From an uncultured Bacteroidales bacterium (lineage in GTDB: Bacteria; Bacteroidota; Bacteroidia; Bacteroidales; Paludibacteraceae), in the NCBI GenBank assembly GCA_902766045.1, contig CACXCA010000045.1, positions 1-61,552 on the forward strand: a DNA stretch of 61,552 bases, in the 5' to 3' direction. The notes under the pieces were generated by a model. It searched no databases and had not been told where the DNA came from. It was given only the letters and a program-made list of their open reading frames with translations. The position numbers and the translations under genes are program-made. Shown piece after piece: positions 1 to 61,552 of this stretch; within the stretch, counting starts at the first letter, position 1, and every line of letters begins with the position of its first letter.

Positions 1-2
1 AG

Positions 3-85
3 TGGGTAGTGATGGATTCGAACCACCGAAGGCAAGAGCCAGCAGATTTACAGTCTGCCCCATTTGGCCACTCTGGTAACTACCC
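3..85 (-). tRNA. tRNA-Tyr (anticodon GTA)
   Basis: Read on the minus strand this is an 83-nt tRNA. The acceptor stem is GGGTAGT paired with ACTACCC and the discriminator base is A. The anticodon loop is CTGTAAA, giving GTA for tyrosine. The long variable arm (GCTCTTGCCTTC region) is typical of tRNA-Tyr, and the T arm carries GGTTCGAATCC. CCA is not encoded. It lies 35 nt downstream of tRNA-Thr and is probably co-transcribed with it. Confidence 0.95.
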
Positions 86-120
86 AAACCTCTTCTTTCA
101 AAGAACTTTTCTTTCTTCTG

Positions 121-194
121 AGCCTCTTGTCGGATTCGAACCAACGACCCCGAGATTACAAATCACGTGCTCTGGCCAACTGAGCTAAAGAGGC
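121..194 (-). tRNA. tRNA-Thr (anticodon TGT)
   Basis: Minus-strand 74-nt tRNA with acceptor stem GCCTCTT paired with AAGAGGC. The D arm has AGCTCAGTTGG, the anticodon loop is TTTGTAA (TGT, threonine), and the T arm has GGTTCGAATCC. CCA is not encoded. The anticodon stem has one apparent T-T mismatch. It is the first tRNA behind the promoter at 236-267. In many Bacteroidales this Thr-Tyr pair leads a tRNA/tuf/secE/nusG cluster, which would continue past position 1. Confidence 0.95.
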
Positions 195-200
195 AATTTT

Positions 201-234
201 AAGCCGTTCCAGAAACGCTCTTCCGAAACGGCTT
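201..234 (-). other. Hairpin in the tRNA leader
   Basis: Eight-base inverted repeat (AAGCCGTT at 201-208 and AACGGCTT at 227-234) between the tRNA promoter and tRNA-Thr. No U tract follows it on the minus strand, so it looks like a 5' leader stem, possibly for tRNA precursor processing, and not a terminator. It could also mark the 3' end of hpf mRNA. The role is inferred. Confidence 0.4.
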
Positions 235-235
235 G

Positions 236-267
236 CAAATGTAGATATATTTTTTTTACTACACAAA
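236..267 (-). promoter_or_regulatory. Bacteroidetes-type promoter for the tRNA operon
   Basis: Minus strand: -33 TTTG (264-267), a 20-bp spacer, and -7 TACATTTG (236-243), matching the Bacteroides consensus TTTG-N19-21-TAnnTTTG. It lies just downstream of hpf and about 40 nt before tRNA-Thr. Confidence 0.75.
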
Positions 268-276
268 TAATTTCTA

Positions 277-582
277 TTATTTTTTTAGCTCATTCGCTTT
301 TTCCTTCGCTTTTTTAATGGATCGAATCATTGCATCCATCGCATTATCAAAAGCCTCCTCGAAAGAATCTGCTGTCTTTGTCACAACCAACTCGTTATTT
401 GGCATCAACACTTTCAACATCACTTCCTTATTATCAGAAACTTCTGGCTTAACAACTTGCAACGTCACATTCGCACTTGTAATTTTGTCAGAATATTGCT
501 CTAATTTGTTGATTTTTTTCTGAATAAACTCCTCCAAACTTGCCTTCACATCAAAATGAATAGCTTTAACTGTAACATCCAT
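277..582 (-). CDS. hpf: Ribosome hibernation promoting factor (HPF/RaiA family)
   Basis: Short-form hibernation factor of about 101 residues, expected to bind the 30S decoding region and stabilise inactive ribosomes in slow growth. It begins MDVTVKAIHFDVKASL and shows the family's alternating basic helix/strand pattern, with a lysine-rich end (KKAKEKANELKK). I place the start at the ATG at 582. A GGAGG-like ribosome site precedes it, and the 37 residues encoded upstream (MRIYRPRR...) do not fit the family and run into xerC. It lies 19 nt downstream of xerC, probably in one transcript, and just upstream of the tRNA promoter. There is no long-form C-terminal dimerisation domain. Confidence 0.9.
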   Translation of the reverse strand: MDVTVKAIHFDVKASLEEFIQKKINKLEQYSDKITSANVTLQVVKPEVSDNKEVMLKVLMPNNELVVTKTADSFEEAFDNAMDAMIRSIKKAKEKANELKK

Positions 583-601
583 AATCTTTCCCTCCATAAT
601 T

Positions 602-1486
602 TTATGCTCGAGGATGAGCTTGTTTATAAATTTTTTGTAACTGCTCGAAGGTCGTATGTGTATAGACCTCCGTGGCCGATAAATTCGCATGCCCCAACAA
701 TTCCTTCACCGCATTTATCTCTGCTCCGTTATTCAACATGGCAGTGGCAAATGTATGTCGCAACACATGAGGACTCTTCTTCTTTTGCGAACTTACGTAT
801 TTCAAATACTTATTGACGATCCGGTAAACCATCATGGGATACATCGGCAATCCATCTTCCTTCTGGAAAAAAGGTCCCTCCGTCCCTGTCGTTGCCCTTC
901 GTATGGATAAATACTCTCTCATCGACTCCTCCAGCGACTTCCCAAATGGAATAATTCTCTGCTTATTCCCCTTTCCCGTCACCTTCACAACTCGATTCAA
1001 AAGATCCACATCTTTATCTTCTATGCCAATAAGCTCCGATAATCGAATACCTAAATTATAAAAGGACTCTATCACTAACCTGTCCCTCACTCCATCAAAA
1101 TCATTCGAAAATACATCTTTTATATCGTCCAGCAACTCATTCAACTCGCCTTCCCTTAGGAATACCGGCAATCGTTTCTCTTTCTTCGGAGACACTACCT
1201 GCTTCATTGGATTATGTTGCACGTAACCGACCTTCATCAAAAACTTGTAAAACGATTTCAATGCGGACAACTTACGATTTACACTACTGGATTTGTCCCC
1301 CTGTCTCATCAAAGTGACAATCCACTCCCTTATATCATTGGTTTCAATTATCTTCGGATCAAACTCTTTTGACCGGCTCTTCTCAAAATATTCTGCAAAT
1401 TGTCGTAAATCAGTTTCATACGATATACTTGTATGCTCCGAATATCGTCTTTCATATTTTACATATTGCAGAAATTTATCAATCAT
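602..1486 (-). CDS. xerC: Tyrosine recombinase XerC/XerD family
   Basis: Site-specific recombinase of 294 residues, the usual Xer length; Xer proteins resolve chromosome dimers at dif. The N-terminal SAM-like DNA-binding domain covers about residues 1-100 and the catalytic domain follows. All catalytic residues are visible: R148 (GIRLSEL), K172 (VTGKGNKQR), H240 and R243 (HVLRHTF), H266 (LLGHANL) and nucleophile Y275 (TEVYTHT). Two adjacent ATGs (1489, 1486) fit the start; the 20 residues upstream are hydrophobic and unlike Xer proteins. The rpsU-xerC-hpf order is a common Bacteroidales housekeeping arrangement, so this is more likely the chromosomal Xer than a mobile integrase. XerC versus XerD cannot be settled from sequence alone. 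Confidence 0.92.
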   Translation of the reverse strand: MIDKFLQYVKYERRYSEHTSISYETDLRQFAEYFEKSRSKEFDPKIIETNDIREWIVTLMRQGDKSSSVNRKLSALKSFYKFLMKVGYVQHNPMKQVVSPKKEKRLPVFLREGELNELLDDIKDVFSNDFDGVRDRLVIESFYNLGIRLSELIGIEDKDVDLLNRVVKVTGKGNKQRIIPFGKSLEESMREYLSIRRATTGTEGPFFQKEDGLPMYPMMVYRIVNKYLKYVSSQKKKSPHVLRHTFATAMLNNGAEINAVKELLGHANLSATEVYTHTTFEQLQKIYKQAHPRA

Positions 1487-1574
1487 CATAAAAGATCTCG
1501 TCTTTAAGCACACTACGAATATAAAACGAAAAACAAACAAAAACAAATTTTTCCATCTTTTTTTTGAAATAAAA

Positions 1575-1604
1575 ATAAAAAAGGCGCAAGGTAAACCTTA
1601 CGCC
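1575..1604 (-). terminator. Intrinsic terminator after rpsU
   Basis: Minus strand: a 9-bp stem with one mismatch (GGCGTAAGG / CCTTGCGCC, loop TTTA) followed by a run of Ts, about 20 nt after the rpsU stop. It would separate rpsU from xerC, at least partly. Confidence 0.75.
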
Positions 1605-1623
1605 TCAATATTTCTTATAGAAA

Positions 1624-1815
1624 TTACTCCTCGTTTCTTTTCAATTGTTGAACATAGATTGCATGAATCTTCTGTTGACGCTTAACAACTGATGGTTTTT
1701 CAAATTGTTGTCTGTTTCTCAACTCTTTGATAACACCTGTTTTCTCAAACTTTCTTTTAAATTTCTTCAAGGCTTTTTCAATATTTTCGCCTTCTTTTAC
1801 TGGAACTACGATCAT
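1624..1815 (-). CDS. rpsU: 30S ribosomal protein S21
   Basis: A 63-residue basic protein beginning MIVVPVKEGENIEKALKKFKR, the S21 signature, with the conserved RRxFEKxGVIKELRxRQxFEKPS-type core visible as KFEKTGVIKELRNR. S21 sits near the platform of the 30S subunit and assists initiation; in Bacteroidota it is linked to the anti-Shine-Dalgarno region. The length is normal. The promoter at 1905-1936 leaves a 5' UTR of about 80 nt, and a terminator follows immediately. The gene is divergent from the aminopeptidase gene. Confidence 0.96.
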   Translation of the reverse strand: MIVVPVKEGENIEKALKKFKRKFEKTGVIKELRNRQQFEKPSVVKRQQKIHAIYVQQLKRNEE

Positions 1816-1904
1816 AATTTGCTTTTATTTATATTTTAATTTTTAATTTGCATTTCATCTACTTCTACACTTTTGAAACTAAAGTCCAATCGCAAAAGTG
1901 ACCG

Positions 1905-1936
1905 CAAAAGTAATGATTGTTTTTGAATTACACAAA
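1905..1936 (-). promoter_or_regulatory. Promoter of rpsU
   Basis: Minus strand: TTTG (1933-1936), a 20-bp spacer, TACTTTTG (1905-1912), a full match to the Bacteroides promoter consensus. The 317-nt gap between rpsU and the aminopeptidase gene holds this and a weaker plus-strand -7 box at 2110-2117. I see nothing else in it. Confidence 0.7.
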
Positions 1937-2109
1937 ATTTCAGTCTGCGTTTTTTCATTTTTTTATCCACATATCTCTTCCTCGTTTTGCAAAATAAGGG
2001 TTTCGCTACCCTCTACAACATGATTGCCGTTCTTCTCGTTTGCCATTGCAATCCTTGTTCCTTAATCATTTTTCTTATTCCTCATCATCAACGCAACCAC
2101 AATAATTAT

Positions 2110-2117
2110 TATTTTTG
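2110..2117 (+). promoter_or_regulatory. Possible -7 box for the aminopeptidase gene
   Basis: TATTTTTG fits TAnnTTTG and lies 15 nt before the ATG at 2133, implying a very short 5' UTR. I could not find a TTTG box at the right distance upstream, so this is weak. Confidence 0.4.
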
Positions 2118-2132
2118 TACAAATATTTAATT

Positions 2133-3896
2133 ATGGATAGAAACAGAATCGACTCAACAAAATCTTTTTTACAGGAACACGGAATTGATGTCATGATCAT
2201 TCCTACAGAAGATCCACACCTTAGTGAATATCCAGCAGATCACTGGAAACTACGTGAATACATCTCCGGTTTTACTGGATCCAACGGATTACTTATCTTG
2301 TCTAAATTCGGAGATGGATTATGGACCGATTCTAGGTATTATCTTCAAGCGGAAAAGGAACTCGACGGTTCATCTATCATCTTACATAAAGAGGAGAAAA
2401 CGGAACTATCATGGAAAGAATGGCTGCGACAAACACCTCCAGAGAACAGTTCCATCGGATTGAACGATACCTTATTTTCGCAATCCTGCATAGAGGAAAT
2501 CATTCGTATCTGTGAAGAGAGACACTTACTACTCAATTTCAACGTCATACTTCCTGTCGAAAACGATCTTCCTCCTCTTCCTGACAGTAAATTATTCATC
2601 CACAATTCTGATTACAACGGACTATCCTATACGGAAAAGAGAAATCTGATTTTTCAACACACGCAGGCCGACTATGTTTTGCTGTGCTCTCTCGACGAGA
2701 TTGCATGGACATTCAACCTACGGGCATCCGACACGCCATACAATCCAGTAGCCGTAGCGTATGCTATCGTCGGGAAAAATGAATCCTACTTCTTTGTCAA
2801 CAACAATAAGCTGACGGATGATGTAACAAATTATTTCAACGAAAACAACATCATCTGTCTGTTCTCTTATGAAAGCATTTTTGAGTCAATTCAAACGATA
2901 TCTGAGAAGGGTATCTTTTCTGTTGATCCAAACAAGACGAATCATCATCTATATAATAAGGTAAAAAAATCGAATCTCTTAAGGGAAGCTTCTCCTATCG
3001 AACACATCAAATGCATAAAGACCTCCACCGAACTGGAGAACATTCAAAATGCTTGTCTGAAAGATGGCATCGCACTAACTTATGCATTTGCCGAAATTGA
3101 GCAACGTATCAATGAGAGGCAACCATTAACAGAAAATGACATAGCAATCATTGCGAAGCAGAAAAGAAGCGAGCAAACTGGCTTTTTCTGCGAAAGTTTC
3201 TCTACCATAGCGGCTTACGGAAGCAATGGCGCTATTGTACATTATAATGCCGACCCGTCCGACTGCGCAACCATTGGAACCGACAATCTGTTACTGGTCG
3301 ATTCTGGTGCCAACTACCTAAACGGAACAACGGATATAACTCGTGTGTTCTGCTATGGAACGCCTACTGAAAAGCAGAAAAGCGACTATACTCTTGTTCT
3401 GAAAGGACACATTGCCATCGCCACTTGTCGTTTCCCAAAAGGAACGGAAGGGGCACACATCAACGTATTGGCACACCAATACCTTTGGAAAGAGGGATTG
3501 GACTACGGACATGGCACCGGTCATGGTATCGGCTTCTTCTTGTGCGTGCATGAGGGGCCTCAAAGAATAAACAACCGCTTCACAGGTGTAGTGCTGCGAG
3601 AGGGAATGGTCCTATCCGATGAACCTGGACTTTACAGGGAAGGTGAATATGGTATTAGGATTGAGAACATGGTGAGCGTCGAGCCATCCGTCAAAAACGA
3701 ATTTGGTGAATTTCTACAATTCAAAACACTCACCTTATTTCCATACGAAAGGAAGCTTATCCAGAAAGATTTGCTCACTCAGGATGAGATAACATGGATA
3801 AACAATTACCATCAAGAGGTTTTCAACCTATTATCTCCTCACATCAAAGACAATTACGCATTAATGTGGTTAAAAAATGTTACAAAAGAGCTATAA
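2133..3896 (+). CDS. Xaa-Pro aminopeptidase (M24B family, creatinase fold)
   Basis: Cytoplasmic metallopeptidase of about 587 residues that removes an N-terminal residue preceding proline. An N-terminal creatinase-like domain pair (starting MDRNRIDSTKSFLQ) is followed by the C-terminal pita-bread domain. The five dinuclear-metal ligands are visible: two Asp near residues 390 and 401 (VDSGANYLNGTTDITR), His near 463 (GHGTGHGIG), Glu near 499 (DEPGLY) and Glu near 512 (RIENM). The length matches the long three-domain aminopeptidase P class. A TTG six codons upstream is in frame, but the ATG at 2133 fits the family start. The gene diverges from rpsU and has no signal peptide. Confidence 0.92.
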   Translation: MDRNRIDSTKSFLQEHGIDVMIIPTEDPHLSEYPADHWKLREYISGFTGSNGLLILSKFGDGLWTDSRYYLQAEKELDGSSIILHKEEKTELSWKEWLRQTPPENSSIGLNDTLFSQSCIEEIIRICEERHLLLNFNVILPVENDLPPLPDSKLFIHNSDYNGLSYTEKRNLIFQHTQADYVLLCSLDEIAWTFNLRASDTPYNPVAVAYAIVGKNESYFFVNNNKLTDDVTNYFNENNIICLFSYESIFESIQTISEKGIFSVDPNKTNHHLYNKVKKSNLLREASPIEHIKCIKTSTELENIQNACLKDGIALTYAFAEIEQRINERQPLTENDIAIIAKQKRSEQTGFFCESFSTIAAYGSNGAIVHYNADPSDCATIGTDNLLLVDSGANYLNGTTDITRVFCYGTPTEKQKSDYTLVLKGHIAIATCRFPKGTEGAHINVLAHQYLWKEGLDYGHGTGHGIGFFLCVHEGPQRINNRFTGVVLREGMVLSDEPGLYREGEYGIRIENMVSVEPSVKNEFGEFLQFKTLTLFPYERKLIQKDLLTQDEITWINNYHQEVFNLLSPHIKDNYALMWLKNVTKEL

Positions 3897-3932
3897 TCCA
3901 TCAGATTTATATAATTTAGCAGAAATATTAAA

Positions 3933-5390
3933 ATGAAACATAGAAATACAATGAAGAAAATAATTATCACATTGGCAATAGCCTTATCATTCAATGGCTT
4001 TATTGCCTCAGCTGCACCCAGCGCCAAACCTTCAGACAACTACAAAATAGAACTTACCGTAAAAGGCATGAAGAGTACGGAAACAAAAAAGGACTCTGCC
4101 TATCTTGCATATTACATGAATGGAAAGACCTATTCGAAAGATACGGTGCAACTGAATAGCAAAGGATATGGAGTATTCACGAAGAAACATAAACTAGACG
4201 AAGGTATCTACATTGTCTATTTCAATTCTGAAAAATATTTCGACCTGCTAGTCGGTAAAGATCAGCACATCACCATCAATGTGGATATTGATGATTTAAA
4301 GAACGCTAAAATCGGCGGTGCAATAGAGAGTGTGGATTTTCAGAACTACATGACATTCCTAACCGAGATGAACAAGGAGAGATCTGAACTTGTGAACAAA
4401 TACAAAGAGAAGAAGATCGACTCCACCCAATATGTCAACACAATCAATGAGATGACAGACAAAGTGCAGGCTCGTCAGAATTCGATTGTAACGACACACA
4501 GCAAGGATTTCTTAGGTGCCTACATAAAAGGAACCATTCCTGTTGAGACTCCCGAGATGAAGGAATTGCCCGATTCTATTCGGAACCGTGCCCGCTACCA
4601 ATATTTCAAGCATCACTATTTCGACAACATCGATCTTAGTGACCCAAGATTTTTACGCACCCCTTACTTCCCTCCAATGGTAGATAACTTCATCAGCAAA
4701 CATGTGCTTCAGGATCCTGATACACTGGCAGCTGCTGCTTTTGAGTTGATCGAGAAAAGCCGTAAAGACTCCATCACATTCCAAGTGATGACAAGTAAGA
4801 TGATCAACTATGGTATCTCCAGCAAAATGATGGGAATGGATGCTTTATGGTATAAGATAGCAGAAAGATACTATTTTAACGGTGTGGCTACCTGGGCAGA
4901 TACTGCATGGGTTAACACCCTCAGAAAAGAAGCGAAGAAAATACGATATAACCTAATCGGTATGCAAGCAAGAGAATTATCCATGCGTGACTCAATGGAC
5001 AGAAAGGTGAAGTTGAGCGATGTCAAGCAGGAAGTAGTGCTTGTTTATTTCTTCGAACCAACGTGCGGTCACTGTAAGAAGACCACACCAGTGCTCCACG
5101 ACTCAGTCTATACAAAGTGGAAAGACAAAGGCTTTGAGGTATTTGCCTGCTACACGCAGACTGACCGTAAGGAATGGATGGATTTCGTGCAAAAGAACCA
5201 CATGCAGGACTGGATCAACGTCTGGGATCCTTATCGTGAATCTTGGTTCTGGGAATACTACGACACCTCTGCAACCCCAGGTCTATATCTGCTGAACAAA
5301 GAGAGAAAAATCATTGCAAAGAAGATCGACATGAAGACCTTGGATATGATTTTGGAAGAGGAGCTGGTGAAACGCAAAGCTAAAAAATAA
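3933..5390 (+). CDS. Secreted thioredoxin-like protein (TlpA/DUF5106 type)
   Basis: A 485-residue exported protein. A signal peptide (hydrophobic IIITLAIALSFNGFIASAA) is followed by a DUF4369-like beta domain (about 35-130), a helical middle region, and a C-terminal thioredoxin fold from about residue 350. The redox motif is CGHC (FFEPTCGHCKK, about residues 378-381), with a cis-proline context TSATPGLYLL downstream. Such proteins are periplasmic or outer-membrane-attached thiol oxidoreductases common in Bacteroidota; the substrate is unknown. Two ATGs (3933, 3951) are possible starts; the second begins directly at the signal peptide. It may be co-transcribed with the carbonic anhydrase gene 26 nt downstream. 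Confidence 0.85.
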   Translation: MKHRNTMKKIIITLAIALSFNGFIASAAPSAKPSDNYKIELTVKGMKSTETKKDSAYLAYYMNGKTYSKDTVQLNSKGYGVFTKKHKLDEGIYIVYFNSEKYFDLLVGKDQHITINVDIDDLKNAKIGGAIESVDFQNYMTFLTEMNKERSELVNKYKEKKIDSTQYVNTINEMTDKVQARQNSIVTTHSKDFLGAYIKGTIPVETPEMKELPDSIRNRARYQYFKHHYFDNIDLSDPRFLRTPYFPPMVDNFISKHVLQDPDTLAAAAFELIEKSRKDSITFQVMTSKMINYGISSKMMGMDALWYKIAERYYFNGVATWADTAWVNTLRKEAKKIRYNLIGMQARELSMRDSMDRKVKLSDVKQEVVLVYFFEPTCGHCKKTTPVLHDSVYTKWKDKGFEVFACYTQTDRKEWMDFVQKNHMQDWINVWDPYRESWFWEYYDTSATPGLYLLNKERKIIAKKIDMKTLDMILEEELVKRKAKK

Positions 5391-5416
5391 TCATTCCTCC
5401 TAAAAAAGTTACATCT

Positions 5417-5932
5417 ATGGCACTTATTAAATCAGTCAGAGGATTCACTCCCAAAATAGCAGAGAATGTTTTTTTAGCAGACAATGCGACAATCATTGGT
5501 GAAGTTGAAATCAAGGAAGATTCCAGTATATGGTTCAATGCTGTATTACGTGGAGATGTGGGAGCTATAAAGATTGGCAAGAATGTCAACATTCAAGATG
5601 GATGTGTCCTGCATACCACATACCAGCAGTCCACCATTCAGATTGGAGACAATGTTTCTGTGGGACATAATGTAACCATCCATGGTGCAACCATCGAGAA
5701 TAATGTATTATTAGGAATGGGATCAACCATTCTGGATGGTGCCGTCATCGGAGAGAACTCTATCATAGCGGCAGGAGCTGTTGTGACGAAAAACACGATT
5801 GTCGAACCGGGCAGTTTATATGCTGGAATCCCAGCAAAAAAAATCAAAGATGTATCGCCAGAGCAAACAAAGGATATGATCAACCGGATCTCGAACAACT
5901 ATAGGATGTACGCCAGCTGGTATCAAGAATAA
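5417..5932 (+). CDS. Gamma-class carbonic anhydrase-like hexapeptide-repeat protein
   Basis: A 171-residue left-handed beta-helix protein of the gamma-carbonic anhydrase (CamH/YrdA) family, predicted trimeric and cytoplasmic. Hexapeptide repeats run from about residue 20 to 130 (for example ATIIGEVEI, VTIHGATI, ILDGAVIG). The three zinc ligands are present at H66 (VLHTT), H84 (SVGHNV) and H89 (TIHGA). The short form lacks the acidic loop of Cam, so true CO2 hydration activity is uncertain. The ATG at 5417 begins MALIKSVRGF, a normal start. Confidence 0.9.
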   Translation: MALIKSVRGFTPKIAENVFLADNATIIGEVEIKEDSSIWFNAVLRGDVGAIKIGKNVNIQDGCVLHTTYQQSTIQIGDNVSVGHNVTIHGATIENNVLLGMGSTILDGAVIGENSIIAAGAVVTKNTIVEPGSLYAGIPAKKIKDVSPEQTKDMINRISNNYRMYASWYQE

Positions 5933-5942
5933 AAAAGAAGAT

Positions 5943-6755
5943 ATGACAGGAAAAGAGACTTGCAAGATCTTAAAAGAGATAAGACAAAAAATTGCCAATG
6001 AAAATGACATTCCTCTCTATACGGAGGAGTGCCAATACAAAGGCAAATGCAAAGGGACCTGTCCGAAATGTGAAGCAGAACTGCTTTATCTGGAAAAAGA
6101 ACTCTCAAAAAAAAGAGGTCTCTTAAACATCGCCGCAGTAACAGGACTCTCTTTTGCCCTCTCCTCCTGTCAAACACAATCGTCTGCAGATGAGATCTCC
6201 ACCGACACCCCTCACGTGCAAGGGAATCCAGTGGAAAACACGACCGACCAACCCATCTCCGACTCCATCATTCCGACCATATCCAGTCCTGAATTGACTG
6301 AATTGAGTAATACAGATGACTTAATGGGAGATATCCCTTATGAGCCTTCTCCCCACCATGATGAGATTTTTCTTCGATTGCAACAATTTATTGTTTATCC
6401 AGAGGTCATGATAGCTCAGAAAAGGGAAGCAGAGGTTGATCTTGAACTTACAATAGACTCGACCTCTCACATCGTAGAGCTAAAAACATATTCCAACGAA
6501 GACCCTCGAACATGGGATCATCCAGAAGTATATCTACAAAAATGGACAAAAGAGGATAATCCTTTCACTGAGGCTGTAAAGACAGCAGCAGAGAAAGGCA
6601 TCGAAGGACATTTCACCAATGTGGAATTTGATCATCAAGAATACTATATACAAATCTTTTTCACATTAGTTTACCCCAATGGTAAATGTATTCACGATGT
6701 CGCCAAAGAAGAGAAGGAGAAATCCTTTTGGAGTCATCTGCTATTTTGGAAATAA
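5943..6755 (+). CDS. Cys-motif/TonB-C-like lipoprotein of unknown function
   Basis: A 270-residue protein with three visible parts. Residues 1-55 hold a Cys cluster, C-x5-C-x3-C-x2-C (ECQYKGKCKGTCPKCEAE), like a metal-binding knuckle. Residues 57-75 form a hydrophobic stretch ending LSSC, resembling a lipobox or a membrane anchor. After a Thr/Ser/Pro-rich linker, residues 145-240 resemble a TonB C-terminal domain (VYPEVMIAQKREAEVDLELTID in two parts). The Cys motif would face the cytoplasm if the hydrophobic stretch is a transmembrane anchor. It starts 10 nt after the carbonic anhydrase stop, in a tight plus-strand run. I do not recognise a named gene. Confidence 0.6.
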   Translation: MTGKETCKILKEIRQKIANENDIPLYTEECQYKGKCKGTCPKCEAELLYLEKELSKKRGLLNIAAVTGLSFALSSCQTQSSADEISTDTPHVQGNPVENTTDQPISDSIIPTISSPELTELSNTDDLMGDIPYEPSPHHDEIFLRLQQFIVYPEVMIAQKREAEVDLELTIDSTSHIVELKTYSNEDPRTWDHPEVYLQKWTKEDNPFTEAVKTAAEKGIEGHFTNVEFDHQEYYIQIFFTLVYPNGKCIHDVAKEEKEKSFWSHLLFWK

Positions 6756-6790
6756 AACCATTTACGCAACTCTGCAAAGCCATACAATCC

Positions 6791-8848
6791 ATGACAAACA
6801 AAAAGAAATTTTACATCGTCGGACTTATTTTTGTGGTCTTGATAACAATCATTTGTAGTATATACTATAAACGAGACAGCATTGTCAAGTCTTACCTACA
6901 AAATAAAATAGAAGAAGTAGAGAGCCAGACACATACAAAAATTAGTATGGGTCCCATAGAAATGGATGGCTTAACGCTTATCACCCTCCACGATATTACC
7001 ATAGCGAATAGGAAACAGGACACTGTCGCCCAACTCGAAACCACCAAGATTCACATCAATCCTATCAAAATCTTTCGTGGAAGCAGGGATATTCATCTGG
7101 CAGAAATAAACAACGTCATACTACATGCTTCTATAAAAAAAGGTTCCAGACAGGATTCAACCGACGTCAAAGATTCTACAGCCACGGTCAAAAAACCGCT
7201 ATTGGATAAAGTCAGACGACTCACAAACATCTACAACTCCTTAACGCATCGAATGCCTAAGAATCTTTCCATTTCGGAGATGAACGTCACCATAGAAATG
7301 GACAGTTCCATCTTTCAAATGTATCTTCCTGAGGTCAAAATGTCTGACCGTAACTTCTACACTCAGATCCTATACAAGGAAGAAAAGGAGAACACGCTTC
7401 AAAAAGACAACAGCAATAAATATTGTATCATAGAAGGATCCTTGGCAAAAGGGACAGACGAAAATAGTCATTTGAAGATTTATGCTATCGAAGACTCACT
7501 GCTCTCTATCCCACTTTTGGAAGATGAGTATCAGACTACTATTGCATTTGATACACTAGATATAAATGTCAAGTTAGACAAAAGCAACAACGACTTGATT
7601 TATCTTTCAGGTGATATGCTCTGTCCGCACCTAGACCTGTTCAACAGCAAAGTCGCAGCCAATCATATCATTCTAGAGAATACGACCTTGCATTATTCAT
7701 CTAAAATAGGAGAACAATCCTTCGAATTAGATAGTACAAGTCTCATACAATTAAATAAGTTCATACTTCACCCCTACCTGTCTTGGTCAAAGCAAGACAC
7801 CATACAACGATTAGAGTTTAATCTAGAGAGTCCCAAAGACAGTGCTCAACATCTTTTCTCGTCCATACCGTCTGGACTCTGTTCTCATTTAAAAGGAATC
7901 GAGACGGAAGGAGAGCTATCCTATCATCTGCACATTAAACTCGAGACAGACAAGATAGACAGTCTGGAATTTGAATCAGCCATGACCCCTTATAATTTTA
8001 ACATCAAGAAGTTTGGCGACACAGACTTCCGTGAAGTGGCTCATCCTTTTGAGTATAAGATATACGAGGACGGCAACCAGATTGGTTCAATGATTGTAGG
8101 AGAAGAGAATCCTAATTATGTAGAAATGAAGGCAGTCACGCCGTATCTGATTCATTCTATTTTATTTTCAGAAGATGGCTTCTTTTTCTCACACAAAGGA
8201 TTCTATGACACTGCCATTCGATCCTCCATCATCAAAAATTTAAAAGAGAAGAGATTTGCAAGAGGAGGCAGCACCATCTCCATGCAACTCGTCAAGAACC
8301 TATGGTTAAGTAAAGAAAAGACACTCTCCAGAAAACTAGAAGAAGCGATGATCGTATGGATGATCGAAAACAAACGGTTGCTCACGAAAGAGCGAATGTT
8401 TGAAATCTATCTGAATATCATTGAATGGGGCCCCCACATCTATGGAGTACGCAGTGCCTCCCATTTCTATTTCAGCAAAGAACCTGCCGATTTATCCATC
8501 GAAGAAGCAATATTCATGACCAGCATCATTCCGAAGCCCAAGAAGTTCATGTGGTCATTTGATGCCAACCACAACCTAAAGCCCTACATGGCAGATTATT
8601 TCAAGCTGATCGGCGAAAAACTGCTGAGCCATGAGATCATCTTAGAGGAGGAATTCAATCATATCGATATAAACAAAGTTCACCTGACAGGTATGGCGAC
8701 CACCATCCTCAAAAAAGGTCCGGTTCCGACATCCGCCGAAGAAGAAAATGAGACGGAAGAAGAGTACGAAATAGAATCGAAACAACTATTCGACAACATA
8801 AATAAGAACGATGAAAATATTTCGGACAAGCCAAATAAAACAAATTGA
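6791..8848 (+). CDS. Membrane-anchored AsmA-like/GT51 peptidoglycan transglycosylase
   Basis: About 685 residues. An N-terminal membrane segment (FYIVGLIFVVLITIICSIYY) is followed by a long beta-rich region (residues 30-420) resembling AsmA-type proteins, then a GT51 glycosyltransferase domain (about 440-625). The GT51 signature is visible: catalytic Glu in SEDGFFFSHKGF (about residue 461), ARGGSTISMQLVKNLW, and RKLEEAMIVWMIE, matching glycan polymerases that use lipid II. There is no transpeptidase domain, so it resembles a monofunctional transglycosylase with a large extra domain. I start at the ATG at 6791, directly before the membrane segment; a longer frame overlaps the upstream gene. 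The 3' end overlaps nnr by 38 nt. Confidence 0.82.
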   Translation: MTNKKKFYIVGLIFVVLITIICSIYYKRDSIVKSYLQNKIEEVESQTHTKISMGPIEMDGLTLITLHDITIANRKQDTVAQLETTKIHINPIKIFRGSRDIHLAEINNVILHASIKKGSRQDSTDVKDSTATVKKPLLDKVRRLTNIYNSLTHRMPKNLSISEMNVTIEMDSSIFQMYLPEVKMSDRNFYTQILYKEEKENTLQKDNSNKYCIIEGSLAKGTDENSHLKIYAIEDSLLSIPLLEDEYQTTIAFDTLDINVKLDKSNNDLIYLSGDMLCPHLDLFNSKVAANHIILENTTLHYSSKIGEQSFELDSTSLIQLNKFILHPYLSWSKQDTIQRLEFNLESPKDSAQHLFSSIPSGLCSHLKGIETEGELSYHLHIKLETDKIDSLEFESAMTPYNFNIKKFGDTDFREVAHPFEYKIYEDGNQIGSMIVGEENPNYVEMKAVTPYLIHSILFSEDGFFFSHKGFYDTAIRSSIIKNLKEKRFARGGSTISMQLVKNLWLSKEKTLSRKLEEAMIVWMIENKRLLTKERMFEIYLNIIEWGPHIYGVRSASHFYFSKEPADLSIEEAIFMTSIIPKPKKFMWSFDANHNLKPYMADYFKLIGEKLLSHEIILEEEFNHIDINKVHLTGMATTILKKGPVPTSAEEENETEEEYEIESKQLFDNINKNDENISDKPNKTN

Positions 8849-10340
8849 TGCCATCACAATACAAGATGAGCCTATTTCATCATATAATTTAATGAAACGA
8901 GCCTCTCGTGCATTCTTCGAAGAATTACTACATCACATAGAAGCAAACACTTCCATCTCTGTATTTGCCGGCAATGGCAATAACGGAGGAGATGCCTTAG
9001 TCATCGCTCAATTACTGAACAGAATCGGCAAGAATTGTCACGTCTATCTCATCGACCCGAAGGACAAGCTATCAGAGGATTGTCAGAATGCTTACGATGA
9101 TTTAAGACAACTACAGAACATCACACGTATAAAACAGGCGGATGAATTACCCTCCTGTTCCACAGACATTATCATTGATGGATTGTTCGGCACAGGACTG
9201 AACCGTCCCGTCGAAGGTGTTTTCAAAGAGGTCATTCATCAGATGAACCTCATGAGAGAAAACGGCAGCACTCTCTTTTCCATCGATATTCCTTCGGGCT
9301 TGTTTGGAGAAGACAATCAAAACAATCATCCCGACTGTATTATAAAAGCAGATTATACATTTACCTTTCAAGCAGCTAAGCCCTGCTTCTTCTTCGCAGA
9401 GAACGAACAATACGTAGGCGACTGGAAGATATTAGACATTCAACTTCATCCACAGGCAATTGCACAAACCGACACGCCCTATTACCTAACAGATGAGGCT
9501 GACATAAAAATGTTATACCACAAGCGGAATACGTTTTCTCACAAAGGCACATTCGGCCATGCACTATTGATTGCCGGTTCTTACGGTATGATGGGAGCCT
9601 CCATCTTAGCCACCAAAGCTGCCCTTCGTACAGGCTGCGGATTAGTCACCGTGCACATTCCTCAAAAAGGCTACGAGATCATGCAGATATCCGTGCCGGA
9701 AGCCATCGTCTCGATAGACCAGAGTGAGACCTGTTTCACCCGCCATCCTAATCTCACCTCCTACAATGCGATAGGCATAGGTCCAGGGGTAGGTCAGTCA
9801 GAAACAACGGCAACGGCCATTCATCAGCTACTCAGTGAGTACCATCAACCAATGGTCATTGATGCAGATGCACTGAACCTTATGGGTAAGAATCCTGAAT
9901 GGTGGTCATTGATACCCCCCAAAAGCATTCTCACTCCCCATCCCAAAGAATTTGAAAGAATTGCAGGCGTTAAGACACAAGGATACAACAGTTGGGAGAA
10001 ACAGCGAGAACTATCTCGACAGCACAATGTCATCATCGTACTGAAAGGCGCCTATACAAGCATCTCATTCCCCGACGGGACCCTTCATGTCAACCCCACA
10101 GGCAATCCAGGCATGGCGACAGCTGGCAGCGGCGACACGCTGACGGGTATTCTAACCTCCTTACTTGCACAAAAATATGCACCTGAAAAGGCTGCACTCC
10201 TAGGAGTATGGTTACACGGGAAAGCGGGAGACCTATCAATCAGCCACGCAGAATCAGAGGAAAGCATGATTGCCAGCGACCTCATTTCCCAAATAGGGAC
10301 AGCATTCAAAGGGCTTCGAGCGACTTACTTTCCAACATAA
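8811..10340 (+). CDS. nnr: Bifunctional NAD(P)H-hydrate repair enzyme
   Basis: A 509-residue fusion of NAD(P)H-hydrate epimerase (YjeF_N, about 1-215) and ADP-dependent (S)-NAD(P)H-hydrate dehydratase (about 225-500). The epimerase part has VFAGNGNNGGDALV and DGLFGTGLNRP. The dehydratase part has AGSYGMMGASILA, VIDADALNLM, LTPHPKEFERI and the kinase-like NPGMATAGSGDTLTGI with the catalytic Asp. Together they repair hydrated nicotinamide cofactors in the cytoplasm. It starts inside the 3' end of the transglycosylase gene, implying translational coupling, and its 3' end overlaps the convergent lipoprotein gene by 16 nt. Confidence 0.94.
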   Translation: MKIFRTSQIKQIDAITIQDEPISSYNLMKRASRAFFEELLHHIEANTSISVFAGNGNNGGDALVIAQLLNRIGKNCHVYLIDPKDKLSEDCQNAYDDLRQLQNITRIKQADELPSCSTDIIIDGLFGTGLNRPVEGVFKEVIHQMNLMRENGSTLFSIDIPSGLFGEDNQNNHPDCIIKADYTFTFQAAKPCFFFAENEQYVGDWKILDIQLHPQAIAQTDTPYYLTDEADIKMLYHKRNTFSHKGTFGHALLIAGSYGMMGASILATKAALRTGCGLVTVHIPQKGYEIMQISVPEAIVSIDQSETCFTRHPNLTSYNAIGIGPGVGQSETTATAIHQLLSEYHQPMVIDADALNLMGKNPEWWSLIPPKSILTPHPKEFERIAGVKTQGYNSWEKQRELSRQHNVIIVLKGAYTSISFPDGTLHVNPTGNPGMATAGSGDTLTGILTSLLAQKYAPEKAALLGVWLHGKAGDLSISHAESEESMIASDLISQIGTAFKGLRATYFPT

Positions 10341-11092
10341 ACGGCACGGACTGCCTTACACCCATCTCGCCTAATAGAAGAACATGTGGGAGCTCCTTCC
10401 CCAGATGAATCCAAATGGAACCAGAGCACCCTGGCTTCGTATGAATTTCCTATATTAATATCACTTGACCAATATTCACCTCCACCATCATAACCAATTG
10501 TAGTTGGTATAGCAGGCAGAAAGATTTCATTAGCATTAATCTTGCTAATACCAACAGCTCCGGCTACGCCACTCTCTTTATAGTCATACACCACTTTCCA
10601 ATCACACTTTTTACATAGTTCCGATATCTCTTCTATCGTCGGCATCCGCCAATCTTTACCCCATTGAGCTATTGCCGCATCATCTTCAGGATCCAAACAT
10701 TTTTTATTGTCAACTATACCAGAAGACTCCCAAGTACAATACTTTGTAAGGGCATGTCCATCGATATCACCCCATTTATAGTTGCCGTATATTATACTAG
10801 GTTTTGATTTGGGTTTTATTTCTCCCCAGGCAAACAAATATCCATACTCTTCTGGCTTTGTAGCACCCACATTACACGTTGCCCAAAGTGTTCCACTAGG
10901 AAGTCCAAGATCCACATATTTTTTCACATCTGTCTCTTCCCCGTTTTCATCTGATAAATTTTCTTGATTTGAATCATTTTGTTGATTATTTTGATTCTCA
11001 TTCTGCATCTCCTCTTCTTTATCACATGATGTAAATGATAATAATGACACAAGAAGCAAGACAAAATACATACAACTCTTTTTCATGTTCAA
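10325..11092 (-). CDS. FISUMP-domain lipoprotein
   Basis: A 255-residue predicted lipoprotein. The signal peptide (KSCMYFVLLLVSLLSFTSC) ends in a lipobox with Cys near residue 23, followed by an acidic/Asn/Gln-rich spacer. The body starts VDLGLPSGTLWATCNVG and contains YLFAWGE, DWRMPT and GYDGGGEYWSS, features of the Fibrobacter succinogenes major paralogous (FISUMP) domain, a cell-surface fold of unknown function. It is convergent with nnr and stands alone. The 649-nt stretch upstream belongs to the pheA leader on the other strand. Confidence 0.8.
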   Translation of the reverse strand: MNMKKSCMYFVLLLVSLLSFTSCDKEEEMQNENQNNQQNDSNQENLSDENGEETDVKKYVDLGLPSGTLWATCNVGATKPEEYGYLFAWGEIKPKSKPSIIYGNYKWGDIDGHALTKYCTWESSGIVDNKKCLDPEDDAAIAQWGKDWRMPTIEEISELCKKCDWKVVYDYKESGVAGAVGISKINANEIFLPAIPTTIGYDGGGEYWSSDINIGNSYEARVLWFHLDSSGEGAPTCSSIRRDGCKAVRAVYVGK

Positions 11093-11401
11093 TAACAGTA
11101 ATAATTACAAGAAGGTTCTATAAACACATTCTTCAGCATCCGCAAGAACCTAATAAATCAGAAACTGAATAGTTAATCTTCATGAACAACTTTACAAAGT
11201 TAAGCTAAATACTTTTCACTCTATCCGATTTCCATACAAAAAACTTCTCATCTCATATTTTTTTATTGCCGTCTTGTTCTCTAAGCGCATCAAATATTAT
11301 TTTTACAGGAGATACACATCCGAACAGATGGTTTTACCATCGTCAAAAAATTAGTTTTGAAAGTTTTTTTATCCCTCTCTGTGATTTTTTTCAAAAAAAA
11401 C

Positions 11402-11432
11402 TTTCATGATAAATTTACATACTATAAATTTG
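11402..11432 (+). promoter_or_regulatory. Promoter of the pheA operon
   Basis: The -7 box TAAATTTG (11425-11432) matches TAnnTTTG. TTTC (11402-11405) lies 19 bp upstream in the -33 position. It precedes the first leader-peptide ATG (11454) by 21 nt, which fits a short attenuator transcript start. The stretch 11093-11401 upstream shows no gene. Confidence 0.65.
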
Positions 11433-11453
11433 CATCATCAAAAATCGAAGAAT

Positions 11454-11507
11454 ATGAAGTGTAACATTTTTACATATTACTTTTACTTCTTTTACTTTAG
11501 CAGGTAA
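11454..11507 (+). CDS. Phe/Tyr leader peptide 1 (17 aa)
   Basis: Short open frame MKCNIFTYYFYFFYFSR followed by TAA. Eight aromatic codons are consecutive (Y8-F15), plus F6. Ribosome stalling at these codons when Phe-tRNA or Tyr-tRNA is scarce would control the downstream hairpins, as in classical pheA-type attenuation. GAAG lies just before the ATG. The stop codon is 2 nt before the first hairpin arm at 11510. The peptide itself probably has no function. Confidence 0.85.
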   Translation: MKCNIFTYYFYFFYFSR

Positions 11508-11509
11508 GA

Positions 11510-11582
11510 GCGGGACTTCGATTTTATAAATACAAAAGTGATGAATATTAAAATAGAGTCCCGCAGAAATGTGGGACTTTTT
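11510..11582 (+). promoter_or_regulatory. Transcription attenuator 1
   Basis: Three-arm arrangement. GCGGGACT (11510-11517) can pair with AGTCCCGC (11557-11564) as an antiterminator. Alternatively, AGTCCC/GGGACT (11557-11562 with 11573-11578) forms a terminator hairpin followed by TTTTT (to 11582). The arms are mutually exclusive because 11557-11564 is shared. A ribosome stalled in leader 1 could mask or free the first arm. The structure was read by eye; no folding energy was calculated. Confidence 0.8.
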
Positions 11583-11595
11583 CATTTCAGTGATT

Positions 11596-11661
11596 ATGAC
11601 AAAAACAATAAAACATAACGGTTTTTACTTTTATTACTTTTACTTCTTTATGAAATCATAA
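11596..11661 (+). CDS. Phe/Tyr leader peptide 2 (21 aa)
   Basis: Second short frame, beginning MTKTIKHNG and continuing with nine consecutive aromatic codons (FYFYYFYFF) before MKS and TAA. It lies 14 nt after the U tract of attenuator 1. The aromatic codon block shares a run of almost 20 identical bases with leader 1, suggesting a tandem duplication of the whole attenuator. Confidence 0.85.
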   Translation: MTKTIKHNGFYFYYFYFFMKS

Positions 11662-11722
11662 GGCGGGAAAATAGTTGTGTGAATAGATAAATTGAATCCC
11701 GCCTAACTAAGCGGGATTTTTT
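11662..11722 (+). promoter_or_regulatory. Transcription attenuator 2
   Basis: GGCGGGA (11662-11668) can pair with TCCCGCC (11697-11703). The alternative AATCCCGC/GCGGGATT hairpin (11695-11702 with 11711-11718) is followed by a T run to 11722, giving a terminator 20 nt before the pheA ATG. The layout copies attenuator 1, so the operon passes two aromatic-amino-acid checkpoints in series. Confidence 0.8.
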
Positions 11723-11741
11723 AATTAAAAAATAATAAACA

Positions 11742-12584
11742 ATGAAGAGAGTAGCTATACAAGGAATTGCTGGTTGTTTCCATGACATTGCAGCACGTGA
11801 ATATTTCAAAGGTGAAGAGATTGAGATAATAGCTTGCGAGACATTCCGAGATGTGTTTGACACCATCAAAAAAGACTCATCCATCATAGGCGCTGTGGCA
11901 ATAGAGAATACAATAGCCGGCAGTTTGCTACAAAACCACAATCTTCTCAAAGAGAGCGGTTTGAAGATCGCAGGAGAATACAAACTTCGCATCAAACATA
12001 ACTTAGTAGCTCTCCCTGGACAGAAGATATCCGACATCCACGAGGTGCACTCCCACCCGATCGCTCTTATGCAATGTGGCGACTTTCTTCAACGCAACAA
12101 GCACATCAAAGCTGTGGAAAGTGACGATACCGCATCCAGCGCCAAAAGAGTGGCTGAAGAGGGCAAAATGGGAGTAGCTGCCATTTGCGGCGAGATGGCA
12201 GCCAAGATCTACGGACTTGAAATATTGGAGAAAGGAATCGAAACTAACAAGCACAACTTCACTCGCTTCCTCATCGTGGCCGATTCATGGTTAACCGACG
12301 AGCTGAGCAAAGGAAAGAGTCCGAACAAAGCCTCTCTCGTCTTCTCTCTTCCGCATGAGCAAGGTAGCTTGGCTATGATATTGTCCATCTTATCCTACTA
12401 CGGACTCAACCTCACAAAGATTCAATCTCTCCCTATCATCGGCAGAGAGTGGGAATATCAATTTTACGTAAACCTCTCCTTCACGCAATATGTACGTTAC
12501 ACACAAGCGTTGTCGGCTATCACGCCACTGACAAAAGACTTGAAAGTATTGGGTGAATACCAAGAGGCAAATCAGAACTTATAA
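11742..12584 (+). CDS. pheA: Prephenate dehydratase
   Basis: A 280-residue monofunctional enzyme that converts prephenate to phenylpyruvate in phenylalanine synthesis. The catalytic domain (1-185) starts RVAIQGIAGCFHDIAA and includes the essential Thr of the TRF motif (KHNFTRFLIVAD). A C-terminal ACT regulatory domain follows (about 195-275, SLPHEQGSLAMILSIL ... KIQSLPI). The ACT motifs GALV and ESRP of enterobacterial enzymes appear here as GSLA and QSLP, so Phe feedback may differ. It is the first structural gene after two attenuators and lies 35 nt before the DAHP synthase gene. Confidence 0.95.
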   Translation: MKRVAIQGIAGCFHDIAAREYFKGEEIEIIACETFRDVFDTIKKDSSIIGAVAIENTIAGSLLQNHNLLKESGLKIAGEYKLRIKHNLVALPGQKISDIHEVHSHPIALMQCGDFLQRNKHIKAVESDDTASSAKRVAEEGKMGVAAICGEMAAKIYGLEILEKGIETNKHNFTRFLIVADSWLTDELSKGKSPNKASLVFSLPHEQGSLAMILSILSYYGLNLTKIQSLPIIGREWEYQFYVNLSFTQYVRYTQALSAITPLTKDLKVLGEYQEANQNL

Positions 12585-12619
12585 TCACGAAAATAAAAAC
12601 ATTATAAATAATAAATCTT

Positions 12620-13678
12620 ATGGAATTAAAAAAACTAGGTCTTACAGGTGTAGAAGAAAAAAGACCATTGGTCATTGCAGGTCCATGCAGTGCAGAGACA
12701 GAAGAACAAGTGATTGCAACCGCTAAACAATTAGCCGACAACGGTGTAAAGGTGTTCCGTGCAGGAATATGGAAACCACGTACCAAGCCAGGAGGATTCG
12801 AAGGAAACGGTGTTAAGGCATTACCATGGTTACAAACTGTAAAGAAAGAGACAGGCATGCTCACTGCAACAGAAGTAGCAACAGCCAAACATGTTGAAGA
12901 AGCCCTAAAATATGGAGTGGATCTTCTTTGGATTGGTGCACGTACCACAGCTGATCCATTTGCCGTACAAGAGATTGCAGACACATTACAAGGCACAGAC
13001 GTACCCGTATTGATCAAAAACCCAGTCAACCCTGATTTGGAACTTTGGATTGGTGCATTGCAACGTCTCAACAACGCCGGCATCCGTCGTCTTGGTGCCA
13101 TCCACAGAGGATTCAGCACATACGATAAAAAGCTCTACCGCAACCTTCCTCAATGGCATATTCCTATTGAACTACGCAGACGTATTCCTGAGTTACCAAT
13201 CATCTGCGACCCAAGTCATATCTCTGGTCGTCGCGACCTTATCGCACCACTTTGTCAGCAAGCAATGGACTTGCAATTCGATGGTTTGATCATTGAATCG
13301 CACATCGATCCAGATAACGCATGGAGCGATGCTTCACAGCAAGTAACACCTGAGGTATTGAACATTATCCTCAACAACCTTGTTATTCGTGAGACCAACC
13401 AGACAACAGAGAACCTAACCGAGCTCAGAAAGCAGATTGATGAAATCGACATCAATTTGATTGAGACATTGGCAAAGAGAATGCGTATCTCTCGTGAAAT
13501 CGGAACCTACAAAAAAGAGCATGAGATGCCTATTCTACAAACCACACGTTATGATGAGATCATCAACAAGCGTGCACAACAAGGCATCGAACTATCTATG
13601 GATGGTGAATTCATGAAGGTCGTATTCGAGGCAATCCACTCAGAATCTGTTCGTCAACAAATGTTGATCATGGAATAA
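12620..13678 (+). CDS. Bifunctional DAHP synthase/chorismate mutase
   Basis: A 352-residue fusion. Residues 1-260 are a type I-beta 3-deoxy-7-phosphoheptulonate synthase (AGPCSAETEEQ, FRAGIWKPRTKPGGFEG, LIKNPVNPDLELW, CDPSHISGRRDL). Residues 270-352 are an AroQ-type chorismate mutase (LRKQIDEID, LAKRMRISREIGTYKK). It thus catalyses the first step of the shikimate pathway and the branch step to prephenate, which pheA uses. The C-terminal mutase arrangement is known from Porphyromonas and Prevotella enzymes, where the mutase domain mediates allosteric control. The operon appears to end here; no tyrA or aminotransferase gene follows. Confidence 0.95.
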   Translation: MELKKLGLTGVEEKRPLVIAGPCSAETEEQVIATAKQLADNGVKVFRAGIWKPRTKPGGFEGNGVKALPWLQTVKKETGMLTATEVATAKHVEEALKYGVDLLWIGARTTADPFAVQEIADTLQGTDVPVLIKNPVNPDLELWIGALQRLNNAGIRRLGAIHRGFSTYDKKLYRNLPQWHIPIELRRRIPELPIICDPSHISGRRDLIAPLCQQAMDLQFDGLIIESHIDPDNAWSDASQQVTPEVLNIILNNLVIRETNQTTENLTELRKQIDEIDINLIETLAKRMRISREIGTYKKEHEMPILQTTRYDEIINKRAQQGIELSMDGEFMKVVFEAIHSESVRQQMLIME

Positions 13679-13713
13679 AACCGATTGGGTAGGATTTTTT
13701 CAACATATAACAT

Positions 13714-13750
13714 ACAGGGTGTGTCTGATTGTGGCACATCCTGTTTTTTT
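13714..13750 (+). terminator. Terminator of the pheA operon
   Basis: Inverted repeat ACAGGGTGTG / CACATCCTGT with a loop of about 11 nt, followed by TTTTTTT, 36 nt after the chorismate mutase stop. Confidence 0.85.
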
Positions 13751-13781
13751 ATCAAAAAATTATACAATCATGCCACATTGC

Positions 13782-14128
13782 ACCGCAGGTTCACACCTGC
13801 GTCTGTGATATGACATCCCTTCAGGATTGGGAATTACCGCATGTCTCATTTTCATACACGGGTTCACACACCGTGCCTGTGATATACCACCCCTGTCCGG
13901 GGTTGGGGACATCACGTCACCAACCGCACTACCCACTCGTCCGATTTGTCCGATTCGTCCCACAAAAAACTCTTAACTCCTACTTCTTAACTCTTAACTT
14001 AACCACACGGATTCACATATCTTCCCAGGGCGATGCCCATGGGCTAAATCTGTTACAACCTTTCAGGCTGGCGGTGCTGGAAAACTAATCCATCCGTGAT
14101 ATCGTTCCACGAGACTGAAAGGCTCATA
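13782..14128. repeat. REP-like palindromic repeat cluster A
   Basis: Non-coding stretch between the pheA operon and the effector island, made of several short palindromes: CGCAGGTTCACACCTGCG (13784-13801), CACGGGTTCACACACCGTG, ACCCCTGTCCGGGGT, CCCAGGGCGATGCCCATGGG and CCTTTCAGGCTGG. A block of about 110 nt (from the CACGGG palindrome to GTCCCACAAAAAA) recurs in cluster B near 24485-24600. Open frames across it are low-complexity and I do not call them genes. The family resembles dispersed Bacteroidetes REP elements linked to RAYT transposases. Confidence 0.75.
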
Positions 14129-14221
14129 CAGATATTACATTGTCAAGTATTATTCAAATAATTCTAGTTGATAACATTCGTCTTTGTGACTATGTCCAAT
14201 ATTCACTACATAACACAAAAA

Positions 14222-15748
14222 CTACTCGCCATCTTTATGTATAGCACGAAGATATCCACTTCTCGTCTCATCATATACTTGTTCACATCTTTTTTCAAAA
14301 TCGTAACCATAAAACTTCTTTTCCTTTATCTTTTTATAGAACAAAGACTCGCAGTCTTTTTCGCTATTGTATAAAGACTCGCCCAAGTAGTCATTCCAAC
14401 AACGAGGAGCAGATCCACTTTTTTCGATATAAGTATCATAAGCACGAATTAGATAATACGCCCATAACACTGATCCATACCAGTTTTTCCTTCCATCCAT
14501 GTCTTTATTCAAGAAATCTTTATCGTCCTCAGGGATTTCATATTCTGCACAGTTTAGCATATATTCCACAAGACTACAATCATCCAATCCGAACTCGCCT
14601 TTTTTATCTGGATCATAACAATTGTCAGCAATATATTTTACAAAATTCTCCCTGTATATGGTATCCCCATACATATCTGTTCCTTTACGATGGAAAATTT
14701 CTTTTTTTATAAGCACTTTGTTTATCGTTGTATCTTTGTCATAATTATATTTTTCAAAAAGATCTTCTACTAAATAAAGTCCGACTTTGTCTGCAAGTAT
14801 CCAATTCAAACTAGATTTACTCTCATAAAAGATATAGTTGTTATAATGGAAAAGCATTTCAAGATCTTTCTTGTTGACCAACACTCTACCCTCTTCCATA
14901 CACTTGTCATAAATAAAATTTCTTGCTGCTATGACATCTTTGGGATGTTCGTACTTGCGGGTGGATAATCCCTTTTCCCCTTCCCATTGATATTCTGGAG
15001 TTCCTTCTATCAAATCGAAACACATAAATCTATGAAAATTAGGGAACCATACTATACCATCAGGGAAAACGAACCCTCTTTCGTGGTAAAAAACATACAT
15101 TTCGCATGAATTAAAACCGTCGTTTATATGAAAATAATTACTATTCTTTTGATAATCCAATGTGTAATTAAACTCATACCGAGGGAATGCGTCAATCAAA
15201 AATCTGGAATCTACAAGAATCTGTCTATCTTTGTCGTACCTGAAATCTTTTCTGTCACTAAAACCAAAAACATCATGCAGCTTTTTCTTGTACAAATCTT
15301 TAGACACTGGTTTGTACATGGGAAAAACTTTTGCGACCAATGTGCTAACAATTTCATACTCCCTACATAATTCATCTCTTGTTTCCATCTCAACATCAAA
15401 ATTTTGATATAGCTCTTCCTCTTCAAAGTCAAAGTCGTTTTCATAATATGAATTACTGAGAAACTCTATATCCTCTTTCCGATAGCCTTTCACTAAAATG
15501 TTTTTAAGAAACATTAACTCCTTACTGTCTAGATATTTTGACGCATCAATCATGTTTTTATCCTCCCATAAAATAGTTATACTGTCATCAATTTTTGTCC
15601 GTATAGTGTCATGCATGCCACGATATTCCTCGGCAGAGTCACTCGCGCACTCAGCATTTTCTTTAACGTTATTTCTACTTGTATTCGAATCTGTACATCC
15701 AGAATACAAGGCGAAAATAGAAATAACAATAAAAACATTACTTTTCAT
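14222..15748 (-). CDS. Lipoprotein, probable immunity partner of the GH19/peptidase effector
   Basis: A 508-residue predicted lipoprotein. The signal peptide (SNVFIVISIFALYSGC) has its lipobox Cys at about residue 18, followed by a charged Asn/Ser-rich stretch. The rest is acidic and rich in Tyr, Asp and Lys, with no motif I recognise. Its start overlaps the end of the 1893-aa effector by 11 nt, which implies translational coupling. T6SS cell-wall hydrolases normally come with a periplasmic immunity protein encoded directly downstream, so I infer immunity. The size is large for an immunity protein, so an accessory role remains possible. Confidence 0.6.
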   Translation of the reverse strand: MKSNVFIVISIFALYSGCTDSNTSRNNVKENAECASDSAEEYRGMHDTIRTKIDDSITILWEDKNMIDASKYLDSKELMFLKNILVKGYRKEDIEFLSNSYYENDFDFEEEELYQNFDVEMETRDELCREYEIVSTLVAKVFPMYKPVSKDLYKKKLHDVFGFSDRKDFRYDKDRQILVDSRFLIDAFPRYEFNYTLDYQKNSNYFHINDGFNSCEMYVFYHERGFVFPDGIVWFPNFHRFMCFDLIEGTPEYQWEGEKGLSTRKYEHPKDVIAARNFIYDKCMEEGRVLVNKKDLEMLFHYNNYIFYESKSSLNWILADKVGLYLVEDLFEKYNYDKDTTINKVLIKKEIFHRKGTDMYGDTIYRENFVKYIADNCYDPDKKGEFGLDDCSLVEYMLNCAEYEIPEDDKDFLNKDMDGRKNWYGSVLWAYYLIRAYDTYIEKSGSAPRCWNDYLGESLYNSEKDCESLFYKKIKEKKFYGYDFEKRCEQVYDETRSGYLRAIHKDGE

Positions 15749-18700
15749 TTTTCCCTTCTTCTTTTTCTTTTATTTCTACATAATTAGCCAACCCCCATGG
15801 TTTATCATCAAGTGGGCCACAAAGGATTGGTGTTCTAGATATTACTCCTTCTTTTGTAATAATAAGATCGCCCTTGGAATCTCTGTTAACTTTATAATAT
15901 TTTAAACCTCCCAAATGAATATGGTTATTATGATTTGTGTCATTTTTTGCACCTTTGCGCTGATACTCTGGGAGAGTACCACAAAGAATATTTTGGAATC
16001 CGTATCCTTTTGCGATTTCTATAATTTTTTCATCATCACTTTTTTTCCCATAACAGAAATCAAATGCCATACCGTTTCTATGAGTCTGACTGGGAAAACC
16101 TGTTCCTAATTTATCCACATTTCCTGTACCACTCCTACAAAATTTTCCTTCAAAAGTGAAATTCGGTTCTGTTGTATTGTCTTCTTTCTGACTCCGACAA
16201 TAAGAATGGGGCGAATATACCGGTCTAACATCACTCTTATCATCATTATATGCATCTTTGTACAATTTTCCCACCTCCGCTAATTTAGTCGCGCCATATT
16301 CAGCTAATATACCTATTGCGATAGCCATAATCGTCGGATTAGTATAACATCGTTCTGTTTGTGTTAAATCAACTCTATATGAAATAAAAACTTCATTTTC
16401 AACATAAAAAGAGAGTGTACCTGGTTGGTTTACTACGTCAATGATAGCTTCATCACCATTATTAGGAACTTCATCTATTCTTACCACCTCTGTATGTCTT
16501 CCATCTGTCTTATATAATTTATTTGTAATACCTTTTTTTAAACTACTATCCTTAGCATTAACAATCACATATTCCGGCACGCCATTGGATCTATACTTTA
16601 CATAAACATCTTTCCCATCTATCTTTTTAAGTTCCTTGTTGTACGTATAAATTAACTCCGTATTTTTTCTATTTTCGTCTTTTACTCCCACTGGATTTTC
16701 ATTAAAATAAAAGCCATCACGAATGATCTTTCTTTCTGCAACCAGATAAGAAGCCTTTTCTGTGTGATATACATATCTGTATATATTTTTATTTGTTATA
16801 TTCAATGGGATATGCTTTTCTATACGACGATTACTATAGATGTGATATGTAATTATATCTGTTTCATCCGTTCTCACCGATTTACATTGACAATTTTTCA
16901 AATCAAATGCTTCGAACATCAAATCTTTAAAAACGAGATGTTTCCCCCTATGATTTCTTAGTAATGAAACATTTTCGTCGCCAACCTTTATTTTCATACT
17001 GGTAGCTGGGTTATTCCCCATTTTTCTGGTCACAATGTCTATTCCATGTTTGACATCACTATCATCTCCGACTTTTTTAAAATCAATTTTATTTTTATCA
17101 ACGTATTCATCGCATATATTCCGCATATTTAACCCTTTCCAAACGAAAAAAGCCATTGATGAAACCGTTGCCACTCTTATGTCATTAACAACCAAATCTG
17201 GATTATTCTCCAAATCCACATTATATCCAACGCTTCGCATGATATTTTGTATAGAAGTATATGCTCCTCTGCCTGTAATTTGGCAAAGTCCCCTACCTCT
17301 AAAATTCCATCCGTCATCTCCCCCTTTGTTTCCTAAATCTTTTCTATCACTATATACATAATTTGCCAACTTTTTAGAGTCACATGAATGAGAATGTATT
17401 TTGTCATCCCATTTGTCTTTCCCTATGTAATCTTTTTTAAATATATAGGATGTAATTCCCTCCTCCACTACAGAGTCTATCTTGGAAAATGAGGCAGTGT
17501 CAATATCTTTATTACTAGGAGTATATTTAAAACAAGAGGATGTATTAGTTGCTCCATATTCCACACACAAAGACGGATTTCCTTTGAAACGAGAGAACGT
17601 CCCGCTATAGTATAAATTAGCTACTGAATAATTAAATCCTTCACCTTTTCTAATTGTTAAATTAGGTCCGGATTCAACATACACAGCGGCAAAGAATACA
17701 GCCTTTGCCCAACATGAATCCATGCATAATTTATATTGATAGTCACAATAAGCTTGAGCGATGATTTTGAGTTTATTTTCATCCACCTTATCAAATACTT
17801 CTTTTAACCTTTTAGCCATAAGCTCATACTCTTCATGACAATTTTTACATGCGCTTTGAGACTCCCCATTGTTCCTCTCCCCATCCGTCAGTTCCTCTCC
17901 CACTATCACAGGAGCAATGATTGCCAGCGTAGAGTTTAGACGCTGCACCTCTTTATCTTTGCCCACTTTCAACTGCCAAAGATAACTGCGAACCTTCGAT
18001 TTAAGGTTATCATCACAAGAAGTGTCACCTTTAGAAATAGTATAGACCTCTTCATCTTGTGTAATAACAGCGGTGTCGCTATCATCACACTCTGACTCAG
18101 TCTGTTGAGATGCATTGGTTGACGGAACAGTCTGTGAATCAGTTGGTGCAGTAGTTGGTTGTGGTGCATCCGTATTTTGCGGAGCATCCTGCATAGGTCG
18201 CTGATGCACTTCCTCTCTTTGTTCATTATTCAACATGGCACGACGAGACCCTTCCATATTTCGTTCTCCATTTCCCTCCTGTCGATGAGGAGGCATATTT
18301 GCATCTCGTCCCCCATCTCCCCCTTGCCGATGAGGTGGCATATTTGCATCTCGACCCTCATTTATTTCTGGCCGTTGAGTCGCATCTGTGTTTTGTTCTT
18401 CATTTTGCACAGATGGTTGTTCTTCATCTCCTGATAGTACTTCCTGAGAATCATTCGCAGGAGCGCTCTCACATCTCTTCTTAAATTTCATATTAAAGAC
18501 ATCATCCTGCGTTTGCGGATATTGATATACCACATTCTCATCTAATTTCACTCTAAAATAGAATAACCGAGGATTGGGATTCTCTCCATGTGCACTACCA
18601 TCCGTGAAAAGATTACTCAAATTAACTTTCACTTTTCCATACTCATCTGACTCAAATCTTTCATCGTCATTTGTAAATATTTCAATCAACTTGTCGGAGT

Positions 18701-21419
18701 CTCCTTTTTGATTATTTTCCCAAAGTTCCACCGAGATTCTATCCATTTTATTCATGTAGTTATGCGTAACAAGCATGATATAAATCTTATCTCCATACTT
18801 CATCACTGATTTCTGTGGTTTCCCAGATCTGCCAGAGAAAAAGCCAGACATTTCCATTTCGCTTGTTAAAATCAATGGAGTCCTTTCCTTCTTAAACCAA
18901 TGCAACCCTTTTTGTTCCAAATTTTCTATTTTTAAGTTTGGTATATTCATAAGAGACGCATCTATCATAATACTTTTCCTTCCTTCAAGTTTGACAACGT
19001 CTTCAGTGAACATCAACTCTATCCTTGCTGTTCCTTTTTCATCGAATCTAGCATCATCCGTCAATTTTTCTATAAGAGCATTTTCCCCCATGTCCCACAG
19101 AAACAGACGCACCTTTTGGAGTAACTCATTACTATTCCTTAAATCTTTCCATGCTGGTATATTTATTTCAAGATAAATTTTTTCTTCAAATCCGACTTTA
19201 CTCACCTTTTTATGATATTTATCAACAAATTGCCACGTCTCAATTATGGGTTTAAGCACCTCAAAATTGTATTTTTCTTTTACAAAAGAAAGACAATGAC
19301 TTCCCACTTCACCCGTACCAAAATTTAAAGAAATTTCATCTGTTGTATCCTTTTGAACTTTCCCGTCCAACTTATATTCATACGCACCATCTTTATCTAA
19401 ATAATCATCATAGTAAAACTTAACTTTAAAACGATATTGAATGCCAGCATAAAGAATATCGCGGACTGGATTAACAATGCCGATAGCAGCATTACGTTGT
19501 ATTATTAACGTACGAGAATACTTTTTCCGTCCATTATTATAGTTACTTAAATAATCGTCGCAACATTGATCCAAAGATAGAGTAATTGTAACCTCACCTT
19601 CTTTTTCGAGTTTTAATTCACAAGACTCTCCACGGCATACCACATTATATTTTTTTATAGGTTCCTCAACATTCTTTTTCTCCTCTTGTTTTCCCCCCCC
19701 CTTACTTTTCTTATTATCTTTTTTCTTAATCTCTATTTCCTTATCTTCAATTTTCCATTCCGCATACCTCAGGACATTAGACTTACCGTAACTATTCATC
19801 GGACGCACCAACAAATATATGGTTGTTTCAGGTCTGACCATAGGAGGGACCTCTTCTCTCCCCATTTTATCTAGCGATACAGATGCAAATACAATACTAT
19901 TAACTTGCTTGATTTTTAAATACTTAATATCTACGACACCAGCCTCTCCTATTTTAGGTTTCATAGGTATTAGATCGGACAAAATCGACATTTTTCCCTC
20001 TGTCAATAAAATAGTAATATCAATATTAGGATAAAAACATGACACTTTTAACGAAAAATGATATTCTGTATTGACACTATACTTTAGAATCCAATCTGTA
20101 TGAATATACTCATTAACGAGAATACAAAAATGTTCTTTCCTATCTAACGGTTCTTTCCTATCTATCGGTACTGCAGTACGAACTACAAATTCTATCTCAT
20201 CAGAAAATCTATGAACATATCTTTCAACCTCAACTTCTGTATATTGCTGGGGTCTTCCAAAATCTCTTGTTGTGCTGGCATAGCCCCCCCCCTGTGTAAA
20301 ATAGCATTCTTTGCTTTTTATATTAACCTTGAATTTTTCAGGAATATTGGCACCAAAGTGGTAGTTACTTTTTAATACGTCTGCTTGCTTATTCGAATTT
20401 TGAATAGATTGATAGGTTATATTGGGATTATCTTGTTTCAACGGGACACTTTCTTTAAACTTCTCCTTAGAATTTAAAGCAGGGTCTCCCTCCATTTTCA
20501 CGTCCAAAATACGATTATGTTCCAACACTTCCACCTTTATCGCACAATTTACATCTTTTGGAATTCCGTTTTTTCCCCCTTCAATAGTTTTTTTATGATC
20601 AATCTTTTTGTATCCTTCTACCATAGCGTTTGATCCACCCTCAACATAATAAACACCAGGCTCTTTAAGCTTTAAATTAAACGGAGAACATGTCATTTTA
20701 TATAACACAAGTTTATCCAAAAATATTTTTTCTTCGGAAATTGGTTTCTGGTTTTTATTTTTTTGCTGTTTTTGTACTATCCCCTTTCTTCTTTTAGAAA
20801 CAGCCCAATTGACAAATTCTGTTGCTTTCAATTCAACATTACCTTTTTTATAAGCATAAAGAGTAATTAATTCATTAGGCCTAACATACATCGAATCCTT
20901 AAACTTGTATCTTTTCTTTTCTCCAAGTTTTGTCGCAGAAACACTATATATAGATTGAGGCTGGGGTTGTGTCTTTTTCCCCTGATTGACAGGAAAAGTC
21001 ACCTGTAACGCAAATGGGAAATTACAAAGTGCCTCCATCTTTACGTCAAAATCTCCTGCAGAGACACCTTGTGTTTGTCCAGGAAACACACATGAAATCT
21101 CACCTGCAAAAACTGGACATTTCATTTTACTACTTTCTGTGATTGCATTTTTTTTACCCTGTGGTTCTGTTGTATTAGGAGTCCATACTCCATTTGCATA
21201 ATTGCATATAGGTGCCTGTTTATTAGGATTCTGCATGCAATTCACGAAAGGAGACGTCGCAATTTTGAATGTAACATCCTTATCTGTCACAATTGCTTTT
21301 CCCTGAGCCATTATCGTTTGATTGGAAGTGACAGCTATCTGACAAGGTGCACCTCCATATTGACATTTGTAGATTGCGCCATCTACCGCATATTGATCAC
21401 CACTATTTTTCTTAGCCAT
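15738..21419 (-). CDS. PAAR-like T6SS effector with GH19-like and LAS-type peptidase domains
   Basis: A 1893-residue probable T6SS cargo. Residues 1-130 form a Cys-containing PAAR-like (DUF4280) tip domain (YAVDGAIYKCQYGG, APICNYANG, KCPVFAGE) expected to cap VgrG. Residues about 150-980 are beta-rich, repeated immunoglobulin-like segments. Residues 980-1130 are a Pro/Gln/Asn-rich linker containing two ANMPPHRQ copies. Residues 1230-1440 resemble GH19 chitinase/lysozyme (FFAAVYVESGP, NYVYSDRKDLGN, WNFRGRGLCQITGR). Residues 1700-1840 carry an HxxxxxxD...HxH pattern (SQTHRNGMAFDF, NHIHLGG) as in LAS/M15 murein peptidases. It could therefore cut both glycan and peptide of peptidoglycan in the periplasm. 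It lies just after vgrG1 and a 281-aa gene. Two G9 tracts interrupt the frame region. Confidence 0.8.
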   Translation of the reverse strand: MAKKNSGDQYAVDGAIYKCQYGGAPCQIAVTSNQTIMAQGKAIVTDKDVTFKIATSPFVNCMQNPNKQAPICNYANGVWTPNTTEPQGKKNAITESSKMKCPVFAGEISCVFPGQTQGVSAGDFDVKMEALCNFPFALQVTFPVNQGKKTQPQPQSIYSVSATKLGEKKRYKFKDSMYVRPNELITLYAYKKGNVELKATEFVNWAVSKRRKGIVQKQQKNKNQKPISEEKIFLDKLVLYKMTCSPFNLKLKEPGVYYVEGGSNAMVEGYKKIDHKKTIEGGKNGIPKDVNCAIKVEVLEHNRILDVKMEGDPALNSKEKFKESVPLKQDNPNITYQSIQNSNKQADVLKSNYHFGANIPEKFKVNIKSKECYFTQGGGYASTTRDFGRPQQYTEVEVERYVHRFSDEIEFVVRTAVPIDRKEPLDRKEHFCILVNEYIHTDWILKYSVNTEYHFSLKVSCFYPNIDITILLTEGKMSILSDLIPMKPKIGEAGVVDIKYLKIKQVNSIVFASVSLDKMGREEVPPMVRPETTIYLLVRPMNSYGKSNVLRYAEWKIEDKEIEIKKKDNKKSKGGGKQEEKKNVEEPIKKYNVVCRGESCELKLEKEGEVTITLSLDQCCDDYLSNYNNGRKKYSRTLIIQRNAAIGIVNPVRDILYAGIQYRFKVKFYYDDYLDKDGAYEYKLDGKVQKDTTDEISLNFGTGEVGSHCLSFVKEKYNFEVLKPIIETWQFVDKYHKKVSKVGFEEKIYLEINIPAWKDLRNSNELLQKVRLFLWDMGENALIEKLTDDARFDEKGTARIELMFTEDVVKLEGRKSIMIDASLMNIPNLKIENLEQKGLHWFKKERTPLILTSEMEMSGFFSGRSGKPQKSVMKYGDKIYIMLVTHNYMNKMDRISVELWENNQKGDSDKLIEIFTNDDERFESDEYGKVKVNLSNLFTDGSAHGENPNPRLFYFRVKLDENVVYQYPQTQDDVFNMKFKKRCESAPANDSQEVLSGDEEQPSVQNEEQNTDATQRPEINEGRDANMPPHRQGGDGGRDANMPPHRQEGNGERNMEGSRRAMLNNEQREEVHQRPMQDAPQNTDAPQPTTAPTDSQTVPSTNASQQTESECDDSDTAVITQDEEVYTISKGDTSCDDNLKSKVRSYLWQLKVGKDKEVQRLNSTLAIIAPVIVGEELTDGERNNGESQSACKNCHEEYELMAKRLKEVFDKVDENKLKIIAQAYCDYQYKLCMDSCWAKAVFFAAVYVESGPNLTIRKGEGFNYSVANLYYSGTFSRFKGNPSLCVEYGATNTSSCFKYTPSNKDIDTASFSKIDSVVEEGITSYIFKKDYIGKDKWDDKIHSHSCDSKKLANYVYSDRKDLGNKGGDDGWNFRGRGLCQITGRGAYTSIQNIMRSVGYNVDLENNPDLVVNDIRVATVSSMAFFVWKGLNMRNICDEYVDKNKIDFKKVGDDSDVKHGIDIVTRKMGNNPATSMKIKVGDENVSLLRNHRGKHLVFKDLMFEAFDLKNCQCKSVRTDETDIITYHIYSNRRIEKHIPLNITNKNIYRYVYHTEKASYLVAERKIIRDGFYFNENPVGVKDENRKNTELIYTYNKELKKIDGKDVYVKYRSNGVPEYVIVNAKDSSLKKGITNKLYKTDGRHTEVVRIDEVPNNGDEAIIDVVNQPGTLSFYVENEVFISYRVDLTQTERCYTNPTIMAIAIGILAEYGATKLAEVGKLYKDAYNDDKSDVRPVYSPHSYCRSQKEDNTTEPNFTFEGKFCRSGTGNVDKLGTGFPSQTHRNGMAFDFCYGKKSDDEKIIEIAKGYGFQNILCGTLPEYQRKGAKNDTNHNNHIHLGGLKYYKVNRDSKGDLIITKEGVISRTPILCGPLDDKPWGLANYVEIKEKEEGKNEK
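19693..19701 (-). repeat. G9 homopolymer within the effector gene (tract 1)
   Basis: Nine consecutive C on the plus strand (nine G in the coding strand), in frame as part of SKGGGKQEE at about residue 575. A run this long is rare in AT-rich DNA and is prone to slipped-strand length change, which would frameshift the effector before its enzymatic domains. Confidence 0.85.
20284..20292 (-). repeat. G9 homopolymer within the effector gene (tract 2)
   Basis: A second nine-base G tract in the same coding strand, encoding the Gly-Gly-Gly of FTQGGGYAS at about residue 378. It lies 582 nt upstream of tract 1 in the gene. Both are currently in frame. Confidence 0.85.
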
Positions 21420-21428
21420 ATATTATTT

Positions 21429-22274
21429 CTATCTTCTGCTAACAATTAAACTAAAACTTCTCTGCAAATCTGTATCTGACAAATTCGCATCTGCTTTCAT
21501 TTCAATCTTTTCAATCATTCCATCTGCATCAAACAGACACGTGCCTTTCAAATCAACACTCAAACCCTCCAACTGTGTCTCTTTCATGCCCAACGTCTCT
21601 GCAATAGCGGCAAGATCGGATTCTTCCTTGTTCAGATACCCCACGATTTCAACCTTTCTTATCCCGTCCGTCTCCGACACCGCTAACTCTTCTGTCAAAA
21701 CTGTTCTTGCAGCTCCGAAAACACCTGGGAAGAATTGTGTCACAATCATCTGCCCATTCTTCCCGTAATCCATCCAATAACCATAAAAGAAACGGTTGTA
21801 AAGCAGATCCGACTCAACTATCTGTAAATACCGACGTTCATCTTTTATTATGGACTCAATCTGCTGGGTCCACCCTTTTATGGTTGAAAGCACATTTTCA
21901 TCCCTGCTCACAAAATAATTATCCAGATATATTCTGGTATATTCCCAATTTTTCAATATCTCTTCCCTGTTCAGCACCTTCTCAATCTTACCATCCGCAG
22001 TGAGCTGCAATTCAAGTTTGTTCAACACTTCCCCGGACTTTATAAAGTAATGTTCCACAGGATTGGGACAAAAACGCTTACCGTCTTTTCTGACGTTTCG
22101 CCTCTCCACCTTGGCTACGATTCCCGATGACCTGGAACGATCAATGGCGACACTCACCTCTTCCGTGTATTGCGTTCCAGGCGCGCTATCATTGCCTGGC
22201 GCATCTCGAAATTTGAAGTGTTTACTTACACTGTATTCTCTCGTTGCACTATCTGCTTTCAACTCAATCTTCAT
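21429..22274 (-). CDS. Unknown T6SS-island protein, possible effector adaptor
   Basis: A 281-residue protein with no signal peptide or membrane segment, starting MKIELKADSATREYSVSK. I do not recognise the family. It has two beta-rich parts around a helical, charged middle (KNWEYTRIYLDNYF, QQIESIIKDERRYLQIVE). It lies 12 nt after vgrG1 and 9 nt before the PAAR-like effector. That is the usual place of T6SS chaperones/adaptors that load a cargo onto VgrG. The adaptor role is inferred from position only; the second vgrG island has no equivalent gene. Confidence 0.6.
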   Translation of the reverse strand: MKIELKADSATREYSVSKHFKFRDAPGNDSAPGTQYTEEVSVAIDRSRSSGIVAKVERRNVRKDGKRFCPNPVEHYFIKSGEVLNKLELQLTADGKIEKVLNREEILKNWEYTRIYLDNYFVSRDENVLSTIKGWTQQIESIIKDERRYLQIVESDLLYNRFFYGYWMDYGKNGQMIVTQFFPGVFGAARTVLTEELAVSETDGIRKVEIVGYLNKEESDLAAIAETLGMKETQLEGLSVDLKGTCLFDADGMIEKIEMKADANLSDTDLQRSFSLIVSRR

Positions 22275-22286
22275 CTCTTCGCCTTT

Positions 22287-24155
22287 TTAGAATAGGTTCA
22301 CTTTGCCTTTGGCCTGAGCTTCTATATCACCTCCCGTAGCAAGGACAAGGTTCTCCTTGTTGCTGTCGATTTCTATCTTCTTTGATGTGATTTCAACCTC
22401 CGAATCCGCCAACAGCGACAAACTGTCCGAATTATGCTGCGCATTTTCTGTAACTGAGGTTGACAGGTTCTTGGCCGTCACGGAAATCTCCTCTCCTGTC
22501 ACGAGATTGGTATTTTCATTTGCATACAAATTCATTTCCTTGCTTGCATCCAGAACCACATCCTCTCCTGCATGTATCGACACTGTCTGTGCAGCATCAA
22601 TGCTGATATTATTGGCAAGCAATGAGATCGTCTCCCCTGCCGACAATTGTATATTTTTACCTTTCGTATCAAGTTTGATGACATTGCCATTTTTATCAGA
22701 AATGGTTATTGCCCAGTCACTATTATCATCATTAAACACAATCTGATGTCCGCTCTTCGTCATAATGCTATGGATATTATTCCCGTCACCGCCTCCGGCT
22801 CCGTTCGCTCCAGTGAACAGGCTTCCCATCACATACGGACGACTTGGGTCGCCATACTCGAAGCCCACCATCACTTGGTCGCCCTCTTCTGGGATGAACA
22901 CCAATCCCCTGTTCGTCATGCCACTACCTCCTGCGTCGGGACTCTGCACCCGAATCCAGTTGGTGCTCTTGCTCAACCGCTTCTGCCAATCAAACTGCAC
23001 CTGAACTCGTCCGAGACTTTTCGGATCACTGTTGCTGCTCACCGTCGCCACCTCCGGATAGGCCTTCACCCTGTCAAGATACTGCTGGGTCACATACTCA
23101 TGTCCGTCCGGCGTCGCTATGAAATGATTGCTGTAGTTCCCCGCCTTGTTCACCTTGTGCACAATGCTCACAATGCGGAACCGGCCCATCGAGGAGACTT
23201 GCATCTTCGACGGAAAGTTGATCTCCACCACACACCCTAGTTTGATTCGACACGTGCGGGTCTCGCCCTCCACGTTGAACATGCCGCCTTCCAATGCGTG
23301 CTGTTTATTATCTGCATACGTCATCAGACAACCTTTGTCTGTCAACGGAGAACCTGAAACAATGTTCTCCTCCTCTTCGTACAGTCTGTCGGACGCTTTC
23401 GACACCTCCTTCAGCACCCCGCTGAGCGACGACTGACTGGCATTCACCCTGTCGGTCGTGTCCTGCTCCATGAAATACTCAAAGGCCGACACCTTATGCG
23501 GCAACACGGACGCATGTGTACGGAGACTGAAGACATCCTGTTCGAACACCAGCGTCTCCTCCCCACAGTTACCTGGCTTGCCGAACCATAACTTCTTGCC
23601 GTCGTAGAAGAACAGCTCGTTATAGGTGCTGGACAGACGATTCAAGAACCCGAACACGCTCTCCTTGTAGCGCATCACGTACGGCACAATGCCGTCGAAG
23701 TGAGGCTGACACTCCACCTGCAGTCCGGACGGTGAAACCACCTCCGAGACAATGTTTTTCAATGTACTATCCGTGAAACTATCCATGCCGAGGGCACCGT
23801 TCAAACGCATCACATCCCCCTCGCCGATGAAATGGACCCTGTTGCTGCGGTGATTATAATAATCATAATCCGGCTCACTCTCCCAGGCATCAATGCGGAC
23901 ATCCGTCACATACCCAGAAAACTCGTACGACTCACCAGACCCCTGCTGTTCAAAACGTATCAACGCACGAGCGCCTACATACGACATCAGTTTCTGTGGC
24001 GACTCCTTCCACATCTCATCTTGCGACATGAAATCTCGCACCACATCAAAATGATGACACGAATTCACACTCTGCTCCAACGTGAGCGATTCGAATGGTA
24101 TCTCCTCTCCGTCGAGTCTCACCTTAGGTCTTACCGGATTCAAATTTTGCGACAT
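22287..24155 (-). CDS. vgrG: T6SS spike protein VgrG (copy 1)
   Basis: A 622-residue VgrG/TssI. The N-terminal gp27-like region (SQNLNPVRPKVRLDGEE ... FGFLNRLSSTYNELFFYDG) is followed by a gp5-like OB fold (RVQVQFDWQKR, WIRVQSPDAGG, VFIPEEGDQVMVGFEYGDP) and a C-terminal beta-helix needle from about residue 475 made of short polar repeats. It forms the trimeric tip of the Hcp tube and should carry the PAAR-like effector encoded 867 nt downstream. The first 480 residues are nearly the same as in VgrG copy 2 (34814-36709), while the needle regions differ clearly. It heads a cargo island 12.5 kb away from the core T6SS genes. Confidence 0.95.
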   Translation of the reverse strand: MSQNLNPVRPKVRLDGEEIPFESLTLEQSVNSCHHFDVVRDFMSQDEMWKESPQKLMSYVGARALIRFEQQGSGESYEFSGYVTDVRIDAWESEPDYDYYNHRSNRVHFIGEGDVMRLNGALGMDSFTDSTLKNIVSEVVSPSGLQVECQPHFDGIVPYVMRYKESVFGFLNRLSSTYNELFFYDGKKLWFGKPGNCGEETLVFEQDVFSLRTHASVLPHKVSAFEYFMEQDTTDRVNASQSSLSGVLKEVSKASDRLYEEEENIVSGSPLTDKGCLMTYADNKQHALEGGMFNVEGETRTCRIKLGCVVEINFPSKMQVSSMGRFRIVSIVHKVNKAGNYSNHFIATPDGHEYVTQQYLDRVKAYPEVATVSSNSDPKSLGRVQVQFDWQKRLSKSTNWIRVQSPDAGGSGMTNRGLVFIPEEGDQVMVGFEYGDPSRPYVMGSLFTGANGAGGGDGNNIHSIMTKSGHQIVFNDDNSDWAITISDKNGNVIKLDTKGKNIQLSAGETISLLANNISIDAAQTVSIHAGEDVVLDASKEMNLYANENTNLVTGEEISVTAKNLSTSVTENAQHNSDSLSLLADSEVEITSKKIEIDSNKENLVLATGGDIEAQAKGKVNLF

Positions 24156-24233
24156 ATATTTAAATTATTTCTTTTTTTATATTCAACTTAATACCCCATC
24201 ATTAATATTATTCATCAACATAAATTAGCATCA

Positions 24234-24267
24234 CAAATTTATATATATTTTTTCGAAAATTCTACAA
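24234..24267 (-). promoter_or_regulatory. Possible promoter of vgrG copy 1
   Basis: Minus strand: -7 box TAAATTTG (24234-24241), with ATTG (24264-24267) 22 bp upstream, about 80 nt before the vgrG1 start. The -33 match and spacing are imperfect. Confidence 0.45.
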
Positions 24268-24299
24268 TTAAATCAAGATAAAAGAGTTAAGAAGTATGT

Positions 24300-24700
24300 A
24301 GGGACGTGGTGTGCCGCGTCTGTGTGTGGACCCCTCACCGTATTATGCGTCATGTCCCCTCCCTAACAGGATGCCATATCACAGACGCAGGTGCAAACCT
24401 GCGGCCATATTGTAGGTTGTTTCAAATTAATTGACATGTTTTTGTGTCACCCCTTTGGGGTTCCTGTGCCGCCCGTCACATTCCAAACACGGGTTCACAC
24501 CCGTGCCTATGGTATGCCACCCCTGCCGGGGTTGGGGGCATCACGTTACAGACCATTGCCACCCATTCGTCCTATTTGTCCTATTAGTCCCACAAAAAAC
24601 CGCCTACAAACACGGGTTTACACACCATGCCTGTGATATACCACCCCTACCAGGGTTGGGGGCATCACGTCACGTTACAGCCTTTCAGGCTGGCGACGTC
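24300..24700. repeat. REP-like palindromic repeat cluster B
   Basis: Non-coding stretch between vgrG1 and the decayed PAAR start, composed of GGACGTGGTGTGCCGCGTC-type, GCAGGTGCAAACCTGC, ACCCCTTTGGGGT, CACGGGTTCACACCCGTG, CCCCTGCCGGGGTTGGGG (twice, slightly varied) and GCCTTTCAGGCTGGC palindromes. A block of about 110 nt matches cluster A (13840-13970), including the motif series ending GTCCCACAAAAAAC. Open frames here are repeat translations. Confidence 0.75.
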
Positions 24701-24766
24701 CTAACGACACTGCACAATCGATCCCATGCTGGTCGCACCAGTCAGGGTTACCATAAATTTGGGCAT
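24701..24766 (-). pseudogene. Remnant 5' end of a PAAR effector gene
   Basis: Starting at the ATG at 24766, codons 1-20 read MPKFMVTLTGATSMGSIVQC, the same as the start of the intact PAAR effector at 33390. Almost every base is shared, including the flanking intergenic DNA. Homology stops abruptly after GTGCAGTGT (about 24709) and a TAG follows at 24701-24703 inside REP sequence. It is 7 nt downstream of the lipoprotein gene at 24773-26038, as the intact effector is of its own lipoprotein. I infer a deleted or replaced effector. Confidence 0.8.
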
Positions 24767-24772
24767 AGCAGA

Positions 24773-26038
24773 TTACATTTTTTTTAATTTCACCCGATAT
24801 TTCTGAGGCTTGACTCCATATTCCTCTATTCTATATCTATAGTCCTCTTCTTCCTCTTCATTAAGGTTGAATCCTGTCACTTTCAATTCATGGCCCAATG
24901 GATAGGGGGTCTGATAATAGCCCTCCAATCCATCTTCCGTGACCCGATAGCAAAACAAGTCCATGCCAAAATCCTTATATTCATAATGCGGATAATAGTC
25001 ATCGTCTCCTGGCTCCAAACCTTCGGAGGCTCTCACTTTCTCTATGTGTTTAATCCGAAATTGGCCGTCATACCAATATGAATCACAAAAATAGATGTTC
25101 TTTCTGTCTCTTTCGGAAGGGATTATTTCCATCTGTTCCGGGAACTCAAGCAAGGACCATTCTCCGACTCTTTCCCCAAATTTTCCTGAGTTCCTAAAAA
25201 ATAGTTGGTCCTCCCCTCCAAACGGATACCTTCGGAGATAATAGACAGGTTCTTCTCCAATTGTTCCCTCATAAAGAAGAGTGGGGAGGTCGGTGTGGTA
25301 TTTATCCAAATCCTCGCCCGTGATAAGCGCCGAACGTCCGTAGTCGTTCAGTAACGGTTCAATGTCAGAGATGTTTATTTTCAAATACTTATACTGGTCA
25401 AAACGCGAACTAAGGCTTATTAGAACCCCAATTTGAGTCTGATTAAACTCAAAATTAGACAAATCAACAAGGTCATCTTCATCAATCAATTCGTATCCTA
25501 ATAGTTTACTTTGAAACAGATAATAGTTTTCTTCACTGAAAAAATCCTCCAAATGGTACAGATCTCCCGTCTTTGGATTAAAATTGTAGTATATATACCC
25601 CGCTCTCGTTGATCCATATTCGATTCTAATTCTAAGATTGCGCGAAAAGCTATTATCAGAAAATCTTATCGACGGCATGTCCTCCTCGTATGAAAATCTC
25701 ACAAAATGATCGATACCATCCACACAAGACCCATCGGGTCCATTGAAAACCACCCCAAAATTACCCATTTGAAGTCGAACGTTCACCTTTCGCTCCACCT
25801 CCTTGTCCTCCATCTGTACATATGGAAACTTATAATCACGTCCATACCGAAGACTGCGGCTCTCCATTTTAATGATTTTATATCCTTCCAAGGGTTCGAA
25901 CGGAACATTCGTCGTATCTTCTCCCATTTCATACGCCACTTCTTTTAGTATATTTATCATTCCATTACAAATCTTGGAGCAACTTAAAAAGAGAGGCATA
26001 ATTGCCATGATTAAAATTATTGTTCTTATCTTTCTCAT
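24773..26038 (-). CDS. Lipoprotein paired with the PAAR remnant, orphan immunity candidate
   Basis: A 421-residue predicted lipoprotein: signal peptide RKIRTIILIMAIMPLFLSC with lipobox Cys at about residue 20. The mature part has no family I recognise (VVFNGPDGSCVDGIDH, YYNFNPKTGDLYHLEDFF, RSALITGEDLDKYHTDLP). It is closely similar along its length to the 424-aa lipoprotein at 33397-34671, which precedes an intact PAAR effector. Here only 20 codons of the effector remain, so this copy is an orphan. Retention of an immunity gene after effector loss is common and fits; it has its own good promoter (26108-26138). Confidence 0.65.
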   Translation of the reverse strand: MRKIRTIILIMAIMPLFLSCSKICNGMINILKEVAYEMGEDTTNVPFEPLEGYKIIKMESRSLRYGRDYKFPYVQMEDKEVERKVNVRLQMGNFGVVFNGPDGSCVDGIDHFVRFSYEEDMPSIRFSDNSFSRNLRIRIEYGSTRAGYIYYNFNPKTGDLYHLEDFFSEENYYLFQSKLLGYELIDEDDLVDLSNFEFNQTQIGVLISLSSRFDQYKYLKINISDIEPLLNDYGRSALITGEDLDKYHTDLPTLLYEGTIGEEPVYYLRRYPFGGEDQLFFRNSGKFGERVGEWSLLEFPEQMEIIPSERDRKNIYFCDSYWYDGQFRIKHIEKVRASEGLEPGDDDYYPHYEYKDFGMDLFCYRVTEDGLEGYYQTPYPLGHELKVTGFNLNEEEEEDYRYRIEEYGVKPQKYRVKLKKM

Positions 26039-26107
26039 ATTCTATATATGATTTATCTTGTTCCGACTGAATTTTCTTGATTGTTCAAAAACATATCATC
26101 TATAATA

Positions 26108-26138
26108 CAAATATATGAACAAAATCCAGATCTTCAAA
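26108..26138 (-). promoter_or_regulatory. Promoter of the orphan lipoprotein gene
   Basis: Minus strand: TTTG (26135-26138), a 19-bp spacer, TATATTTG (26108-26115), a full consensus match about 70 nt before the start codon. Confidence 0.7.
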
Positions 26139-26159
26139 TTCATCAGTCGTTTATTTGGC

Positions 26160-26305
26160 TTACCCAGGGCGATGCCCATGGGCTATATCTGTTTTGGCCT
26201 TTCAGGCCTATGCGGCACATTCCCTGACGATTAACCACACGGGTTCACACACCACCCCAGGACGTTACCATGGACTATATTTGTTTTAGTCTTTCAGACC
26301 TGAAA
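26160..26305. repeat. REP-like palindromic repeat cluster C
   Basis: Short non-coding cluster with CCCAGGGCGATGCCCATGGG, GGCCTTTCAGGCC and CACGGGTTCACACACC units like those of clusters A and B, between two divergent gene starts. Confidence 0.65.
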
Positions 26306-26335
26306 TTTGAATTATTGTTTTTTTCCGTAAATTTG
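26306..26335 (+). promoter_or_regulatory. Promoter of the YD-repeat protein gene
   Basis: TTTG (26306-26309), an 18-bp spacer, TAAATTTG (26328-26335), 22 nt before the ATG at 26358. Confidence 0.6.
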
Positions 26336-26357
26336 CATCATCATCAATACTAAATTT

Positions 26358-27587
26358 ATGGCTACTATCATTTTTATTATTTATTTTATCCTCTTGATCA
26401 TTGTCTTTGGCATCATCAAACTCGTGTTAAATAAGCTATTTCTTAAAAATGTTTCAATGATGACAATGGGCATATTCTTCACAATTATGTTAGCGTTTCC
26501 GGTTGTCCTATTCAAAGGCTGCGAATCGTGTGTGGAGCATATCAAGGGAGAGAGCAAGCAAGAATGTGCACCAGATTCGTCAGTTTCAACTGTTGAACAA
26601 AAGGAAGAGGAAAAAGCTGAGAAAGTCGAAAAAATAAAAAGAGTTATCACCTTCGAATTAAAGGAGGATCACGATCATGCTATAACGAAAGGTGACACCA
26701 TAGAAGTAATCACCTACAATGAAGACGGCAAAATCATAGAATCTTACCTCCCCGGCAAAATTGTAGAGTGGGATGATGAATGGACAAGATTTACCGCTAA
26801 ATACGACGCAAAAGGGAATAGAATTGAGGAATACGATTACGACCATAAAGGACGCTGCTTCAGAAAAAAAACCTTCAAATATGATGAAAACAACAAGGTA
26901 ATAGAGGAAGTGACTAAGCATTTTATAAGAATCTTCACCACAATATACAAGGCAAAATACGACGACAAAGGGCTTTTGATTGAAGAAATCGAAACAACAA
27001 CAGATGGGGATTTCAATTATCGTACCACCTACAAATACGACGAGAAAGGAAATCAAACCGAGTATTGCAGATACACAAACGACGACAGCATAGAAGAGAA
27101 GACCACAAACGAATATGACATCAACGGGAAACTCATTCTATACACATATAGTTCGGAAGAGGCTTCGTCTAAAAACACTTACCAGTACGATGGGAATGGA
27201 CATCTGATAGAAGACTGTGAATTCGACTCAGACGATTCGCTTTATATGAAAAAGACCTACAAATACAATGATAAGGGTTTCATGGCTGAAGAATGTATTG
27301 AAGAAAGTGATGGACAAAAAACTAAATATGTGTATAAGTACGACGACAACGGGAAAGAGACAGAAAAGTGCACCTATAAAGCTGCGACCACTCTACAAGA
27401 AAAGGAGGTCCGTCAATACGATGCCAATGGGAATATGACCGAATGTTGCATCTATGACGCCAATGGTAAGATAAAGGAAAAAACAACATACAGAAAAGAC
27501 AAGTACAAGAACGAAACCATCGTCAGAAAAGGGGAAGGCTGCATCTTTGAATCGGGTGAATTAGAAGAGTATGAATACTTTGAGTGA
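26358..27587 (+). CDS. Membrane-anchored YD-repeat-like protein
   Basis: A 409-residue protein with two N-terminal membrane segments (about residues 2-27 and 37-52). A charged Glu/Lys-rich stretch follows, then about nine degenerate repeats of 25-30 residues centred on YDxxGxxxE (for example KYDEKGNQTE, EYDINGKL, QYDGNGHLIE, QYDANGNMTE), similar to Rhs/YD or MORN-like wall-binding repeats. I do not recognise a named family. It is the only sizeable plus-strand gene between the T6SS islands, has its own promoter, and sits between REP clusters. A role as an orphan immunity or surface protein is possible but unproven. Confidence 0.7.
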   Translation: MATIIFIIYFILLIIVFGIIKLVLNKLFLKNVSMMTMGIFFTIMLAFPVVLFKGCESCVEHIKGESKQECAPDSSVSTVEQKEEEKAEKVEKIKRVITFELKEDHDHAITKGDTIEVITYNEDGKIIESYLPGKIVEWDDEWTRFTAKYDAKGNRIEEYDYDHKGRCFRKKTFKYDENNKVIEEVTKHFIRIFTTIYKAKYDDKGLLIEEIETTTDGDFNYRTTYKYDEKGNQTEYCRYTNDDSIEEKTTNEYDINGKLILYTYSSEEASSKNTYQYDGNGHLIEDCEFDSDDSLYMKKTYKYNDKGFMAEECIEESDGQKTKYVYKYDDNGKETEKCTYKAATTLQEKEVRQYDANGNMTECCIYDANGKIKEKTTYRKDKYKNETIVRKGEGCIFESGELEEYEYFE

Positions 27588-27613
27588 TTCATTTGGCTCA
27601 TTCCACACATAGC

Positions 27614-27867
27614 CGGACGTGGCACACCGCGTCCGTACAGGCAGAAGGAATGTACGGCTCGATCCTGTCGGCTCGAAATTTAGGCCTTCGTGCGGCAACG
27701 ATGTACGGACGTCGCGTGCGGCGTCCGTTAATCGCGTGCGGCGTCCGTTATTTCTTGCATGTGATTTCTCCCTTCATACAAAATTCCTGATTTATGGCGG
27801 ACGTGGCATCGCTATCATAAATCGAGGTGCCACACCTAACACGGACGTGGCTCACCGCGTCCGTACA
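27614..27867. repeat. 254-bp direct repeat, left copy (REP-containing)
   Basis: This block and 28646-28899 align over 254 bp without gaps, with about eight substitutions by eye. It contains several palindromes of the GGACGTGG-CACA-CCGCGTCC kind and GTGCGGCGTCCGTTA units. Parts (27663-27690 and 27752-27813) resemble an internal stretch of the RAYT gene at 28168-28255, with a palindrome insert between them. The two copies bracket the RAYT gene. Confidence 0.85.
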
Positions 27868-27976
27868 TACGGTATTTTCAAAATCAATCTTCATAATAAT
27901 AATCATTTTGATTCATGGCGGACGTGGCATCGCCGCGTCCGTACAGGCGATTCCTATCGTATGTCATAGATTGGGG

Positions 27977-28549
27977 TTAATTATAAAAACAATCCATTCC
28001 CCAACGTAATGGATTTTGTTCAATGTACTTCGCAATACGATTCATTTCATCTTGATGGCGGATAATGTGATCATGGTAACGAGGATGCCATGCGAATGGA
28101 ATATTGTTTTCGTGAGCAAAACGGGTAACGGCAGATTTAATGCCACCGACACAAACAGATAGCCATCCCTGTCGATTCGAAATTTCACGCATTATTTCAT
28201 GCATGCGATTTTTCCCATCATACAAAATTTCTGAATTATGGCGAACATGGCTCGCCGCATCTATACGTGAAGAACGATCATACGGTATTTTTTTGCCATC
28301 AATTATCACAATTAAATGTACATGATTAGGCATTATCACATACAGCGGAATTTCTGCATATTTATAATGGCACTGCACATTTTCAATCTGTTGTTTCAAC
28401 CACTCTCCCACTGCCGTCAAGTGCACATTCCCTTCATGCACCTTGCCAAAATAATGTGCATGATTCTTAGTACAGATAGTGACAAAATATTCTGCGCCAC
28501 TGTAATTATGCCAATTGGCACGAGGAGATTTTCGGATAGGTAAAGACAT
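27977..28549 (-). CDS. REP-associated tyrosine transposase (RAYT, Y1/HUH family)
   Basis: A 190-residue single-strand endonuclease of the TnpA-REP class. The HUH motif is visible as MPNHVHLIV (about residues 73-81). RAYT features follow: EYFVTICTKN near the N terminus, GGIKSAVTRFAHE, FAWHPRYHDHIIRHQDEMNRIAKYIEQNP, with the conserved YIxxNP end. The catalytic Tyr is probably in the RYHDHIIR region. Between the HUH motif and GGIKSAV lies a stretch (about 85-130) whose DNA contains a REP-like inverted repeat (GGCGAACATGGCTCGCC). The gene is intact and sits between two 254-bp direct repeats rich in REP palindromes, the arrangement seen for domesticated RAYT/REP systems. Confidence 0.88.
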   Translation of the reverse strand: MSLPIRKSPRANWHNYSGAEYFVTICTKNHAHYFGKVHEGNVHLTAVGEWLKQQIENVQCHYKYAEIPLYVIMPNHVHLIVIIDGKKIPYDRSSRIDAASHVRHNSEILYDGKNRMHEIMREISNRQGWLSVCVGGIKSAVTRFAHENNIPFAWHPRYHDHIIRHQDEMNRIAKYIEQNPLRWGMDCFYN

Positions 28550-28645
28550 AGTTATAATTGTTTTTTAGATTATTTCATTATTATTTTATTGCGGACTAAC
28601 ACAGACGTGGCATCGCTATCATAAATCAAAGTGCCACACCTAACA

Positions 28646-28899
28646 CGGACGTGGCACACCGCGTCCGTACAGGCAGAAGGAATGTACGGCTCGATCCTGT
28701 CGGCTCGAAATTTAGGCATTCGTGCGGCAACAATGTACGGACGTCGCGTGCGGCGTCCGTTAATCGCGTGCGGCGTCCGTTATTTCTTGTATGTGATTTT
28801 TCCCTTCATACAAAATTCCTGATTTATGGCGGACGTGGCATCGCTATCATGAATCAAAGTGCCACACCTAACACGGACGTGGCTCGCCGCGTCCGTACA
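28646..28899. repeat. 254-bp direct repeat, right copy (REP-containing)
   Basis: Right partner of 27614-27867. A further partial unit (28595-28645) extends it on the left. Its last palindrome (GGACGTGGCTCGCCGCGTCC) lies 10-30 nt downstream of the effector stop codon at 28909, where it could act as an mRNA 3' stabiliser or terminator. Confidence 0.85.
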
Positions 28900-28908
28900 G
28901 GCAGAAGA

Positions 28909-31900
28909 TTACTGCTTGATCTCCACATGTATGCAAGGTTCACTTTTTATATATGTTACCCTTTGCGTAGGCTTATAAGAGAATTCCTTCACATTCGGAA
29001 AATCTTTCTGTATGACGCGAGAGACACCACTATTCAACAAATCTTGAATCACAGCCTTTACCTTTATTTTATCCGACTTCTCTTTAAGATACAAATCAAT
29101 CACATTCAACTTCGCATACGTCTCTTCCGACACACAATGCAATGACACCCTTTCCCCTTTCTTCTCGTATTCAGCAATTTTACGTTCCATAGCAGCCAAT
29201 GTATCTTTCTTGCTTGCTCCTTTTTTCGTATATTCATCATACACGGCAGTAACAGCCTGTCCAGGTTTTGTATATCTTATTCTTCGTCCATTACTCAGAT
29301 TAGTATACATAGCAGATGCTTGCTGACTGATTGATCTGATTGTGCTTGTGATGGTGATTCGTACCTGATTCTTCTCTGCAACCTTGTTTATTAGATTGAG
29401 AGAATATTCAGATACAATATCTCGACGGGGTTGCGCCAAGTTGCCAGCGAAGTTAACCCATGGTTTTACCTTTGGAGCTGCATCTAAATCTGCTAACAAT
29501 GGGATTCTCAACTGTACTTCCTCGTCATCATTGGTGTTTGTTAGACTTTCTAAGAAAACTTGAACGTTTTTCTTTAACGCAATTTTCCATTTGTCCATTA
29601 ATTTTCTCTTCTCGTCATCACTTCGTGTCGGAATGAATGTTTTATTTGAACGTTGTGCTACCAGTCGCTCATGGTCTTCGGTAAATTGAATGAATGAACA
29701 TGCATCGAGCTCAAAATACATCGAGTTGAAATAAGCAGTAAATATATCTTTGAATTGATGCAAATTACAATTTAACTCTCCACCGAGTTTGTTTAAATCC
29801 ACCTGCTCTACGCCTCGCAACACACGGTTCAAGATCTGGTTGGCTTCCAAAAATATCTGATCTTGTCTTTGTTTATTTTTATTTTTATTTTTATTATCAT
29901 TTATTATATTACATATTCGATTTTTGTAAATCATCACCTGTTTGAACTTCATCAACATACGTTCCAATACACATACTGTCAAACTTGCCTTTATAACATT
30001 CTGTGGTCGAATATATGCCCACTCACGTATTTTTTCATCGTATATGTTACTTGCCAATGGATGTGCGATGTATTTCCCAAGATTTTTCTTAGCGGCATCC
30101 ATATCCGAATAACTTTTATTCATGTGGTCTAACAGAACTTCTACAGAGGTTGCTGTTGCCAACATACCAGCTATTTCATTGATTGGATGGACTCCGCTAT
30201 CTTTCGCCAAAACGGTATGAGAGGGATCCTCTCCATTGTACAACCTGCCTAATGGCGAATGATAAATAGGATTACCCTCTTTCAACTCTCCATATTTTTT
30301 TGTTAATATACTATTTATAAGAGCAAATGAAATCTCACACGGTTTCTCTGGCATCTTCATATCATTAAGGATGGCAAAAGTAGATTTCGTTATATCTTTG
30401 AACTGATATTGTTCCAAAAAGTTCAATAAAATAAACAAAGCTATTTTAACAAGAATGGCATATATATATGTCTTCAAATCATTAAGCAATATTTTTACAA
30501 TTTCAATCTCCTTGTTTATCGCTTTTATAAAGTTAGGACACAACAATTCTTCCATTTTTTTCTTTACAGGTTCCGTCACCGTCTTCATTTCTTTGGTCAA
30601 CTGTACTTTCGTCTCTCGCAATAAAATGAACCCATAATAAGCTTTAGCTACTTTCTTATAACACTTTGCTTGATTTGCGTCTGCTATCTCTTTTCCTAAC
30701 TCCAATAACGCAAAAATTGCTATGTCATTTATTGTCAATTGATGCGGCTTGAGTTCTTCTTCTTTTTCCTCTCTTTTGTCTTTCATTTTCTCCTCTAAAT
30801 CGAAGAATATACTATCTAATTTTGCATCCACTAAGTGCATGCCACAAACAAGCAGATCCTCCATATCGCACGTTCCAGATGTAATGGGAGCATAAAATGG
30901 CTTCTTGTAAATACGGTTGTTACCATTTTTCCCTTGTATATAATCATACCTCTCATTATCTAAAGCATTCATCGAAACTCCATTTACATTTAAAACACCA
31001 TTGGTACTATTTATGGTTTGAAAAACAGGTGCAGGTTTTTGTACTTGTTTAGTTCCTGATTTAGTTTGAGTTTTAGTGTTTGAATTGTCGAGTGGTGTTA
31101 ATCTAGGTTTCACATTCGCATAATCTGCGTCAGTCCATGTGATTACGCTCTTGAAATATTTCGATAAATAGACCTCACAATAATTGCTATGTGCGTAAAA
31201 GTCCTGCAAAGTATGCAAAGCGCCCCCCAAAACCACAGCATTCTTTCTTGTGAGACCATTCGGTTTGATCGCACTTAACTTTTCGGCAACGTTCTCCACA
31301 ACCGTCTTCCGTACCATAAATGAAGAACCCGCCACTGTTGATTTTAGATGATGTTTTATTCCGTACGTTTTATCAACCTCGATTTCGATTCCTTTAACAT
31401 CATCCCTCAAAAATCCTTTATTACCATAATATTGATCCATTTTCCCTCTAACTTCGGCTTCACGGCCAGCACAAATGCCGATTTCACCAGGATACTTCGT
31501 CAGCCCCTTCGGATTGTCACAATGGTCATGAGTCACGCTCACCCCCAACGCCTGACCTAAGCCAGGAATAAGTCCATTCTCCTCTCCATCTACAAACGTC
31601 TCTCTCCAATTGAAATTTTTGGCCATAGCTTCCTTGAACTCTTTACTGGCATCAGTATACATATTCTGTAAAACCTTTAGACCTTTTTTTAAATTTTCGG
31701 CAGTAAGATTTTCTGATACGGTATTATAACCGTCTTGAAATGATTTCTTAGATTCTTCAATGTTTTTTCTTGCCTTTTTTGCTAAATCCGCACAAGATTT
31801 TCTGAAATTATCAACCGTAATATTCTTTACAAAGTTAGATGCAACTTCATTAAGCATATCCATACTAACAGGAGAAGAAAAAGCTTGCTTCATATTTTGA

Positions 31901-33390
31901 TAACCCTGATTCACGTTTTTCAATGTAGTGCTAAGTTTTTCAACTTTAGCTTTGAGATTTTTTTCATCTACTATTTTCTTTATCGTATATTCATCCTTGA
32001 AATGACGCAATGCCATAATCCTCACAATATCCGTAAGAATAGAACACACTTGATCAGGGTTACCAACGACCTGGACATACCTATTGCCACTCTTCTCCGT
32101 TGCCAAGTTTACTTCAGCAAAAAAACGGAATACAATCGGAGCAAAGACCTGAGACATATCACGCAACCAATTCCCTCGATAGAAAAAACGACTATTAAGG
32201 GCATATTTTTTTAATATATCCTCATTGATTCCATTCCCATTTAAACCATTAAAAGTATCCTGCTGAATTTTCTCATGATTGGCACCTGTACCTTCTTTAT
32301 AATTGAATTTATCATACTTATCACTTTTTTTCCCCGTCACGTCGAACCCTTCAAATTCTCCATAATGGTCATCGGTTCCCTCTAAACGATGGGCGGTACA
32401 ACGCTGCAACGCCTCATAAACATCCGCATACTCCCATTTAAACTCAATTTGCGTTCCATCAATGGTGGCCGTTCCGAAGGGCGTCTCTTTGGTATCTATA
32501 AAGTCGATGTCGAATATCTCGTATAAGCCATGGTATGCAAAACGAGCTCCTTCATCACCTTCGGCATCTTTGTTCTCGTTATTGTCATAGACATAACGAA
32601 TCAAGTAATCCAAGTGATGACCATACTCCTCCACTATGGCAATCATCAACTCGTGTCTTTTGTCGTTGTCGTGTACCGCCTCTCGCAAGAACTGTTCGTT
32701 GATGTATATTTTATGTGTCTCTGAGCTGTATGCCGCATCAAGTTTGCCTTGTATCTTGTTCTTGCAAACAACAAATTCAGGATTCTCAATCGGTTTCTCA
32801 TATGCCTCGTCATACAATTTTTCAATCGCCTTGGCTGTTCCGTCATACCCAAAAATACGGTTCATGGAGATCATAAACAGGACTTTACCTCTGGTTTTAG
32901 CAAAATCCGTAAGTTCATTAGGTGCAAAATCACTCTCGAACGTCACATTCTCCGACTCCTCTGGTTCCTCATTCTGGGAGGATTCAACCGTCTCATTCTG
33001 TTGTTCACCCCCCGTCTGCCCTTGCATTGCTTCCTTGTTGTCTGTTGAGTTTCCCTCCTTATTATTTTGCGTACTCTCCCATGTAACTTTGGTATCGACC
33101 AAAGGAGCCACTGCAAAACCGACATACGTCTCTGGAGTAGATACTTTGACACATGTGTTAGGCATCACACAAGCCCCCATTGCCGTTTTTCCCCCACTGC
33201 ATACAATAGGTTTGCCGTTCAACAAAATACCAGGCACGCCTTCCACCAACACATCCGATGCTTGAGGATAGGTGGCAACATCCCCCACTGTGGCAATGGG
33301 TTTACCATTCAATTTGGCGGTCAGTGCCGCACACTGTACAATCGATCCCATGCTGGTCGCACCAGTCAGGGTTACCATAAATTTAGGCAT
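28909..33390 (-). CDS. PAAR-domain T6SS effector with HET-C-like region
   Basis: A 1493-residue probable cargo of VgrG copy 2. Residues 1-100 are a PAAR-like tip (TGATSMGSIVQCAAL, ATVGDVATYPQASDVLVEGVPG in two parts, CSGGKTAMGAC). A Gln/Glu/Ser-rich linker (about 110-155) follows. Near 253-262 is EEYGHHLDYLI, a motif resembling EExGHxxD metal sites. Around 600-860 is a HET-C-like region (SVTHDHCDNP, GGALHTLQDFYAHSN), a fold related to zinc-dependent phospholipase C-type enzymes. A long helical part follows, then a C-terminal domain (about 1340-1493; TSTIRSISQQASAMY, LNVIDLYL, CIHVEI) that faintly recalls M15 peptidases. Which domain is toxic is unknown. It sits 6 nt after the lipoprotein gene and 3' of tssC-vgrG2. 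Confidence 0.75.
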   Translation of the reverse strand: MPKFMVTLTGATSMGSIVQCAALTAKLNGKPIATVGDVATYPQASDVLVEGVPGILLNGKPIVCSGGKTAMGACVMPNTCVKVSTPETYVGFAVAPLVDTKVTWESTQNNKEGNSTDNKEAMQGQTGGEQQNETVESSQNEEPEESENVTFESDFAPNELTDFAKTRGKVLFMISMNRIFGYDGTAKAIEKLYDEAYEKPIENPEFVVCKNKIQGKLDAAYSSETHKIYINEQFLREAVHDNDKRHELMIAIVEEYGHHLDYLIRYVYDNNENKDAEGDEGARFAYHGLYEIFDIDFIDTKETPFGTATIDGTQIEFKWEYADVYEALQRCTAHRLEGTDDHYGEFEGFDVTGKKSDKYDKFNYKEGTGANHEKIQQDTFNGLNGNGINEDILKKYALNSRFFYRGNWLRDMSQVFAPIVFRFFAEVNLATEKSGNRYVQVVGNPDQVCSILTDIVRIMALRHFKDEYTIKKIVDEKNLKAKVEKLSTTLKNVNQGYQNMKQAFSSPVSMDMLNEVASNFVKNITVDNFRKSCADLAKKARKNIEESKKSFQDGYNTVSENLTAENLKKGLKVLQNMYTDASKEFKEAMAKNFNWRETFVDGEENGLIPGLGQALGVSVTHDHCDNPKGLTKYPGEIGICAGREAEVRGKMDQYYGNKGFLRDDVKGIEIEVDKTYGIKHHLKSTVAGSSFMVRKTVVENVAEKLSAIKPNGLTRKNAVVLGGALHTLQDFYAHSNYCEVYLSKYFKSVITWTDADYANVKPRLTPLDNSNTKTQTKSGTKQVQKPAPVFQTINSTNGVLNVNGVSMNALDNERYDYIQGKNGNNRIYKKPFYAPITSGTCDMEDLLVCGMHLVDAKLDSIFFDLEEKMKDKREEKEEELKPHQLTINDIAIFALLELGKEIADANQAKCYKKVAKAYYGFILLRETKVQLTKEMKTVTEPVKKKMEELLCPNFIKAINKEIEIVKILLNDLKTYIYAILVKIALFILLNFLEQYQFKDITKSTFAILNDMKMPEKPCEISFALINSILTKKYGELKEGNPIYHSPLGRLYNGEDPSHTVLAKDSGVHPINEIAGMLATATSVEVLLDHMNKSYSDMDAAKKNLGKYIAHPLASNIYDEKIREWAYIRPQNVIKASLTVCVLERMLMKFKQVMIYKNRICNIINDNKNKNKNKQRQDQIFLEANQILNRVLRGVEQVDLNKLGGELNCNLHQFKDIFTAYFNSMYFELDACSFIQFTEDHERLVAQRSNKTFIPTRSDDEKRKLMDKWKIALKKNVQVFLESLTNTNDDEEVQLRIPLLADLDAAPKVKPWVNFAGNLAQPRRDIVSEYSLNLINKVAEKNQVRITITSTIRSISQQASAMYTNLSNGRRIRYTKPGQAVTAVYDEYTKKGASKKDTLAAMERKIAEYEKKGERVSLHCVSEETYAKLNVIDLYLKEKSDKIKVKAVIQDLLNSGVSRVIQKDFPNVKEFSYKPTQRVTYIKSEPCIHVEIKQ

Positions 33391-33396
33391 AGCAGA

Positions 33397-34671
33397 TTAC
33401 ATTTTTTTTAATTTCACCTGATATTTCTGAGGAGTGACGCCATATTCCTTTGCTCTTACTCTATATCTCTCTTCTTCTCTCTCCTCTTCTTGTTTATCAA
33501 GACCAAATCCTGTCACTTTCAATTTATGATCCAATGGATAGGGTGTCTGATAATAGCCTTCCAATCCATCTTCCGTAACGTGATAGCAAAACAAGTCATC
33601 ACCAAAATCCTTATAGATATACCACGGAAAATAATTCTGGTCTCCTGGCTCCAAACCATCGGCATCTACTCTCTCTATGTGTTCAACCCGAAATCGACCG
33701 TCATACCAATATGAATCACAATAACGAATGTTCTTTCTATCTCTTTCGTCAATTGCTATGCTCAACTGTTCTGGAAACTCAAGCAAGGATACTTCTCCGT
33801 TTCTTCTACCAAATTTCCCGGTGTTCCTAAAGAATATTTCATCCTGCCCTCCAAACGGATACCTTCGCAGATAATAGACTGGTTCTTCCCCTATCATTCC
33901 CTCATAAAGAAGCGGGGGAAGATCGGTGTGGTATTTTTCCAACCCCTCGCCTGTGATAAGCGCTGCACGTCCATAGTCGTTCAGTAACGGCTCAATATCA
34001 GAGATGTTTATTTTCAAATACTCATACTGTTCAAACCGTGAACTAAGACTTCTTAGAACCCCAATTTCATCCTGGTTAAACTCAAAATAGGAAAAATCAA
34101 CAAGGTGATCTTCATCAGTTACTTCGTGCCCCAATAGTTTGCTTTGAAACAGATAATAGTTTTCTTTACTGAAAAAATCCTCCAAATGATACAAATCGCC
34201 CGTCTTTGGATTAAAATTGTAGTATCTATATCCCGATCTCGTTGTTCCATATTCGATTTTAATCCTAAGATTGCGAGAAAAACTATTATCATAAAATTTC
34301 ATCGCCGGCATTTCCTCCCTATATGACCATCTCACAATATGATCGATACCATCCACACAAGATCCATCAGGTCCATTGAAAACCACACCAAAATTACCCA
34401 TTTGAAGTAGAGCGTTCACCTTTCGCTCCACCTTCTTGTCCTGCATCTGTATATATGGAAACTTATAATCGCGTCCATACTGAAGACTGAATCTCTCAAT
34501 TTTAATGATTTTATATCCTTCCAAGGGTTCGAACGGAGTTTTCTTCGTTTCTTCCTCCATCTCATGCGCCATTTCTCCTAGGATATTCTTCAATCCATTA
34601 TAGATCTTGGAGCAGCTTGAAAAAAAAGGTATAATTGTCATGATTAAAATTATTGTTCTTTTCTTACTCAT
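33397..34671 (-). CDS. Lipoprotein, probable immunity for the PAAR/HET-C effector
   Basis: A 424-residue predicted lipoprotein: signal peptide KKRTIILIMTIIPFFSSC, lipobox Cys at about residue 20. It is similar throughout to the orphan copy at 24773-26038; variation is concentrated in the C-terminal third. It lies between vgrG2 (142 nt) and the PAAR effector (6 nt). A gene tightly coupled to an effector and exported as a lipoprotein fits periplasmic immunity, though being upstream of the effector also allows a delivery-accessory role. Confidence 0.65.
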   Translation of the reverse strand: MSKKRTIILIMTIIPFFSSCSKIYNGLKNILGEMAHEMEEETKKTPFEPLEGYKIIKIERFSLQYGRDYKFPYIQMQDKKVERKVNALLQMGNFGVVFNGPDGSCVDGIDHIVRWSYREEMPAMKFYDNSFSRNLRIKIEYGTTRSGYRYYNFNPKTGDLYHLEDFFSKENYYLFQSKLLGHEVTDEDHLVDFSYFEFNQDEIGVLRSLSSRFEQYEYLKINISDIEPLLNDYGRAALITGEGLEKYHTDLPPLLYEGMIGEEPVYYLRRYPFGGQDEIFFRNTGKFGRRNGEVSLLEFPEQLSIAIDERDRKNIRYCDSYWYDGRFRVEHIERVDADGLEPGDQNYFPWYIYKDFGDDLFCYHVTEDGLEGYYQTPYPLDHKLKVTGFGLDKQEEEREEERYRVRAKEYGVTPQKYQVKLKKM

Positions 34672-34813
34672 ATTCTATTCTATATACGATTACATATTGT
34701 TCCGATTATTTTTCGAACAATACACAAAATAATACACATACAACTTGAAATGAGACCCCCAACAAGCAATTCTTGCAAGAAGTTTTCGCTTAAACAACAA
34801 ATCGAAACACTTG

Positions 34814-36709
34814 CTACATCAGTTCCAACTTGTTCGATCTTCCATTTAAGGTTACCTTGCCACCCATCGCTTTCAAATCAGCCTTACTATTTAGTGACAA
34901 CTTGTTGTTTGTCTGAATTTCAAGCTTACCATCAGCCTTGACAGAATACTTGTCTGATTCCACAGAGACATCACCATCTGCCTTCATTTGCAACTTGCCT
35001 TCAGACTGAATCTCCATATTATCACTGGACTTCACCTTCAACTTGTCATCCACTTCCAATTCAAATTTTCCATCGTTTTTCACAGTAGATTTTTTGCCCA
35101 CATGGGTTTCCATATCATTCTCAACATCGATCTTCAAATCCTTTGCTTTTAACGACAGTGTTTCTGCAGCTGTAATAGAAATATTTTTCTCAGCTGATAT
35201 GTCAATATTATTATCCTTGGTATTCAAGAAAATCTTATTCCCATTCTTATCCGAAATGGTAATACCCAATTCACCACTGTCATCATTAAACACAATCTGG
35301 TGTCCACTCTTTGTTATAATGCTGTGGATTTTATTGTCTTTATCTCCTCCTTGTCCGCTGTTTCCAGTAAACATGCTACCCATCACATACGGACGAGAGG
35401 GGTCGCCATACTCGAAGCCAATCATCACCTGGTCTCCGACCTCTGGCACAAACACCAAACCTCGATTCTTCATGTTGCTTCCTCCTGCATCGGGACTCTG
35501 CACGCGGATCCAGTTGGTGTTCTTACTCAAGCGCTTCTGCCAGTCAAACTGCACCTGAACCCGTCCGATATTCTTCGGATCGGAGTTGTCACTCACTGTC
35601 GCCACCTCGGGATAGGCCTTCACCCTGTCTAAGAACTGCTGGGTGACATACTCATGTCCCTCTGGCGTCGCCATGAAATGATTGCTGTAATTACCAGCCT
35701 TGTTCACCCTGTGCACAATGCTCACGATACGGTAACGTCCCATCGAATCCACCTTCATCTCAGACGGGAAGCTGACCTCCACCACGCAACCCAACTTAAT
35801 GCGGCACGTGCGTGTCTCTCCCTCTATATTAAGCATTCCACCCTCAATGGTGCGTTGTTTGTTATCGGCATACGACATCAGATAACCCTTGTCCGTCAGC
35901 GGTGAGCCGGAAGCAACCAGCTCCCCTTCCTCATAGAGTCGTTCGGAGGCTTTCGCCACGTCTCCCAACATTCCATTCAGGGAAGCCTTGCTGGCATTCA
36001 CGCTATCCGTCGTGTCGTTCAATACAAAATATTCGTAGGCCGATACTTTATGCGGCAGGATGGACGCATGGGTACGAAGACTAAAGATATCCTGTTCATA
36101 GACCAGTGTCTCCTCCCCACAATTACCTGGCTTGCCAAACCACAATTTCTTGCCGTCATAGAAAAATAGTTCGTTGTATGTGCTGGAGAGGCGGTTCAAG
36201 AAACCGAACACGCTCTCCTTGTAACGCATCACATACGGAACGACCCCATCAAACCGTGGCTGGCACTCCAAGGATATTCCCGTTGGTGAAACCACCTCCG
36301 AGACAATATCTTTCAGCGTACTATCCACAAAACTATCCATGCCCAAAGCTCCGTTCAGCCTCATCACATCCCCTTCGCCGATGAAATGAACCCGATTGCT
36401 CCTGTGGTTGTAATACTCGTAGTCAGGCTCACTCTCCCAGGCATCAATGCGGACATCCGTCACATATCCTGAGAACTCATACGTTTCGCCTGTGGATTGA
36501 TGTTCAAAATGTATCAGCACACGGGCGCCGACATTCGATACCAACTTCTGCGGAGTAGTCTTCCACATCTCATCTTGCGACATGAACTCTTGCACCACAT
36601 CGAAGCGATGACATGAATTCATACTTTGCTCCAACGTTAGAGATTCGAATGGAACCTCCTCTCCGTCGAGTCTCACCTTCGGCCTTACCGGATTTAAATT
36701 TTGCGACAT
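34814..36709 (-). CDS. vgrG: T6SS spike protein VgrG (copy 2)
   Basis: A 631-residue VgrG/TssI, 21 nt downstream of tssC and thus joined to the core operon. The gp27-like and gp5-OB regions nearly repeat copy 1 (SQNLNPVRPKVRLDGEEVP, WIRVQSPDAGGSN, VFVPEVGDQVMIGFEYGDP). The C-terminal needle from about residue 480 is a different set of short repeats (KFELEVDDKLKVKSSDN, QMKADGDVSVESDK, KLEIQTNNKLSLNS), ending GKVTLNGRSNKLELM. The distinct needle should set which PAAR effector is accepted, here the 1493-aa protein downstream. Confidence 0.95.
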   Translation of the reverse strand: MSQNLNPVRPKVRLDGEEVPFESLTLEQSMNSCHRFDVVQEFMSQDEMWKTTPQKLVSNVGARVLIHFEHQSTGETYEFSGYVTDVRIDAWESEPDYEYYNHRSNRVHFIGEGDVMRLNGALGMDSFVDSTLKDIVSEVVSPTGISLECQPRFDGVVPYVMRYKESVFGFLNRLSSTYNELFFYDGKKLWFGKPGNCGEETLVYEQDIFSLRTHASILPHKVSAYEYFVLNDTTDSVNASKASLNGMLGDVAKASERLYEEGELVASGSPLTDKGYLMSYADNKQRTIEGGMLNIEGETRTCRIKLGCVVEVSFPSEMKVDSMGRYRIVSIVHRVNKAGNYSNHFMATPEGHEYVTQQFLDRVKAYPEVATVSDNSDPKNIGRVQVQFDWQKRLSKNTNWIRVQSPDAGGSNMKNRGLVFVPEVGDQVMIGFEYGDPSRPYVMGSMFTGNSGQGGDKDNKIHSIITKSGHQIVFNDDSGELGITISDKNGNKIFLNTKDNNIDISAEKNISITAAETLSLKAKDLKIDVENDMETHVGKKSTVKNDGKFELEVDDKLKVKSSDNMEIQSEGKLQMKADGDVSVESDKYSVKADGKLEIQTNNKLSLNSKADLKAMGGKVTLNGRSNKLELM

Positions 36710-36730
36710 GTTGTATTTTAACTATTCAAA

Positions 36731-38104
36731 TTAACTTTGAGCGTATTCACTATTCCACTCAGCCTCATCATTTCCTTTCGTACCATCCAATTTGATAACG
36801 AAGCTTTTTGCTGGGAAATAAGGAGTGATATGGATGTCCAAATAAACTCTATCCTTTTGATTTGGATCTTGCTCCAAACGCATGATCTTAGAGCGTTCGA
36901 TCAACTTATCTGGTCCTTGAATACCATCCAAGAACTTAACGATTTGAGTACGTAAGTCACGTTCAGTCTTACCACTCCAGTTCTCAAATGAGCGACGGTT
37001 CAAGAAGTCGAACAACACTTTTGTAACATAGTCGAACACACGAACGACGGAGTACGTCTGCAGACCCAAGTTATCACCGTTGAACAATGTTTTAGCAGAG
37101 AAGGCCATCACCTTACCATACTCGTTGACCATAGGAACCAAGCCCATAGACTCCAACTGAGATATCTCGCTCTTACGAAGAGGGAATGCAACTGATTCCA
37201 CCTCATTCAAACCACCATATTTCTTACCAGCGGTTACCTGAGACATCAAGGTAGTGTAAACCTTTCCAGCCAATGCAGCAGCAGGAGAAACACGAAGGTC
37301 ATCTTCCTCGCCCAATTCCTTGTAAGCAGGACGTCCTACCAACCAGTTACAGCACATTACTGTATTACTCTTATAGGTATCGCCACCAGCGTGATCAGCA
37401 GAAGTGAATAGATCCACAACATCATCTGGATTATCCAAATCAGCGAAGTCGGTAAAGAGCATTACCTTATTAGCATTAGCTATTTTAGACCATTTATCGA
37501 GGACCATGTTAGAACCAAGATAACCTGGGAGGACTAACAAACCGTAGTTATTACGGAGGTCAAGACGGTCATAGTTTTGTTTAAGTTCTTCAGCCACATA
37601 ATCGATGAAACGGCTGTTATCAAGGTCGGTTAATTGTTCCATTGCAGCATTAACCACCGTGATGTTACTCAATTTAGCTTCTTCCGTGTTCTTATAGAAC
37701 AATTGGATAGCGCGATAAGACTTTTCCAAATCGCGAACAGCCTCTACAGCAGCCAATTGATTTTTAAACAATAGTTGTCCGACCGTAGCCACTTTTGACT
37801 CACATTTTTCGACCATGCTAGGGATGTTGTTGCTATTAGTGAGCAAGTCGATCCATAGGTCAATTTTATTAGCCAATTCTCTACGTTCATTTTTCTTTTG
37901 TTCATCATAGAGGAACATTTTCTTTCTAGCCTTACGTTCAGGGTTCATGTTTTGGATGCCATCAATAGCTGTTTCCAAGAAAGCGAATCCACCGAACTTA
38001 GCCAACGAGGCCATCGCAGCCTCAAATGATTTACCTGCAGAGCCTTTTTCTTTCAGTTCAGGAGAAGCCTGTTCCGATTGTTGCATTTCAACGTTATCTG
38101 CCAT
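36731..38104 (-). CDS. tssC: T6SS contractile sheath large subunit TssC
   Basis: A 457-residue sheath protein of the Bacteroidetes TssC type. It begins with a flexible acidic tail (ADNVEMQQSEQASPELKE). Family hallmarks include FGGFAFLETAIDGIQN, DNSRFIDYVAEELKQNYDR, LLVLPGYLGSNMVLDKW and the C-terminal FVIKLDGTKG strand region. With TssB it forms the sheath around the Hcp tube; contraction drives the spike outward. It is 13 nt downstream of tssB and directly precedes vgrG2. Confidence 0.95.
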   Translation of the reverse strand: MADNVEMQQSEQASPELKEKGSAGKSFEAAMASLAKFGGFAFLETAIDGIQNMNPERKARKKMFLYDEQKKNERRELANKIDLWIDLLTNSNNIPSMVEKCESKVATVGQLLFKNQLAAVEAVRDLEKSYRAIQLFYKNTEEAKLSNITVVNAAMEQLTDLDNSRFIDYVAEELKQNYDRLDLRNNYGLLVLPGYLGSNMVLDKWSKIANANKVMLFTDFADLDNPDDVVDLFTSADHAGGDTYKSNTVMCCNWLVGRPAYKELGEEDDLRVSPAAALAGKVYTTLMSQVTAGKKYGGLNEVESVAFPLRKSEISQLESMGLVPMVNEYGKVMAFSAKTLFNGDNLGLQTYSVVRVFDYVTKVLFDFLNRRSFENWSGKTERDLRTQIVKFLDGIQGPDKLIERSKIMRLEQDPNQKDRVYLDIHITPYFPAKSFVIKLDGTKGNDEAEWNSEYAQS

Positions 38105-38117
38105 AATTGAGTATATA

Positions 38118-38573
38118 TTAAATTCCAGTTTCTTTTAATTCTTCTCTAAGTTTCGTAAGGGCTTCGATCATACCCTGACGAGCATCTTCGTTTTCCAAAG
38201 CTTTTTGGAGGACTTTGTTGGTACGGAGTTGCTTAACCAATTTTTCATAAAACACCTGTTGAACAGAAAGGTTATTTAAGAAATTACTGTTTTCTGTCAT
38301 TTTTTTCACTTGGAAATCAGCCGTACTAGCGAAGCGGAAGTTTTCCTTAACAGTCTCACCTTCAGCGGTTTCGAATTCGACATCCACATTAGGTTGATAA
38401 TGATTATAGACATCTTCGATCGTTTTCAATCCCTCAATAGCTTCGGGGCTGATGGGATCATCGGCCGTTAGTTTACCAACGAACAAAGTTCGGTTCTGGG
38501 GAATATTACCAATAGCTTCTGAAGCCTCAACTGGTTTTTCATTTCCACCAATTTCATAATTTAAAATTCCCAT
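38118..38573 (-). CDS. tssB: T6SS contractile sheath small subunit TssB
   Basis: A 151-residue TssB. It starts MGILNYEIGGNEKPVEA, has LFVGKLTADDPISPEAIEGLKTIEDVYNHY (read in two parts) and FRFASTADFQVKKM, and ends in a coiled-coil-like helix (LTKLREELKE). Such phage sheath-like subunits assemble with TssC and are disassembled by ClpV. It lies 80 nt downstream of hcp1 behind a strong hairpin. Confidence 0.94.
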   Translation of the reverse strand: MGILNYEIGGNEKPVEASEAIGNIPQNRTLFVGKLTADDPISPEAIEGLKTIEDVYNHYQPNVDVEFETAEGETVKENFRFASTADFQVKKMTENSNFLNNLSVQQVFYEKLVKQLRTNKVLQKALENEDARQGMIEALTKLREELKETGI

Positions 38574-38609
38574 TTCGTTTTATATTTAGAATTTAACAAT
38601 CGAAAAGGA

Positions 38610-38633
38610 GGAAGAAGTCAGAAGACTTCTTCC
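38610..38633 (-). promoter_or_regulatory. Strong hairpin between hcp1 and tssB
   Basis: Perfect 10-bp stem (GGAAGAAGTC / GACTTCTTCC, loop of 4). On the transcribed strand it is followed by TCCTTTTCG, not a full U tract. It probably lowers read-through into tssB-tssC or protects the 3' end of hcp mRNA, giving more Hcp than sheath. Confidence 0.7.
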
Positions 38634-38653
38634 ACTTTTTTTTACTGATTCAA

Positions 38654-39046
38654 TTAAGCTTTAGGCCAGTTCTCTTCGTACTCTGCACCACCGATCTTAA
38701 TGATTTGAGCAGAGATAGTAACGCTGATAGACATTGGAGCGCTACCAACGATGTTGATACCTTCAGAGAATTCGATGATATAAGCGTTCTCGAAAGTAAG
38801 CTCTTTCATCTTAGACTCTTCGTCGCCTTTTTTGAACACGATGCTACCGTTGAAAGGTTTGAATTGGTTAACCATAGTTTCCAAGATAGTAGTGTCTTCT
38901 GTTGATTCAACACGAACAGTGATACGACCACCATAGATGTTAGAAGAAGGACGACCCTTAGAATCAACATCACGTCTCAAAGAATAATTGCAGTCAAGTA
39001 CGTCGTACTCTTTACCGCCTAAATTTAAAGTGGATCTAAATGCCAT
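38654..39046 (-). CDS. hcp: T6SS tube protein Hcp (TssD), main copy
   Basis: A 130-residue Bacteroidetes-type Hcp/TssD starting MAFRSTLNLGGKEYDVLDC and ending GAEYEENWPKA. The beta-barrel pattern includes RDVDSKGRPSSNIYGGRI and NAYIIEFSEGINI. Hexameric rings stack into the inner tube. It leads the hcp1-tssB-tssC-vgrG2 block and has its own -7 box (39072-39079) behind a terminator. The very low divergence from the family core suggests this is the structural tube protein; the other two copies are much more divergent. Confidence 0.95.
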   Translation of the reverse strand: MAFRSTLNLGGKEYDVLDCNYSLRRDVDSKGRPSSNIYGGRITVRVESTEDTTILETMVNQFKPFNGSIVFKKGDEESKMKELTFENAYIIEFSEGINIVGSAPMSISVTISAQIIKIGGAEYEENWPKA

Positions 39047-39071
39047 GACTTTAAAAATTTTAAAAAGTTAA

Positions 39072-39079
39072 CAAAAATA
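39072..39079 (-). promoter_or_regulatory. Possible -7 box for hcp1
   Basis: Minus strand TATTTTTG, 25 nt before the hcp1 ATG. The upstream -33 region (ATTG at 39103-39106) is too far and imperfect. The 295-nt gap to the next gene also holds the terminator at 39114-39144 and otherwise nothing I can identify. Confidence 0.45.
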
Positions 39080-39113
39080 ATTAATTAGTTATATATTCCC
39101 ATCAATTTTATTG

Positions 39114-39144
39114 AAAAAAAAACCTCAATCCTGTCAATGGGGTT
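39114..39144 (-). terminator. Probable terminator between the cargo pair and hcp1
   Basis: Minus strand: AACC-CA / TG-GGTT stem with one mismatch and a 10-nt loop, followed by nine Ts. It lies about 200 nt after the 195-aa membrane gene and just upstream of the hcp1 promoter box. Confidence 0.5.
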
Positions 39145-39341
39145 GTTATATACTCAATTTGTTGTTCAACGTTCTCATTAACTATTGAATATTTATCTTC
39201 TAAACTATCAACGAAATTCTCTTGAATATATTGTATTTTGAGAAATCAATGACACGTTTTGAAAAGTTTTTAAAATTAATAAAAAAAATTAATTTATTAG
39301 CTATATTTTCATTGTTATTTTACAAAATGACACATTCTTTT

Positions 39342-39929
39342 TTATTGAGATGAATTTGTATTGTTTTGTTGCCGAAGTTCTTCCAAGCCTTTTAAAATTT
39401 CCGTTTCGGTTAATTTATCTGGCAAGTATTCTTCCTTTTTTGTCTCATCTATCATTTCTGTTGTTTCCTTCTGTTTGACATTCCCCAAATATTCGTATTT
39501 TGAAAGAAGAATTGAAAGAATATAAAACGGACCTATTATGAAAGCCAAAAACAATATCAGTTTAATCAATTTTGGTATTTTGTTATATATGCATTGCCAC
39601 CATTTCGGGAATTTATAATTATTTTTTTTCAGCATATTTTCCATGCATCCCCATAAAATCACATAAGGAATACATACAATAAAAATCATTATTACTCCGT
39701 GTTTATCTATAAAAGAGAAAGCCAAACCAGCAAACGAGAATCCCGTTGATAGATATTGGCATCCATCTATACACATAGTATTAACAATCGTGAGCAAAAC
39801 AGCTACTAGGCAAGCGGTATTAACCGAATTTTTTTCGATGTTTTGATCTATAATCCGCCAATGCCTAATAGGTGATAATACTGTCATACAAAAAGAAAAT
39901 ACGCAATTAAATATAAATAAACAAATCAT
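39342..39929 (-). CDS. Multi-pass membrane protein, candidate immunity for the Hcp-linked cargo
   Basis: A 195-residue protein with about four membrane segments (near residues 1-17, 38-55, 75-97 and 118-142) and a soluble acidic C-terminal tail (KKEEYLPDKLTETEILKGLEEL). No known family. It starts 53 nt after the 302-aa putative pore-forming protein. Inner-membrane immunity proteins with a few helices are typical partners of pore-forming toxins, so I infer that role. The start codon is uncertain; the first residues are themselves hydrophobic. Confidence 0.5.
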   Translation of the reverse strand: MICLFIFNCVFSFCMTVLSPIRHWRIIDQNIEKNSVNTACLVAVLLTIVNTMCIDGCQYLSTGFSFAGLAFSFIDKHGVIMIFIVCIPYVILWGCMENMLKKNNYKFPKWWQCIYNKIPKLIKLILFLAFIIGPFYILSILLSKYEYLGNVKQKETTEMIDETKKEEYLPDKLTETEILKGLEELRQQNNTNSSQ

Positions 39930-39981
39930 CCTTTACTAATAATAGCTCAAAAACATCAAATATGTTTTACTAAGGGAAATT

Positions 39982-40890
39982 TCACCACCCCAACAGCACA
40001 TCATCCCCACCCAATAACTTGTCAGAGAATACTTCCGAAAATGAAGATTGTCCTTCAGAATAAATTGCAGCGCCAATTTCTGCAGCAATAAAAACTGTCG
40101 CAACAACAAGACCAGCAAGAGGACAACAAAATGAAGCAACAAGACCAACCGTAGCAATTATAGTTTGTATCACATCACTTTTTTTAATAGCTCTATTAGA
40201 AAGTACATTATATCCTATGACAACAAAAGCAGCAAAGCTTAAACGTTTCCCCCATTTAGATGACAAATCGACAATTTTTTCTGCCCTTACTTTATCCATA
40301 TATAGCCATCTAGAGAATGGCACTTTAACATAATTTATGTTTTTAGACAGAGGCTCAGATTTCAATACCGCTCCATATCTACAATTTTTAACCGCATTGT
40401 CTATAGAATTTTTAAATGCAGTTGCTGTGATTGAAGTTGCCGTAGAAAGTGTTGATATCGCATTAGACGAAATATCCTCTTTATATCTTTTCATCACATA
40501 AGACAACTTAGCAGTAAGGCCTCGTAATATCCTTTGATATTCTAATTCTTTACCTTTTATCTCTATTATTTCCTTGTCTTCTACATTATTAGCTTTAATA
40601 GCATCTCTTTTGACTTCTATATTATATCTAAACGAATCATTTTTTTGAACTATTTTTTCTTCTTCTTTTCGCGCTTCTTCTCTTTCTTTTTCTAATTGCT
40701 TTTGAATTCTTCTTGCTTCTTCCTCAAGGTCTAACGTTTGTGTGTACGAATCCATATGATAGTCAACGTAATCCCACCTTGCGAAACCAAGTTCATTAAC
40801 ATAACCATTAAACGGAATACCAACTTGCATATAAGTTGTAAATGTATCAATACTAATAGTTTCCAGGTCAACCCCTAAATTTTCTGCCAT
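39982..40890 (-). CDS. Candidate Hcp-delivered pore-forming effector
   Basis: A 302-residue protein without a signal peptide. The N-terminal 55 residues are polar. A long charged coiled coil follows (about 55-130, EEEARRIQKQLEKEREEARK). Near 215-275 is a hydrophobic hairpin rich in Ala/Gly/Val (QTIIATVGLVASFCCPLAG, LVVATVFIAAEIGAAI), like colicin-type pore formers. It lies 3 nt after a divergent Hcp, inside the T6SS operon, and is followed by a multi-pass membrane protein. By position and build it is a candidate T6SS cargo; no known family was recognised. Confidence 0.55.
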   Translation of the reverse strand: MAENLGVDLETISIDTFTTYMQVGIPFNGYVNELGFARWDYVDYHMDSYTQTLDLEEEARRIQKQLEKEREEARKEEEKIVQKNDSFRYNIEVKRDAIKANNVEDKEIIEIKGKELEYQRILRGLTAKLSYVMKRYKEDISSNAISTLSTATSITATAFKNSIDNAVKNCRYGAVLKSEPLSKNINYVKVPFSRWLYMDKVRAEKIVDLSSKWGKRLSFAAFVVIGYNVLSNRAIKKSDVIQTIIATVGLVASFCCPLAGLVVATVFIAAEIGAAIYSEGQSSFSEVFSDKLLGGDDVLLGW

Positions 40891-40893
40891 AAT

Positions 40894-41313
40894 CTACTCC
40901 CTCCAATTATTAAACAAAGAAACTCCATTAAAACTTACTTCTTTGGGAGAAATAAGGAGCGAAACAATAACACCAGTTCCATGTGTCACCTGCTGAGAAA
41001 GCTTCACACAAGCGGCTTCCGTAAAAACAATTTTCAAAGGCGCTGTTCCTGTCTGATTCTTAAATACAATTTCTCCTGATTGTTTCATCCATCGACTAGA
41101 TGCCCATTGTAATAACATTTTATCTGGAATTTGTGAAAGAATCAATTCCAACTTAGCACCTTTTGCCTCCCCTTGTGGTTCTCCTTTATGATCGACAGCT
41201 TGTGTTATATTTGTTTTAAAACTCATCAAACTATATGTTTTACCAAAAAGACTTAATTCAGCGGAGACATTACCATCCGGTTGAGAAAACAAAGAACTAA
41301 CATCTATTTTCAT
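40894..41313 (-). CDS. Divergent Hcp-like protein (TssD paralogue)
   Basis: A 139-residue Hcp-fold protein starting KIDVSSLFSQPDGNVSAELSL, with AVDHKGEPQGEAKGAKLEL matching the RDVDSKGRPSS position of hcp1, and ending GVSLFNNWRE, like the EENWPKA end. It is strongly diverged from hcp1 and sits 20 nt after another divergent copy and 3 nt before a candidate effector. Extra Hcp copies in T6SSiii loci are thought to carry specific cargo within the ring. Confidence 0.8.
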   Translation of the reverse strand: MKIDVSSLFSQPDGNVSAELSLFGKTYSLMSFKTNITQAVDHKGEPQGEAKGAKLELILSQIPDKMLLQWASSRWMKQSGEIVFKNQTGTAPLKIVFTEAACVKLSQQVTHGTGVIVSLLISPKEVSFNGVSLFNNWRE

Positions 41314-41333
41314 AATTTCAAACGATCAATTTA

Positions 41334-41741
41334 TTAAACATTTTGCCATCCATTTTCGACAATTGTCTCCCCTACAGTAATTTTTTTAGCCATAATGGTA
41401 ATTGTTGTCAAACAATAAGACGTTCCCATCTCACTATAACTAATATCCATATCAACACATGCAGCTGTTGAAAAACTCAACTTTTGCAGTACCGATTCGT
41501 CTTCACTATATATGGCAATATTCCCATCTTTATATTTTCTGGAATTCATCATCCATTCAAGCATCTCTAATGTAGGCAAATTAGCAAATGAGAATCGTAT
41601 CGAACCTGCATATACCTCTCCATTGGGTTTTCCCACATCATCAATTGCTTGAAAGAACCCATAAGAAAAATTTTCAAGTTCTACATTCTGAGAATTCATT
41701 AACCCCAGTTGTAATACCGTTTTATACCCAAACATGCTCAT
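41334..41741 (-). CDS. Divergent Hcp-like protein (TssD paralogue)
   Basis: A 135-residue Hcp-fold protein (MSMFGYKTVLQLG ... QAIDDVGKPNGEVYAGSI ... VENGWQNV). It lies 5 nt downstream of clpV and 20 nt upstream of the second divergent Hcp. Two ATGs (41741, 41735) could start it. The pattern of a GKPNGEVYAG-type loop and a NGW end marks it as a TssD paralogue. Whether it joins the tube or only mixes in at the tip is unknown. Confidence 0.8.
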   Translation of the reverse strand: MSMFGYKTVLQLGLMNSQNVELENFSYGFFQAIDDVGKPNGEVYAGSIRFSFANLPTLEMLEWMMNSRKYKDGNIAIYSEDESVLQKLSFSTAACVDMDISYSEMGTSYCLTTITIMAKKITVGETIVENGWQNV

Positions 41742-41746
41742 CTTTC

Positions 41747-44236
41747 TTATGAATTATGTGTCACATTCCATTTCAAATTCTTCTCCTCATCCAAGTCTCC
41801 TTGCAAGATGTCACCTGCTTTGAGTTCTCCTGAGATAATCATTCGGGAGATTGGACGACGTAGATAGTTACGCACAACGCCGGAAACCTGACGTGCTCCA
41901 TACTTTGGCGTAAATCCCTTGAATGCCAACTCCTTCTTAGCTTCATCCGTCAACTCAACATCCATATTCTGAGCCAACAGCAACTTACGGAAGCCTTGGA
42001 ACTGAATCTCAAAGATCTGCATCAAAATAGACTCTCCGATAGGTGAGAATGGTACAATCTCAGACAGACGTGCCAAGAACTCTGGACGGAAATAACCTCC
42101 CATAATCTCCATCATCTGCATGGTGGTTGGTACACGTCCCTCATTCAACTCCTTAGAAATCCATTCACTTCCCACATTAGAGGTGAAGACAATGATGGCA
42201 TTAGAGAAGTCTCCCTCTTTACCCAAACGATCGTGCAATTTTCCTTCATCCAAAATCTGCAAGAAGATATCAAACACGGATGGATGTGCTTTCTCAATCT
42301 CATCAAACAACACCACTGAATACGGTTGCTGACGGATCTTATTCACCAAAAGACCTCCTTCTTCGTAACCCACATATCCCGGAGGCGCTCCGTACAATAA
42401 AGCGGCTGAGTGCTCTTCCTTAAACTCTGACATATCAAAACGAATCATCGCCTTTTCATCGTTGAACAAGGCTTCTGCCAAGGCTTTGGTCAACTCCGTC
42501 TTACCTGTTCCCGTTGGACCAAGGAAGAAGAAGGAACCGATTGGTTGTCCTGGCTTGTTCATACCGCTTCGTGACTCCAAGATAGAATCGGTCAAAGACT
42601 TCAATGCACGATCTTGTCCCACAACACGTTTCCGAAGAACCGACTCCATATTCAGTAGTCGCTCCTTCTCACCCGTCTGAATCTTACCGATAGGAATACC
42701 CGTCTTGCTTGATACAACAGCGGCTACATGATCAGAAGTGACCGTCTCGATTTTCTCTTTCGCAAATGCTTCGAGATCGGATGCCAACTTTCGTAATTTC
42801 TCACTGAGTGTAGGCACATCGTCTTCTTTCTGACTCTTATAATCAACTTTGATCTGCACGATAGGATTCATTCGGCTCAGGATACTCAATTCAACTTTTT
42901 GAAGCTTTGACAAGTATTCTTCATCCGACAATTGAGCACGATTCTGCTCCATCTGATCCAACTCATGCGACAACCATTTCTGTTCTGTATCTGTTGTTTC
43001 ATTCACCATCTTAACGGCTGCCATGGTACGGTCCATCAAATCAATAGCCGAATCAGGTAATTTTCTATCCTTGACATAGCGTTTAGCCATACGGATACAT
43101 TCAGCAAGAGCCTTATCGTCAATCTTCAGTTTATGATACTCCTCATAATTAGATTTCATGAACTGAACCATCGTGATGGCATCATCTACTTTAGGCTCAT
43201 CCAATTTCAAAATCTCGAAACGGCGGCTGAATGCATGATCTGGTTCAATCAATTTTCTATATTCATCCACCGTAGTGGCACCAATCACGGTCAAATCACC
43301 CTTCGACAACTCTGGCTTCAAAATATTCACAGCACCTGTGTTGCCTTGTTTAGGATCCAATAAGACATGAATCTCATCAATAAAGAGGATAACCTTTTCA
43401 ATCTGACGCAACTCATTGATAAGGTTCTTCAGACGATCCTCTATCTCACCTTTGTAAGTAGCACCTGCAATAAGAGCACCGCAATCCAACTCCCATACTT
43501 CAGTATTTTCCAAGAAAGTTGGGACATTGTCATTCACAATATCAAAAGCGATTCCGTCAGCCAAAGCTGTTTTACCCACACCTGCATCACCGATGATCAT
43601 CACATTAGGTTTACTTCTTCGACCCAAGATGCTCATCATCTCACGAATCTCTTTATCTCGGCAGACAATAGCATGCAACTTACCATCACGTGCTTCATCT
43701 GTTTTATTTATACAATATTTTTCCAAATTTGATTTGGAAGCAGCAGCATCAGCATCGCCAAACAAGGATGGAGCATCAGAAGAAGAGACACTCTTTCTTT
43801 GCATTTTATTCTCATCCAAGAAGCAATCCAGCACATCTTTTTCCCTCAAAGGGAAAGACTTCAACTGGTCAACTGTAAAGCCAACTTCCGGACGACACAA
43901 TGCACACAACGTACAGATAGGATTGATTTCCAACAAACCTAATTTCAATCTGACATTATCCGCTTCAGCAAATACTTTTGACACTCTTTCGTCAGGATTG
44001 ATTTCCCCAACGCCAGAGAGTTTCTCACACTCTTCCATTCGGATTTCAGCCCACTCATCAATATAAGGAACGTCCTTCCCGATAGACTGCAGGAAAGAGG
44101 CTAATCCCACCTCCTTATGAAGCATAGCCTTTAACAAATGAGCTGAAGTATAAACTGCATTCCCGTATTCGCGAGCCAACGATTTCGCTATACGAATAGC
44201 GGTATGCATTTCTCCATTTAAATTTATAAAATCCAT
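41747..44236 (-). CDS. clpV: T6SS ATPase ClpV (TssH)
   Basis: An 829-residue Hsp100/Clp-type ATPase that unfolds contracted TssB/C sheath for reuse. An N-terminal Clp_N domain (about 1-150; SAHLLKAMLHKEVG) is followed by AAA1 with Walker A GDAGVGKTA (about 215) and IDEIHVLLD, a middle domain (KWLSHELDQME), and AAA2 with Walker A GPTGTGKTE (about 570), LLYGAPPGYVGYEEGG and FDEIEKAHP. The length is near that of ClpV/ClpB. It follows tssR by 88 nt. Confidence 0.95.
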   Translation of the reverse strand: MDFINLNGEMHTAIRIAKSLAREYGNAVYTSAHLLKAMLHKEVGLASFLQSIGKDVPYIDEWAEIRMEECEKLSGVGEINPDERVSKVFAEADNVRLKLGLLEINPICTLCALCRPEVGFTVDQLKSFPLREKDVLDCFLDENKMQRKSVSSSDAPSLFGDADAAASKSNLEKYCINKTDEARDGKLHAIVCRDKEIREMMSILGRRSKPNVMIIGDAGVGKTALADGIAFDIVNDNVPTFLENTEVWELDCGALIAGATYKGEIEDRLKNLINELRQIEKVILFIDEIHVLLDPKQGNTGAVNILKPELSKGDLTVIGATTVDEYRKLIEPDHAFSRRFEILKLDEPKVDDAITMVQFMKSNYEEYHKLKIDDKALAECIRMAKRYVKDRKLPDSAIDLMDRTMAAVKMVNETTDTEQKWLSHELDQMEQNRAQLSDEEYLSKLQKVELSILSRMNPIVQIKVDYKSQKEDDVPTLSEKLRKLASDLEAFAKEKIETVTSDHVAAVVSSKTGIPIGKIQTGEKERLLNMESVLRKRVVGQDRALKSLTDSILESRSGMNKPGQPIGSFFFLGPTGTGKTELTKALAEALFNDEKAMIRFDMSEFKEEHSAALLYGAPPGYVGYEEGGLLVNKIRQQPYSVVLFDEIEKAHPSVFDIFLQILDEGKLHDRLGKEGDFSNAIIVFTSNVGSEWISKELNEGRVPTTMQMMEIMGGYFRPEFLARLSEIVPFSPIGESILMQIFEIQFQGFRKLLLAQNMDVELTDEAKKELAFKGFTPKYGARQVSGVVRNYLRRPISRMIISGELKAGDILQGDLDEEKNLKWNVTHNS

Positions 44237-44324
44237 AAAACCTTATTTTTACACAAATGAAATATCTTGTTTTTACGACAGATACACAATTAAAAGACTA
44301 CAAAAACCGTACCAAAATAATCAA

Positions 44325-46781
44325 TTATGGTAAATTATTTGCATCTATTTTAAAATACACCTGTCCATTAAACTCATATCTATTCTTATCGTTAACTGCT
44401 TTATCAATCATTTTCAGTTTCGATAAAATGTATTCTTGAAGCTTATCCAACTGAGAATCAATCAATTTACTCTTGCTCTTGATAGCTTTCAATTTAGTTG
44501 TAACAAGCAATGGATCAGTTGATTGATATGAAATCACCTCTTTTTGAATTTCTGCAAGTGACATATTTTTCAGTTCACCATTGCTCTTAGGATAAACCTT
44601 TTCATCCTTTGCCCAACGAAGCAATAATTTATACATGGATTTTCTCACCTTTGAAGTGTTCAAATAGACGACTTTCTTTCCATCCACTGCTGATTTATCC
44701 AAAGTAGTCAACATATCAGGGCATGAACGCACGTCAGACTTCTGGCTTTTCGCACTACCACCTGCACGAACATCCACACGCACCTTCAACAGATCATTCA
44801 GATAATTATTGATACGGTTCAACTCTGCTTCGGAAACAAACAGTGCGAATTTACCTTTTTTCAAATCTCTATACTCCACTCTTAATGATGCCGAATAATT
44901 GGTTACCGGATTCATTGATGAAAGAGGTTGGAACAACAAAGGTGAAATCGTGTAATCAGCTGGTGCCTCACATAAGTTCAACCACAAAGGATTAATGGAG
45001 GTACGACCCATACCCATCTCTTTGAAAGAGGTGCGGATACGTGATAAGATATCCTTCGTGTCATATTCAATCATCTGAATGGTTGAATCAACGACAGAGA
45101 GTAGAATGTCTGGTGACAAGTTCTCTTTCTTCTTAGGGAAGATGATCCAACCCTGTTCCATACTGCTCTTAGGGAAATCCAATCCATAAACATTATCCGA
45201 GTACTCTTTGTAATTATTGGCAGGAGTCGTTTGTTCCGAATGAACCAACATCTTTCTCTTGTTCTTTGAAAGCTTATCGGTAGAACGCGTAATCATGTCC
45301 TCAACTTGAAGGACAAAGTTATTAAATGTATTACCCGTGTTAGAGAACAACTGACAACCGATGATTCTACAATTCATCTCGACCAATCCATTTACTAAGA
45401 CATCATCAATTTGTTCCTTCTGATTACCATTCTCACCAAGTAGGATGATAATATTCTGTTCATCCTTATAAGGAGCCAACAGTTTCATCGAAGATCGCAA
45501 AGCAGACCATGCATCCGTTGGGTATTTAACTTTCTTCGAAGGGATATCCGAATATTTCTCCAAATTGCTTAAAACTGCAGAGATATCCTCTTTCGGCTTA
45601 CTCATAGCCAGCTTATGATTCATCGCATCAAATCCGACATAATAACCCACGCGGAAATGGAAGTCTTTACTACAATTCTTCACCATGCTCTCTATCTTTT
45701 GCAGATAATTAACATACTGTTCGAATTTAGAATATACCGCTTTCTGACCTGAGAACACGATCATGATGTTGACCCGTTTCAGGGACTTCAACAACTCATC
45801 GTATGATCTCTTTGTGATAGGTTGACCCGCAAGGCTATACACCATATTATTGTCGCTATTGATAACAGGGACAGACGCGGTTGTTTTAATCTTAGAAAAG
45901 CCATCGTTTGTCTCATCAATAGAATAGACCGGACAGAACCCAGCGAAGTCTGGCAGTTCATACGGCAAAAGATAACGTGGCATAGAGAATTTCGGAACAG
46001 ACAACTGTTTACCTTTCAATGTCTGGAATGTGAAATTCTGTACAGGCATATCAGAGAAATCAGCATAAAGCATCTCACCCATTGGAAGAACCATAGAAGA
46101 AGAGACCCAGCCTGAAACGAGTGACTCTGCATTGTCAGGAGTGATATCTTCTTTACCAATAACAAAGAACTGTTCCTTATCAGCGCTCTTCTTAGCCAGA
46201 TAAACTGGTTTCTGGAAAGGAACGGAACCAATAGGGTTCAACAATTCAGGTTCACTAAACAAGGTGACAGAACCATTTGTGAAATATTGTTCTGTTTTAG
46301 TTATTGGGGTTGTGTCTCTAAACATCGTGATCATCTTCATCACATATCCTGTCTTCACATCGGTCATAGCCTTAGAAGAGAGAATAAGATTATCCTTAGG
46401 CATCCATCCGTAGTACTCCACCTTGGTAGGGTCTTTTTTCACGCTACGTCCGGCAAAAAGAGACGCATCATACTTCACCACTTCCACATTATCACCCTTT
46501 TCACCGATGACAGCTAAAGGAGTCAAAAAAGAGACCTCTTTAAACTTTACCTTTCCACCAGGGTTGTGATATGTAGGGTTCTGATTTCTATCAGAAAAGA
46601 CGATCCATGGGCCACCTGTTTCTGCTGATTTAGGGACAGACACCTCACCGCAACAATAATTACGAGTATAAGCGTCTGGTGTTTTCTTTATCTTCGTATG
46701 GCTGTTGACTGGAGCACACATCGAAAAAAGGAACAACATCGCGCATTCCAATGCAACATAGCAATAGTTTTTCACCTTCAT
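44325..46781 (-). CDS. tssR: T6SS envelope protein TssR
   Basis: An 818-residue exported protein with an N-terminal signal peptide whose lipobox Cys is in LFSMC (about residue 22), so probably an outer-membrane lipoprotein. The middle part (about 330-500) resembles a von Willebrand A-type fold (NIMIVFSGQKAVYSKFEQ, NIIILLGENG). A C-terminal coiled coil follows. TssR is one of five proteins unique to T6SSiii that replace TssJ/L/M in spanning the envelope. It lies 9 nt downstream of the PKD-type gene, in the expected operon place. Confidence 0.85.
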   Translation of the reverse strand: MKVKNYCYVALECAMLFLFSMCAPVNSHTKIKKTPDAYTRNYCCGEVSVPKSAETGGPWIVFSDRNQNPTYHNPGGKVKFKEVSFLTPLAVIGEKGDNVEVVKYDASLFAGRSVKKDPTKVEYYGWMPKDNLILSSKAMTDVKTGYVMKMITMFRDTTPITKTEQYFTNGSVTLFSEPELLNPIGSVPFQKPVYLAKKSADKEQFFVIGKEDITPDNAESLVSGWVSSSMVLPMGEMLYADFSDMPVQNFTFQTLKGKQLSVPKFSMPRYLLPYELPDFAGFCPVYSIDETNDGFSKIKTTASVPVINSDNNMVYSLAGQPITKRSYDELLKSLKRVNIMIVFSGQKAVYSKFEQYVNYLQKIESMVKNCSKDFHFRVGYYVGFDAMNHKLAMSKPKEDISAVLSNLEKYSDIPSKKVKYPTDAWSALRSSMKLLAPYKDEQNIIILLGENGNQKEQIDDVLVNGLVEMNCRIIGCQLFSNTGNTFNNFVLQVEDMITRSTDKLSKNKRKMLVHSEQTTPANNYKEYSDNVYGLDFPKSSMEQGWIIFPKKKENLSPDILLSVVDSTIQMIEYDTKDILSRIRTSFKEMGMGRTSINPLWLNLCEAPADYTISPLLFQPLSSMNPVTNYSASLRVEYRDLKKGKFALFVSEAELNRINNYLNDLLKVRVDVRAGGSAKSQKSDVRSCPDMLTTLDKSAVDGKKVVYLNTSKVRKSMYKLLLRWAKDEKVYPKSNGELKNMSLAEIQKEVISYQSTDPLLVTTKLKAIKSKSKLIDSQLDKLQEYILSKLKMIDKAVNDKNRYEFNGQVYFKIDANNLP

Positions 46782-46790
46782 GATATGAAT

Positions 46791-47684
46791 TTATTTTGTT
46801 GAACTTTGATTAATCAATAATCTCTTGATACTTCCATCCGGATTGTTTTCCATCGTCACACTCTCGATGAAAGTAGATTTTGCTTTCCCCATGATTTTCA
46901 ATCCATTGCAATAGGAATAGAAATCATTTTCATTCGTGTTATTCACTAAGACCAGCGTATTGTCTCCACGTCCTCCGTGTTTTTTACTAAGATACTTATT
47001 TAAGATATAGTTATAGTTACTGTTGAAATTCTTTTTGTCAATAATATCTTGCAGATGTTCCTGAATATCATTTTCAATCTCAGACCTCGGATCTCCTGTG
47101 ATAGTAAAATCCGAAGAAACAACATCTATCGTCTTTGTGATTGGATACTCCATATTACCCGCCAGAAGACGAATCTCATGCTGTCCTGGTTTTGAAAAGA
47201 CATATATCGGATTACGTTCCCGAGAATCAACTATACCTGTCTCACCGAACTCCCAATTCCAGCTGTCAGCATCCCCATCAGCCATAAAAACAACCCGTTC
47301 ATTTACCATAGCCTTGCTTGGAGCAATAATTCTCACGCGTTCTTTTTCTGTTGCCATCTTACGATCATTAACATTCACGATGAAGGAGACAACCTTATCA
47401 TAATCCACCGTCAGACGGATCTTATATTTACCCGTATGCGTGAAGATATACGAACCTTTTGGATCTTTGGAAACATCTCCGTTACCAAACTCCCAAAGAA
47501 CACTCTTAGCACCCGATGTACTATCAGAATAATAGATAGCCTTACCTAACTCAACATTCAAGGGAGAGACCGCTGCTCGGATTTCTGTCTCCTGCGTACA
47601 TGACTTTATAATTCCACACACACCAAAAAGAACGATTAACGTTCCAAAGACGATTAAATTCCCCTTAGAAAAAAAACTATTCAT
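46791..47684 (-). CDS. tssP: PKD-domain T6SS envelope protein (TssP type)
   Basis: A 297-residue protein with one N-terminal membrane segment (LIVFGTLIVLFGVCGIIKSC) and two PKD-like beta-sandwiches (about 35-105 and 115-190; SVLWEFGNGDVSKDPKG, WNWEFGETGIVDSRERNP), then a mixed C-terminal domain. It faces the periplasm. In T6SSiii it belongs to the TssN/O/P/Q/R envelope complex. I give TssP on the basis of the PKD domains and gene order; the letter assignment is less sure than membership in the complex. Confidence 0.72.
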   Translation of the reverse strand: MNSFFSKGNLIVFGTLIVLFGVCGIIKSCTQETEIRAAVSPLNVELGKAIYYSDSTSGAKSVLWEFGNGDVSKDPKGSYIFTHTGKYKIRLTVDYDKVVSFIVNVNDRKMATEKERVRIIAPSKAMVNERVVFMADGDADSWNWEFGETGIVDSRERNPIYVFSKPGQHEIRLLAGNMEYPITKTIDVVSSDFTITGDPRSEIENDIQEHLQDIIDKKNFNSNYNYILNKYLSKKHGGRGDNTLVLVNNTNENDFYSYCNGLKIMGKAKSTFIESVTMENNPDGSIKRLLINQSSTK

Positions 47685-47691
47685 ATTGTGT

Positions 47692-48180
47692 CTATTTATT
47701 GCTCAAAGATTCCAAACCATTACGACAACGTTCCAAAGCAGCTTCAAAACGTTCTATATTTTTTTGACTGGAGTACAATTGTTCTCTATCAAACAATTTC
47801 AACTCAAAATAACGAGAGAGAAGAGCAAATATTCGATAGCGATCATCATGTTTGTTAATCGTATAAATCTTTCCCAACTCTCCTATTGCATAATTCAAAT
47901 CACGCTTCTCTTGTGATGCATTCAGACCTGGATTCATCTGATTCACATCATCATTTATCTTTTCGATTTCCTTGATATATGAATTCTGAACCTTTCGGAA
48001 AGAACTCACACGTTCCATCTGCACCAACGCCGTCTGTTTGCTTTGAGCAAAACGGTAATCCGAGCCTGAGAAAAATAGAATAAATGAACACACTACTGAT
48101 GCTACTAAAAACACCAAGAATACATAAAAGAATCCCGCCAGTTTTTCTTTTCCAGTTGATTGAGCTTTACTTTTTCCCAT
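47692..48180 (-). CDS. tssQ: Small single-pass T6SS membrane protein (TssQ type)
   Basis: A 162-residue protein with one membrane segment (about 16-38; FFYVFLVFLVASVVCSFILFF) and a helical, charged periplasmic part (KEIEKINDDVNQMN, NIERFEAALERCRNG). It lies 7 nt after tssO and 7 nt before the PKD gene. Position and topology match a component of the T6SSiii envelope complex; TssQ is my best guess, TssO-like the alternative. Confidence 0.6.
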   Translation of the reverse strand: MGKSKAQSTGKEKLAGFFYVFLVFLVASVVCSFILFFSGSDYRFAQSKQTALVQMERVSSFRKVQNSYIKEIEKINDDVNQMNPGLNASQEKRDLNYAIGELGKIYTINKHDDRYRIFALLSRYFELKLFDREQLYSSQKNIERFEAALERCRNGLESLSNK

Positions 48181-48187
48181 ACTTCTA

Positions 48188-48688
48188 TTAATTAGCTGTC
48201 AAAACCCCATGTTTTACTTTAACTCTCACTTTCTCATAATCACCGCTACACGTGAGAAAATCTTTTTTTACCTTCTGTTCCTCTTTTTTAAGAACGGATA
48301 TAGAATCTCTTACACGAAAGAATTCATTCATCTTCGATAGCATGAACGAGTGCAACTGCACATCTCTTTGGGGTAGTTCAGCTATTCGCCCTTCTATATC
48401 CTTTTTACGAGACGCAATTGACTGCATCAAAAAATCAGATCTTGAATTATCTGACACGTCAAAGGCACGACACAACGAGAAAATCTCTTCGTATCTGTCA
48501 CACAAATCTGACTGTTCTCTAAAGATTATTTCGCTATCACCTGTCTTCATCTTTATCTCAGCGATCTCAGCCTCTGACGATCTCAAAAAAGAGAAGATGA
48601 AAAACTGTACCATAACAATGAGGGCTACCATACAAGCTGTGAACTTCACATACGCTAGCAATACCTCTTTCCCGTTTAATGATTTCAT
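48188..48688 (-). CDS. tssO: T6SS membrane protein TssO
   Basis: A 166-residue protein starting MKSLNGKEVLLAYVKF, with one membrane segment (about 12-33; ACMVALIVMVQFFIFSFL) and a coiled-coil periplasmic domain (SISVLKKEEQKVKKDFL). The N-terminal LNxxE...Y-x-F pattern is typical of TssO. The start overlaps the tssG stop by 4 nt (translational coupling). Part of the TssN/O/P/Q/R envelope complex. Confidence 0.75.
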   Translation of the reverse strand: MKSLNGKEVLLAYVKFTACMVALIVMVQFFIFSFLRSSEAEIAEIKMKTGDSEIIFREQSDLCDRYEEIFSLCRAFDVSDNSRSDFLMQSIASRKKDIEGRIAELPQRDVQLHSFMLSKMNEFFRVRDSISVLKKEEQKVKKDFLTCSGDYEKVRVKVKHGVLTAN

Positions 48689-49617
48689 GACAAAATAGTT
48701 GTAAATCCAAGAATCGGCGAGTTTTCAAGATCATCAGTCAAAGAAAAGCCTGCCTCTTTTTTTGTTATACTAATATTAATTTTTAACTCTGCATCTGCAG
48801 GAACAAACATATCGAGAATCTGTGTCAGCTGAGAATAAGCCACGCTGTCCTTATACAGCAATTTGCTCTGCGAGCGTGACAGATTCTTAATATCCACTGT
48901 CATCATAGGATAGCAATCGCCAACCGCCCCACCGAATATCGAACCGAGACCCAACTGACACTCACCCAATTTCCATTGATAATCAGAAGGGAAGGTGGAA
49001 TATTTATTCTCCAATTTTATCGTCACATCACATTCCAAGAGTTCAGACAAGACCTCTGCGATTTCATCCGGATGTTTCAGTCTGTAAGCCTGAGAGAAGA
49101 ACGAAATCACCAACAGAGCCTTATCCAAAGGCAGGTTACGTAAGATTGACCAATATGGGTTAAGCAGTTGGATGAAAGTAGGATGCTCATTTCTTTTGTC
49201 TAACTGCAACTCATACAGATTAGCCAACACAAGCATTCTATCAATAGACATCTCAAATGGTCTGAAGAAGAAGGATGCACTAAGTGCCACTTGACGAGCA
49301 TATTTAAACGACTCGATTACGGCATGTTTATCCTTTTTATCATCTATACTGAGCGGTCTATGGAAAAGTCCCTCTGGCAATGATTCATACAGGTTTCTTT
49401 TCCTTGTATAAATCGATAAGAATTTAGAGAACTTATCCTGAGAATACTCCCAACCGATTTTTTCTACAGACTTACCAGCCTTAGCAATTCCATTTCGTAT
49501 AATGCGTACTTCATTCTCATTTATACCATTATCGATAAGGAATGCTGCCAGAAACTCTGCTCTATAATCAGTATAAAGTGAGTTTTTTGCTACTATCTCC
49601 TGCTCTTTCCCCTTCAT
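48685..49617 (-). CDS. tssG: T6SS baseplate protein TssG
   Basis: A 310-residue protein fitting TssG: conserved FFRPFEMSIDRMLVLAN near residue 117 and SFFSQAYRLKHP near 178. TssG and TssF form the baseplate wedges around the VgrG hub. It lies 6 nt downstream of tssK and overlaps tssO by 4 nt, all in one transcript. It is divergent from proteobacterial TssG, as usual for subtype iii. Confidence 0.82.
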   Translation of the reverse strand: MKGKEQEIVAKNSLYTDYRAEFLAAFLIDNGINENEVRIIRNGIAKAGKSVEKIGWEYSQDKFSKFLSIYTRKRNLYESLPEGLFHRPLSIDDKKDKHAVIESFKYARQVALSASFFFRPFEMSIDRMLVLANLYELQLDKRNEHPTFIQLLNPYWSILRNLPLDKALLVISFFSQAYRLKHPDEIAEVLSELLECDVTIKLENKYSTFPSDYQWKLGECQLGLGSIFGGAVGDCYPMMTVDIKNLSRSQSKLLYKDSVAYSQLTQILDMFVPADAELKINISITKKEAGFSLTDDLENSPILGFTTILS

Positions 49618-49623
49618 ATTACA

Positions 49624-50760
49624 TTACAATAACCAACTTGTTTTCTTAGCTTCTGGTTGTTCTTCTTTAACAGAAGAAACAGAGACAACCATACTTTCCT
49701 TATGTTGTCCGACATAATCAAGACGACTCAAGCTGATGAACAACTCAACCAACATCTGCAGAACTTCCTCTGCTGCTTTCATAGATTGCTCTATGCGGTT
49801 CTGATTGAATTTCAAGCGAACCAAATCATCCAACACCTGCTCAAAAGCCGATGGTGTGATACCATTCCACTCATAGAAATATTTCAACACATCATCCTTA
49901 CCTTGCTTTGACATGAAGGTCAATGACGTCAAGATAGCGTTAGACAAAGAAGAGATGATTTGAGTCACTTGAACAGGAGCGAGCGACATTCCCTCGTTTC
50001 TCCACGTAAAATAGCTACGGGCAATCTCACGTTGTATATCCTTGCATATCTCAATCACATTCAACAAGACATCCGAACGATTAGCATTAGGAGAATAAGC
50101 TTTCTCGATAATCGTACCAACGCACTCCTTGATAGTAGCGATCTGTTGAGAGAAGGCTTTCATGTACTGAATCAAAGTGGAATAAGATGACATGGCTAAT
50201 GAAGGCGGAATGAATCTTCCGTCCAATTTAAACAGATCATCTTTTTGTATCAAGTGACCTATCACGACATCACAAGGACCATATTCATTAATCTGATCTT
50301 TTTCTCTTGCGACCAACGTAAGACGATACACAGGCTCCACAAAAGGATATCGTGGTGGGTTTTCCTGAATATTAGGTTCACCACATGGACGTCTATCGAA
50401 AGGTGCGACAGATAATACGACATCCCATCCATCACTGACGATAGAATCATCCTCTACACAGTCACAACTAACAGACTCATCATTGGTTTCTAAATCGATA
50501 TAACAACCACCTTGTGTCAAACCATGGTATGAATATAGGACAAGTTTCGTACCCTTCCCTTTCCCAACAACCTCAAGAGCCATTTCATCCTCATCCTCCG
50601 TAGTAGATGAAGAAGGCAACAACCCGAATGAAAATTTTCCCTGTAGAAGTTCAACGTATTTCATCATACGTTCTGTCATGAAATTTTCTGTTGCAATAAA
50701 ATGAGCGGACGAAACGTTCATCCCCTGCATCCAATTGATTGGTTTGAAAACTGTATTCAT
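49624..50760 (-). CDS. tssK: T6SS baseplate protein TssK
   Basis: A 378-residue TssK. The N-terminal shell domain starts MNTVFKPINWMQGMNVSSAHF, matching the W-x-x-G-M and H-F pattern of the family. The body has RFIPPSLAMSSYSTLIQYM, then a helical bundle. TssK links the baseplate wedges to the membrane complex. It lies 13 nt downstream of tssN and 6 nt before tssG. Confidence 0.85.
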   Translation of the reverse strand: MNTVFKPINWMQGMNVSSAHFIATENFMTERMMKYVELLQGKFSFGLLPSSSTTEDEDEMALEVVGKGKGTKLVLYSYHGLTQGGCYIDLETNDESVSCDCVEDDSIVSDGWDVVLSVAPFDRRPCGEPNIQENPPRYPFVEPVYRLTLVAREKDQINEYGPCDVVIGHLIQKDDLFKLDGRFIPPSLAMSSYSTLIQYMKAFSQQIATIKECVGTIIEKAYSPNANRSDVLLNVIEICKDIQREIARSYFTWRNEGMSLAPVQVTQIISSLSNAILTSLTFMSKQGKDDVLKYFYEWNGITPSAFEQVLDDLVRLKFNQNRIEQSMKAAEEVLQMLVELFISLSRLDYVGQHKESMVVSVSSVKEEQPEAKKTSWLL

Positions 50761-50773
50761 AATTATAAAATAT

Positions 50774-51634
50774 TTATTCTACTTTTTTTACTCTTTTTGC
50801 AATGATTAACTCATCTCCCTTTAACTTATTCTCTTCGAAACTAATGTCTGGATCCAGATATCTTCTTGATTTCATCAACGTTTTCTCTGTATAGAAGATC
50901 CAGCCATACGACTCTTCTTTATCATTTATCTCAATCTGATTATCAACCTTCTTATTGTTATAATCCGTGACAATCATACCGAACCAAGTACCAAACACAA
51001 ATGAATTGACTGCCTTAGCCTTGATGCGGATAGGTTCCTCATCATCCACCTTCTTAGGTATCTCAATCTCATATACCGAAAGAGACTCCACATCAATCTC
51101 GGTATGAGGCAGTTCAAATGTTTCAGCTGTTTTATATACCTTCATCTTGAATATCTCTGCAGGAATCTGTAAATAAGATTGATACATAATGATAAACAAA
51201 GGAATAAACAGAAGTGGGAACAATGATGTTGCCGCCCAGAAACCATACTGTAGTTCGTTAGTCACATTAAATAAAATCGAGAACAGAGCCCATGCCAAGA
51301 CTAACTGGAGAAGCATGATCAGCAGCGTGAAGAACGGACTTTTCGTTTTCAGCGTTTTAATAAAATAATGTAACAACTTGTAATCAAGCCATCCGAGCAA
51401 CAAGAAAAGGAATTGAAGGAAGACAAACACATAAGGCATGAAATTTATGCCAAAGAACCCGCACAACCCAAAAAGGGAAAACAACAAACTGGAAAGCAAC
51501 ACATAAAAAACGGCTTTCTTATCCGACAAGAGTTCATTCTTCTTTGCTATAATAACCGAGATAACCCCTAGTATAAGGAATACAATAGGGAGTAACAAAT
51601 AGTTGACGAAAAAATTTCCTAATCCTGAAATCAT
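50774..51634 (-). CDS. tssN: T6SS inner-membrane protein TssN
   Basis: A 286-residue protein with about five membrane segments within residues 1-155 (LLLPIVFLILGVISVIIA, VFVFLQFLFLLLGW, SPFFTLLIMLLQLVLAWALF, FPLLFIPLFIIMY) and a soluble cytoplasmic C-terminal domain (about 165-286). TssN is unique to T6SSiii and is the inner-membrane docking base. It lies 5 nt after tssF and 13 nt before tssK. Confidence 0.82.
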   Translation of the reverse strand: MISGLGNFFVNYLLLPIVFLILGVISVIIAKKNELLSDKKAVFYVLLSSLLFSLFGLCGFFGINFMPYVFVFLQFLFLLLGWLDYKLLHYFIKTLKTKSPFFTLLIMLLQLVLAWALFSILFNVTNELQYGFWAATSLFPLLFIPLFIIMYQSYLQIPAEIFKMKVYKTAETFELPHTEIDVESLSVYEIEIPKKVDDEEPIRIKAKAVNSFVFGTWFGMIVTDYNNKKVDNQIEINDKEESYGWIFYTEKTLMKSRRYLDPDISFEENKLKGDELIIAKRVKKVE

Positions 51635-51639
51635 ATTAT

Positions 51640-53466
51640 TTAGTCTATAAAAATTCTGTAATTATATGTCATCGGAGACAAGGCCTTTAACTGACCATAA
51701 ATATCATTCTGTATCTCTGTTTTTTGTTTGTCAGGAATGTTCTTGTTCAACATAATCAGATGAACATCAATTGTACGAAGCAAGCCATTCCCCTCCTCGT
51801 TACCTTTCCATATTCCTTTTTCTATAACGACATCTTTGATGGAATCCGGCAATTCAGAGAAACAGAAATTGCGAATATCATTATTGGTGACAATACGATT
51901 TCGGCTGCTCAGAATATATTTGAATTTTGCAATTCTTGCCTGTTCTGAGAGCGGTTCACTACCACCCACAGTAGAGGTTAATAATATAGGCTCCTCGTAA
52001 TTACCATAGAGGTCTGCAGTGATATTCAAAGCCATACCGATACGCATACCATTCGCCATCGGTCCATAGGAAGTCCAATACTTCACATAGAAATACGATG
52101 TCTTTTGTTGCGGTTCAAGGAATATATAATATGGTTCCTCACGCTTGTCTGTAGAACGATTGGAGACCATATCCATCTTATGTAATAAGTTTTCAATCAA
52201 ATAGACGCTCTCCGAATTATTTCCTATTTCAGAAGAAGAGAAAGCACTTAACTCATCCTGCAATAAGCTCTGGAGACGCGTAAGATACTCTTTTGCACTA
52301 CGTTGGTCAAATGATTCACATCCACCCTTACGTAAGGAGAAATAGAGGTCTGCGGGATTTTCCTTGTATCCATAAGAGTTCCTATAGTTACGTCCTGCAT
52401 CATCGGTCACCTCCACGACATCAAAGAAGAACTCATCATTGGAAAGTGTAAGCGGGATGACACCGAATTCCTTCTTTACCATACTCGTGTTCAGATGCAA
52501 TTCTTTATTTGCAACAGGGAACGTATTGATAGAGATTTGAATATCCGACAAGATAGACGAACTAAACTGAGCAGGGAAATCCACCTCAAACCAAAGAAGA
52601 TCAGTGGTGAACAACTGTTCATCAATCTCATACCCATAAGAAAGAAATTCTTCAGGATATTTAGTGTAATTCGTTTCCTTGACAGGCAAAGACTGACGGA
52701 TGGTAATATAGTTTTCCTTGTAGAAATCCACTATAGTCTCATCAACGCTGCAGTCATTTTTTGTTTCTCTAAAGAAGTTAGGAAGATTTTTCTCCTCCTT
52801 AGCAATCGTTTTATATAATCCTCTTGTTGTCTGAATACGTTCTCCTTGGAATTTACACAAGCAAGAAGAGAGTTGCTGCAAATAGTTGTTTCGACCATCC
52901 ATGTTAGGGAAATCAAAATAGAAAGAAAGATTCTGCAAATCACATACCTTCTCATCCAAGTCAACACCCACGAACAATCTGTTTACATTTTCAGGAATCG
53001 TATTGTTTTTCAGAAGCAATTGTTTATTTTGGTCTGGAAGCACCTCATAGACATCACCTTCCACAATAATTTTCTTCACATTACCCTTTCTTAACGGTGT
53101 ATTACAAACCGGATAGAATGAAAATTTCTGATCAGACTTTCTACCAGCGAAAGGAGAAACAGCAGAGAAGCCATCGAACAAGCTTGTAGAAATCCCTGTA
53201 GTCGTCGGATTTACATGTACGATAGCATGAGCGGGACGCACCACCGTCACAACTTCTGGGAGAAGCACCTCACTCAATCTTTTCATCGCACGCACCTCAA
53301 TATCTGCAATATCATCAGACAGATAGTGCAACTGCATTGACAATGCTTCTATTAAAAGACGGATGAAAGGGTCTAAGTTCTCAACCTTTTTTATATTCCA
53401 ATAATCCAGAGCAGTACGAATCATACGATTCATTATCTCCTCTTTGCTTTCTCTAAAATTATTCAT
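51640..53466 (-). CDS. tssF: T6SS baseplate protein TssF
   Basis: A 608-residue TssF. The N terminus has NMxRTALDYW-like and DPFIRLLIEALSMQLHYLSDDI, the family's entry motif, then LLPEVVTVVRPAHAIVHV. The C terminus ends in a gpJ-like part (LSSRNRIVTNNDIRNFC, KAL-SPMTYNYRIFID). TssF is the large wedge protein of the baseplate. It lies 4 nt downstream of tssE. Confidence 0.9.
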   Translation of the reverse strand: MNNFRESKEEIMNRMIRTALDYWNIKKVENLDPFIRLLIEALSMQLHYLSDDIADIEVRAMKRLSEVLLPEVVTVVRPAHAIVHVNPTTTGISTSLFDGFSAVSPFAGRKSDQKFSFYPVCNTPLRKGNVKKIIVEGDVYEVLPDQNKQLLLKNNTIPENVNRLFVGVDLDEKVCDLQNLSFYFDFPNMDGRNNYLQQLSSCLCKFQGERIQTTRGLYKTIAKEEKNLPNFFRETKNDCSVDETIVDFYKENYITIRQSLPVKETNYTKYPEEFLSYGYEIDEQLFTTDLLWFEVDFPAQFSSSILSDIQISINTFPVANKELHLNTSMVKKEFGVIPLTLSNDEFFFDVVEVTDDAGRNYRNSYGYKENPADLYFSLRKGGCESFDQRSAKEYLTRLQSLLQDELSAFSSSEIGNNSESVYLIENLLHKMDMVSNRSTDKREEPYYIFLEPQQKTSYFYVKYWTSYGPMANGMRIGMALNITADLYGNYEEPILLTSTVGGSEPLSEQARIAKFKYILSSRNRIVTNNDIRNFCFSELPDSIKDVVIEKGIWKGNEEGNGLLRTIDVHLIMLNKNIPDKQKTEIQNDIYGQLKALSPMTYNYRIFID

Positions 53467-53470
53467 TTTA

Positions 53471-53914
53471 TCAATCTTTTGATAGAGGACCTAAGTAAAG
53501 GGTGTAATATAAACTACATTTTGATCCTGCAGAATTTAAAATAGCATCGATATAAATATCGACTTTTTTACGGATACTGACATTCTTTGACAGTACGTTC
53601 TCTTTTATAACATCTTCAACATCCAACCGAAAAGAGCAATTAGAAATACGTTGTTCATATTTAGAAATTGCATCGGAAAGGCACTCTACAAAACGAGTTT
53701 TCCATGCATCCAAAGAAACAATTCTTTCAAAATCCATATCCCATATCCCTGTTCCATAATTTCTATCATAACAATGTTCTCCCGGATAGGTACCAATCAA
53801 CATCTCTATATGTTGATCGATGGATTCTAACTCCGTACACATCTCCGCATACCCTCTATTTTCATCTAAAACAGAAGCAAAATCAAACGGAAGTTTATAA
53901 TAACATTTATTCAT
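53471..53914 (-). CDS. tssE: T6SS baseplate protein TssE (gp25-like)
   Basis: A protein of about 147 residues of the gp25-like lysozyme-related baseplate family: VSLDAWKTRFVECLSDAISKYE, then SCSF-RLDVED and KKVDIYIDAIL. TssE starts sheath polymerisation. The first gene of the core operon, it starts 26 nt after the -7 box (53940-53947). A TTG 5 codons upstream extends the frame; I prefer the ATG at 53914. Confidence 0.82.
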   Translation of the reverse strand: MNKCYYKLPFDFASVLDENRGYAEMCTELESIDQHIEMLIGTYPGEHCYDRNYGTGIWDMDFERIVSLDAWKTRFVECLSDAISKYEQRISNCSFRLDVEDVIKENVLSKNVSIRKKVDIYIDAILNSAGSKCSLYYTLYLGPLSKD

Positions 53915-53939
53915 ATACCATAAAATCAAAAATCATTCG

Positions 53940-53970
53940 CAAATATATAAGTAAATGTTATATTATCAAA
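53940..53970 (-). promoter_or_regulatory. Promoter of the T6SS core operon
   Basis: Minus strand: TTTG (53967-53970), a 19-bp spacer, TATATTTG (53940-53947), a perfect Bacteroides-type promoter. It sits just before tssE and would drive tssE through the Hcp-linked cargo genes. Confidence 0.8.
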
Positions 53971-54070
53971 ATAGGCTAGCAACCCAATTTTAGGTCAACA
54001 TTAACAATTATACATAAAATGTTACACGCCCGGATGCATCAAATAATATCTTCCCCGTATAGAATAAATA

Positions 54071-56947
54071 TTATCTAGAAAGAATAACGGTGCCTTTTTT
54101 CTTTTCATCTCCCATCATCAGCACATATACATACGTTCCCGCAGGAAGAAATTCATCATTCTTTTTACCATCCCAACCATTGGTTGAATGACAGATCAAT
54201 CCGCCATACACATTGTAAATATACACCTCGTATCCTGGCATGAAGATATCATTTTTACCATTGAGATTGTATGGAGTGAAAAGTGTTGGCACACCGTTTA
54301 AACTGATTGGAATAATAGTGTCCGTTTCGGTTTCTGATATCAACTCACATGCGCCCATGCAAGTAAGTTCATTTCTTTTTTCTCCTCGTTGATCCGTCAC
54401 TACAGATGTCTCTGACAATGGGAAAAGAATTGTTGTTCCATCCGAAAGAGAGTCTGTCAACGGTGCAATCGTAGGCGTGAATCCTCCATTTTTTCTACTA
54501 CAAATCCATTCGCCGTCAGTATTGTCCAATAATAGATTATACTGATCATCATCAAGTAGCACATCCTTTTTGGAAATAAAGACATATTGCTCGTTCTCTT
54601 TAGAATAAGCATTATAGGATGATGTAATGTTAGAATATTCTGCTAGTTTAATATTTCCTTTAAATATATTCCCCACAAAAGAATAAACACCCTTTACCAA
54701 TGAGATATTATACAACGCCAGAAGGGTATTATTAACAAACTGAGCAGCAAAAACTTTCTCCGAATTTCCTGCAAAAATATCAAAGGAATTTACTACAAAC
54801 GTGCTATTTTTTACATTTAAATTCTCTTGTAAGGAATAAAAGCTTATCAAAGGGGTGACAAATGTCGAGTTTTCTATCTTGATATTTTTACTTGAAAATT
54901 GGGAATTTGCCATATATAATGAGCAATCTTTAATAGAGAGGTCACCATTCGTAGTGTAAATACCTGCAGCTCCATAATCAAATGAACATTTTTCAACCGA
55001 CAATAATGAGTTTGTGTACAGACTTAACAAAGACTGTGTTCCACTCTTGTCTCCCGAACAATAACGGAAATGGATACCATATATTTTTATCTCACCCTTT
55101 TCCATTGGGCTCAAAAGAAAAAGACGAATCACATCATCATATCTATTCGGACATGTATCACTCGTATTATTGTTCAACCAATCGCCACTAAATGTAGTAA
55201 TATATGTTGATGGATCAGTAGGCAAAGAAGGATATGCAGACGAATAGCCACCTATCAACGTGACATTATGTACTGAATAGAACGAATGTTCCGTCCTATC
55301 TTCTGAAAATCCACCCAATGTATCATAAACTGGTCTGTACACTCCCTCTGCAATATGGAAGGTTACATCGTCTCTATTCAACTTCAAAAGAGCATACGCA
55401 AAAGAGCTATCATTCATTGCATTATCCCATGATCTACCAGACTTGTCGCCTTCACCATTCTGTTTTACATAATAAACTTTTTGTGCAGGGTCTGGCAACA
55501 CATAAATCGGATGCTTAAGGATCAAACTATCCTTTCCACGAACACTTTTTATCGTTTCCCTTACCACATTATAACCGACAGGATAAGATTTCCCAGTGAT
55601 TGGATACACATCACATGCCAGTATTGTATCAGGAAGCACCTGTCTGTCAACAGGAACGGTCTCTGTTGCATCCAACTCATAAGCGCCAACACATGTCTTT
55701 TGGCTTCTTTTCATATATCGTTGGTCGGACGTAACTGTCGTCTCAGAAAGCGAGAAACGAAGACTTTTTCCCATACTCAACACATCTGTTTTCAAAGCCA
55801 ACGTCGGAGTATAACCTCCATTATCCTTTAGCTCAGTAGATAAGAACGAAGAGCATGAAGTTACCTTAGTATTAGTCGCATCAGAGACAATAGAATTATT
55901 ACTAATATAATTTGTACAGAACACATTATAAGAAGGTTGAACCATCTTCCCATAGCTCTCTCCTTCTAAATTAATCGTAGGAGCAGAAATGATATTACCC
56001 GTCAACTTAGTCATACACCAGAATGTTACAGAACCCTTATCAATAAGAACAGTGTTATTATTAAAATTATATTTAGTATGAGTAGAATCGGTTTTACTAC
56101 CTATTACCAAATCTGAAACATTTTTAAATGTACAATTATCAACATTAATAGTTCTATCTTGCAAATCAGTTGCACCCATAAAATAGGTGCTATTAGAATA
56201 AAGAGAGGTGCTTTTCTCATTCTCAAATGTAGAGGATGTTATATTGATATCACCAATCGACCATAAAAAGGATCTGTTATTATATCTGAAAATACAATTG
56301 GTAAAGTTGGTCTCACTTCTTTCTACCAAAACTGGATTATGGCAACCCTCAAAAACACAATTATACACATCTACAACAGAAAATTTAATAGAACAAATTG
56401 CATTTGTATCATAGTAGCCTTTTGTCGCTGTACCACTAAATTTCAAGCCATATAAATACACTCTTCCTGAAACCTGCGAAATTGCCAAACATCCCTTCAA
56501 ATCATCCTCTCTATAATTCTCCAAATCATCTATTTTATTATCCCCATTCACATCCGACGTAAACAAAGTAATGTTTTCCTTCGGATTACTCACATCTTTC
56601 TCGGTTGGATTCTTTGGATATCCTCCAATAATGTTCACAGATTTTTTAATCTGATACACAAGCAAATCTGAATCTGTTACCTCTTTATAAGCAGAATTAA
56701 GAACTGGCACATACGTTCCCGCAGCCAAATGAAATGTTGCACCTTCTCGAGCATGGCCTAACATATAGGAAAACTCCTTGTTGCCCATTGCTTTATCCCA
56801 CGAAGAACCATCACCAGTTCCATTCACCTTGACATAATAATCATCCAATTCCGTATTAAGTTTTTCAAAATCGATTGCCATCAACGAAAAACCAAACATC
56901 AAAAACGATATAGTCAAAAGGGCTTTTCTACTTATTGTTTTATTCAT
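54071..56947 (-). CDS. Beta-helix surface protein with T9SS type-B sorting domain
   Basis: A 958-residue exported protein. The signal peptide (ALLTISFLMFGFSLMA) is followed by two modules of about 400 residues, each starting YYVKxNGxGDxS-SWDxAM (about 37 and 478), then short repeated strands of a right-handed parallel beta-helix (VDVYNCVFEGC, INVDNCTFKNVSD, IENSTFVTP). The last 85 residues (VPTLFTPYNLNGKNDIFMPG, YIYNVYGGLI, NGWDGK, AGTYVYVLMM) match the gliding-motility-associated (CHU_C) domain that sends proteins out through T9SS. It is probably attached to the cell surface. It lies downstream of a similar, larger gene. Confidence 0.85.
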   Translation of the reverse strand: MNKTISRKALLTISFLMFGFSLMAIDFEKLNTELDDYYVKVNGTGDGSSWDKAMGNKEFSYMLGHAREGATFHLAAGTYVPVLNSAYKEVTDSDLLVYQIKKSVNIIGGYPKNPTEKDVSNPKENITLFTSDVNGDNKIDDLENYREDDLKGCLAISQVSGRVYLYGLKFSGTATKGYYDTNAICSIKFSVVDVYNCVFEGCHNPVLVERSETNFTNCIFRYNNRSFLWSIGDINITSSTFENEKSTSLYSNSTYFMGATDLQDRTINVDNCTFKNVSDLVIGSKTDSTHTKYNFNNNTVLIDKGSVTFWCMTKLTGNIISAPTINLEGESYGKMVQPSYNVFCTNYISNNSIVSDATNTKVTSCSSFLSTELKDNGGYTPTLALKTDVLSMGKSLRFSLSETTVTSDQRYMKRSQKTCVGAYELDATETVPVDRQVLPDTILACDVYPITGKSYPVGYNVVRETIKSVRGKDSLILKHPIYVLPDPAQKVYYVKQNGEGDKSGRSWDNAMNDSSFAYALLKLNRDDVTFHIAEGVYRPVYDTLGGFSEDRTEHSFYSVHNVTLIGGYSSAYPSLPTDPSTYITTFSGDWLNNNTSDTCPNRYDDVIRLFLLSPMEKGEIKIYGIHFRYCSGDKSGTQSLLSLYTNSLLSVEKCSFDYGAAGIYTTNGDLSIKDCSLYMANSQFSSKNIKIENSTFVTPLISFYSLQENLNVKNSTFVVNSFDIFAGNSEKVFAAQFVNNTLLALYNISLVKGVYSFVGNIFKGNIKLAEYSNITSSYNAYSKENEQYVFISKKDVLLDDDQYNLLLDNTDGEWICSRKNGGFTPTIAPLTDSLSDGTTILFPLSETSVVTDQRGEKRNELTCMGACELISETETDTIIPISLNGVPTLFTPYNLNGKNDIFMPGYEVYIYNVYGGLICHSTNGWDGKKNDEFLPAGTYVYVLMMGDEKKKGTVILSR

Positions 56948-57009
56948 AATTGTTCTTTTTATAACAAATTCATCCTTTGAGATACTTAAGATTGATTATA
57001 GCCTACGGA

Positions 57010-60000
57010 TTACTGTGCAACTGTTACGGTACCCTTCTTCTGTTCACCATCAACAATCAACACATAAATGTACGTATCTGGCATTACTAATCCATCCTTA
57101 TATCTACCATCCCATCCATTAGATGAGTGAGTGATCAACTCACCATATACATTATAGATATACACCTCATATCCTGGCATAAAGATATCGTTCTTGCCGT
57201 TTGCATTATATGGAGTGAACATCGTTGGAATATCAAATGGGATGACAACTAACTTAGAAATAATATAGTCGTAACATCCACCTTGATTCATCACCGAATC
57301 TTCCAACTCATAGGTTCCAGCTGTAGGATATACTACATTATTATAAGTCAAACCAGACATTATTGTATCGATACGTCCTGTCAAGATAGTCTCTGAGACA
57401 CATTCGATCTCACAAGCTCCCATACAAGTCTGCTCCTTACGTTCTATTCCACGTTGATCCTTTGCTACCATTGTATCGCTAAGTGGGAAACGGATACTTG
57501 TACCATCAGGCAATTTATCATTTGTAAGAAGTATTGTTGGTGTAAATCCTCCATTGTCACTTGATTGATCACCATTATCCTCTAACAAACCGAGAATAGT
57601 CTCTTCGTCAGCCTTTATATCTGTTTTGGTTCCTTCAAATTCTTCATTTGATGTTGAGATAAGGTTATAAGAAGAGGTAACTTCACCTGCACCAATCTTA
57701 AAGATTTCACCCGTTACAATATTACCTACAAACTTAACATTCTTACTCATCACACTCAGATCATTCAATATCGTGTTATTAACCATAACACCGTCTGCAT
57801 CTGAATTGAAGGAAATCGTTCCTGAAGATAAGAATGTACAGTTGTTCACATTGAATGGACATGAAAGCATCAACGAAGTAGCTCCATTATTTTCAAATGT
57901 TGAACGAGTTACGGTAAGGTCTGTTTTGTTTTCATCGGCCAATACATAAACTGCACGATCATAATTATTATAGAAATAGCAGTCTTTAATTTCTGTAGAG
58001 CAATTGGATATGAACAAACCATCAGAAACAGCTGTGATTGTACATTCACTTATCGTACAATTCGCCTTACCTTTACCTGCTTTCGAAATAGATACTGCAA
58101 GAGATCCCTCTTTGGTTGACTGACACGTATGAGAGAATGTAATACCCTTGATTTCTATATCACCAGCACTTTCCGTATTTATCTTCAACAAGTAGCTAGC
58201 ATCATTCTTGCGGAAGTCAGCATACATATCATCCATGTTGAATGTTGTCGGATTATCATGACCCAAGTCTCCACTAAACACTGTAGGATGATTCTTTGGA
58301 TCTCTTTTCTTTTCTGTTCCTTTCGCATCGGCAGGGAATCCACCATACAAACTTACGATCTGTTCTGTGTAGAATCGTCTAGTAGTTGAGTCCTTAGGAT
58401 TCTTTCCATACTCATCATAAATAGGTTGATACTCACCCTCTGCTATATAGAACTTCGTTCCGTTTGGCACCAATGGCAAGATAAACGCAAAGTCAGCTCC
58501 ATTGATTGCTTCATTCCAATTGTTTCCTGCACCTGTTCCATCAACCTTCACGTAGTACTCTTTTACAGAAGGATCTGGAAGTACAACAAGTGTATAGTTG
58601 ATAATTTGGTCGCAACCGTTCTCATCTTGTATTGTGTCAGTAACATCCTTATAAACACCAGCTCTCTTATAGACATTTGACAAGAATGTCTTACCTGCGA
58701 TGATTGTGTCTGTCTTATATGTTTCTCTTGAAACACAGCCCAATTCATAAGCACCCATACAAGTTGGTTCGAAACGAGCCACACCACGTTGATCTTCCGT
58801 CACATTAGTTACTGAAAGTGGGTGACGAATGCTTCTTCCATCTGAAAGACTATCAGCTTTCAACGCTATCGTTGGTGTGAAACCTCCATTATCACTAGTC
58901 TTTGTTCCTTTCTTCGCGAACAGACCTAAAATAAGATCCTCATCAGCCTTCACATCTGTTTCGCTGATTGTCAAATCTTCATTCATAGCTGAATAAAGGT
59001 TATATGAAGAAGTGATTGTCTCTCCTTCATTTGGAATAGCTGTCATCTTACCGCTTACAATGTTACCTACAAAAGTAACTTTTGGACTTGCGATACTAAC
59101 ATCACCCAATATCGTATTATTTGTCATGATACCACTTGAATTTGCAGAAATCCAAATAGATCCAGAAGCCAAGAACGTACAATTGTTTACATTGAATGAA
59201 CCAGAAATCGTCGACGAACCACTCTGCTCAAACGTTGAACGTGTTACGATGATGTCTGATTTATCATCATTCATCAATGTAAGGGCCTGTGAATAGTTAT
59301 TCTTGAAATAACAATCTTTCACCTCTGCTGTACAATTTATGATTGACAATGCAGCATTACCTTGTGAGAACGTACATTCACTGATTGTACAATTCACCTC
59401 ATCCTTTGTATTGCTGTAAATTGAAACGATAAGAGTACCTTCTTTTGTTGACTGATATACATTTTCAAAAGATATACCTTTTATTTCAATATCACCTGCG
59501 GTCATTGGAGAGAGATACAATAGATGACTGACATCATTCTTGCGGAAATCAGCATAATCATTTTCCACACTGAACTCTGACGGATTATCATGACCTAAGT
59601 CACCACTAAACACCGTACGATATTTCTTAGGATCATTTGTCATATCTGTTCCCGTTGCTGAAGAAGGGAAACCTCCATATAGACTTACAAGTTTTTCCGT
59701 GTAGAAACGTTTACTATGTGCTTCTTTTTCTGAAGGGATCTTTCCGTCCATATCATATATAGGTTGATATTCACCTTCAGCGATGTAGAACTTCGTACCG
59801 TCGGATACTCTTGGTAATACGAATGCGAATGTCTCCACATCCATTGCATCATCCCAGTTACTTCCATCGCCTTCACCCTTCTCTTTCACGAAGTACTCCT
59901 TCAATGAAGGATTTGGTACTACAACAAGCGTATAGTTCGTAACTATCGTGCATCCATTTATATCTTGGATTGTATCCATGATGTTTTCATAGACACCTGC

Positions 60001-61552
60001 CTTTTTATATACTTTCGACAAGAATGAATCACCTGCTATAATTGTATCCGAGATACTTCTTTCTCTCAAGACACAACCCATTTCAACAGCACCCATACAG
60101 GTTGGTTCCAAACGGGTTACGCCTCGTTGGTCTTCCGTCACCGTTGTCTCTTCCAATGGAACACGGATGCTTCTACCATCTGAAAGCGTATCTGACAACA
60201 ATGCTATCGTTGGAGTGAAGCCTCCGTTATCACTTGTATTCTCACCTTTCTGATCCAACACGTCGAGAATAAGTTCTGCTGCTGCTTTCACGTCCGTCTT
60301 ATCAATTGAAATTCCTTCATTGGCATCCGAGATCAAGTTATACGAAGATGTGAACTTGTCATCATTTCTGATAACTCCATTCAAAATATTTCCGACAAAC
60401 TTAACATCTGAACCAGACACATGGACATCACCCAATATCGTATTATTGGCGAAGAGTCCATCCTCATCTGACGTTATACTTGTAGATGATTTAAACGTAC
60501 AATTGGAAACATTGAACGGACACCAAGTATCTAGAGAGCCATCATCAAACGTCGAACGAGTCATTGTAAGACTAGATTTTCCATCTATATTGAGTGCAGA
60601 AGCATCAATATCATTGAAATAGCAGTCCGAAATTTCAGTCTGACAGTTTTCTATTTCCAATCCATAGCTTCCCTGACTGATTACACATTCACTTAACTTA
60701 CAGTTTACTTCACCTTCTCCATAATTTAAAATATGAATCATTACGGATCCTAGTTTAGGTGGCTGATATGTGTAAGAGAATGTAATACCTTTTATTTCTA
60801 TGTCTCCTGCAGTTCCCGTTGAAATAAGCAACAAGAAGCGAGTATCATTCTTGCGGAAATCTGCATACTGATTCTCCTCACTATATGTTAACGGATTGTC
60901 ATGCTCTAAGTCTCCACTAAATAATGTAACGTATTTTTTGGGATCACTATTCTTTTCTGTACCTGTTGCAGTACGAGGGAATCCGCCATACAAGTTTACT
61001 AATTTACCCGTACCGAACTTCTTTTCGGTTGCATCGTCTGGGTCATTTCCATTTCCGTCAGAAACTGGCTGATATTCTCCCTCAGCGATGTAGAAATTCG
61101 TTCCATCAGGAACATTTTGAAGCATGAAGTCGAATGTTTTGACACCCATTGCATGATCCCAGTCACTACCATCACCCTCTCCGTTTTCTTTCACATAGTA
61201 TTCTTTTACAGAAGGATTTGGTTTCACCACTAATTTGTGAGTAACGATCAGTTCACAACCGTTAGCATCTTCTGTTGTATCTACGATACCTTCATAGATA
61301 CCTGCCTTGTTATATTCTTTTGTCAAGAATGTTTCACCTGCTATAATGGTATCTGTTACACTTGTTTCTCTTGAAACACAACCCATTTCAACTGCACCCA
61401 TGCTGGTTGGGTCTAAACGTTTCACACCACGTTGGTCTTCTGTCACCGTTGTCTCTGCCAATGGAAGACGAATCTCTCTACCATCTGAAAGTGTATCTGA
61501 CAACAATGCTATCGTTGATGTGAAGCCTCCGTTATCTTTTGGCTTCGTACCA
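57010..61552 (-). CDS. Repetitive beta-helix surface protein with T9SS type-B sorting domain (partial)
   Basis: At least 1513 residues; the 5' end lies beyond the window, since the frame stays open to 61551. Three complete modules begin near 61200, 59890 and 58555, spaced about 1.31-1.34 kb. Each starts KEYxVKxxGxGxGxxW and ends in TSDNGGFTPTIA, LSDGRSIR, DQRGVxRxEPTCMGA. Each also carries beta-helix strands (ISECTFSQGNAALSIINCT). A C-terminal CHU_C/T9SS sorting domain closes the protein (PTMFTPYNANGKNDIFMPG, NGWDGR, DTYIYVLIV). It is clearly related to the 958-aa neighbour and may be an adhesin; the function is inferred from architecture. Confidence 0.85.
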   Translation of the reverse strand, partial: GTKPKDNGGFTSTIALLSDTLSDGREIRLPLAETTVTEDQRGVKRLDPTSMGAVEMGCVSRETSVTDTIIAGETFLTKEYNKAGIYEGIVDTTEDANGCELIVTHKLVVKPNPSVKEYYVKENGEGDGSDWDHAMGVKTFDFMLQNVPDGTNFYIAEGEYQPVSDGNGNDPDDATEKKFGTGKLVNLYGGFPRTATGTEKNSDPKKYVTLFSGDLEHDNPLTYSEENQYADFRKNDTRFLLLISTGTAGDIEIKGITFSYTYQPPKLGSVMIHILNYGEGEVNCKLSECVISQGSYGLEIENCQTEISDCYFNDIDASALNIDGKSSLTMTRSTFDDGSLDTWCPFNVSNCTFKSSTSITSDEDGLFANNTILGDVHVSGSDVKFVGNILNGVIRNDDKFTSSYNLISDANEGISIDKTDVKAAAELILDVLDQKGENTSDNGGFTPTIALLSDTLSDGRSIRVPLEETTVTEDQRGVTRLEPTCMGAVEMGCVLRERSISDTIIAGDSFLSKVYKKAGVYENIMDTIQDINGCTIVTNYTLVVVPNPSLKEYFVKEKGEGDGSNWDDAMDVETFAFVLPRVSDGTKFYIAEGEYQPIYDMDGKIPSEKEAHSKRFYTEKLVSLYGGFPSSATGTDMTNDPKKYRTVFSGDLGHDNPSEFSVENDYADFRKNDVSHLLYLSPMTAGDIEIKGISFENVYQSTKEGTLIVSIYSNTKDEVNCTISECTFSQGNAALSIINCTAEVKDCYFKNNYSQALTLMNDDKSDIIVTRSTFEQSGSSTISGSFNVNNCTFLASGSIWISANSSGIMTNNTILGDVSIASPKVTFVGNIVSGKMTAIPNEGETITSSYNLYSAMNEDLTISETDVKADEDLILGLFAKKGTKTSDNGGFTPTIALKADSLSDGRSIRHPLSVTNVTEDQRGVARFEPTCMGAYELGCVSRETYKTDTIIAGKTFLSNVYKRAGVYKDVTDTIQDENGCDQIINYTLVVLPDPSVKEYYVKVDGTGAGNNWNEAINGADFAFILPLVPNGTKFYIAEGEYQPIYDEYGKNPKDSTTRRFYTEQIVSLYGGFPADAKGTEKKRDPKNHPTVFSGDLGHDNPTTFNMDDMYADFRKNDASYLLKINTESAGDIEIKGITFSHTCQSTKEGSLAVSISKAGKGKANCTISECTITAVSDGLFISNCSTEIKDCYFYNNYDRAVYVLADENKTDLTVTRSTFENNGATSLMLSCPFNVNNCTFLSSGTISFNSDADGVMVNNTILNDLSVMSKNVKFVGNIVTGEIFKIGAGEVTSSYNLISTSNEEFEGTKTDIKADEETILGLLEDNGDQSSDNGGFTPTILLTNDKLPDGTSIRFPLSDTMVAKDQRGIERKEQTCMGACEIECVSETILTGRIDTIMSGLTYNNVVYPTAGTYELEDSVMNQGGCYDYIISKLVVIPFDIPTMFTPYNANGKNDIFMPGYEVYIYNVYGELITHSSNGWDGRYKDGLVMPDTYIYVLIVDGEQKKGTVTVAQ

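Follow-up and report, generated by a model that had tools for sequence, protein, structure and literature searches.

Predicted Phe/Tyr leader-peptide attenuators in series upstream of pheA in Bacteroidales

Introduction

Leader-peptide attenuation is known mostly from Proteobacteria, and the closest described counterparts of the locus reported here are pheL-pheA and trpL of E. coli, where a leader open reading frame (ORF) carries codons for the end product and the position of the ribosome on it sets the choice between antiterminator and terminator. Tandem attenuation has been described for Salmonella mgtCBR, in which, according to the available text, two short ORFs in one leader RNA signal ATP and proline and act additively, an arrangement contrasted there with the metE leader and its two intrinsic terminators (PMC3641672). 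In Flavobacterium psychrophilum, a structured 5' element without an Rfam hit, conserved in Flavobacteriaceae, precedes pheA, and clues of leader-peptide attenuation have been noted before amino-acid operons; the available parts of that report mention no tandem (2021; PMC9723704). The accessible portion of work on B. thetaiotaomicron describes long 5' UTRs that contain short ORFs resembling leader peptides (PMC7366714), and a 2010 survey, as far as its available text goes, placed much the same emphasis on Proteobacteria for its time (PMC2965389). In a literature search thin on subscription papers, no tandem amino-acid leader in Bacteroidota was found by title.

Here we describe the region upstream of pheA in an uncultured Bacteroidales bacterium (Paludibacteraceae), analyzed within a window that comprises the whole 61,552-nt stretch of contig CACXCA010000045.1. 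The locus resembles pheL-pheA and trpL in its leader organization, but unlike these one-module leaders it has two modules, with mixed Phe and Tyr codons, and unlike mgtCBR, as that system is presented in the available text, its modules have the same codon mix and an intrinsic terminator each (PMC3641672).

Results

Two predicted attenuator modules precede pheA

The preliminary description placed two complete leader-peptide attenuators in series before pheA, and our analysis bore this out, as a Phe/Tyr (F/Y) leader, an antiterminator and an intrinsic terminator were found in each module (all on the + strand). Leader peptide 1 (MKCNIFTYYFYFFYFSR, 11454..11507), which has counterparts in relatives, contains eight consecutive F/Y codons, leader peptide 2 (MTKTIKHNGFYFYYFYFFMKS, 11596..11661) contains nine, and each leader has five F and four Y. 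These are the sole ORFs in the window (ATG start, at most 45 codons, both strands) with at least eight F/Y per nine codons, and none of 4000 dinucleotide shuffles of 11401-11741 contained even one such ORF. In module 1, antiterminator strand 2 (GCGGGACTT, 11510..11518; assigned from folding, relatives and a permutation test) pairs with strand 3 (11556-11564), which is also the 5' arm of terminator T1 (11555..11582). In module 2, strand 2 (AGGCGGGA, 11661..11668; folding, relatives and covariation) pairs with strand 3 at 11697-11704, the 5' arm of terminator T2 (11694..11722). Both terminators, called from sequence and folding, consist of a GC-rich stem and a T tract, and 19 nt separate the end of T2 from the pheA start. 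Folding energies were -16.8 kcal/mol for T1 (z -6.5) and -13.6 kcal/mol for T2 (z -4.1), and with strand 4 absent the antiterminators of modules 1 and 2 reached -18.3 (z -5.5) and -16.7 (z -4.9).

The regulated gene, pheA (11742..12584, +), was identified by a domain match to prephenate dehydratase (PF00800). The next same-strand gene (12620..13678, +) encodes a DAHP synthase fused to a chorismate mutase (DAHPS-CM; PF00793 and PF01817) and, judging from the spacing, probably shares the pheA operon. This fusion serves both Phe and Tyr synthesis. A branch-point operon as the target fits a mixed F/Y sensor. The tyrA gene of the same genome sits on another contig, and no F/Y block was present in the 300 nt upstream of it, where the maximum was three F/Y in nine codons. 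A search of the genome for runs of five His codons gave six matches, of which five loci were read with no leader-like case before a his gene; one match (L155) lies inside a transporter-like ORF, in another reading frame. Elsewhere in the window, a 1893-aa ORF (15738-21419, -) carries an N-terminal DUF4280 domain (PF14107); DUF4280 proteins are often cargo-like components of type VI secretion in Bacteroidetes.

No known Rfam RNA, T-box and riboswitch included, reached its gathering score in the window apart from two tRNAs, whose genes occupy positions 3-194 (-) at its left end. The Phe_leader family (RF01859) matched each module over its full length with 26.9 bits (11453-11585) and 28.3 bits (11607-11724), below the gathering cut-off of 55 bits, and scores at this level were also obtained from other leader families and from unrelated RNAs. 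Assignment to a known RNA family was rejected on these weak matches.

A promoter-like TAnnTTTG element (TAAATTTG, 11425..11432, +), which we take to be the Bacteroidetes -7 type promoter element, precedes leader 1, with TAGTTTTG further upstream. Of 114 single and first modules, 108 have TAnnTTTG no more than 75 nt from the leader ATG, vs 4.6% of mononucleotide shuffles. All 11 tandem loci examined, the window included, have the motif upstream of module 1, and in none does it occur between the two leaders. On these grounds, with TAnnTTTG the only element sought in relatives, we rejected a second promoter for module 2, and by this motif argument module 2 would be reached solely by polymerase that has passed T1.

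Mock-ribosome folding follows the classical logic

The antiterminators had been described as mutually exclusive with the terminators, and folding supported this: they form without strand 4, and folding with a mock ribosome reproduces the classical logic. Before strand 4 was included, antiterminator probability in the window was 0.00 in both modules with the ribosome at the stop codon, and 0.84-0.96 (module 1) and 0.99 (module 2) with the ribosome stalled at the F/Y codons. The controls showed the same contrast, E. coli trpL giving 0.00 at the stop and 0.90-0.91 when stalled, and pheL 0.00 at the stop, 0.98 at six of its seven Phe codons and 0.36 at the last. The stop-codon value of 0.00 comes largely from the footprint over strand 2; where the stop lies beyond strand 2, the ribosome was placed at strand 2.

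Across relatives, the stalled median was at least 0.5 in 18/18 first modules vs 12/19 second modules (near-copies included), and 17 of the 19 second modules reached 0.5 at their best stall position. Every second single module was dropped from this survey, and the second modules of G011 and G421, the first of G581 and both of G613 were absent from it. At full length and equilibrium, the terminator won in all states of the window modules, with the antiterminator at 0.40 at most, so the choice between the two structures would need to be kinetic. The trpL terminator also won under these conditions; unlike the window's, the pheL antiterminator can win at full length, and did so at four of seven stall positions. 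A further difference from E. coli is that the window antiterminators form with no ribosome present (0.95 in module 1, 0.96-0.99 in module 2), whereas the E. coli ones do not. Without a ribosome, the antiterminator formed in 17/18 first modules, 7/19 second modules (the window's included) and 38/49 single modules.

Leaders and hairpins are conserved in relatives

Most Bacteroidales have one F/Y leader upstream of pheA. With a candidate leader defined as a short ORF with at least five F/Y in nine codons, one was present before pheA in 75 of 80 named Bacteroidales loci, these 80 being the best-scoring loci retained by the search. Three of the other five start near a contig end but show the end of a module, one has a codon block without an in-frame ATG, GTG or TTG, and one shows nothing. 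Two families of the same class but other orders (f114 and f117) had one F/Y leader before pheA in all seven model-matched loci. After genomes recorded twice had been reduced to one entry, 128 modules were collected, and a terminator was located by script in 122 of them. An uncultured Bacteroides (L072) retains an F/Y codon block with its terminator 170 nt upstream of pheA, but between the previous stop and this block there is no in-frame ATG, GTG or TTG, which may be a natural start-codon loss. In many Bacteroides loci, L064 among them, the leader does not end ahead of antiterminator strand 2 but continues across it, with a tail resembling KVEREFVC(V/I)K.

Conservation of the leader frames, antiterminators and terminators, on which the earlier claim had been made to depend, was upheld in relatives by the tandem loci read and by permutation tests. 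Strand 2 and strand 3 paired better within their own module than across species in the antiterminator test, with 0/5000 permutations matching this for 57 first or single modules and 40/5000 for seven second modules. Near-identical modules (80-85% rules) were removed before the pre-ATG, antiterminator, helix A and downstream-pairing permutation tests, and the six modules without a found terminator were excluded from the antiterminator test and the large folding survey. Compensatory changes support both the terminator and the antiterminator of module 2; one antiterminator pair is unpaired in 7 of 18 sequences, and the T2 stem is 85.8% paired in 18 second modules.

Each module also has a helix of its own. 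Directly before leader 1, the 5' strand of helix A (AAAATCGAAG, 11441..11450, +) pairs with a 3' strand (CTTCGATTTT, 11516..11525, +), and in 17 representatives of the window's clade none of 10000 permutations equaled its own-versus-cross pairing, with 4 of the 17 not above their own cross mean. Helix A shares three bases with the antiterminator strand and crosses the antiterminator helix, so that it may serve as a protector or belong to a pseudoknot. Across the order, the pre-ATG duplex test gave a weak signal (own mean -12.18 vs -11.42 in permutations, sd 0.27). In single modules outside the clade (e.g., L048, L140 and L145), the leader codons UUUACAUA form a helix with UAUGUAAA, which lies beyond strand 2; for 40 representatives, not all of them above their cross mean, this pairing was equaled in 0/5000 own-versus-cross permutations, and L145 carries the pairing-preserving changes CGCAUAC/GUAUGCG in this leader/downstream helix.

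Module 2 is marked by the hairpin CTTTATG/CATAAGG (11646..11663, +; arms 11646-11652 and 11657-11663), which runs from the end of the F/Y block to the start of antiterminator strand 2, overlaps that strand and is a candidate protector. RNAalifold recovered it unprompted from 11 second modules, and 97.6% of its cells are paired in 18 sequences that cover five families and also the divergent G421, in which the motif search for this hairpin had no match. Of the 21 second-type modules examined, a set without the unlike second module of G613, 20 carry the hairpin. The 3' arm falls in all three reading frames (11, 6 and 3 cases) and the stop codon position varies, so that a pairing kept without a fixed frame appears to be conserved as RNA, for an RNA function. 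No pair in the seven-pair core was altered on both sides, and covariation is thus silent on this hairpin.

The tandem recurs in several families

The tandem was read in at least 22 genomes of seven families (families being group codes), a lower bound because draws overlapped, filters were strict and only part of the matches were read. Of the 16 genomes in the genus of the window, 11 have the tandem, two have the module 1 type alone (G005 and G012), two have module 2 alone (G007 and G008) and one had no pheA match. At the two loci with module 2 alone (L021 in G007 and L016 in G008), module 1 has been lost and a promoter-like TATCTTTG precedes the lone module 2. When 358 genomes of the family were scanned with the hairpin pattern, 12 from two genera matched and the reversed control gave none; both genomes of the second genus have the tandem. 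A module 2 covariance model matched 22/247 genomes of the order (E up to 0.01), and a refined model matched 48/392 of the order and 8/247 of the phylum (E up to 0.001); 14 matches of the first model and 38 of the refined one were read as loci.

Nine more genomes with the tandem came from these loci, spread over six other families (G531; G440 and G525; G592; G581, G505 and G414; G421; G613). The other loci returned have one aromatic leader adjoining pheA, G637 (70 bits) included, apart from one locus without a readable pheA, and G054 has a second, weak F-rich ORF further upstream of its pheA-adjacent leader. The second module of G613 is unlike the others and may be independent in origin. In the scripted genomes, terminators were found for every tandem module except the second of G011, with no row given for the first of G581 and the second of G421; the first hairpin of the G581 tandem has no direct T tract. 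The tandem recurs in several families and is no accident of one genome.

A recent duplication is not supported

The near-identical codon blocks had suggested that the module was duplicated; a recent copy is not supported, and module 2 has its own hairpin in five families, the window's among them. Between the two blocks of the window, 18 bases are identical (1.3% in a codon-usage simulation). The corresponding number is 9-13 in the ten other tandem loci examined and 8-15 when module 1 and module 2 are taken from different genomes, and among 104 single modules elsewhere 10 match module 2 of the window at 18 bases or more, so that the sharing is no sign of recent duplication. Module 1 resembles the common single leader and module 2 stands apart through its hairpin. 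A fresh duplication of module 1 was rejected on the absence of the 18-base block in the ten other tandems and the presence of the module 2 signature in other families.

On a tree of 84 PheA proteins, hand-picked and with two pairs representing the same genome twice, the tandem label changes at least seven times by well supported branches and nine times by parsimony, and it is clustered, with 0/500 shuffles as low. We favor one old origin followed by repeated losses, since the module 2 hairpin is common to distant families, with repeated gain or transfer as the alternative.

Discussion

We consider it very probable that pheA, and probably also the DAHPS-CM gene, is controlled by two ribosome-mediated transcription attenuators in series. 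With ample charged tRNA-Phe and tRNA-Tyr, the leading ribosome would reach the end of leader 1 and cover antiterminator strand 2, and T1 would then halt transcription. If either charged tRNA ran short, the ribosome would stall in the F/Y block, strand 2 would pair with strand 3, T1 would not form and polymerase would proceed to leader 2, for a second round of the same test at T2. Given a single promoter and no further start, the expression of pheA would be the product of two read-through probabilities, which would give deeper repression and a steeper response than a single module. That transcription ends at T1 and T2, that ribosomes stall and that the response is multiplicative are inferred, and the sharper repression by two checkpoints that was expected earlier would likewise follow from the single promoter motif. 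Counted against the series are the many relatives with one module and the two congeners with the second alone.

Those same relatives could also indicate that one module works and the other is a decaying leftover, as could the first hairpin of G581 with its missing direct T tract. One-module relatives are common, and both kinds occur in the window's genus, but terminators are kept in nearly all scripted tandem modules and the module 2 hairpin is almost fully paired in distant families, which makes decay improbable. A role of module 2 in pheA translation or pausing instead of termination would suit the short distance from T2 to the pheA start and the less clear-cut folding of second modules, yet T2 has the same GC-rich stem and T tract as T1 and its stem is largely paired across second modules, and we regard such a role as very improbable. 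Hardly credible, finally, is a split in which one module reads Phe and the other Tyr. Two sensors before a branch-point operon would permit it, the preliminary description had offered it as a possibility, and mgtCBR, in the available text, provides a two-signal precedent (PMC3641672), but F/Y codon ratios in the family are alike, at 1.16 for 11 first and 1.14 for 13 second modules (near-copies included), and both leaders of the window have the same F/Y make-up. On codons alone, which is what these counts compare, neither separate reading nor a two-signal tandem of the mgtCBR type is supported.

Rather unlikely, though worth setting beside the series reading, is that the two modules divide the labor in an ancient two-stage checkpoint. 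Module 1 would sense starvation and leak when leader 1 is untranslated, and module 2, with its hairpin, would stop polymerase unless a ribosome was truly stalled on the F/Y codons; if true, the tandem would tell a real Phe/Tyr shortage from a general loss of translation. The trend in antiterminator formation without a ribosome, frequent in first and infrequent in second modules, is in line with this, but of the 12 second modules that are protected, 8 come from closely related members of one genus, module 2 of the window is itself unprotected and most single modules leak too.

The preferred reading of two same-signal attenuators in series would represent classical ribosome-mediated attenuation in an old tandem form, for which our literature search found no description. 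The widespread Bacteroidales Phe/Tyr leader and its old serial form in several families make it possible to ask, by natural comparison, what is gained when the same signal is read at a second checkpoint, the possible gains being depth, steepness or protection against uncoupled translation, and relatives with both modules, the first alone or the second alone provide ready-made comparisons.
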